Virus record (IMG/VR): IMGVR_UViG_3300049927_000015
Coordinates: 1-29,786 of that record
Strand: one strand, 5' to 3'
DNA from: a virus
Length of the DNA: 29,786 bases
The notes beneath the pieces are model-generated. The model ran no database searches and was not told the DNA's origin. It worked only from the letters and a program-made list of their open reading frames with translations. How positions within the stretch are numbered: the first letter of the stretch is position 1; the number at the start of each line of letters is the position of its first letter. Positions 1 through 29,786 of this stretch are shown in pieces. A program made the translations under genes and the position numbers.

Positions 1-1
1 T

Positions 2-1165
2 CTTTCCTTTTCCGGTGGAAAAGATAGCACTGTAATGCTTCACCTAGTCATGGATGAGTGCAAGAAGCGGAACAGAAAGATAGGCGTTTTGTTCATTGAC
101 TGGGAAGTCCAGTACAAGCTAACCATCCAACACGTCGAGGGCATGTTTGAACTATACAAAGAGTGGATTGTCCCATACTGGGTTGCTTTGCCCATGACCA
201 CCGAGAGCGTGGTATCCCAGTATGAACCCGAATGGATTTCCTGGGACCAGGCAAAGAAGGATCTATGGGTTAGGCAATCGCCAGACTTCGCAATCAAGGA
301 TGAATCATTCTTCCCGTTCTATCGACACGCCATGCAGTTCGAGGAGTTTATTCTAGATTTTGGTAACTGGTACGCACAGAAGGACTCACCGGAGTGGTCT
401 TCATGCTATGAGCCAACCGTTGGGTTTGTCGGAATCAGAACAGATGAGAGTTTGAACAGACTCTTGAAGCTATCTGTTGGAAAGAATCGCACTCACTACA
501 ATGGTAATAGGTGGATGCTGAACTTGCGGTCAACTCACTTTGATATTATCATGGCTCACCCCATATACGATTGGAAGACTCAAGACATCTGGACGTACAA
601 CGGGAAGTTCTTCAAGCCTTACAATCTGATTTATGACCTCATGCACAAGGCGGGAGTCCCTATCTCGAAACAGCGCATAGACGAGTTTTTTGGATCAGCG
701 GCAAGGCGCGGGCTCTGGGTATTGCACAGCATCGAACCCGATACTTGGGCAAAGGTTACGGGAAGAATCACGGGGTGTAACTCAGGAGCCTTGTATGCGC
801 GTGATTCAGGGAGCATGACAGGTGATAGGAAAATCAGCAAGCCAGAAGGACATACATGGAAGTCATTCGCCAGTCTACTCCTTCATTCTATGCCTGATAA
901 AACATCAGAACATTATCAAAACAAGATTGCGATATACCTAAAGTGGTATTACAATCGTGGATATCCTAGTGGGCTTCCCGATGAGGAGGACGGAGACTTG
1001 GAGACAAAAGACAAACACCCGTCATGGAGAAGAATATGCAAAGTGCTGCTGAAGGGGGACTACTGGTGCAAGGCGCTCTCTTTCACGCCGACCAAGGGGT
1101 CGAGCTACGAACGATATCTAGCAGTGATGCGGAATCGGAGGGCAAAATGGGGAACGTTTTGGTGA
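2..1165 (+). CDS. IbrA-like PP-loop protein (PAPS reductase/DUF3440 family), 5' partial
   Basis: The frame is open to the window edge, so the true start lies upstream; the ATG at 35 is internal. The first visible residues carry the PP-loop motif SGGKDST (bases 11-31), the ATP-pyrophosphate binding loop of PAPS reductases and other N-type ATP pyrophosphatases. The rest resembles the DUF3440/IbrA family: a PIYDWKTQDIW block, YDLMHKAGVPISKQRIDEFFG, a GCNSGALY segment and GHTWKSFASLLL. About 388 residues are visible, close to full family length. E. coli IbrA acts with the ParB-like IbrB to raise expression of eib genes; the reaction catalysed is not known to me. The next gene, overlapping by 19 bases, is ParB-like, so the pair is kept here. 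A role in nucleic-acid modification or host/phage gene control is inference. Confidence 0.85.
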   Translation, partial: LSFSGGKDSTVMLHLVMDECKKRNRKIGVLFIDWEVQYKLTIQHVEGMFELYKEWIVPYWVALPMTTESVVSQYEPEWISWDQAKKDLWVRQSPDFAIKDESFFPFYRHAMQFEEFILDFGNWYAQKDSPEWSSCYEPTVGFVGIRTDESLNRLLKLSVGKNRTHYNGNRWMLNLRSTHFDIIMAHPIYDWKTQDIWTYNGKFFKPYNLIYDLMHKAGVPISKQRIDEFFGSAARRGLWVLHSIEPDTWAKVTGRITGCNSGALYARDSGSMTGDRKISKPEGHTWKSFASLLLHSMPDKTSEHYQNKIAIYLKWYYNRGYPSGLPDEEDGDLETKDKHPSWRRICKVLLKGDYWCKALSFTPTKGSSYERYLAVMRNRRAKWGTFW

Positions 1166-1659
1166 ATAATCACCCAGTTTCCAATGTCCAATGGGTACCG
1201 GCTGAACAGGTATATGCGAACGATTACAACCCAAACAAAGTAGCCCCGCCTGAGATGAAGCTCCTAGAGCGCTCGATCATAGCCAACGGATACACGCAGC
1301 CAATCGTGGTATGGAAAACCGAGGAAGGCTATGAGGTGGTAGACGGTTTCCATAGGCACTTAGTCGGGAAGAAATTAGGATTTACTCATCTACCGGTTGT
1401 GGTCCTGAACACGGAAAGCACTACAAGGGAAGGGCGAATGGCTGCAACGATCAGGCATAATAGGGCGCGGGGAAAGCACAAAGTACAGGCCATGAGCGAT
1501 ATCGTAGTAGAGCTTTCCAGGAAGAACCATTCAGACGAGTGGATTAGCCGAGAGTTGGGAATGGATGCGGACGAGGTGCTTAGGTTGAAACAGATCACTG
1601 GCCTTGCCGAACTTTTCAGCGGTAAAGAATTCTCGGAAGCTTGGGAGATCGAAGTATGA
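1147..1659 (+). CDS. ParB/Srx-fold protein, IbrB-like
   Basis: Predicted 170-residue protein of the ParB N-terminal domain type. Visible signatures are VPAEQVYANDYNPNKV near the start, LLERSIIANGYTQPIVV, and the core motif VVDGFHRHLVGKKLG, the position of the GERR-like nucleotide-binding box of ParB/sulfiredoxin folds. A C-terminal helical part (SRELGMDADEVLRLKQITGLAELF) looks like the HTH that follows in IbrB and ParB proteins. I chose the ATG at 1147 because GGAGG lies about five bases upstream and the overlap with the previous stop is short. An ATG at 1024 would add 41 residues of low-complexity sequence that is the shadow of the upstream gene. Together with that gene it forms an IbrA/IbrB-like pair. 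Partition function is unlikely, since no ParA is present. Confidence 0.82.
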   Translation: MGNVLVNNHPVSNVQWVPAEQVYANDYNPNKVAPPEMKLLERSIIANGYTQPIVVWKTEEGYEVVDGFHRHLVGKKLGFTHLPVVVLNTESTTREGRMAATIRHNRARGKHKVQAMSDIVVELSRKNHSDEWISRELGMDADEVLRLKQITGLAELFSGKEFSEAWEIEV

Positions 1660-1808
1660 CCCCAGCCGAAAAGCTAGAACACCTGGAGCGAATCCGCCAT
1701 ATCAAGACTCCCAAGCGGGCAGAGTCCTCTAGGGCCAACGCTAACCTCCCCCCCAAGCCAGGCAAGATGGCTAGGGGTAGGCCGAGAAAGGATGGGGCAA
1801 TGCCATGA
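1656..1808 (+). CDS. small basic protein with AT-hook
   Basis: A 50-residue ORF whose ATG overlaps the stop of the ParB-like gene (ATGA), which argues for translational coupling. It is rich in Lys, Arg and Pro and carries RGRPRK near the C terminus (residues 40-45), the core of an AT-hook that binds the minor groove of AT-rich DNA. The N-terminal half (PAEKLEHLERIRHIK) looks helical. Nothing else identifies it. A DNA-binding accessory to the upstream pair is possible but inferred only from the motif and the coupling. Confidence 0.6.
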   Translation: MTPAEKLEHLERIRHIKTPKRAESSRANANLPPKPGKMARGRPRKDGAMP

Positions 1809-1984
1809 TCCAAGCCCCTGTATTTCGTCGCCAAGCCTCAAGCGGGGCCGATCATCGCCGAGACGTGCAAACCCAGCCAAAACGCGATGGCGACGGCATT
1901 CCGGTCTATCCACGGTACAAGTCCAGCTACATACCGGAGCACGACATATCAAGACGGTACTGGGTTGGAGGTAGGAAGAAGTGA
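1805..1984 (+). CDS. hypothetical small basic protein
   Basis: A 59-residue ORF starting with an ATGA overlap on the preceding AT-hook ORF. It is rich in Arg, Gln and Tyr, with a C-terminal stretch IPVYPRYKSSYIPEHDISRR that looks like real coding sequence. A competing frame (1792-1974) is low in plausibility and lacks the coupling. I do not recognise a family. It closes the run of overlapping genes that begins with the IbrA-like protein. Confidence 0.5.
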   Translation: MIQAPVFRRQASSGADHRRDVQTQPKRDGDGIPVYPRYKSSYIPEHDISRRYWVGGRKK

Positions 1985-2024
1985 ACTACGAAGATCGGAA
2001 CGCGTGCCGGTAGTGGAATAGTTT

Positions 2025-2228
2025 ATGACAATCCAAAACCTCTTCCTATCCAACACCCGCCGACTCATGAACGAACAGAACATCAGCGTTGCCGGTATGC
2101 ATAGATCTACCGGGATGAGCGAAACCCATATCGCGGGGGTGCTCATTGGTGATACCGGCGTCACCTTGCGCACAATCGAACGGTTTGCTAAGGTGTTCGG
2201 ATGTCAGCCTTGGGAAATGATAAAGTGA
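2025..2228 (+). CDS. Cro/CI-type (XRE) helix-turn-helix protein
   Basis: A 67-residue protein that is essentially one HTH_3 domain. The helix-turn-helix is GMHRSTGMSETHIAGVLIG, followed by the typical third helix and tail TLRTIERFAKVFGCQPWEMI. It has no dimerisation or peptidase domain, so it is Cro-sized rather than a full CI repressor. No strong Shine-Dalgarno precedes the ATG; 40 bases separate it from the previous gene. It lies directly before the terminase genes, a place suited to a switch protein for late or accessory genes, but its target is unknown. Confidence 0.75.
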   Translation: MTIQNLFLSNTRRLMNEQNISVAGMHRSTGMSETHIAGVLIGDTGVTLRTIERFAKVFGCQPWEMIK

Positions 2229-2243
2229 AGGAAGTCTGTTGAC

Positions 2244-2621
2244 ATGGCAAAGAAAGGCGGAAGCCCTGAAAACCTTGTCTCACTAGCCGATAGAACAACG
2301 GAAGAACAACAAAAAATTACCAAGGCTGGTGGAATCAGATCTGGTGAGGTTCGTCGAGAGAAAGCTAAAGTGTCTTCGATCATGGCTAACTTGCTAATGC
2401 AAGAACATGATATCGAAATAGACGGCATATCTATGGGTAAGATGAGCGGTGAGAAACTCCTCGGTGAAGTCGCTGTCAGGATCATCGCTAAGGGTGATAA
2501 TACTTCGGTAGCAATGATGCGGCTAATTCTTGATGCTACCGAGGGTAGTAAGTCTCAGTTGACGGGGGACGGTGGCGCACCGCTAAAAATGACCGTTGAA
2601 ATTATTGACCCGAAAAAGTGA
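2244..2621 (+). CDS. terminase small subunit-like DNA-packaging protein
   Basis: 125 residues, highly charged, with AGGIRSGEVRREKAKVSSIM, a segment often seen in phage small-terminase-like proteins, and a C-terminal helix around AVRIIAKGDNTSVAMMRLIL. A GAAGGAAG box lies nine bases before the ATG. The stop overlaps the GTG of the large terminase (GTGA), the usual order for terS-terL. The assignment rests mainly on position and on the charged helical pattern; a small regulator is the main alternative. Its expected role is recognition of the packaging site and regulation of the large subunit. Confidence 0.65.
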   Translation: MAKKGGSPENLVSLADRTTEEQQKITKAGGIRSGEVRREKAKVSSIMANLLMQEHDIEIDGISMGKMSGEKLLGEVAVRIIAKGDNTSVAMMRLILDATEGSKSQLTGDGGAPLKMTVEIIDPKK

Positions 2622-3859
2622 AACTCAACCGAACATACCAGCAACTCCTTGGTCCTGACGGCACTCTGCGGAAAGATGTCCGATATTTTGAGATATATGG
2701 CGGTAGACGATCTGCAAAGAGTCATGATGTTGATGCTATAGTCGGATTGACGGCCACTATTGAGCCAGGTCATTTTGTTGTAGGGGTCCGCAAGGTTGCT
2801 ACTACCCTCAAGGATTCGATCTTTGCCGAGTTCAAGGGGTTCTTTCGAGATAACGACATCCCGGTGCAGGTGAACGAAACCGACAAGGAAATCAGATTAG
2901 CCAACGGAAGCCGTATTCGATGCTTCGGACTAGACGACCCTGAAAAGTTGAAGTCTCTTAAAGGTGCCACAATCATAGTCCTAGAAGAAGCCAATGAGTT
3001 GTCAGAAGATGACTTCGATTCTTTAGATGCTGGATTATCACCAACGAATTATCCTGGGCGTATTATCCTACTACATAACCCGGTGCCAAAGGTTCCGGGG
3101 CTAGATTACTGGTATGAGAAGAGATTTCAGAATATTCCGCACGAATTGTCAAAAGCTATGATCAATGAACTATCAAACGCTCTAGTCCTGAGAACATGGT
3201 ACAAAGACAACGCCTTTTGTGCGCCTGAGACGATCCGAGTCCTCGAAGGCTACGAGAAGACTAACCCTACAAAATACAAGCTATGGGCTTTGGGAGAGTC
3301 AGTCCGAGTGGATGGCGTTGTTTTCGATAACTGGGATGTTGTCAAGCAAGTACCCGAAGGAATCGCACATGATTCTCTTGGCGTGGGGCTAGACTTCGGT
3401 TTCTCAAACGATCCATCGGCAGCCGTCCGAATCTGGATTCTCGATAATGAGATATGGGTCAAGCTTCTTGTATACAGCACCGGTCTACACAACGAAATGC
3501 TTCTGAACGCTTTAATCGGCGCAGGAGTTAAGGAGCATGAGATAGTAGTCGCTGATTCTGCCAGGCCGGATATTATAGAGGATCTTCACCGTCGAGGACT
3601 TCGTGGTATCAAGGGAGTGAAGAAGCATTCCGGGTACAAAGAAGACGTGGCCAATCGGCTACGATCATTCAAGATCCACTTGATTGATGGCGACATTGAT
3701 TTGATTCGAGAGTTCTCAACGTATGCATGGGCTCAAGATAGAAGCGGAAAACCGTTGCCAAAATTACAGGATGGAGACGACCATGGAATCGACGCGACGC
3801 TGATGGGGCTTACGGTCTTCGGATTGGGGAAAAAAGAATACCCCATGCTTTTCTCTTGA
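2618..3859 (+). CDS. terL: terminase large subunit (ATPase-nuclease)
   Basis: 413 residues, the normal size for a Terminase_3-type large subunit. The N-terminal ATPase shows a Walker A variant GGRRSAKS (residues 28-35), Walker B IIVLEEAN with the catalytic Glu pair at 123-124, and a coupling motif LLHNP near 151-155. The C-terminal RNase H-like nuclease has the three acidic clusters expected for metal binding: GLDFG (Asp259), VADSARP (Asp313) and DDHGIDA (about residues 387-392). The start is a GTG overlapping the previous stop. It powers packaging of DNA into the prohead through the portal encoded next. Headful versus cos packaging cannot be told from this alone. Confidence 0.96.
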   Translation: MKLNRTYQQLLGPDGTLRKDVRYFEIYGGRRSAKSHDVDAIVGLTATIEPGHFVVGVRKVATTLKDSIFAEFKGFFRDNDIPVQVNETDKEIRLANGSRIRCFGLDDPEKLKSLKGATIIVLEEANELSEDDFDSLDAGLSPTNYPGRIILLHNPVPKVPGLDYWYEKRFQNIPHELSKAMINELSNALVLRTWYKDNAFCAPETIRVLEGYEKTNPTKYKLWALGESVRVDGVVFDNWDVVKQVPEGIAHDSLGVGLDFGFSNDPSAAVRIWILDNEIWVKLLVYSTGLHNEMLLNALIGAGVKEHEIVVADSARPDIIEDLHRRGLRGIKGVKKHSGYKEDVANRLRSFKIHLIDGDIDLIREFSTYAWAQDRSGKPLPKLQDGDDHGIDATLMGLTVFGLGKKEYPMLFS

Positions 3860-3922
3860 CAATGGTGGTTTCCTAGACAAACTACGATACAAAGTCTATC
3901 CTTCCCTCAAGGTGGCCTGCTG

Positions 3923-6184
3923 ATGGGTTTGTTTGATGGCGGAAATAAGATCGCGAAAGCCCCCGACAAGAAAAGTATCCTTCGGTGGGCGCAAGACCAG
4001 GTGACGAAAATGTCATCGCAGATCGCCGACACTATCAGGCATATTTTCGATGTCAAGTGGAGTTACTCGGCCCGACGTGACGCGCTGGCCTACCTTGAGC
4101 TGTTCCATACCACGCCCAGGTTCGACCCGGTCGACATACTATCAACCGACTGCGCAAATACCGGATTCAAGGTATTTTCCAAGATTGATCTTCGCGCTGG
4201 TAAAGAAGACGCAGAACCTGTTCTTGGCCACCCTATCTACGATTTGCTAGATAACCCGATCCCTAGCCGACCAGACATCGACGGGTTCACTATTCGGTAT
4301 CTGACCTACGTTTGGTGGGAACTTCAAGGCGACTGTTATTGGATCATTGTCAAGGACATTCGTAACGAGCCAAGGGAAATCTATCCGATCCCGTCCAATT
4401 GGGTGATCTCGGCACCTACGATATCAGTACCATATTTTCTGGTAATGCCTCAAGGTAATACTGCCAGTCAGTCAATTTTAGTTTCGCCTGATTGCGTTAT
4501 CTGGTTCAAGTCGCCGAATGTAGCACAGCCATACGCGCGAGGACGCGGCCGCGCCGAGGCAGTTGGTGACGAGGTCGAGTCCGACGAATACGCGGCCAAG
4601 TACGCTAAGAACCTTTTCTTCAACGATGGAACCCCGAAGTCCATTGTCATTGCCGCAGGGGCAGACCAGAAGACACTTCAGCAGCTCCGAGAAAACTGGA
4701 ACCAGAACTATCAGGGCGTGGCAAACGCTCAGAAAACCGCGTTCATTGGCGCTGATATGAAAGTCCAGACGGTTGGAATATCGCCTAAGGAACTGGACTT
4801 TACCGCTTCACGCGCATTTCTCCGCGACGTGGTAAATCAGCATTGGCAGATCCCGCCCGAGATGTTCGGCATTCTAGAGAACTCGAATAGAAGTACCATA
4901 GATTCGGCCAGGTATCTCTATTCCTTGAACGTTCTCACCAAGAGGTTGATGCGGTTTGACTCTATGATAAACCGTCAACTTATGCCGATGTATGATGACA
5001 AGTTCGTCATCAAATCTGACAACGTAGTACCAGATGACGACGAGTTCAATCAGAAAGTTGCCATCGATAATTGGAACGCTGGTCTTATCACTAGAGGGGA
5101 GGCAAGGATCAGGTCCGGAATGGCGAAACTTGGCACTGCGATTGATGACGAGATCAAGGAATCCTTTAGCGATGTCTTTCGAAACGTCGGGCCGGGCGGG
5201 GGGGCGTTACTAGTCGAGACCAACGAAGATCAGCAGTCCGGTGACGATGCGACGCAGTTGCCGAAACCTCGAGCTGACGACAACCATGTGGCCTTGGACC
5301 AACCGTTGCCCGACGATCCTCAAGAGCTAGTACCAGTCAATGGAACCCCCGGGCTAGTTCCGCCATCGAAAGGCCGTGGACGCAAGCGTACACCACATAA
5401 GGCGTTTACTGCCGACCAGAGGCAGAAGATGTGGGAGCAATTCGACAAGTCCGCTACCGCCAGCGAGGGGCCGTTCAAGAAGGCTGTAACCAAGATCGCC
5501 GACCGTCAGCAGAAGGATTTCGATAGTGCTTTCAACAAAGCATTGGCCGAAGGCGGGTCTGCTGATGACGCTTTGACTAAAGCTCAAATTTCCGTGTTCG
5601 GAGACGCACAGGACTTGGCGGTCAAGCGTCAACTCTATTCGTCGTGGATGGACTCGATGCATAGCGGTCGAAAGATTGCTAACGGTATCGCTGACGTAAA
5701 TATTCAGTTCACAATCATGCAACCAATCTTCCGAGACTGGGTCGACGAACACGGGCTAGAAAAGGCAGTCGAGATCAATGGTACGACTCAAGAACTTCTA
5801 GCCAAGTCGCTTGGCGACGGTATCGCTGCCGGTGAGGGAATCCTTGACTTACAGAAACGTCTTGACGACCAGTTTGACGGACTGCGAGACTACCGAAGCG
5901 AGAGGATTGCGCGTACCGAATCCGCCGGTTCGATGAACTTCGGTTCGACCGCGACGTATAAAAGTGCTGGGGTAGAGAAGAAAGAATGGCTTGCGGTCCA
6001 AGATGATCGGACCAGAGATGCTCACGCTGAAGCTGATGGGCAAGTGGTAGGCATAGACGAGCCCTTCGTGGTAGACGGTGAGGAACTTATGTATCCTGGC
6101 GACCCGTCTGGTAGTGCTGAAAATGTAATAAATGAAAGATGCACAATTTTGCCAGTATTCGAAGATCAAGGAGATGAATCATGA
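3923..6184 (+). CDS. portal protein fused to MuF-type head morphogenesis domain
   Basis: At 753 residues it is far longer than a typical HK97-type portal (about 400-500). Residues 1-420 form the portal: a clip/stem region, PIYDLLDNP near 106, IPSNWVI, and the conserved DVVNQHWQIPPEMFGILENSN block. An acidic, Pro-rich linker follows (about 425-495). Residues 657-753 resemble the MuF C-terminal domain: SERIARTESAG, VQDDRTRDAHAEADGQVV, and a terminal ENVINERCTILP motif. A Shine-Dalgarno AAGGTGG precedes the ATG. The portal makes the dodecameric DNA channel; MuF proteins are minor head proteins usually encoded separately just downstream. No frameshift or stop separates the two parts here. Confidence 0.92.
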   Translation: MGLFDGGNKIAKAPDKKSILRWAQDQVTKMSSQIADTIRHIFDVKWSYSARRDALAYLELFHTTPRFDPVDILSTDCANTGFKVFSKIDLRAGKEDAEPVLGHPIYDLLDNPIPSRPDIDGFTIRYLTYVWWELQGDCYWIIVKDIRNEPREIYPIPSNWVISAPTISVPYFLVMPQGNTASQSILVSPDCVIWFKSPNVAQPYARGRGRAEAVGDEVESDEYAAKYAKNLFFNDGTPKSIVIAAGADQKTLQQLRENWNQNYQGVANAQKTAFIGADMKVQTVGISPKELDFTASRAFLRDVVNQHWQIPPEMFGILENSNRSTIDSARYLYSLNVLTKRLMRFDSMINRQLMPMYDDKFVIKSDNVVPDDDEFNQKVAIDNWNAGLITRGEARIRSGMAKLGTAIDDEIKESFSDVFRNVGPGGGALLVETNEDQQSGDDATQLPKPRADDNHVALDQPLPDDPQELVPVNGTPGLVPPSKGRGRKRTPHKAFTADQRQKMWEQFDKSATASEGPFKKAVTKIADRQQKDFDSAFNKALAEGGSADDALTKAQISVFGDAQDLAVKRQLYSSWMDSMHSGRKIANGIADVNIQFTIMQPIFRDWVDEHGLEKAVEINGTTQELLAKSLGDGIAAGEGILDLQKRLDDQFDGLRDYRSERIARTESAGSMNFGSTATYKSAGVEKKEWLAVQDDRTRDAHAEADGQVVGIDEPFVVDGEELMYPGDPSGSAENVINERCTILPVFEDQGDES

Positions 6185-7164
6185 GTCAGACGCTTTTCCC
6201 GGAAGCTCCGGGCGATCTAGTCGCTACGACTAGCAATCATAATTTCTCGGAACTTTACGCCGGATGGCAGGCGGTAGGAATCACTTACTACCTTGACCCG
6301 CTCAACGGCGTGGATACCAATACCGGGTTGCTTGGCGCTCCGGTCAAGACGCTTTCGGTCGGATACGGACTGTTGCGCGATGGGTTCAATGATACCCTAA
6401 TCTACATCCCCGGGTCCGCTTCGATCACCCTGACGGCTGGGTTCACTTGGGCCAAGAACTACGCTCACTTTATCGGGGCGTGCGCTCCGGTTCAGGTAGC
6501 TCAGCGGTGCCGGATCTTCTCAGCCTCTACGGCTACTGGCATTACTGGATTGATCACGGTATCTGGAACCGGATGTATATTCAAAAACATCTACTTCTTT
6601 CATGGTGCGAATGATACCACTGCGAGCTTTGCAGGGGTTGTGTCTGGCCAGAGGAACTTTTTCCAGAACGTACATTTTGCCGGGATCGGTCATGCTAGCC
6701 TTGACGTAGCTGGCGCTGGGTCACTTTCTATTCCTGGTGGTGCCGAAAATCGGTTTGTTCATTGTGCTATTGGATTGGATACTATCACCCGATCAACTTC
6801 TACTTGTGAACTCCAGTTCAGTCTAGCTGCCACCAGAAACGAGTTTGAATCCTGCCTGATTTATTCCTACATCGGAGCCGCAGGGCATGCTCTTGCTCAG
6901 GTATCGCTTACGACCGGAATTGACCGTTGGCAGATCTTTAATGACTGCTTATTCCAGGCCGATAGTACCAACCAAGCGACGGCGCTAACTAGCGTATTTA
7001 AGGTTGTGACTGGTACGGTTCAGGGAATTATCAATCTCAAGGATTGTTCTATCGCCGCCTTTGGAACGACTGCAAAATGGGATTCAGCGAATACTGGTGT
7101 TGTATTTTCGAATATGCCCACCGCTACGGCTACGGCTGGCGGTGGCCTGGCTACGCATTCTTAA
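6181..7164 (+). CDS. beta-helix-like virion protein
   Basis: 327 residues starting with an ATGA overlap on the portal gene. The sequence has the rhythm of a right-handed parallel beta-helix: repeated strand-like units such as GTGCIFKNIYFFHGAND, RNFFQNVHFAG, NRFVHCAIG, NEFESCLIYSYIGA and IINLKDCSIAAFG, with aromatic and Cys stacking positions. The N terminus has YYLDPLNGVDTNTG, a segment often found at the start of such phage beta-helix proteins. No catalytic residues of a glycan lyase or hydrolase are recognised. Its place between portal and capsid genes suggests a head-associated or accessory virion protein rather than a tail spike, but this is inference. Confidence 0.65.
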   Translation: MSQTLFPEAPGDLVATTSNHNFSELYAGWQAVGITYYLDPLNGVDTNTGLLGAPVKTLSVGYGLLRDGFNDTLIYIPGSASITLTAGFTWAKNYAHFIGACAPVQVAQRCRIFSASTATGITGLITVSGTGCIFKNIYFFHGANDTTASFAGVVSGQRNFFQNVHFAGIGHASLDVAGAGSLSIPGGAENRFVHCAIGLDTITRSTSTCELQFSLAATRNEFESCLIYSYIGAAGHALAQVSLTTGIDRWQIFNDCLFQADSTNQATALTSVFKVVTGTVQGIINLKDCSIAAFGTTAKWDSANTGVVFSNMPTATATAGGGLATHS

Positions 7165-7176
7165 GGAGAATGAACT

Positions 7177-7530
7177 ATGAGCGGAACCAACCCGTCAAAT
7201 AGCCCGTGGAACGTGACTAGTGGAGTCACTGCGCTTGCCACTACCGTATCGACTCAGATTGTCGACGCGGTGGCTGCGGCTCGTCACTTCGTCACCGGCA
7301 TTGAACTCTGGAACAACTCGGCTGTCACCACATTTGTCTCGTTGCTAGATGACACGACGGTCATCTGGACCGGAGTCTTGCCAGCGGTAAGCGCAACACA
7401 ACCTCTTGTGCCTGTTATCGCAACTGGTCTTGACGGTATTGTGGGAACGCCGAACAAGAAACTCAACATCAAGTGCGCTACCGTTTCGGCGGCTCTGACC
7501 TACAATATCCAAGGATACGACGCGCCATGA
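7177..7530 (+). CDS. small beta-rich putative virion protein
   Basis: 117 residues preceded by an AAGGAG box. It is rich in Val, Thr, Ala and Ser, with alternating hydrophobic residues (HFVTGIELWNNSAVTTFVSL, VIWTGVLPAV), Leu/Ile-rich ends and almost no charge, the pattern of a compact all-beta fold such as head decoration or stopper proteins. I do not recognise a specific family. It sits between the beta-helix protein and a zinc-ribbon microprotein that overlaps its stop codon. Confidence 0.6.
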   Translation: MSGTNPSNSPWNVTSGVTALATTVSTQIVDAVAAARHFVTGIELWNNSAVTTFVSLLDDTTVIWTGVLPAVSATQPLVPVIATGLDGIVGTPNKKLNIKCATVSAALTYNIQGYDAP

Positions 7531-7670
7531 AGTGCCCGGTTTGCGGGCAAGAGTATTCTCGCCCCGAGAGCGTCAAGGCGTGTGTAGCTTGGCATCGTAT
7601 TATTGACTTGTCGTATGCTAGGACACAGCTATCTTCTCCGAAGTTCATTCGAAAGGTGGTGACGAAGTGA
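7527..7670 (+). CDS. zinc-ribbon microprotein
   Basis: A 47-residue protein that begins at an ATG overlapping the preceding stop (ATGA); an in-frame extension upstream is the shadow of the previous gene. Four likely zinc ligands occur early: CPVCG (Cys3, Cys6) and CVAWH (Cys18, His22). The C terminus is basic (SPKFIRKVVTK). It also overlaps the next gene by GTGA. Zinc microproteins of this kind are frequent in phages; the function is unknown. Confidence 0.65.
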   Translation: MKCPVCGQEYSRPESVKACVAWHRIIDLSYARTQLSSPKFIRKVVTK

Positions 7671-8167
7671 GCGGGTACATTCCACTTGAACCTGGTGACT
7701 CTAGCGCTCAAGTCCAATCCGCACTGAACGCCATGAACTCTGAACAGTATGGGGCCATGGCGATGACCGGGGCTACCGTTGCCAACATTTCCGCGCTTGA
7801 CGCGATACCATCATATTACCTTGTCACTGGCAAGGTAGTACGGGTCATGGATTCTGACGGACTTGGAACCGTGGCCAACTATTCATGGTCAGGGTCGACT
7901 TGGGTACAAATCCCGTTCACGCGCGTTGTTGGCGTAGCAGTGGCATCGGGATCTAGCATCACTATTGCCGCCGACATTTTCCACGTAACCGGGACTACTC
8001 AAATCAATACCCTTATCGGCGGCGTGACTGGTCAGCAGATCGTTATTATTCCCGATGGCATATTCGCTACCGGGCTTACTGGCAACATAGGCAAGGCGTC
8101 AACTTCGGTTGTCGGGCTGTGTCTGACCATGACCTTCGACGGTACTAAGTGGTGGCCTTCATATTGA
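7667..8167 (+). CDS. hypothetical beta-rich virion-type protein
   Basis: 166 residues from a GTG that overlaps the zinc microprotein stop. It is Gly, Thr, Ser and Val rich with a conserved-looking SGSTWVQIPF segment and a FDGTKWWPSY terminus, both common in phage fibre and adhesion modules (the short W-rich end suggests a knob or attachment domain). No enzyme motif is seen. It is the last plus-strand gene before the antisense cassette, so it ends convergently with the M23 gene only 18 bases away. Confidence 0.6.
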   Translation: MSGYIPLEPGDSSAQVQSALNAMNSEQYGAMAMTGATVANISALDAIPSYYLVTGKVVRVMDSDGLGTVANYSWSGSTWVQIPFTRVVGVAVASGSSITIAADIFHVTGTTQINTLIGGVTGQQIVIIPDGIFATGLTGNIGKASTSVVGLCLTMTFDGTKWWPSY

Positions 8168-8185
8168 GAACTATATTGGCTAGCA

Positions 8186-8749
8186 TCAATTCAATCCTGG
8201 TAGAAAATCCATCGGGTCAAACGTTACCTCGAAATGAAGATGATACCCCTCGGCCTGCCCCGTTTGTCCCATTCTACCTATGACCTGACCGCGTTCAACG
8301 ACTTCGCCTCTAGATACGTCGACCTCGCTTAGGTGCGCGTAAAAGGTGTATAGATAGATCGTTTTCCCGTCTGCTGACTTCATCCCTGTGTCGTGTTGGA
8401 TCTGCGCGCATCGCCCAAAGGTCTGGTTCAGAACTCGATTGTAGACGATGACAACCTTGCCGGGGGCGGAAGCAAAAATCAGCGCGTGAATCTTAGTCTT
8501 ATCCTTGGGCACAAGATCGATCCCAAGATGAATACTATCACCACCGCCAGTTGGGCCTTTCCGCAAATCATTACGCCAGCCATATCGGCTAGTGATTTGA
8601 TGATCCTTGATTGGCCAGTCGAGTGATAGACCTCCCATGACAGATATCGGCACCTCAACCATATGTTCGACAAGAATAGGTTGTGGGACCATTCGGTAGG
8701 TCTCGTGAGAACATGAAGCGAACAATACTAGCAGTATGAAGAATCTCAT
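8186..8749 (-). CDS. M23 family metallopeptidase with lipoprotein-like signal
   Basis: 187 residues. The C-terminal domain has the zinc site of LytM/M23 endopeptidases: HLGID (His74, Asp78), the catalytic His of YAHL (His139) and HLHFE (His170, His172). ITSRYGWR and GEVVERGQVIGRMGQTG complete the fold, so all key residues are present and the enzyme should be active. It would cut peptidoglycan cross-bridges or stem peptides. The N terminus is a short hydrophobic signal ending LFASC13, a weak lipobox (Phe at -3), so membrane anchoring as a lipoprotein is likely but not certain. It is the last gene of the antisense cassette. Roles in lysis, entry or superinfection exclusion are all possible. Confidence 0.9.
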   Translation of the reverse strand: MRFFILLVLFASCSHETYRMVPQPILVEHMVEVPISVMGGLSLDWPIKDHQITSRYGWRNDLRKGPTGGGDSIHLGIDLVPKDKTKIHALIFASAPGKVVIVYNRVLNQTFGRCAQIQHDTGMKSADGKTIYLYTFYAHLSEVDVSRGEVVERGQVIGRMGQTGQAEGYHLHFEVTFDPMDFLPGLN

Positions 8750-8789
8750 GGGTTGGAGTTTGGCCCCTGCATGAACGGGTGTCTAGCCT

Positions 8790-9029
8790 TCACTGTCCGT
8801 CCTTCGGAGTCTCAATGCGACGGCCAATCCACACCATTAGCTTCCCAAGGTTCAAGAATATTAGCGATACCGCTACCAAGTATGCTAGCCATACCCATAC
8901 AATAAACACCGATCCTTGTACCGGATTCCACGACCACCAAGGCCAGTTTAGTGTGCCGTCGAGTTTCTGGGCCACGATGTATATTTGAAAGATCATGGAA
9001 AGAGTGAACCAGAATGAAGATTTTTTCAT
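8790..9029 (-). CDS. two-helix membrane protein (holin-like candidate)
   Basis: 79 residues with a hydrophobic N-terminal segment (about 5-21) and a second long one (about 40-68, WVWLAYLVAVSLIFLNLG), separated by a Trp-rich loop, then a positively charged tail. The ATG shares a base with the TAA stop of the upstream gene (TAATG), and a GGAGG lies about 12 bases before it. An overlapping frame starting at 9039 was rejected because it is not hydrophobic in a patterned way. Size and topology fit a class II holin beside the M23 gene, but there is no sequence proof. Confidence 0.65.
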   Translation of the reverse strand: MKKSSFWFTLSMIFQIYIVAQKLDGTLNWPWWSWNPVQGSVFIVWVWLAYLVAVSLIFLNLGKLMVWIGRRIETPKDGQ

Positions 9030-9256
9030 TAAAACTCATTTACCTCCGAACGTATGGGTCGTTCTCTAGGGAGATAACCGATAGCGTTTCTAACCTGAGC
9101 CTCTAGTATTTCAGGGCCATATCCTGGTAAATATGGCGGCATAACTATACCAGCCATAAATCCAGTAGTAGTCCTGGATAGATATTCTTGACTCGAACAC
9201 CACTGAATTGCGCCTTTGACTGTTGCGATCTCAACCTTGATAGGATTATTGTTCAT
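9029..9256 (-). CDS. hypothetical protein of the antisense cassette
   Basis: 75 residues, no recognised domain. It has one Cys, a Pro-rich middle (MPPYLPGYGPEILEAQVRNA) and a mixed charged C terminus. It starts directly after the stop of the preceding minus-strand gene and ends in a TAATG coupling with the membrane protein gene, so all these genes are probably made from one mRNA. Confidence 0.55.
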   Translation of the reverse strand: MNNNPIKVEIATVKGAIQWCSSQEYLSRTTTGFMAGIVMPPYLPGYGPEILEAQVRNAIGYLPRERPIRSEVNEF

Positions 9257-9508
9257 TTAGTCCCCCTCATCCAATTTTTGCGCATATTCCGGTATTTCAT
9301 CGAACTTTAAATTACGCTCAGTTCCATCCATAGCCCAACATGTCGAACGATCAGCAAAGCCTCCAGACTCGACTATTGTATCAGCCTCTTCTTTAGTCGA
9401 TACGAATCCCACGGGAGAATACCCCATTGCCGCAAGATGCTGATTTTCCATAGGATCAATCCATAGACGACTAATCAAGAAAATGCTTTTGCCCTTTTCT
9501 ACCGTCAC
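9257..9508 (-). CDS. hypothetical acidic protein of the antisense cassette
   Basis: 83 residues from a GTG start overlapping the upstream stop (GTGA). The sequence has a short N-terminal beta-alpha pattern (KSIFLISRLWIDP) and an acidic C terminus (FDEIPEYAQKLDEGD). The FVSTKEEADTIVESGGF segment looks like an alpha-beta motif of a small globular protein. No family recognised. Confidence 0.55.
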   Translation of the reverse strand: MTVEKGKSIFLISRLWIDPMENQHLAAMGYSPVGFVSTKEEADTIVESGGFADRSTCWAMDGTERNLKFDEIPEYAQKLDEGD

Positions 9509-9678
9509 TGTTCGCCTTCCTTTCTTGTATCCATCTTCTCTCGCCGCTTCATCTCATCATCATAAATGGCATCTTCTATGACCTCCGCCGTCAGTACGGC
9601 AACCGTCTTGTTGTCCCGGATGGCCATGATCTTGAAGGCTCGCCATTTGTCTGGCGCGACGTCTATTTCGATGTTCAT
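9505..9678 (-). CDS. small hypothetical protein, first gene of the antisense cassette
   Basis: A 57-residue ORF. Its ATG follows a GAGGTGG Shine-Dalgarno and a good sigma70 promoter, and its stop overlaps the next gene (GTGA). The N-terminal half looks like a beta-strand/helix unit (MNIEIDVAPDKWRAFKIMAI); the C-terminal half is strongly charged and helical (DDEMKRREKMDTRKEGEQ). Function unknown. It is the promoter-proximal gene, which is often where a cassette's regulator sits, but no HTH is evident. Confidence 0.6.
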   Translation of the reverse strand: MNIEIDVAPDKWRAFKIMAIRDNKTVAVLTAEVIEDAIYDDEMKRREKMDTRKEGEQ

Positions 9679-9696
9679 TCACCCACCTCTAAAATC

Positions 9697-9725
9697 ACAA
9701 TATCGCAATCATTTCGCATTGTCAA
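9697..9725 (-). promoter_or_regulatory. sigma70-type promoter of the antisense cassette
   Basis: Read on the minus strand: -35 TTGACA (9725-9720, six of six), 17-base spacer, -10 TATTGT (9702-9697, four of six). The transcript would start about 10 bases upstream of the GAGGTGG Shine-Dalgarno of the 9678 gene. This gives the five minus-strand genes independent, probably host-polymerase-driven expression. Confidence 0.75.
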
Positions 9726-9757
9726 TACGAATACTAACTATGCGAACACTGCGAAAA
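9701..9757. promoter_or_regulatory. operator-like cluster of TCGCA half-sites
   Basis: Four related half-sites occur within 57 bases: TATCGCAA (9701-9708), TTCGCAT (9713-9719), ATGCGAA (9740-9746) and CTGCGAAA (9749-9756). The middle two form a perfect 7-base inverted repeat with a 20-base spacer. Two sites lie in the spacer of the antisense promoter and two just upstream of its -35, as expected for a repressor or activator site. The binding protein is unknown. The rest of the 131-base gap up to the protease gene shows no clear plus-strand promoter. Confidence 0.5.
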
Positions 9758-9809
9758 CTGAATCACTCAAAATAGAGACAGTATGTGCCCATAGACCTAG
9801 TATGGTGAT

Positions 9810-11123
9810 ATGGAAAAAAGCCTTGAAAAAATCGGCAAGTTTCAAGTCAAACAGATCGGTGATCCTGCTGATCGAGTTCTAAGGTTTCTAGGAACCGACG
9901 AAACCGAAGACCGTGATCACGATATCATCAAGGCCGACGGGTGGAAGTTTGAGAATTATCTCAAGAACCCTGTGTTCCTTCCTTTCCATAATTCATGGAC
10001 AGTACCTGCTGCGAAATGTGTAGGGATCACTCGTGGTTCTGGTATGGCTGGGGTATCGTTCGATATCAAGTTCGCTAGTATTGAAGATCTTTGTACGAAC
10101 CCGGACACTCCGTCTCAGGAGGCGCTTCTAGCGGACACGCTATATAACGCCTACATGAACGGATTCATGTCCGCCGTGTCTATTGGATTCATTGTTCTGG
10201 AATCCGAGGAAAACGATTCGGGTGAGAACAAGGATCTTCCTTCGTGGCAACGCGGACGGATTTTCACTTCTCAGGAAATGATCGAGCTTTCAGCCGTAGC
10301 AATTCCAGCCAATCCTAACGCGCTGATTCAGGCTCGGTCGTTTAAAGGCTGGAAGGCTGGTCAGTTCGATATCCTCAAGACCATTCTCTCGCCTGCCAAG
10401 AAAATCAAAGGCGCTATTGCTTACAAGAAGTTCCCACTCGCTGACAAGGATTCGGCTTGGGACGGCGCTACCGTAGTCAAGGAAGCTGATGTCGACGATC
10501 TCAAGGTAGTTTGCGCCTGGTTTGATTCGGACAACGCCGAGGATAAAGGCGCATACAAACTCCCGCATCACCTCGGGTCTGCTGACGGTCATAAGACCGT
10601 ATGGGCTGGCGTCAAAGCGGCTATGGGCGCACTTCTTGGCGCTCGTGGCGGAGTCGGTATCCCTGAGGGTGATAAAGAGAAAGTGCACGCGCATTTGTCC
10701 AAACACTACAAGGAGTTCGACGAGGAAGCGCCGGAACTCAAATCGTATTCTGCGACCGAACTCAAAGCAATGTTTCCTGCGGAGGAACTAGATATGAAAG
10801 CTGACGAAGTAACCAAAGCCATCACGGACGCCGTCGCGCCTCTTTTGAAGAGAATCCAAGCATTTGAACTTTCCCAGAAAGCTGGTGCGAAACACTCAGC
10901 TGTCACGCTGGAAAAGATGCAGACGGCTATGGATCACATCCAGAGGGGATACGCCACCCTGAAGGATCTCATGGACGGCGACGGTGAGGAGCCGGGTGGC
11001 CAGAATCCCAGCGAGACCGACCCCGGTATCGACAACGAGAGCGGGCAGGAAGGTAATGCCGCCGACAAGAGTTTCGGGATTGATCTTTCGAAGATCAACC
11101 TGGACGCAATGCTGAGTGCTTAG
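9810..11123 (+). CDS. HK97-type prohead protease with long C-terminal extension
   Basis: 437 residues. Residues 1-185 match the phage prohead protease (S78/U35) family: RFLGTDETEDRDHDII, FLPFHNSW with the candidate catalytic His60, NGFMSAVSIGF with the candidate Ser, and the family hallmark IELSAVAIPANPNAL. Residues about 195-312 form a second conserved unit (AYKKFPLADKDSAWDG, YKLPHHLGSADG, GARGGVGIPEGDKEKVHAHL), known from extended prohead proteases and related head proteins. The remainder is helical and acidic and may act as a scaffold that is cleaved during maturation; the capsid N terminus is also helical. The Shine-Dalgarno is weak (GGTGAT). Confidence 0.9.
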   Translation: MEKSLEKIGKFQVKQIGDPADRVLRFLGTDETEDRDHDIIKADGWKFENYLKNPVFLPFHNSWTVPAAKCVGITRGSGMAGVSFDIKFASIEDLCTNPDTPSQEALLADTLYNAYMNGFMSAVSIGFIVLESEENDSGENKDLPSWQRGRIFTSQEMIELSAVAIPANPNALIQARSFKGWKAGQFDILKTILSPAKKIKGAIAYKKFPLADKDSAWDGATVVKEADVDDLKVVCAWFDSDNAEDKGAYKLPHHLGSADGHKTVWAGVKAAMGALLGARGGVGIPEGDKEKVHAHLSKHYKEFDEEAPELKSYSATELKAMFPAEELDMKADEVTKAITDAVAPLLKRIQAFELSQKAGAKHSAVTLEKMQTAMDHIQRGYATLKDLMDGDGEEPGGQNPSETDPGIDNESGQEGNAADKSFGIDLSKINLDAMLSA

Positions 11124-11157
11124 TCTGCGCGAGCAGAGAAATAGACAGGAGGTCTAT
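11124..11157 (+). promoter_or_regulatory. capsid mRNA leader with tandem hairpins and looped Shine-Dalgarno
   Basis: Directly after the protease stop come two small hairpins. The first is TCTGC-GCGA-GCAGA (11124-11137), closed by a GNRA tetraloop. The second is ATAGAC-AGGAG-GTCTAT (11141-11157), whose five-base loop is the Shine-Dalgarno of the capsid gene (ATG at 11162). The structure could present the ribosome site and protect the capsid mRNA, or gate its translation. Confidence 0.6.
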
Positions 11158-11161
11158 CGTT

Positions 11162-12418
11162 ATGACTGAACAGGAAAAACTGGAAGCGCTGCTCGCCAAA
11201 ACCGCAAAGGAAGCTGGTGAGGCCGCGACCAAAGCTGCCAATGAGGCGCTTGATAAACGCATGGCCGGAACCGTCGATACTAGTATCGGCGAAACGATCA
11301 TGGGGAAGACTGTTAGTGGTACTTCAGCCACCTCGGGACAGCAGGTTGTCACTTGGCAGCCTGATACGGTGCCCAAGGGTATCACTGCCGCCCGATGGAT
11401 CAAGACTCTTGCTCTTGGAAATGGCAACATGGTTATTGGCGAATCGAAAGCCAAGAGCATGTATCCCCATGATAAGTTTTTGGCTCACAACTACGTGGAG
11501 CAGAAGGCTCTTAGCGCAACCATTCCTGACGCGGGCGGGTTTACCGTTCCTCAGGTGCTGGCTTCGGAAATCATCATGCCTTTGTACACTCTTATTGGCG
11601 TAACCAAGCTTGGTGGTCGTCGGGTTCCTCTCGTCAATGGTAACATGACGATTCCCCGTATCAATACCGCTACCACGGTCGGATGGATCGGAGAGAATGC
11701 CCCGGCTGGCGTGAGCCAGGAAGTGATTGGCGATACCAAGTTGAACGTCAAGAAACTGGGAGTTATCACTCCGGTCTCAAACGATCTTCTCCGGTCTGCT
11801 GACATTGCCGCTGACCAGTGGGTTCTGGACGATATCCGCAACCAGATGTACGTCGAGATGGATCGCGCCATGCTGTACGGTACTAACACTTCGTTCACGC
11901 CTGGCGGTTTGAATGCGCTTCTCCCTGCGGCTCAGATTCAGGGTTCGACTTCTACGGCCTTGACCACGACTCTGATTACTCAGTTGTATGGCGCCCTTCG
12001 TCAGGCCAACGTGCAGTTCATCAGCCCCGGAATCATCATGAACGCCACCATGGAATCGTACCTGATGAACCTCGTAACCTCGACTGGCGCGTTCCTCTTC
12101 TACGCCGAGATGGTCGAGCGCGGTACGGTTCGCGGCATCCCCTACGCCGTCTCCAACAACTGTACGTTTACCGACACCGGAACGTATTCGACCTCTAGCG
12201 TCCAGTTCTGGATTGGTGACTGGTCGGAGTTCATCGTGGGTACTCAGGGCGACCTGATGGTAGAGACTAGCCGGGACGGGTCCTATGAGTCCGGTGGCAC
12301 GACCTACTCCGCTTTGTCCAGAGACCAGACGATCATCCGCGTATTGTCGCTCCAGGACTACGCCGTTCGTCACACCGCTTCGTTTATCGGATACACCGCC
12401 AAATTGGCCACGAGCTAG
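11162..12418 (+). CDS. major capsid protein, HK97 fold
   Basis: 418 residues, the usual size of HK97-type capsids that carry an N-terminal delta domain (residues 1 to about 105, charged helices then linker) removed by the upstream protease. The mature part starts near KALSATIPDAGGFTVPQVLASEII and has the family pattern of N-arm, then GWIGENAPAGVSQEVIGDT, PVSNDLLRSA, DIRNQMYVEMDRAMLYGT, the GGLNAL glycine turn, a P-loop with GIIMNATMESYLM and a C-terminal strand set. A strong AGGAGGT box precedes the ATG. It is the shell protein and should be among the most abundant products of the phage. Confidence 0.96.
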   Translation: MTEQEKLEALLAKTAKEAGEAATKAANEALDKRMAGTVDTSIGETIMGKTVSGTSATSGQQVVTWQPDTVPKGITAARWIKTLALGNGNMVIGESKAKSMYPHDKFLAHNYVEQKALSATIPDAGGFTVPQVLASEIIMPLYTLIGVTKLGGRRVPLVNGNMTIPRINTATTVGWIGENAPAGVSQEVIGDTKLNVKKLGVITPVSNDLLRSADIAADQWVLDDIRNQMYVEMDRAMLYGTNTSFTPGGLNALLPAAQIQGSTSTALTTTLITQLYGALRQANVQFISPGIIMNATMESYLMNLVTSTGAFLFYAEMVERGTVRGIPYAVSNNCTFTDTGTYSTSSVQFWIGDWSEFIVGTQGDLMVETSRDGSYESGGTTYSALSRDQTIIRVLSLQDYAVRHTASFIGYTAKLATS

Positions 12419-12442
12419 CCGAGAGGCAAGGAGAAAGAGACT

Positions 12443-12898
12443 ATGTATTCCAGCTTCCTTGAACGGACTAGCGCCGTTCAGACTATTCTTCCGGTCATCA
12501 CCATCAGTAACGCCACCGTTACTGGCGTGGCCGTTGATCGCACCGGGTACCTCTCGTGTGGCGTTGAATACACCGCCGGGGTTTGCCCATCGTTGCCTAC
12601 CGGGTTCACCGTGGCCCTTGTTGTCAGGGACTGCCTTACCTCCAACGGCACCTTTGCCGATTACGCTACCATTCCGACGTTTGGCACTGCTGGCGGTCTC
12701 TCTGCCGCTTCTACCGTGAAGTATCAGAACGTAGACCTTCGCGGTGCTAAGCGCTGGATTCTGGTTTCGGAGACGCTGACCTTTACTGGGGGTTCGTCGC
12801 CTTCCCAGATCGGTGGCGTGAACTTCATCTTCGGGGATGCTAGCAATGAGCCTCCCGTTCAGACCGGGACTAATACAGGCGTACTTCCGACCCAGTAA
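12443..12898 (+). CDS. putative head decoration protein
   Basis: 151 residues, beta-rich and uncharged, with an AAGGAG Shine-Dalgarno. VDRTGYLSCGVEYTAGV, VALVVRDCLTSNGTFADYA and RGAKRWILVSETLTF give the strand pattern of virion surface proteins commonly encoded right after capsid genes. It is co-transcribed with the capsid and ends at a strong terminator, which would give it near-capsid levels, as a decoration protein needs. The name is inferred from position and composition. Confidence 0.65.
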   Translation: MYSSFLERTSAVQTILPVITISNATVTGVAVDRTGYLSCGVEYTAGVCPSLPTGFTVALVVRDCLTSNGTFADYATIPTFGTAGGLSAASTVKYQNVDLRGAKRWILVSETLTFTGGSSPSQIGGVNFIFGDASNEPPVQTGTNTGVLPTQ

Positions 12899-12917
12899 CA
12901 ACTAGTCGGTATCGTGG

Positions 12918-12948
12918 GGCCACGGGTCAAAAGCTCGTGGCCTTTTTT
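12918..12948 (+). terminator. intrinsic terminator after capsid and decoration genes
   Basis: GGCCACG pairs with CGTGGCC (12918-12924 with 12936-12942), extended by wobble pairs, and is followed by TTTTTT (12943-12948). The next gene starts only 15 bases later with no visible promoter, so read-through must supply the connector genes. Confidence 0.9.
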
Positions 12949-12962
12949 GCAAAGAGGAGAAC

Positions 12963-13646
12963 ATGGCGAGTATCGGACTGACGACGGTTGCGGATTGTAA
13001 AACTCTACTCCAGATTCCGTCGGGTGATACTTCTCAGGATTCCCTTCTGACGTTGCTTATCAAAAGTGTGTCGAAAGAAATCGAGACATTCCTTTCTCGT
13101 AAACTTGGACAGGACGATTATCTTCAGACCTTGGCTGCAAACAACCGTCAGATCCTACAGCTCTATCAGTGGCCGACTAACACCGTCACTTTCGTCAAGG
13201 AAAGTGGCGTTACTCTAGTGGCTGGGCAAGACTATTTAACGTTGTCCCAGTATCTTGAGGCCGGACAGATCTATCGAGGTAGCGGATGGGTCGGTCCGGC
13301 TTGGGTTCGAGGGCTAACCGCCGATCCTTATGCCGGTCAGCTTATTTTCGAGGTGAGTTACAATTCTGGGTATCTACTGCCAGGCGACCCCGCCCCAATG
13401 GGATGGGCTGGCGAGGATCTACCGTCCGATATTCAGCTCTGCGCCATGCAAATGGTGTCCAAGGTTTACGGGCTTTCGATATCTGGCAACCTCGGTGAAA
13501 ACCTCGCATCTATTAAGGAAGGTGGATTGGCATATTCCTTCGATAATCCGGCAAAGATTCCTTCTGACTTGTTTGGAGTGGTTGCCGGAATGCCTATTCA
13601 GTTCGCTTCGTTCCTGACGCCTTATCGAAGGTGGGCAGTAGCATGA
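12963..13646 (+). CDS. head-tail connector protein (gp6/gp15-like)
   Basis: 227 residues, mainly helical at the N terminus (LTTVADCKTLLQIP, DSLLTLLIKSVSKEIETFLSRKL) followed by a beta region (TVTFVKESGVTLVAGQDYL, LIFEVSYNSGYLLPGD) and a helical LPSDIQLCAMQMVSKVY segment. This is the layout of the first head-completion adaptor that binds under the portal in HK97- and SPP1-type phages. GAGGAG lies just upstream of the ATG. It is the first gene after the capsid terminator. Confidence 0.82.
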   Translation: MASIGLTTVADCKTLLQIPSGDTSQDSLLTLLIKSVSKEIETFLSRKLGQDDYLQTLAANNRQILQLYQWPTNTVTFVKESGVTLVAGQDYLTLSQYLEAGQIYRGSGWVGPAWVRGLTADPYAGQLIFEVSYNSGYLLPGDPAPMGWAGEDLPSDIQLCAMQMVSKVYGLSISGNLGENLASIKEGGLAYSFDNPAKIPSDLFGVVAGMPIQFASFLTPYRRWAVA

Positions 13647-13978
13647 TCCTTACTACAACCATCGAGATCTATAGTCGGAACAAACGTCAGGACGCGAACA
13701 ATGAGGGGATACCTCAGTTCACTTATGATCTATTCCTTATCTCTCGCGCCAGCGTACAGCCCTTGTCTTTGTCCGAGGCGAAACTTGACCAATGGGGCCT
13801 GACAACTATCGGTGCCGATGCGAAGCATATCTTCATCCCGGGGGTAGTCAAGCTCGGTCAGTCGTGGCTTATCAAGGATCTTGGGACGTCGGAACGGTAC
13901 GAACTTCGTGGAACTAATCCGTGGATTAGGCATACAGAGATTATTGCCGAGCCATACCAGGGAGGCGAGCCGGTATGA
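13643..13978 (+). CDS. head closure (stopper) protein candidate
   Basis: 111 residues from the ATG overlapping the previous stop (ATGA); an upstream in-frame ATG at 13631 has no support. The sequence is beta-rich (ILTTTIEIYSRNK, AKHIFIPGVVKLGQSWLIKD, SERYELRGTNPW). Size and position, second of four connector genes, fit the SPP1 gp16/HK97 gp9-like stopper that plugs the portal after packaging. The family call comes from synteny more than from a motif. Confidence 0.65.
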   Translation: MILTTTIEIYSRNKRQDANNEGIPQFTYDLFLISRASVQPLSLSEAKLDQWGLTTIGADAKHIFIPGVVKLGQSWLIKDLGTSERYELRGTNPWIRHTEIIAEPYQGGEPV

Positions 13979-14454
13979 GCGACATCGCTGTCCAACTAGA
14001 AGTTGCATCAAAAAGAATCAACCTCTTCGGCAAACAGACTGAAGATAAGCTCTCAAAAGCTATGGTCAGAGGCGCTTTGATGATCGTGAGAGATGCGAAA
14101 ATCAATGCCCCAAAAGACCGTGGGACTCTTGCCAACTCTATCCTGACAACTCCGATAGAACATGAGGCTGGCGTTCTGGCTATTCGTATGGGGCCTACCG
14201 TTGCCTATGGCGCTATGGTTGAGAACGGAACGGTCCCGCATACCAATCCTCAAGGCTCGGAGGATTTTGTCGCAAACATGGAACTTTGGGGGCGACGGAA
14301 GGGAATGGACGATGACGAGATTCGAGCTATCATAGAACATATTCGCAAACACGGAACTAAACCTCACCCGTATCTAGGCCCAGCGTTCTACTCGAACATA
14401 TCTGCCATCAAAAGAGATATGGAAGAAGCCGTGAAGCAGGGGGGTGAGGCGTGA
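13975..14454 (+). CDS. tail completion/neck protein, HK97 gp10-like
   Basis: 159 residues, starting with an ATGA overlap. The pattern ALMIVRDAKINAPKDRGTLANSI, followed by VAYGAMVENGT and the late KPHPYLGPAFYSN, is the signature of the HK97_gp10 family: an N-terminal helix, a GTL turn, a YGxxVExGT strand and a P-x-L/F-P-A end. These proteins join the tail to the head or cap the tail tube. The next gene overlaps by GTGA. Confidence 0.88.
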   Translation: MSDIAVQLEVASKRINLFGKQTEDKLSKAMVRGALMIVRDAKINAPKDRGTLANSILTTPIEHEAGVLAIRMGPTVAYGAMVENGTVPHTNPQGSEDFVANMELWGRRKGMDDDEIRAIIEHIRKHGTKPHPYLGPAFYSNISAIKRDMEEAVKQGGEA

Positions 14455-14831
14455 ATATTATTGGATGGCTTTATGGTCAATTCATCGGCGACACCGCATT
14501 GGTCACGGCCCTAGGCGGGTCCGACCAGATTGTCAGGGCCTACCCGAACACAATTGATACATTGCCTATTATGGCGTTCCTTGAGGCTAACAATCGCGAT
14601 GAATCGTTCTACGAAAACAGGCCTCTCGGTGCTAGTGAGGCTGTTGATATCCATGTGTTCACGAAATTTGATACTCCGACTACGACCATTTCTGACTTGA
14701 TAAGTGCCAAGATGTCAGACCTGTTGTTCACGCGTGATTATCAGGCGGACCAAGACGATCCGAGTACGAAGGTCAGGCATAAGGTAATGAAGTTTTCCAG
14801 GGACAATATTGTCCAACAAGATTTAGCATAG
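14451..14831 (+). CDS. tail terminator protein candidate (DUF3168/gp11-like)
   Basis: 126 residues from a GTG overlapping the previous stop. It has the alpha-beta plan of tail terminators: helix IGWLYGQFIGDTALVTALGG, strand DTLPIMAFLE, strand EAVDIHVFTKF, helix ISDLISAKMSDLLF and strands RHKVMKF. Tail terminators form the ring that stops tail-tube growth and docks to the connector. Its position between the gp10-like gene and the tail-tube gene supports this. Confidence 0.75.
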   Translation: MNIIGWLYGQFIGDTALVTALGGSDQIVRAYPNTIDTLPIMAFLEANNRDESFYENRPLGASEAVDIHVFTKFDTPTTTISDLISAKMSDLLFTRDYQADQDDPSTKVRHKVMKFSRDNIVQQDLA

Positions 14832-14843
14832 GAGGCTCATAAG

Positions 14844-15800
14844 ATGAGTACGCCAGCAGCCGGTGTAATCGGCCTTTCCAATATTTACGCGTGGCCGTTG
14901 ACCACCGATCCCACTTCGGGAACTCCAACTTATGGAGCCGCATTCGCGGTGCCCGGCGTTGCCGAGTTCAACTTCGATCCGAAGTCGAGTCAGACTCCGT
15001 ATTTCGCAGACAACACGTTGACCGCCGTAGGTTCGACTACCGGGTTTCGGACGTTGTCGGCAAAGTTCTACGATATGGACCCGTCGATTCTCTCAACGTT
15101 CCTTGGTGAGACCTATGCTGTAGGCCAGGTACTCGACCAGGGGTCGGACGTATCGCCGTACTTTGCCATCGCGGGCAAGGTGCTTCGAAACGGCGTTGCT
15201 ACGAATCAGTACGTCGTGTTTTACAAAGTCCAGCTGATGAAACCCAAGTCGGATTGGAAAACCAAGGCCGATAAGATTACCTTCGTTGAAGTCCAACTTG
15301 ATGGCGCGACCATCGCGCTGACTTGCAATGGGTACTACTGGCTCTCGCAACGGTCTGACGACTCCAATGGTAGCGCCGCCGCATTGTCGGCGTGGTTTAC
15401 TACCGTTCAGTTACCGGCTATCGATAACTCGGCGCTCTCGGTTGTGTTTACCGCCGGGGTCACCACGAAGACCGTATTGGCCACTTTCAGCAAGGCGTCG
15501 ACTTCTGGTGCTATCGTATTCACTATGGCCAACTCGGCTACGCTTACCAATCTTGCCGCCGAGGTTTTGTTTGTCAACGCAACCACTGCTAGCGTAGGCA
15601 CCGGAGTGCCTGCCACGTGGACTCTTTCGACTCCTGGAGCGGGGTTCTCGAATAATACCATTGTGTTCACCGGAACTCTCGGGGCTGGCGCTGTGGCTAC
15701 TGACAAGGTAACGGCGGCTATTCGGGCGAGTTCGACGGTCCAGGACAATAACGGAACTAGCGTTACCGCCGTCGGTAAGGGGTTCCTAACTCTCGCATAA
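14844..15800 (+). CDS. major tail (tube) protein with C-terminal extra domain
   Basis: 318 residues with a GGAGG Shine-Dalgarno. Residues 1 to about 180 are tube-like: GVIGLSNIYAWPL, FNFDPKSSQTPYFADN, TTGFRTLSAKFYDMDPSIL, KVLRNGVATNQYVVFYKVQLM, KITFVEVQLDGATI. The rest (about 190-318) is a Ser/Thr/Ala/Val-rich beta domain (VTTKTVLATFSKASTSG, SFSNN-like turns) of the Ig-like or big-domain type that decorates many siphophage tails. Its tube part stacks into the tail around the tape measure. A large two-tier terminator follows. Confidence 0.85.
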   Translation: MSTPAAGVIGLSNIYAWPLTTDPTSGTPTYGAAFAVPGVAEFNFDPKSSQTPYFADNTLTAVGSTTGFRTLSAKFYDMDPSILSTFLGETYAVGQVLDQGSDVSPYFAIAGKVLRNGVATNQYVVFYKVQLMKPKSDWKTKADKITFVEVQLDGATIALTCNGYYWLSQRSDDSNGSAAALSAWFTTVQLPAIDNSALSVVFTAGVTTKTVLATFSKASTSGAIVFTMANSATLTNLAAEVLFVNATTASVGTGVPATWTLSTPGAGFSNNTIVFTGTLGAGAVATDKVTAAIRASSTVQDNNGTSVTAVGKGFLTLA

Positions 15801-15804
15801 TACT

Positions 15805-15866
15805 GGGACCCGGTTGGCAAAGGCGGTTTTCCTCCTTTGACGTCCAAACCAATCGGGTTCCCTTTT
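15805..15866 (+). terminator. two-tier hairpin terminator after the tail-tube gene
   Basis: An outer stem pairs 15805-15817 (GGGACCCGGTTGG) with 15849-15862 (CCAATCGGGTTCCC, two bulges), followed by TTTT. Inside is a second stem CAAAGGCGG-TTTT-CCTCCTTTG (15818-15839) with one mismatch. The next Shine-Dalgarno starts within 10 bases, so read-through is needed for the chaperone and tape-measure genes. Confidence 0.75.
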
Positions 15867-15882
15867 CCTAAAGGAGGAAAAG

Positions 15883-16278
15883 ATGGCAAAGAACGTTTCG
15901 ATGAATACCGGGGTTCCGGTTAGTATTCTCGGCGAAGATTACAACCTTAGCCTAACTATGTTGGGGATGGACTATCTGGACGAGCAATACGGAGTCGCTG
16001 GTGCCGCAATGCAATCGTTTGTCGAGATGGGCAAGAAATTCAAGGAGGGGTCGGTAGACAAAGAGTCGAGAGATGTTCTTTGTAACTGGGTTCGCGCTTC
16101 GTTGATACACAACCAGTTTGATCGGAATGGTAATAAGGTGAGGGAAATCCCCACGGTTTTTCAGATTCATGCGTCGCTCTCGGTTGGTGAGCTTCTAGGA
16201 ATGGCAAAATTGGTTCTTGCAAGCTACCAGGTCTCTTTTCCCGTGCCGAAAGAGGGGGATGAGATTGACCCTCAGTAG
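15883..16278 (+). CDS. tail assembly chaperone (gpG-like)
   Basis: 131 residues with a strong AAAGGAGG box. It is a helical, charged protein: GEDYNLSLTMLGMDYLDEQYG, a SRDVLCNWVRASL helix and SLSVGELLGMAKLVLASYQ. Its place between tail-tube and tape-measure genes, and the open second frame at its end, match the lambda gpG/gpGT arrangement. Such proteins coat the tape measure during tail assembly and are not in the finished virion. Its 3' end carries the likely -1 frameshift site. Confidence 0.82.
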   Translation: MAKNVSMNTGVPVSILGEDYNLSLTMLGMDYLDEQYGVAGAAMQSFVEMGKKFKEGSVDKESRDVLCNWVRASLIHNQFDRNGNKVREIPTVFQIHASLSVGELLGMAKLVLASYQVSFPVPKEGDEIDPQ

Positions 16279-16330
16279 GCGCGGACCTTGAGTTTCCATG
16301 GGATTACCTGTACACGGCATCCCGCGCCTA
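16267..16330 (+). promoter_or_regulatory. probable -1 ribosomal frameshift site with stimulatory stem
   Basis: The zero frame reads GAC CCT CAG TAG (16267-16278). The -1 frame opens only at 16269 because it has TGA at 16266-16268. A CCT to CCC slip of prolyl-tRNA at 16269-16272 is the best pairing available. A perfect 9-base GC-rich stem, TAGGCGCGG with CCGCGCCTA (16276-16284 with 16322-16330), starts right after it. The slippery sequence itself is not a classic heptamer. Confidence 0.55.
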
Positions 16331-16574
16331 TTTGAACTGGACTGAATGGGATTTTTGGTTATCGACACCGCGAAAGGTGATCGCAAGTCTTGATGAGTAT
16401 TGGTACTTGGAGCATATGAAAAACTACGAATCGGCTGGATACAATCTTCAATTCATTGCTCTCCTTTTTAGCGAAGGCGCTCAGGTGCCCACTCAACCAG
16501 TTAGAAAGTATCAGCCTACAAAGATTGTCACTACCAATGACGCTGGGCTTGCCATGCTCAAGGGGCTGTTCTAA
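16269..16574 (+). CDS. tail assembly chaperone extension (gpT-like, reached by -1 frameshift)
   Basis: This frame is open for 101 codons from 16269 to a TAA that overlaps the tape-measure ATG. It has no ATG or GTG near its beginning; the first possible starts are CTG at 16308 and TTG at 16332, and the latter would remove conserved-looking sequence (LEFPWDYLYTASRAYLNWTE). The following WDFWLSTPRKVIASLDEYW is typical of the second chaperone frame in siphophages. I therefore read it as the C-terminal part of a fusion with the upstream gpG-like protein, made by a small share of ribosomes. Start coordinate is the first base of the open frame. Confidence 0.7.
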   Translation, partial: PSVGADLEFPWDYLYTASRAYLNWTEWDFWLSTPRKVIASLDEYWYLEHMKNYESAGYNLQFIALLFSEGAQVPTQPVRKYQPTKIVTTNDAGLAMLKGLF

Positions 16575-18847
16575 TGGCAGAAGAGTTCAGCCTAACGGCG
16601 AAACTTCTAGGCGATAACTCCGGTCTGGCTAGCGCACTCGAAGGGGCTCAAGGATTCCTTAAAGGATTTGGTGTCGACGTCGAGAAAATGACCGAGGAAG
16701 GTTCCGGGCTATTCAAGAAGTTCGGAGTCAATGTCGATGAGTTCGCAGGCAAGTTTGGTCTGAGCGCCCCTCTCTTGGTCGGGGTTGCGGCGGCAGGGGC
16801 GGCATTGTTTGAGGTTGGAAAAGAAGTCTTCGAAGTCGGAAACAAGTTCGATGAGTCGTTTTCTCTTATCGGGAAATCTACTGGCGCTATTGGCCCTCAG
16901 CTCCGTGATTTGAGTGACGGTTTCGTGAAGGTCGTGGGGTCAGGTGTAGTTCAGGGAATTGACGACCTGGCATCGGCGTTCGCTTTGTTGGCTCAGAAAC
17001 TCGATGTTACTGGAGAGGAACTGCAGAACCTAACCGTGGACTTCTCAAAGTTCGCTGACGTGAACAGAACCTCTGTTACGGAGTCAGTACGAGAAGTAAC
17101 GCAAGTCATGAACGAATGGAACGTAGAGACTGAGGACGCTGTCGAACTCATGGACCAGTTGACTAGAGCGGCCCAGATCACTGGGCTACCAGTATCACAG
17201 TTAACACAATCCGTTCTTAGTTCTAGCGCTCAGTTCAAGCAACTTGGATTATCTCTTACTGACTCCATTGGGTTCCTCACGGCATTTGACAAAGCTGGGG
17301 CTGACGTTAGTAGCACTACTCGCGCTCTGAATACCGCCGTAGTGAATCTATCGGCATCTGGCGGAAACGTGGCCGAAAGGTTCAAAGATACAATAGCATC
17401 GATTCAGAGTGCACAATCTCCACAGGAAGCACTCAACCAAGCTGTTGAATTGTTTGGGTCACGAGCGGCCCCTAAGATGGTTGATGCTCTAAGAAATGCG
17501 AAGTTCGATCTAGCTGGATTCACAGCCGCCATAGCCGAGGCTGGTGGGACTGTCGAGAAGACTAACGAGCAAACCGAATCATTCGGCGACAAGTGGGCCG
17601 CGTTCGGCAATAAGGTCATGGCCGCAGTCGCACCTATCGGCGAAGTGTTAGTCAGTATCGGGAAAGTCATCGTAGACGTTCTCGGCGTGGCATTTGACGA
17701 ACTGAGCAAAATTGCCACTCCTGTCTTTGGAATCATACAGGGTCTATTTAGGGATGTAGGAGACACCGTTCAAGCTGTTGTAGGAACTGTTAAGGACTTG
17801 ATAGAAGGTAACTGGCGGGGGGCGTGGGATAACGCTCAATTAATCATGCTCAATGTCGCGAAAGCAGTGCTGGATATCGCATCAGGAATTGTGAACACGA
17901 TCACGGGCATGGTCAACGCCATCCTGACGCCTCTCAATACTGTCCTCGTTCAACTTGGACAGAAGGCTATCGAGATTGCCAAGGTTGATCTGGCCCAACT
18001 TACAGGGGTTGCTCAGGGCATTAGAGAGGTCTATGCAGATCTATCGGTATTTGGAGAGAAGACCACCAAGGAACTCGGCGTACAATCTATCCAACGTGAG
18101 AAGATCTTTAGCGACGAGGCCAAGACTTATGACATCAGCATTCGTGAGCGTATCAAAGCATCGCTAGCTCTCGAAGACGCCTATGAGACCCAGATGCAAG
18201 CCGAGAAGGGCCTGTCGGCCCTGGCATTGCAGGCGGCGACAGCATCTAGCGTCGCAGCTAAGACGTTCCAGGCAAACGCGACTCTCATATCGGGGACTAT
18301 TGACGCCATGATATCCGGGCCATTCCAAGCTCTTGGTGCGGCGCTGGTCAATGGTGGCAACCTATGGCAAGCATTGGGACACGCGGCAGTTCATTCCATT
18401 GGAACTGTAGTCAAAGCTCTTGGCGACCAGATGGCGGCAAAGGCGGCACTGGATCTAGCGCAGGCTATCGCGTATTCAACTAATCCGTTCACGGCGGCAG
18501 CGGCCCCGGGGTACTATGGGCAAGCGGCTATCGAGTTTGGTGCGGCTACGGCGGCTTACACTGCCGCAGGCGCATTGTCTGCCTTCGAGACCGGCACGCC
18601 ATATTCAACCGGAGGGGCCGCTAGGCTGGCCGAGGCCGGGCCTGAATTGGTTATGTCACCTAGCGTCCACAATCTAGTTCAAGGGTCTGTAGTCTTGAAC
18701 GCAAAGGATACCATGAAGGCCATGGGGTCAGGCAAAGGCGCAACCCTGAACTTCAATGTCGGCAATATCACGCGTGAGAGCGTAGGTGCAACTATGCGTC
18801 GTGCCGAGTCCATGAGTCGGCGATTAGCCTTCGAGGGGGTATTGTGA
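16574..18847 (+). CDS. tail tape measure protein
   Basis: 757 residues, the longest tail gene. It starts in a TAATG overlap with the chaperone frame. The protein is Ala/Gly/Val-rich and helical, with hydrophobic stretches (about 64-80 and 620-675), TMP-family sequence in the first third (LVDQLTRAAQITGLPV-like region near 195-210, TAFDKAGADVSSTTRALNTAV) and the common C-terminal module RLAEAGPELVMSP. At about 0.15 nm per residue the tail would be near 110 nm. It sets tail length and is thought to help DNA passage through the host envelope. No lysozyme or peptidase domain is visible in it. Confidence 0.93.
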   Translation: MAEEFSLTAKLLGDNSGLASALEGAQGFLKGFGVDVEKMTEEGSGLFKKFGVNVDEFAGKFGLSAPLLVGVAAAGAALFEVGKEVFEVGNKFDESFSLIGKSTGAIGPQLRDLSDGFVKVVGSGVVQGIDDLASAFALLAQKLDVTGEELQNLTVDFSKFADVNRTSVTESVREVTQVMNEWNVETEDAVELMDQLTRAAQITGLPVSQLTQSVLSSSAQFKQLGLSLTDSIGFLTAFDKAGADVSSTTRALNTAVVNLSASGGNVAERFKDTIASIQSAQSPQEALNQAVELFGSRAAPKMVDALRNAKFDLAGFTAAIAEAGGTVEKTNEQTESFGDKWAAFGNKVMAAVAPIGEVLVSIGKVIVDVLGVAFDELSKIATPVFGIIQGLFRDVGDTVQAVVGTVKDLIEGNWRGAWDNAQLIMLNVAKAVLDIASGIVNTITGMVNAILTPLNTVLVQLGQKAIEIAKVDLAQLTGVAQGIREVYADLSVFGEKTTKELGVQSIQREKIFSDEAKTYDISIRERIKASLALEDAYETQMQAEKGLSALALQAATASSVAAKTFQANATLISGTIDAMISGPFQALGAALVNGGNLWQALGHAAVHSIGTVVKALGDQMAAKAALDLAQAIAYSTNPFTAAAAPGYYGQAAIEFGAATAAYTAAGALSAFETGTPYSTGGAARLAEAGPELVMSPSVHNLVQGSVVLNAKDTMKAMGSGKGATLNFNVGNITRESVGATMRRAESMSRRLAFEGVL

Positions 18848-19704
18848 GAAGCCTCGTTTATACAAACCCACTTGGCGTTTCGGTAACACTTTATAGAGAC
18901 CCGTATCTTATAACGACACTAGACGGTATTGATTTGCCCACCGTCGACGAGCAGGAACAGAAAGCCCCGTATCAGGATGGCACAACCTACCTAGACTCCC
19001 TCTTTGAGCCTCGTACTATCGTCGTCACCGGAGCGATCATCAACATTCAAGCCCTCGGTGCGATCTTCACCAACAGGGCTACTATCATTTCGGCATTAAA
19101 CCCCAAGAATGGCCCCGGTGTCTTGACCTACACGAACGACAATGCGGTGTATACCACCATCTGTACCGTTAGTCAGGCATCGTTCCCTAACAAGCTAGCG
19201 ACAGATCCATTTCAGACGTTTCAGATTCAGTTTTATTGCAATGATCCATATTGGTATTCCAATATATCGGGATCTATAACCATGTCGATTGTGACGGGAG
19301 GGTTTAGTTTCCCGTTCAGTTTTCCGTTTTCATTCGGCACTTACACGGGAAATATACCGACCTCCGCAGTGAATGCGGGCGACTCGATTACGCCGGTCAT
19401 TATATCGATATTAGGGCCTTGCTTGAATCCTGTTATCAGGAACACGACAACGGGCGAACTCATCCGGTGTGCTATTACACTTACGTCAGGCGACATTCTT
19501 AGCATCAATACAAAGTTTGGTAGCAAGTCCGTGGTATTAAATACCAGTGGCGGTGCGACCATCAATGAAATGTCGGCGCTCAGTTCTGACTCGACATTTT
19601 GGCAACTAGCTATAGGAAATAATCTCATTACGTTCAACGACGATACTCAGCAAAGCGCGGAGTCATGCGTAGTGACTTGGACGAATCGATTCTCGGGAAG
19701 ATAG
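18844..19704 (+). CDS. distal tail protein (Dit-like)
   Basis: 286 residues from a GTG overlapping the tape-measure stop. The N-terminal half shows Dit family sequence: an early strand LGVSVTLYRDPYLITTLDGIDLP, APYQDGTTYLDSLFEPRTIVVTG, and an INPKNGPGVLTYTND-like loop followed by FQIQFYCNDPYWYS. The C-terminal half is a galectin-like beta region (ITPVIISILGPCLNPVIRN, GDILSINTKFGSKSVVLN). Dit forms the hexameric ring linking the tail tube to the adhesion apparatus. The fibre gene follows after nine bases. Confidence 0.88.
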   Translation: MRSLVYTNPLGVSVTLYRDPYLITTLDGIDLPTVDEQEQKAPYQDGTTYLDSLFEPRTIVVTGAIINIQALGAIFTNRATIISALNPKNGPGVLTYTNDNAVYTTICTVSQASFPNKLATDPFQTFQIQFYCNDPYWYSNISGSITMSIVTGGFSFPFSFPFSFGTYTGNIPTSAVNAGDSITPVIISILGPCLNPVIRNTTTGELIRCAITLTSGDILSINTKFGSKSVVLNTSGGATINEMSALSSDSTFWQLAIGNNLITFNDDTQQSAESCVVTWTNRFSGR

Positions 19705-19713
19705 GAGAAAATC

Positions 19714-21501
19714 ATGGCAGTCAGTGAAACGGTATTCGGATTCGACCAGATCAGTGCGAATAATCCTCAGTATACAGCCGCACAAACTCTCGCATGGCTG
19801 TGGCAGACCTTGCGTCGAAACGATGGCGTGGCGCAGGACCTGGATCTTGCATTAGCCGTTACGTCCGATGGTCTTGGAAATGTGCTAACACAGAACGGTG
19901 CTGCGTTCCTTTCTGGTCGCTCATACGTACTCTCTGGTGGCCCCCAGACTACCGCGATGACTCCAGCCCCGGCTTCGGGATTTCAGACTTCTTATGCTAT
20001 CGTTGTCAGGTTTGTCACTGCTACCGCAGTCGGGACCATTACTAGTATCGCGGGCTCGACTATCGCCAACCCAGGGCCTCCGGTCAATCCTTCTATTGTT
20101 GCCGCCACTGATATATTGCTTGCCTATGTCAAAGCAGTGAACACCGCAGGTACGATTGTCTATACGGTAACTGACGCCAGAACATTTTGCGGAATTGGCC
20201 CGGCTGGAATCGATACATTTTATGGGCATTCTGCACTTTCATTGCAATATGCCTCGACTGGTAGTGGGTTCACTGCGGTTGGGTTCGAAGCTCTCAAAAT
20301 CGCGTCTACTACGTCGCCATCAACCGCATTCGGGTATCGGGCATTATTGTCCCTGACTACAGGAGTTCGAAACACTGCCATTGGATATCAGTCTTTGATG
20401 GCTCTGACCACTGGTACAAATAACACTGCGATTGGAAACTCGGCACTTGCTGCCACAACGACTGGTGTATTTAACACTGCGGTGGGCACTAACGCCCTAA
20501 CATTGAACACGATAGGCACACAAAATACTGCGATTGGGAGTAGCTCACTAGCAGCGAACACGACTGGTGGATTTAACACTGCGGTGGGATATCTGTCACT
20601 AACAGCGAACACGACCGGTCAGGATAACGCTGCCGTTGGTACTGGCGCTCTACAATCGAACACTACTGGCGTACAAAACACGGGCATTGGCTCTGGTTCG
20701 CTATCAGCAAACACAGTCGGTACAAATAACACTGCCATTGGATATCGATCTCTGGCGGCAAACACTACCGGAATACAAAACACTGCGGTGGCAAATAGCG
20801 CACTGGCTGCAAACACTGGCGGAATACAAAACACTGCGGTGGGAGATAGTGCACTGGCTGCAAACACGATAGGCACAAGTGGTACTGCTATAGGAAGCTC
20901 GGCATTGGTTTCAAACACGACTGGAACTAATAACACCGCCGTTGGAGCAGCGTCTCTCAACACCAATACTACTGGCAGTAATAATACAGGAATAGGATTC
21001 AATGCTATCTCGACAACTGCCACCTCTGGGAATCAGATCACTTTAGGCAATTCTAGTGTAACCATTCTCAGGGCACAAGTTACCATCATAACGGCATTGT
21101 CAGACGCTAGGGACAAGCGAGATATCAATAATCTTCCTGATATGTTGGCTTTGATTCGAGCAGTCAAGCCAGTGACATTCCGATGGGATATGCGCGAACG
21201 GTACGCTACCAAAGATGACGCGGGGCAGATATTGCGAGACGAGAACGGATGTCCGATCTATGATGGTGTCTCAGATGGCACGCTTGCTGATGAGCATGAG
21301 ACTCTCGGCGTTATTAGCCAAGATCTCAAGGCATTGCAAGAGTCTTTCAATATGCCATATCTCAACCTAGTTCATGATGAGAATCCTAATAGATTGGAGG
21401 CCACACCAGGACATCTATTGCTACCGGCAATCAAGGCTATTCAGGAACTTGCTGATCGTGTCGACGCGCTTACGCATAAGGTGAATAGGTTGATTGGCTA
21501 A
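19714..21501 (+). CDS. tail fibre with 17-residue head repeats and C-terminal S74 chaperone domain
   Basis: 595 residues. Residues 1-165 form an N-terminal attachment region. Then comes a long array of 17-residue repeats (13 full copies, about residues 217-437) with consensus G-x-x-NTA[IV]G-x-x-[AS]L-xx-NTT, resembling the left-handed beta-roll of YadA-type trimeric adhesin heads. The C terminus (463-595) is a Peptidase_S74 intramolecular chaperone: SDARDKRDI gives the Ser463-Lys468 dyad, and VISQDLKAL and LLPAIKAIQELADRVDAL form the usual helical tail. S74 domains drive trimerisation and then cleave themselves off just before the Ser. It probably carries receptor binding. A convergent minus-strand gene overlaps its last four bases. 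Confidence 0.9.
   Translation: MAVSETVFGFDQISANNPQYTAAQTLAWLWQTLRRNDGVAQDLDLALAVTSDGLGNVLTQNGAAFLSGRSYVLSGGPQTTAMTPAPASGFQTSYAIVVRFVTATAVGTITSIAGSTIANPGPPVNPSIVAATDILLAYVKAVNTAGTIVYTVTDARTFCGIGPAGIDTFYGHSALSLQYASTGSGFTAVGFEALKIASTTSPSTAFGYRALLSLTTGVRNTAIGYQSLMALTTGTNNTAIGNSALAATTTGVFNTAVGTNALTLNTIGTQNTAIGSSSLAANTTGGFNTAVGYLSLTANTTGQDNAAVGTGALQSNTTGVQNTGIGSGSLSANTVGTNNTAIGYRSLAANTTGIQNTAVANSALAANTGGIQNTAVGDSALAANTIGTSGTAIGSSALVSNTTGTNNTAVGAASLNTNTTGSNNTGIGFNAISTTATSGNQITLGNSSVTILRAQVTIITALSDARDKRDINNLPDMLALIRAVKPVTFRWDMRERYATKDDAGQILRDENGCPIYDGVSDGTLADEHETLGVISQDLKALQESFNMPYLNLVHDENPNRLEATPGHLLLPAIKAIQELADRVDALTHKVNRLIG
20362..21024 (+). repeat. 13 tandem 51-bp repeats in the fibre gene
   Basis: Thirteen in-frame units of 51 bases encode 17-residue repeats of G-x-x-N-T-[AG]-[IV]-G type. 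Units 4, 5 and 8-10 are the most alike (shared GCAAACAC and AACACTGCGGTGG tracts), so copy number could change by recombination. Diverged units extend a little upstream from about 20221. Confidence 0.9.
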
Positions 21502-21914
21502 ATCTTTCCAGATAGTTTTACGAAGATCTTGTCTATGCTACCGAAGAGCTTCTGCGTAGCGATCTGTCCATAGACAAGGTTTTCTACCGAATGAGTGCAG
21601 GAATGAGCGAACCCTGCGGTAAGTTCATTCCATCGCACTCCGCCATTAAAGGTATAGGTATCTTGGACAGGGTCCATCTGAAAAGACGTGTCAGCTTTGA
21701 CGAATTCGTTCCGCAGTGAGGTTCCGAGATAGATTCCGTTCTCGTCACTCTTGACGCCACTAAAAATCGGGTAGCTGAGTTCAAAACCATATTCAGCGAA
21801 ATAGAGTGGCCCTGGGTTGAGTACATTATTTGTTCGGTCGGAAGTGGACATATCGGGGATCATTCCACCTTGTAGCGACCAGGCTAGCGTCATCACTTGG
21901 AAAATTGTGTTCAT
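21498..21914 (-). CDS. orphan antisense protein after the tail fibre
   Basis: 138 residues from the ATG at 21914, which has an AGGAGA box eight bases upstream; an upstream ATG at 21950 lacks one. The N terminus is modestly hydrophobic (FQVMTLAWSLQGGMI). The rest is aromatic and beta-like, without a known motif (PLYFAEYGFELSYPIFSG, DTYTFNGGVRWNELTAGFAHS). It lies antisense between tail genes, converges on the fibre gene and has its own promoter, which is the usual picture of a moron. It may act on the cell surface or on fibre use, but the function is unknown. Confidence 0.65.
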   Translation of the reverse strand: MNTIFQVMTLAWSLQGGMIPDMSTSDRTNNVLNPGPLYFAEYGFELSYPIFSGVKSDENGIYLGTSLRNEFVKADTSFQMDPVQDTYTFNGGVRWNELTAGFAHSCTHSVENLVYGQIATQKLFGSIDKIFVKLSGKI

Positions 21915-21934
21915 TCGGAGGTCTCCTGTAGGCA

Positions 21935-21963
21935 ATAGTAATTTTACCACATGAGAGTTTCAA
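21935..21963 (-). promoter_or_regulatory. sigma70-type promoter of the antisense orphan gene
   Basis: On the minus strand: -35 TTGAAA (21963-21958), 17-base spacer, -10 TACTAT (21940-21935), then the Shine-Dalgarno of the 21914 gene. The -10 is the same TACTAT as in the early plus-strand promoter near 28470. Confidence 0.6.
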
Positions 21964-21986
21964 TAGGATTATGCTACCGTTTCAAT
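21957..21986. promoter_or_regulatory. phased direct repeats GTTTCAAT at the divergent promoter region
   Basis: GTTTCAAT occurs at 21957-21964 and again at 21979-21986, 22 bases apart (about two helical turns). The first copy covers the -35 of the antisense promoter. This spacing fits a protein dimer binding one face of DNA. The binding factor is unknown. Confidence 0.45.
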
Positions 21987-22009
21987 GGTATCAAAGTGCT
22001 ATAAGCAGA

Positions 22010-22021
22010 AATGCTAGCATT
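22010..22021. other. 12-base perfect palindrome upstream of the glycosyltransferase gene
   Basis: AATGCTAGCATT is a perfect palindrome inside the 183-base gap between divergent genes. A weak plus-strand promoter may follow (TTGGTT at 22021-22026, 17 bases, TGGAAT). The remaining sequence up to the Shine-Dalgarno AAAGGAGA at 22087-22094 holds nothing else I can support. Confidence 0.35.
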
Positions 22022-22097
22022 GGTTCTCAGTATGCGAAGTGCTGGAATATGGACAAAATGGGTTCCTAGTGGTACTCTGAAAAACAAAGGAGATACT

Positions 22098-22823
22098 ATG
22101 AGAAAGGTTCTAGTCGGGACGCCATGCCACAGCGGGAGCGTCCATTGTCGATGGGCTAATTCGTTCAGCGCCACGGTGCGTCTCGGGCTCAAGCTCGGAA
22201 TTGATGTCCACCCGCTTTTCATCCCTGGAAATGCTATGGTGCATTCAGCTAGGAACGAGATTGTCCAGCAGTTCCTTCAGACTGATTTCGATGATCTCGT
22301 TTTTATCGATGCTGATATATCTTGGATTCCCGAGGATTTCTTCAAACTGTTGAATCATCAAGTCGATGTCGTCGGCGCAACATATCCGTACAAGAAAAAC
22401 GAATTGCAGTTCGTCATGAAGACCAGCGACGGTAAAGCCCCGGTACTCATGGACAACGGACTTATGAGGGTCCAGGGTCTTGGCATGGGATTTTTCCGGC
22501 TGACTAGGGCCGCCGTCCAATCTCTCTGGGATTCTTCAATGCCCTATAAACGCTCTGGAACGACTCAGGAGTTCCGAGCCGTTTTTGAGTTTACGTTCCA
22601 GAACGGTGAGGAAACCGGCGAAGATATCACCATGTGTATGAAGTGCCCTGATGTATTCCTTGATCCGTCTATCGTATTGGAGCATTCGGGAGACAGGCAA
22701 CATTGGGGGAGCCCCATTGACTGGCTTGAGGCCGTCAAAGTCGAGGCCGAACGAGTTGCCGCGTTGACAGACGAGGAGCGTGCCGAGGAAGCTAATCAAG
22801 GCCCAAGGGTGGCAATGCGCTGA
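22098..22823 (+). CDS. GT-A fold glycosyltransferase
   Basis: 241 residues from the ATG with AAAGGAGA upstream; an earlier in-frame ATG at 22011 is unsupported. The fold is visible as RKVLVGTPCHSGSVH (first strand and loop), NAMVHSARNEIVQQFL, and DDLVFIDADISWIPED with the DAD metal/nucleotide-sugar motif (Asp71, Asp73), then VVGATYPYKK and a late GED plus EHSGDRQHWG segment. This is the layout of GT2-like or Anp1-like transferases carried by many phages. Likely use is sugar addition to a virion protein, DNA or the host surface. Its position between fibre and hub genes points to the tail tip, but that is inference. Confidence 0.85.
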   Translation: MRKVLVGTPCHSGSVHCRWANSFSATVRLGLKLGIDVHPLFIPGNAMVHSARNEIVQQFLQTDFDDLVFIDADISWIPEDFFKLLNHQVDVVGATYPYKKNELQFVMKTSDGKAPVLMDNGLMRVQGLGMGFFRLTRAAVQSLWDSSMPYKRSGTTQEFRAVFEFTFQNGEETGEDITMCMKCPDVFLDPSIVLEHSGDRQHWGSPIDWLEAVKVEAERVAALTDEERAEEANQGPRVAMR

Positions 22824-24307
22824 TGTCGGTTCCACCTCGCGCACCAGTACAGATTTTTGACTCTAGTATAAATTTCATAGGCGAGGTGGACACCTATTCT
22901 TCTCTAGCTCATACCCGAGGATGGAATGCTCCTGGCCCTTGGGCGCTCAAGATCAATTGGAACATTACCGATGATTCTGGGGCAATTCGATACGCCGCGC
23001 TATTTGAGTTGGGCGGATATATTACCATAGGGAACGATGGAACGAAATGCGGAATCATTACCAGTATTGAGAAGGCCGTCGATGACTCGGGAAAACAAGG
23101 ACAAGACGTAACCATATCGGGCTATGAGCCAACGGTAATTTTCAACCGTCGCATGGTTGATGTGCCCAGTGGTCAGGATTTCTATACTCTGAATGCTGCC
23201 GCCGAAACCGTCATCAAGACGGTAATATCTGACCAAGCTGGTTCAACGGCTACCAACATCAAACGTGCGTTCCCGCTTCTCAGTATCGCGGCAGATCAGG
23301 GTCGCGGTGATACATATCTGCTTTCGGTTGCATACACTGAGCTATTGGCCGAACTCACTAACTGTTCTATATCCACTCGACTAGGGTGGTTCATGACGCT
23401 TGATCGTACGAATAAATTACTGGTACTTGATTGTGCTCTTGGGAATGATCTGACCGCGGGGAATAACCCTCAGGCCGTGTTTTCAACCAACTATGATACG
23501 CTAAAATCTGCAACGCTGAATCAGAATGTTGAACAGTACAAGAACGTGGCTACGGTTGCCGGTCAGGGCACAGGCCAGTTACGCACCGTTCTGGACGTAT
23601 ATGATGGCACGGAGCCGTCTGGCGTCGACAGATATGAGGTCTTTGTCAACGCCAACAATCTCACCACGACTCCCGATCTGACCGCTAAGGGAAGTCAGGC
23701 TATCGACACCTACAGCTATACCAAAACCCTAGATGCATCAATTCTAGCGAAGTCCCCCCTGGTTTATGGGGAGAATTACAACTTAGGCGATTTTGTGACG
23801 GTTGCGGCTTATGATTATAGTGAAAACGTACAAATTACTGCGATTCAGGAATCATGGGAACCATTGTTGTATGACCTGATTCCCACTTTTGACAAAGCTC
23901 CTGCTACGATATCGACGCAGATGGCGACGTCAACAAAAAACCAGGGAGCGGTTGTAGGAAATCTCGGATACCCTACTAGTGGATCTAATGCGAACGGGAG
24001 CTATATCAAGTTCCCCGATGGCACGATGTGCCAAAGAGGGTCAGTCACAGTAACGACCAATACCGGGTTCGGTACTAACTTTTACGCCAATGTTGAGACT
24101 GCTGTTACATTCCCAGTGCCATTCACGGCCGTCCCCGATTCTATAATCACTGGGGTTAACGCAACGACTAACGTAGGCAGCGCGTTTATATCCAATCGCT
24201 CCGGTAGCACCCCCGTGAGTTCAACTGGCTTTGGAGCTAACGTTTGGATGTCAGCCAATTCCACTGCGTTCACTGTTTATTGGACCGCATGGGGTAGGTG
24301 GAAGTGA
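22823..24307 (+). CDS. tail hub protein (Gp37-like) with C-terminal fibre-type domain
   Basis: 494 residues, starting in a TGATG overlap with the glycosyltransferase. Residues 1 to about 365 look like the Gp37-like hub of Siphovirus ReqiPepy6: VQIFDSSINFIGEVDTYSSL, the ITIGNDGTKCGIITSIEK strand set, DVTISGYEPTVIFNRRMV, and late YGENYNLGDFVTVAAYD. Residues about 395-494 are a separate module, SYIKFPDGTMCQRGSV, VTFPVPFTAVPDSIITGV and a closing Trp-rich YWTAWGRWK, the form of short fibre-tip domains. The gene probably encodes the tail-tip hub that contacts the receptor or starts DNA release. Confidence 0.82.
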   Translation: MSVPPRAPVQIFDSSINFIGEVDTYSSLAHTRGWNAPGPWALKINWNITDDSGAIRYAALFELGGYITIGNDGTKCGIITSIEKAVDDSGKQGQDVTISGYEPTVIFNRRMVDVPSGQDFYTLNAAAETVIKTVISDQAGSTATNIKRAFPLLSIAADQGRGDTYLLSVAYTELLAELTNCSISTRLGWFMTLDRTNKLLVLDCALGNDLTAGNNPQAVFSTNYDTLKSATLNQNVEQYKNVATVAGQGTGQLRTVLDVYDGTEPSGVDRYEVFVNANNLTTTPDLTAKGSQAIDTYSYTKTLDASILAKSPLVYGENYNLGDFVTVAAYDYSENVQITAIQESWEPLLYDLIPTFDKAPATISTQMATSTKNQGAVVGNLGYPTSGSNANGSYIKFPDGTMCQRGSVTVTTNTGFGTNFYANVETAVTFPVPFTAVPDSIITGVNATTNVGSAFISNRSGSTPVSSTGFGANVWMSANSTAFTVYWTAWGRWK

Positions 24308-24331
24308 TGGATATTATTTAGAATCTTGTGG

Positions 24332-24354
24332 TAGTATTGGATAGAATAATACTA
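24332..24354. other. inverted repeat in the leader of the lysis-type block
   Basis: TAGTATT (24332-24338) pairs with AATACTA (24348-24354) over a nine-base loop, in an AT-rich gap. A TAGAAT (24342-24347) inside the loop could be a -10 box, but no -35 is convincing. It sits just before the GGAGG of the gene starting at 24367. Confidence 0.4.
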
Positions 24355-24366
24355 TTGGAGGAAAAA

Positions 24367-24714
24367 GTGAAAACTTGGTTTGATGGGTTTAAGAGTTCAG
24401 TTTCCAAATATTGGCATGATACTGCGGTTTATGGTTTCACCGTGGTTTGCGTGTTCCTCGGTGACTATATCCTACACCGTACAATGCCAGATCCTGGGTT
24501 GCTTCCCATTGTAGCGGCCCTAGTTGTAGCCGTCATCATTTGCGCCGTGGTCGACTTAATGAAAGGAAAAGCTGATACGCCAGAAAAGATAGCTGGCAAG
24601 AAAAGAAATTTCACGTTACGCATTGTGAGTTCAGGCCTTGCCGGCATTGGATCGAGTGCGTTGATACCTGTCCTAATAAAACAGTTTCTCGGCACCATGG
24701 GGATTGCGTTATGA
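24367..24714 (+). CDS. membrane protein, holin-like candidate
   Basis: 115 residues from GTG at 24367, chosen for GGAGG five bases upstream (a GTG at 24328 lacks one). It has up to three hydrophobic segments: about 19-37 (AVYGFTVVCVFLGDYIL), 43-62 (LLPIVAALVVAVIICAVVDL) and 88-110 (GLAGIGSSALIPVLIKQFLG), with Lys-rich connectors. This is the shape of a class I holin. Two more small membrane proteins and a C39-like peptidase follow, so it probably belongs to lysis. No family motif confirms it. Confidence 0.6.
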   Translation: MKTWFDGFKSSVSKYWHDTAVYGFTVVCVFLGDYILHRTMPDPGLLPIVAALVVAVIICAVVDLMKGKADTPEKIAGKKRNFTLRIVSSGLAGIGSSALIPVLIKQFLGTMGIAL

Positions 24715-25001
24715 CCGTCGACGAAGAAACTATGAAACAGATTGGATCGAGCACGGCGACTGCTACCGCAGTTGGATTGCTTGGTTGGGTCGGCCTGTGG
24801 TTCCTCAAGATAACCGGGGTTCCGAAACGAGTTGATAGGCTAGAGAAAGGACGCGAGACTTCGGACCGGCTATTGCTGGCCTTGGCTGACTCGTCACTTG
24901 CCAGGGCACCTAAAGATAAGGTAGAGGCCAGAGAGTCACTTCGCGAGGCTCGTGAGGCTATGTACACGACGCTGACCAAGGCTCAAGGTGGTAAGTTATG
25001 A
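24711..25001 (+). CDS. single-pass membrane protein with coiled coil
   Basis: 96 residues, ATGA overlap with the previous gene. One hydrophobic segment (about 17-34, TATAVGLLGWVGLWFLKI) precedes a long charged helix (RVDRLEKGRETSDRLLLALA and REAREAMYTTLTKAQ). Such proteins occur beside holins and endolysins as antiholins or accessory factors. It also overlaps the peptidase gene (ATGA). Confidence 0.6.
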   Translation: MTVDEETMKQIGSSTATATAVGLLGWVGLWFLKITGVPKRVDRLEKGRETSDRLLLALADSSLARAPKDKVEARESLREAREAMYTTLTKAQGGKL

Positions 25002-25570
25002 TTCAGGGTTGCCGAAGATGGGACGACCGAGAAACGTTTTCGATCCAAACGAATAATGCCGTCGAGAACCTTCTAAGGCTATGGTCGGGCAAAGATCGCG
25101 GATACCTTGAATCTTGTGGTCCGACGTCGGCTATCAACATCCTTGAATCCATGGGGCATCCTGTAGTCATCATGAGCCCAGCTATGGCCATGGTACAGCC
25201 AGAGGATTTCCTTTTGATCTGGATGAATGACCCTAAGAACTCGCCAGGGTTCCAAGTAACGTCTCCGGTCAACGAATACCCGAACGCCTACCCGAACGCT
25301 ATCACCAAGGTCTTCGGTCATGCTTGCCGATACCTTGAGGGCCAGTCTTTTGAGTGGGTTGCCTCGATGGTTTCCGGTGGCACTGGTTGCATGATCTGCC
25401 TCAAAAATCCAGGTCACTTCCTAGCCGTAGTTGCTTTTGATAATCTGACAAACGAATTAGTCTACCGCGATCCATGGCCGAACCGAACAGGAACGGGCGG
25501 GTATAATTTACGCATGGGAAAGGCTGAGTTTTTAGCTAATATTAAGCCGTATGTTGTGGTGTTTGGATAG
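24998..25570 (+). CDS. C39-like cysteine peptidase (putative endolysin or virion protease)
   Basis: 190 residues. The papain-like C39 pattern is clear: LESCGPTSAINILESMG with catalytic Cys40, PGHFLAVVAFD with His140 and the YRDPWP turn with Asp158. WDDRETFSIQTNNA precedes it. No signal peptide and no cell-wall-binding domain are visible, so release would depend on a holin. C39-like peptidases occur in phage lysis and tail modules as peptidoglycan-degrading enzymes. Its place between membrane-protein genes argues for a lysis role. It would be a second wall enzyme beside the M23 protein at 8186-8749. Confidence 0.75.
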   Translation: MIQGCRRWDDRETFSIQTNNAVENLLRLWSGKDRGYLESCGPTSAINILESMGHPVVIMSPAMAMVQPEDFLLIWMNDPKNSPGFQVTSPVNEYPNAYPNAITKVFGHACRYLEGQSFEWVASMVSGGTGCMICLKNPGHFLAVVAFDNLTNELVYRDPWPNRTGTGGYNLRMGKAEFLANIKPYVVVFG

Positions 25571-25578
25571 GAGGAACT

Positions 25579-25806
25579 ATGAAATTTCTTGGATGGCTCG
25601 GCGATTTCGTGACCGATGCTAAGAATCGACCGGCGATTGAATTGCTGGCCGGTGTTGTATTATTGGTCCCAACGTCGATCTATGCTTTCGGTGGGTTTGG
25701 TCCGCATGACTCCGGTACGCTTCTGGCTATGCTTGGATTTATCGGGGCTCTATTTGGTCTGAATACCATAGGGAACATCTTTGACAAGTCTGATTCTGGG
25801 CAATGA
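25579..25806 (+). CDS. two-helix membrane protein, holin candidate
   Basis: 75 residues with a GGAGG Shine-Dalgarno. Two hydrophobic segments (about 19-38, AIELLAGVVLLVPTSIYAFGG, and 47-66, LLAMLGFIGALFGLNTIGN) are joined by a short loop, with charged ends. This matches a class II holin. It lies just after the C39-like peptidase and overlaps the next gene. Confidence 0.6.
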   Translation: MKFLGWLGDFVTDAKNRPAIELLAGVVLLVPTSIYAFGGFGPHDSGTLLAMLGFIGALFGLNTIGNIFDKSDSGQ

Positions 25807-26012
25807 AATGTCCCAAATGTGGTTCTGATACATGGATTGAATCGATTGATGTTCCAGCCCGAACTACTCCGCTTATGACTGAAAAATGTCTTTGCGGTTG
25901 GAATAACAGGCAACAGGAGTTGTCAGTTGCGACCACTTATAATGCGGGGGCAGGGATACCTGGAGTTATGTATCAAATTTATGGAGGGAATAAGTGTGCA
26001 AAAACTCATTGA
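25803..26012 (+). CDS. zinc-ribbon microprotein
   Basis: 69 residues starting in an ATGA overlap. It opens with MKCPKCGSD and has a second pair, CLCGW, at about residues 29-32, so four Cys could hold one zinc. The C-terminal part is Gly/Tyr-rich. Its end lies inside the next two overlapping genes. The closely similar opening CPVCG occurs in the 7527 microprotein. Confidence 0.65.
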   Translation: MKCPKCGSDTWIESIDVPARTTPLMTEKCLCGWNNRQQELSVATTYNAGAGIPGVMYQIYGGNKCAKTH

Positions 26013-26289
26013 CTGGTACAAGAAACAAAAACTATGGGTCAAGGTGGTTCTCGCTTTGCCTATCGGTATTTCTTTACTTATCTGGATCTTTGCTTTACGC
26101 GCAAAGCCAACCAGCGGACCGGCAAACGGTGCCCTCGATGACATACTCAAAGATGACGCAGGACGAATTGTTGAAGCAGATCGAGCAAAAGGACAAGCTG
26201 CTAGCCGAGTGGCTAACGTGGAACGATCAAGAGAAGACCTCGCAAGCCGAACTCGCGCAAGCCTCGGCGGACCAACTGGCAAGCAGTGA
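25996..26289 (+). CDS. membrane protein with N-terminal anchor (inner-spanin-like candidate)
   Basis: 97 residues from GTG at 25996, seven bases after GGAGGG. A basic start (QKLIDWYKKQKLWVK) precedes a transmembrane helix (about 15-33, VVLALPIGISLLIWIFALR), then a periplasm-type charged helix (LDDILKDDAGRIVEADRAKG). Type II single-pass topology with a helical outer part is typical of i-spanins. A different frame of the same DNA begins at the adjacent GTG at 25994 and also encodes a signal-like segment. Confidence 0.55.
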   Translation: MQKLIDWYKKQKLWVKVVLALPIGISLLIWIFALRAKPTSGPANGALDDILKDDAGRIVEADRAKGQAASRVANVERSREDLASRTRASLGGPTGKQ

Positions 26290-26455
26290 TAAACTGATTA
26301 GGGATCAAGCCATAGTCATCGCGGAACGCACGCAAGAGCGTGATGAGGCTAGGAAGGAACTTAACCGTCAACAAGTCGCTAGTTGGTTGGAGAAGGCTTT
26401 GTGGGGAGTTGCTGGCATAGGTGGTGGATACTTATTGGTTCGCCTAACGAAATAA
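26138..26455 (+). CDS. coiled-coil protein with C-terminal membrane segment
   Basis: 105 residues from the ATG at 26138; the ATG at 26153 is an alternative, and the frame is open back to a GTG at 25994 with a GGAGGG box. The body is a heptad-type helix (DELLKQIEQKDKLLAEWLTW, DQAIVIAERTQERDEARKEL) and the end is hydrophobic (ALWGVAGIGGGYLLVRL). If translation starts at 25994, it gains an N-terminal signal-like stretch (SLCLSVFLYLSGSLLYAQS). It overlaps the previous gene by 152 bases in another frame, as inner and outer spanins do, but no lipobox is seen. The start is undecided. Confidence 0.55.
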   Translation: MTYSKMTQDELLKQIEQKDKLLAEWLTWNDQEKTSQAELAQASADQLASSDKLIRDQAIVIAERTQERDEARKELNRQQVASWLEKALWGVAGIGGGYLLVRLTK

Positions 26456-26458
26456 GAA

Positions 26459-26497
26459 CGACTACAGCTACTCTCTCGCTGTAGTCGCTGTTTGTTT
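26459..26497 (+). terminator. intrinsic terminator of the late operon
   Basis: CGACTACAGC (26459-26468) pairs perfectly with GCTGTAGTCG (26478-26487) over a nine-base loop, followed by a T-rich tail. It sits four bases after the last plus-strand late gene and separates it from the convergent minus-strand operon. Confidence 0.85.
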
Positions 26498-26511
26498 GGC
26501 GGTGAAGTAGG

Positions 26512-26598
26512 TTACCCGGACCCGTACCCGGACCCGTACCCGTACCCGGACCCGGACCCGTACCCGGACCCGTACCCGGCGTATTCTTTATCAGCCAT
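26512..26598 (-). CDS. Gly/Tyr/Ser-repeat peptide
   Basis: A 28-residue ORF. After MADKEYA it is a pure alternation of Gly with Tyr or Ser (GYGSGYGSGSGYGYGSGYGSG pattern, given here only as a description of its make-up), ending at TAA. The ATG overlaps the stop of the upstream 26968 gene (ATGGCTGA), so translation is coupled. The DNA is a hexanucleotide minisatellite, and Tyr versus Ser is set by TAC versus TCC. Gly/Tyr/Ser-rich tails of this kind can form flexible, sticky or phase-separating chains. I recall similar low-complexity tails beside DUF6948-type phage proteins; the function is unknown. Confidence 0.6.
   Translation of the reverse strand: MADKEYAGYGSGYGSGSGYGYGSGYGSG
26516..26579. 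repeat. hexanucleotide minisatellite CCG(G/T)AC
   Basis: Ten 6-base units plus a partial one. Reading the plus strand, units are CCGGAC or CCGTAC in the order G T G T T G G T G T, then CCGG. Each unit adds two residues to the minus-strand peptide without breaking the frame. Confidence 0.95.
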
Positions 26599-26968
26599 TC
26601 CACACCGCCGAGAGGTCAACCCCGGCGACGATAGGAATAACCTCGATAGGGATGAGTTGCAACTCAGCAACGGGCTCCGAGATTCGCGAAGTCTTTCGGT
26701 TCAGGCCATTGGTCGAAATCTCGTTCAGGGTGTTTGCTCCCGACCACTTCCAGATCCTACGGGCATTCTTGAGCGTGATAGGTTTGTTGACATCGCCCCA
26801 CGGTTCGGTGAGTACGCCAACATGGACCCCCGCCGAATAGGTGCGAATGATGACCTCGGGGCCAATGGGGCCAGCCCATTTGATGGAATCAGCTTTGACA
26901 AAGCTAACCCCATCGACTTCGATATGGTCGGTAAACGTAACAATATTCGTTCCTCTCTCCTCCTCCAA
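26591..26968 (-). CDS. DUF6948-like hypothetical protein
   Basis: Up to 125 residues. Recognisable blocks are VTFTDHIEVDGVSFVKADSI, RTYSAGVHVGVL, NARRIWKWSGANTLNEIS and SRISEPVAELQLIPIEVIPI, which I recall as a small protein common in phages (DUF6948), though this is from memory. The listed start is TTG at 26968; an ATT at 26944 preceded by AGGAGAGAGG at a better distance is a serious alternative. A hairpin sits between it and the upstream gene. It is followed by the coupled Gly/Tyr/Ser peptide. The N-terminal half has a beta pattern and no enzyme motif. Confidence 0.65.
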   Translation of the reverse strand: MEEERGTNIVTFTDHIEVDGVSFVKADSIKWAGPIGPEVIIRTYSAGVHVGVLTEPWGDVNKPITLKNARRIWKWSGANTLNEISTNGLNRKTSRISEPVAELQLIPIEVIPIVAGVDLSAVWNG

Positions 26969-26970
26969 AA

Positions 26971-26994
26971 CTCCACCCCCATACGGGGATGGAG
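26971..26994 (-). other. intergenic hairpin, copy A
   Basis: On the minus strand CTCCATCCCC-GTAT-GGGGGTGGAG forms a ten-pair stem with one wobble, followed by TTTT and a purine-rich Shine-Dalgarno stretch. It directly follows the TAA of the 27163 gene. Its loop GTAT, flanks and downstream AGGAGAGAG match the hairpin at 27186-27205. Confidence 0.7.
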
Positions 26995-26995
26995 G

Positions 26996-27163
26996 TTAGT
27001 TCGCAACGTCGCAGGACTCATCAAGCAACCCGAATTGACCGGCCTTCCCGCATTCACACTCATCGAAACAAATCCCTGTTGCATAATCCTGAGCGTTCAC
27101 AAGGACAGTCCAAGATCGTTCGCAACGGTGACAGTAGGCTTTCGCCTCGTTCGATTCTTCCAT
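26996..27163 (-). CDS. cysteine-rich microprotein
   Basis: 55 residues with AGGAGAGAG just before the ATG. It holds two pairs, CHRC (about residues 11-14) and CECG (36-38), plus two further Cys (32, 51), so one zinc site is likely. The remainder is acidic (MEESNEA, FDECECGKAGQFGLLDES). The gene lies between the two hairpin copies and shares their leader and spacing. Function unknown. Confidence 0.6.
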   Translation of the reverse strand: MEESNEAKAYCHRCERSWTVLVNAQDYATGICFDECECGKAGQFGLLDESCDVAN

Positions 27164-27185
27164 TACTCTCTCCTCTTCTCACATT

Positions 27186-27205
27186 CCACCTTCATACGAG
27201 GGTGG
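27186..27205 (-). other. intergenic hairpin, copy B
   Basis: On the minus strand CCACCCTC-GTAT-GAAGGTGG, eight positions with one mismatch, immediately after the stop of the 27406 gene. Against copy A it shares the GTAT loop and outer stem, with compensating changes (C-G to T-A at one pair; T-G to C-G at another). Confidence 0.6.
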
Positions 27206-27208
27206 GGG

Positions 27209-27406
27209 TTAGTTCAATTCACCAGCGTCTACCTTAATGCAACAAGATTCACACAGGCAGACATCTCGCCCTGTTTTGTTGCAGTTCATTGCAGACCAGT
27301 AATCAACGCCAACGGACTTGCCGCACCGTTCACAGGGATTGATTTTTGCATATTTCCCGTTTTTTCTCTCCACGTTGCTCTGGTAGTCTTGTTGGTTCTT
27401 GGTCAT
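27209..27406 (-). CDS. zinc-finger-like small protein
   Basis: 65 residues from the ATG at 27406, which has AGGAGGT at a good distance; six upstream residues in frame are not supported. CERC (about 30-33) and CLCESC (about 55-60) offer a treble-clef or zinc-ribbon site, with a basic, Gln-rich N terminus (MTKNQQDYQSNVERKNGKYAK). Such small zinc proteins often bind nucleic acid. It follows the pentapeptide-repeat gene in the same operon. Confidence 0.65.
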   Translation of the reverse strand: MTKNQQDYQSNVERKNGKYAKINPCERCGKSVGVDYWSAMNCNKTGRDVCLCESCCIKVDAGELN

Positions 27407-27444
27407 CCCACACCTCCTAAACAATCTCTTGAGATTGGCCTATT

Positions 27445-28101
27445 CTAAAGCTCGTAGTCCTCAGCTTCTTCGCGAGTGATGAAGAAATGAATCCCAGAGG
27501 AGCATTCCGCCCACCGGTTGTCGTCCCACTTGTCAGGACGAACCGTCGCTCCTGCAATATATTTAAAGTCTGCCGACCGACTCGAAAAACCGACCGAAGC
27601 CCCGTCCACTTCCAGGACTTCAGCCCACTCAGCGCGACACTTCCGCCCAGAAGCGTTCGATCTCTTGGCATCGGTTGGTATTCTCAGCTTCACAATGCAA
27701 TGGCCACCATTTCCATCTCGGCACTTCTTGTAACCGATCAGATCCCCCTCGGGGGTGATCGAGGTCATGGCGAATGCGCTGGAAGCGTTCATTGCCCCGG
27801 ACAGGATGGCCCCGGACAGGTTGGCCCCGGACAGGATGGCCCCGGACAGGTTGGCCTTGGACAGGTTGGCCCCGGACAGGATGGCCCCGGACAGGTTGGC
27901 CCCGGACAGGTTGGCCCCGGACAGGATGGCCACGAACAGGTTGGCCCCGGACAGGATGGCCCCGGACAGGTTGGCCTTGGACAGGTTGGCCTTGGACAGG
28001 TTGGCCCCGGACAGGTTGGCCCTGGCTCCTCCTTGCTCATCAAGAATCCACTTCTTGTGCTTGGCTATGATCTCGGCAAGTTCTTCGATGGTCATGGTCA
28101 T
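27445..28101 (-). CDS. pentapeptide-repeat protein with C-terminal DUF5758-like domain
   Basis: 218 residues from the ATG at 28101, with GAGAGG five bases upstream; a more distal ATG at 28125 lacks one. Residues 1-25 are a helical cap ([20 protein letters not shown]). Residues 28-102 are 15 pentapeptides of A-[NI]-L-S-[GK], which fold as a right-handed quadrilateral beta-helix. Residues about 117-218 form a separate domain ([67 protein letters not shown]) resembling DUF5758. Some pentapeptide-repeat proteins mimic DNA and block gyrase; this one has no acidic excess in the repeats, so that role is not supported. Confidence 0.8.
27796..28020 (-). repeat. 15 tandem 15-bp units in the pentapeptide-repeat gene
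   Basis: In-frame 15-base units encode [10 protein letters not shown] or AILSG; one divergent unit reads ANLFV. Near-identity between neighbours suggests recent expansion. Confidence 0.9.
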
Positions 28102-28119
28102 AGTTTCCTCTCTCCTTTC

Positions 28120-28180
28120 GGCCATGCTTGGCCATCATCAGCGGCTCAGAACAGAGCCAGAGGAGCGCCCCCGAGGGGGC
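28120..28180 (-). promoter_or_regulatory. three stacked hairpins in the leader of the pentapeptide-repeat gene
   Basis: In 61 bases lie GGCCA-TGCT-TGGCC (28120-28133), GGCTC-AGAACA-GAGCC (28143-28158) and GCCCCC-GA-GGGGGC (28167-28180). They fill the gap between the amber-interrupted gene and the pentapeptide gene. No T-run follows, so an attenuator, RNase barrier or protein site is more likely than a simple terminator. Confidence 0.5.
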
Positions 28181-28186
28181 TTGCGG

Positions 28187-28360
28187 TTAGAACACGTTTT
28201 TGTTCGTCCTGACCTCATATCCGTTATGATTCACGAGGTAATCAACGGCTTCTTTCTCTTCCTGAGTCGCCTATCCGTTGAAGATCACATACCCGCTGAT
28301 ACCAGCATTGTAAATAGTCTTGCTGGTCTTAACGATTCTCAAAGCCTCTTCGTAGTTCAT
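28187..28360 (-). pseudogene. small conserved-looking gene with in-frame TAG
   Basis: First gene of the minus-strand operon. From ATG at 28360 (AGGAG eight bases upstream) the frame reads 29 residues, MNYEEALRIVKTSKTIYNAG then ISGYVIFNG, meets TAG at 28273-28271, and continues in frame for 27 more residues of good coding character (ATQEEKEAVDYLVNHNGYEV and on) to TAA at 28187. The whole looks like one 57-residue alpha-beta protein with a single nonsense codon. Options are a nonsense mutation, sequencing error, suppressor-dependent read-through or two products. Other genes here use TAG as a normal stop, so recoding is unlikely. Confidence 0.6.
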
Positions 28361-28384
28361 CTCTGCATCTCCTATCTGTCTTTC

Positions 28385-28412
28385 ATTATAGCGCAGTGCT
28401 GGAGGATGTCAA
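28385..28412 (-). promoter_or_regulatory. consensus sigma70 promoter of the minus-strand accessory operon
   Basis: Minus strand: -35 TTGACA (28412-28407), 16-base spacer, -10 TATAAT (28390-28385). Both boxes match the consensus exactly. It drives the operon ending at 26512, starting about 15 bases before the Shine-Dalgarno of the 28360 gene. Confidence 0.85.
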
Positions 28413-28445
28413 CAAGTATTTCGCGATAGAATAGAATATTTTTAG

Positions 28446-28474
28446 TTGACGGGTTACGAATGATGGTCTACTAT
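28446..28474 (+). promoter_or_regulatory. sigma70-type promoter of the early plus-strand operon
   Basis: TTGACG (28446-28451), 17-base spacer, TACTAT (28469-28474), followed by a short leader and GAGGAGA before the ATG at 28493. It points away from the promoter at 28385-28412, with 33 bases between the two -35 boxes. Confidence 0.75.
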
Positions 28475-28492
28475 ATAGGGAGAGGAGACAAT

Positions 28493-28690
28493 ATGAACGA
28501 ACGAACTCAACCCCCCAAGAACTTCAAGCGCAATGTCCAGACGGTTCACCAGTCCAAGGAAACCTTTGACGAGGTGGAACGGTATCTTGCTTTCTTGAAG
28601 GGATTGACGGGTATTTCCGAGGGCAGGGCATATGTGCAAGCCCTAACCGAGAAGATGGGCCGGGAACGGGACGCCGGGAGGTGGTCATGA
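28493..28690 (+). CDS. first gene of the early operon, hypothetical
   Basis: 65 residues from the ATG with GAGGAGA upstream; an in-frame ATG at 28460 would lie inside the promoter. The protein is basic and helical (KNFKRNVQTVHQSKETFDEV, RYLAFLKGLTGISEGRAYVQ). No domain recognised. It overlaps the next gene (ATGA). Confidence 0.6.
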   Translation: MNERTQPPKNFKRNVQTVHQSKETFDEVERYLAFLKGLTGISEGRAYVQALTEKMGRERDAGRWS

Positions 28691-28974
28691 AGATCGAGTC
28701 AGAACGTGACGCGGCCATCAAAGCCATCGGCACCGAAGCCACCCTCCGAGGCAAAGCGGAAGCCGAACGTGATGCCGCGCTTGCCATGGTGAGGGAGTTG
28801 GTGGAGTTGTGCCAGCCACTTGCGCACTTTGTCTATATCTATGAGCATATGCGTGGGCTTAACCAGGAAACAGTCTACGGTTGCACAAACGCGCATGGTA
28901 GTGCTGAAATTGACGTTGCCAATCTCAAGGCTATTCGCAAAGCTATCACCAAAGCCGAGGCCAAAGATGTCTAA
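28687..28974 (+). CDS. coiled-coil protein, hypothetical
   Basis: 95 residues, beginning in the ATGA overlap. The N-terminal 45 residues are a charged heptad helix (ESERDAAIKAIGTEATLRGK, EAERDAALAMVRELVELC), a pattern often seen in small phage early proteins. The rest has an aromatic HFVYIYEHMRGLNQETVYGC segment and a Lys-rich end. Function unknown. Confidence 0.6.
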   Translation: MKIESERDAAIKAIGTEATLRGKAEAERDAALAMVRELVELCQPLAHFVYIYEHMRGLNQETVYGCTNAHGSAEIDVANLKAIRKAITKAEAKDV

Positions 28975-29167
28975 CCCCTTCCGCGACGACCACGGAATCC
29001 AGCTCAACGAGTCTCCAGCGACTGAACAGACCTTCGGGGAATACCGACTCAAGCTCTCCCGAGTCAACATCCCTGTTGCCATCAAGATTGGGGGCACCGT
29101 AACAAGTCTTCACGAACTAGTTCACGGGATTGGATTGGCGGAAAAACATTTAGGAGGAAAGGTGTGA
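28967..29167 (+). CDS. hypothetical small early protein
   Basis: 66 residues from the ATG at 28967, overlapping the previous gene by eight bases; the longer frame back to 28820 is shadow. It begins SNPFRDDHGIQLNESPATEQ and ends with a small globular-looking part (SLHELVHGIGLAEKHLGGKV). No family recognised. AGGAGG at its end serves the next gene. Confidence 0.55.
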   Translation: MSNPFRDDHGIQLNESPATEQTFGEYRLKLSRVNIPVAIKIGGTVTSLHELVHGIGLAEKHLGGKV

Positions 29168-29736
29168 GTGAAAAATTGTACGTTCTGACGGAAGAGTTTA
29201 GGCAAAAACTCATGCGGTGTTCCGACTATGAGAACGTCTCTGATACCGTAGGATTCTATGAAGAGGTCCGCCACGAGCTAATGATCCTCCCCACTGTTCA
29301 AGCGCCCGTGGTGCCGACGGTGGAGGAGCTTCCAGAAAATATTCAGCACCGTGTGAATATGAAACTCAGCCGTGAGGATGAGGTAAGGCTTGATCGAATG
29401 GCCGACTCTAACGAAACAGACAACTATGTCTATCTGTGGAAGCATGTAGCTACAGGCGAGACTCAAGACCAGTTATCCGAGTGGTTCAGCGTCGAGGAAA
29501 TCGACATGATAATCCTGGAACGGGCACGTCGCGCCCTCATCTGCGAACGCGGTAGCACACTCGGATTCCCCGCTCCCTCATCGGTTCAGGTTCGGGAGGC
29601 GGTGGAGCAAGTTAAGAAACACTTCGAGATTATCTATCCGTACATTGACGCCTATGTTCGTGTAGATGAAGGTATGCTTGTCCTAGAACTTATCGACAAA
29701 GCCCTCGCCGCCCTCTCCGCAGAGGTGAAACCGTGA
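29164..29736 (+). CDS. hypothetical early protein
   Basis: 190 residues from a GTG overlapping the previous stop (GTGA), with AGGAGG nearby. It is acidic and mostly helical (TEEFRQKLMRCSDYENVSDT, LSREDEVRLDRMADSNETDN, VQVREAVEQVKKHFEIIYPY). No enzymatic motif is visible. Confidence 0.6.
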   Translation: MSEKLYVLTEEFRQKLMRCSDYENVSDTVGFYEEVRHELMILPTVQAPVVPTVEELPENIQHRVNMKLSREDEVRLDRMADSNETDNYVYLWKHVATGETQDQLSEWFSVEEIDMIILERARRALICERGSTLGFPAPSSVQVREAVEQVKKHFEIIYPYIDAYVRVDEGMLVLELIDKALAALSAEVKP

Positions 29737-29786
29737 GCCTCTACGGACCAGTCTACGACGGTGCCGCCCGCGAGTTTGAATCGGAG
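29733..29786 (+). CDS. 3'-truncated early gene
   Basis: A frame from GTG at 29733, overlapping the previous stop (GTGA), runs to the window end: 18 residues, SLYGPVYDGAAREFESE after the start. Too short to identify. Confidence 0.45.
   Translation, partial: MSLYGPVYDGAAREFESE

Follow-up and report, generated by a model that had tools for sequence, protein, structure and literature searches.

Phages and bacteria widely encode pairs of a DUF3440 protein and a ParB-domain protein, for which co-activator has been the only label in two decades. The pair IbrA/IbrB of Escherichia coli is described solely as an activator of eib genes in the account of Sandt et al. 2002 that is cited in PMC10434257, and the literature that we found contains no demonstrated chemistry for any DUF3440 protein. 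DndB is the ParB-superfamily partner in a DNA phosphorothioation system (PMC10853773), and ParB-domain proteins also accompany the cytosine-hypermodification genes of phages (PMC12783734). Here we analyzed a pair of this kind at the start of a 29,786-base virus record (hereafter the window); the record also encodes terminase, portal, capsid and further structural proteins.

An IbrA/IbrB-type pair at the contig edge

The first gene of the window (positions 2–1165, plus strand) is truncated at its 5′ end, and alignment with full-length relatives places about 30 N-terminal residues of the encoded protein off the contig. The preliminary description of this gene block was accurate in what it reported and left the truncation unmentioned. 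It had recognized a PP-loop protein of the DUF3440 type, and this assignment is confirmed by the matches of the frame to Pfam DUF3440 (E-value 4.6e-29; 101.9 bits compared to a cut-off of 25) and PAPS_reduct (1.1e-12), as well as to phrog_2302 (7e-71) and phrog_15645 (8e-77), which together describe an IbrA-like protein with a PP-loop/PAPS-reductase-like fold. The PP-loop ATP-binding motif SGGKDS (11–28, plus strand), read directly from the sequence, stands in the frame as FSGGKDST, and its residues F3, S4, G6, K7, D8 and S9 are kept in at least 83 of 86 aligned relatives. A second motif, YP[IL]YDW, is present in 80 of the 86 copies and takes the form HPIYDW in the window. Residue Cys227 is a cysteine in 78 of 86 relatives and an aspartate in the window (bases 680–682) and in four other loci (L006, L033, L074 and L085); the family as a whole therefore does not depend on it. 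The window protein contains five cysteines only, two of which occupy family-conserved columns.

The PAPS_reduct match, together with the PAPS reductase labels found in phage annotations, could point to a sulfur-assimilation-type auxiliary gene set, in which IbrA would be a PAPS-reductase-like enzyme that alters host sulfur metabolism. We regard this as very unlikely, since the C-terminal CGxH motif of CysH-type PAPS reductases occurs in 0 of 86 copies, the score for the NCBIfam model PRK02090 reaches 20.8 of the required 154 bits, and neither the pairing with a ParB fold nor the recombination genes in the neighborhood of such pairs would be expected for sulfur assimilation.

The second gene (1147–1659, plus strand) encodes an IbrB-like protein of 170 residues with a ParB/Srx fold and overlaps the IbrA gene by 19 bases, as had been noted earlier. 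Its start at ATG 1147 coincides with the start position in the closest relatives, and the longer frame from 1024 is unnecessary. The protein matches ParB_N of Pfam with 37.3 bits (cut-off 26.3; E-value 2.9e-9) and phrog_2159 with an E-value of 1.5e-65. Two motifs, one of the DGFHR type and one resembling TIRHNRARG (DGFHR and TIRHNRARGKH in the window), are present in 86 of 86 aligned copies, by which measure the ParB-like partner is highly constrained. A further conserved part, LGMDxDExLRL, is located toward the C-terminus. When its profile was compared to solved chains, SbnI was among the five best matches (E-value 9e-4), and ParB and Noc chains were matched as well.

The two proteins share 48.7% and 54.2% identity with those annotated as IbrA and IbrB, respectively, in Escherichia phage PhiR5_2, which bears out the initial assignment to the IbrA/IbrB type. 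Judged by these similarities, the pair is a member of an already known family, of which the window holds a further copy.

Constancy of the pairing

A scan with the window IbrA alone returned no loci; the scan with a ParB alignment did yield loci. The locus sets comprise the best 80 per scan and are therefore biased to close relatives. Among the best 80 viral-contig loci chosen by ParB alone, IbrA is adjacent in 79, and the single exception (L018) starts inside ParB. Likewise, IbrA lies beside ParB in 80 of the best 80 cellular loci. The pairing of IbrA and ParB is thus constant.

The mosaic occurrence of the pair on mobile elements and chromosomes would also be compatible with a two-gene toxin-antitoxin or defence/counter-defence module, and a DUF3440/ParB pair of Listeria has been counted, by association, among putative toxin-antitoxin pairs (PMC7020466). 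We consider such a module unlikely: the Listeria label is one of guilt by association only, both IbrA and ParB are large and enzyme-like, and the only PADLOC fits are to the PP-loop portion of DndC/BrxP, which is generic, and to the ParB portion of a type II methyltransferase.

The small ORFs behind the pair

The pair is followed by an ORF of 50 residues (1656–1808, plus strand; 13 lysines and arginines) with an AT-hook core, ARGRPRK, and by a second basic ORF of 59 residues (1805–1984, plus strand; likewise 13 lysines and arginines). That each of them is joined to the preceding frame by an ATGA junction, as proposed initially, is borne out by the sequence. Further downstream lie a Cro/C1-type HTH gene (2025–2228, plus strand; Pfam HTH_26, 1.2e-8), a presumed small terminase gene and the gene of the terminase large subunit (2618–3859, plus strand; Pfam Terminase_3, 6e-34), which marks the packaging module. 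On reading the remainder of the window, we gained the impression that a long ORF with many NTAIGxxSL-type repeats (19714–21501) resembles a YadA-like tail fibre whose C-terminal part is chaperone-like, and that an ORF on the minus strand (27445–28125) contains a pentapeptide-like repeat run (ANLSG).

Compared to its homologue in the viral contig L109, the AT-hook ORF differs at 6, 4 and 21 nucleotides in the first, second and third codon position, respectively; 15 codon changes are synonymous and 8 non-synonymous, and both sequences share the ARGRPRK core. This third-position substitution bias marks the AT-hook ORF as a genuine gene. Its two relatives were found only in viral contigs, near terminase and portal genes, and in both the IbrA/ParB pair is absent. 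In L109, the homologue is located between large terminase and portal-like genes. The other relative lies on one 50-kb contig (L088/L110), the terminase of which is 86% identical to that of the window; here, the AT-hook tail is found downstream of the terminase and is interrupted by an extra stretch. Within L088 (about 10300–10640), the AT-hook gene is split, reading MTPAEKLEHLER up to a stop, and the roughly 180 bases that follow encode another domain ending in an AT-hook tail. A search of the whole L088/L110 record, run without a positive control, returned no ParB relative of the window's kind, and a profile search found neither IbrA or ParB nor the proteins X and Y described below in any terminase-selected locus. 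The occurrence of AT-hook relatives near packaging genes without the pair indicates that the AT-hook gene travels with the packaging region. On these comparisons it is a passenger of that region, and its adjacency to IbrA/ParB in the window is accidental.

The preliminary description had suggested that the two small ORFs are constant partners of the pair and that the AT-hook ORF serves as its DNA-targeting part, forming a four-gene unit in which the enzyme is directed to DNA. The ATGA coupling and the short spacing in the window are consistent with this idea, but either ORF is found in 0 of 165 other IbrA/ParB loci (6 from annotated phages, 79 from viral contigs and 80 cellular), and the contigs with AT-hook relatives lack the pair. 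This missing co-occurrence is half of what had been named beforehand as counting against such a unit, which we now regard as scarcely credible, and the AT-hook ORF is ruled out as a partner. In the 500 bases downstream of other pairs, GRP motifs were seen twice, both times in unrelated frames of high GC content.

With a value of -0.077, the codon score of the 59-residue ORF falls within the distribution of non-coding sequence and is lower than that of all tested coding segments of the window's genes. The ORF matches no family, and neither phages nor viral contigs yielded a relative. Hence, it is unlikely to be a functional gene, unless it is an orphan.

Two small proteins, X and Y, recur beside the pair

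In other phages, the pair has recurrent companions of a different kind, two small and undescribed proteins that we term X and Y. X is an all-helical domain of about 125 residues, which matches neither Pfam nor PHROG families. It is located between ParB and IbrA, or at their junction, in all 57 loci with ParB-first order (51 phage and 6 cellular), and in at least 16 of these it is fused to the C-terminus of ParB, giving a protein of about 330 residues. Fusions of this type are seen, for example, in L032, L035, L039, L041, L043 and L046. Such natural fusions argue for a functional link between X and ParB. An X alignment scan of viral contigs, which is independent of IbrA, yielded 77 loci (L191–L267; new identifiers, a few on contigs already in earlier sets) with IbrA beside X in 77 of 77 and ParB in 76, the exception being cut by the contig end; ParB and X are fused in 38 of them. 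In the collection of phage records, X is found in six, each of which is an IbrA/ParB phage as well.

One sub-branch of loci has a gene for a GNAT acetyltransferase-like protein located between ParB/X and IbrA (L047:1147–1590, L078:1909–2322 and L087:5912–6298, the last with a match to Pfam Acetyltransf_10). Mycobacterium phage Nebkiss and XCL1123 carry X after ParB in IbrA-first order. In Nebkiss, a GIY-YIG-like endonuclease gene is located between the ParB gene and X (L278:3242–4893), and the annotation of XCL1123 (L279:3575–4505) describes the products of the ParB genes as ectoine synthase/ParB multidomain proteins.

Y is a β-rich, phrog_26647-like protein of about 130 residues and is encoded directly upstream of IbrA in 25 of 35 IbrA-first phage loci. 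X takes the upstream position in two of the 35, X and Y never occur together, and in the other eight neither is seen, among them the window and L014, which are both cut at the upstream slot. Two alignments of Y (A4 and A5) varied too much for a scan; a narrower one returned 12 loci. Y-like genes are also found without IbrA or ParB nearby (L277 and Streptococcus phage Javan128, L280:1–309), so that Y is less exclusive than X and also exists outside the pair.

AlphaFold2 models of both proteins are confident, all helical for X (mean pLDDT 94.7) and β-rich with a C-terminal helix for Y (mean pLDDT 91.3). Neither model gave a convincing match in Foldseek (best E-value 2.6 for X and 0.18 for Y) or a convincing solved relative in VIA-align (X: best Z 3.5, rmsd 4.4, 67 residues aligned; Y: best Z 5.2, rmsd 3.3, 77 residues aligned), which is not proof of new folds. 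No description of X or Y was found in the literature, with most subscription journals and preprints lying outside the search.

In a quick tree of 123 IbrA proteins, the window is sister to L026 (SH-aLRT 99), an IbrA-first locus with Y. Loci labelled by X, Y or none require 10 changes on this tree compared to a mean of 54.9 after shuffling, and X falls into at least two separate starred clades. No X or Y is encoded elsewhere in the window, and the upstream slot would precede the first base of the contig. Since the sister locus L026 has Y, we expect a Y gene directly upstream of the window's IbrA, just off the contig.

Likely function of the pair

We consider a nucleic-acid-related enzyme unit the likeliest reading and, at a rough probability of 45%, propose that phage IbrA/IbrB pairs form a two-protein enzyme that makes a nucleic-acid or nucleotide modification, usually together with X or Y, the AT-hook gene being unrelated and linked to packaging. 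IbrA would bind ATP in its PP-loop and, by analogy with the superfamily, most likely activate a substrate by adenylation. The ParB-like partner, with its ParB/Srx nucleotide-binding fold, a G-x-H-R pocket like that of SbnI and an HTH-like C-terminal part, most likely binds a nucleotide and presents or recognizes DNA. Together, both proteins may carry out the modification in the early, DNA-metabolism stage of infection, and X or Y would be the third small protein that completes the unit in most phages. An undescribed enzyme system of three components with this activity, built around the phage pairs, in which X and Y fill the third slot in a mutually exclusive manner and to which the window would belong as a member of the Y type, is a possible but more tentative extension.

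The pair's neighbors include YqaJ and RecE-like exonucleases, RecT, Sak4-like proteins, RusA, PD-(D/E)XK nucleases, C5 and N6/N4 DNA methylases and terminases. This gene setting and the ParB-domain proteins beside other phage DNA-modification genes make a nucleic acid the most likely target; since the neighbors are mixed and include terminases, however, the link to DNA modification is suggestive at most. Against the proposal stand the aspartate in place of Cys227 in the window's IbrA and the fact that adenylation of DNA and adenylation of a protein or metabolite are indistinguishable by sequence comparison.

The E. coli precedent raises the question if the pair rather acts as a transcription co-activator, with the HTH-like part of the ParB-like protein binding DNA and IbrA modulating it, to control genes of the phage or of a resident prophage. 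Besides the reported activation of eib genes, which is an experimental observation, this is in line with the HTH-like residues near the C-terminus of the ParB-like protein (HTH_Cbp1, 0.00099) and with the IbrB homologue YbdM being a predicted transcription factor and ybdNM a regulated operon (PMC9068703). However, the eib effect could be indirect, the PP-loop and NTP pocket are intact and strongly conserved, as expected for enzymatic turnover, and the neighbors are mostly DNA-metabolism genes, so that a co-activator role appears less likely. With X, constant and supported by fusions in many phage pairs, and with Y in others, there is a defined complex for expression, structure determination and assay, and the core unit can now be separated from accidental neighbors such as the AT-hook gene.

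Comparison with known systems

The preliminary description had named DndC as an example of a PP-loop protein that adenylates its substrate. DndC, which acts with DndB, and IbrA have the PP-loop ATPase in common, but DndC is not a good model beyond that: the DndC family profile TIGR03183 gives 19.1 bits compared to the NCBIfam cut-off of 290.4, and neither the Fe-S cysteines nor the cysteine dyad of DndC (PMC10853773) is conserved, with no C..C pair in 86 copies. DndC-type sulfur transfer is therefore unlikely. No DndD or DndE was recognized among the family matches listed.

The window's ParB-like protein shares the ParB_N domain fold with the canonical ParB/Noc CTPase clamp. As a canonical ParB partition protein it was rejected, the GERR and ENxQR motifs being found in 0 of 86 copies and TIGR00180 reaching 28.4 bits compared to 58.45. 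With the SbnI/SerK and sulfiredoxin branch it has the DG-x-H-R pocket motif in common, at weak similarity, and differs from that branch in its extra C-terminal part and in having IbrA as a partner.

The closest described systems are IbrA/IbrB of E. coli ECOR-9 and YbdN/YbdM of K-12, which share both domains, their adjacency and the gene order with the window. The enterobacterial chromosomal copies have neither X nor Y nearby, whereas Y accompanies the IbrA that is closest to that of the window.
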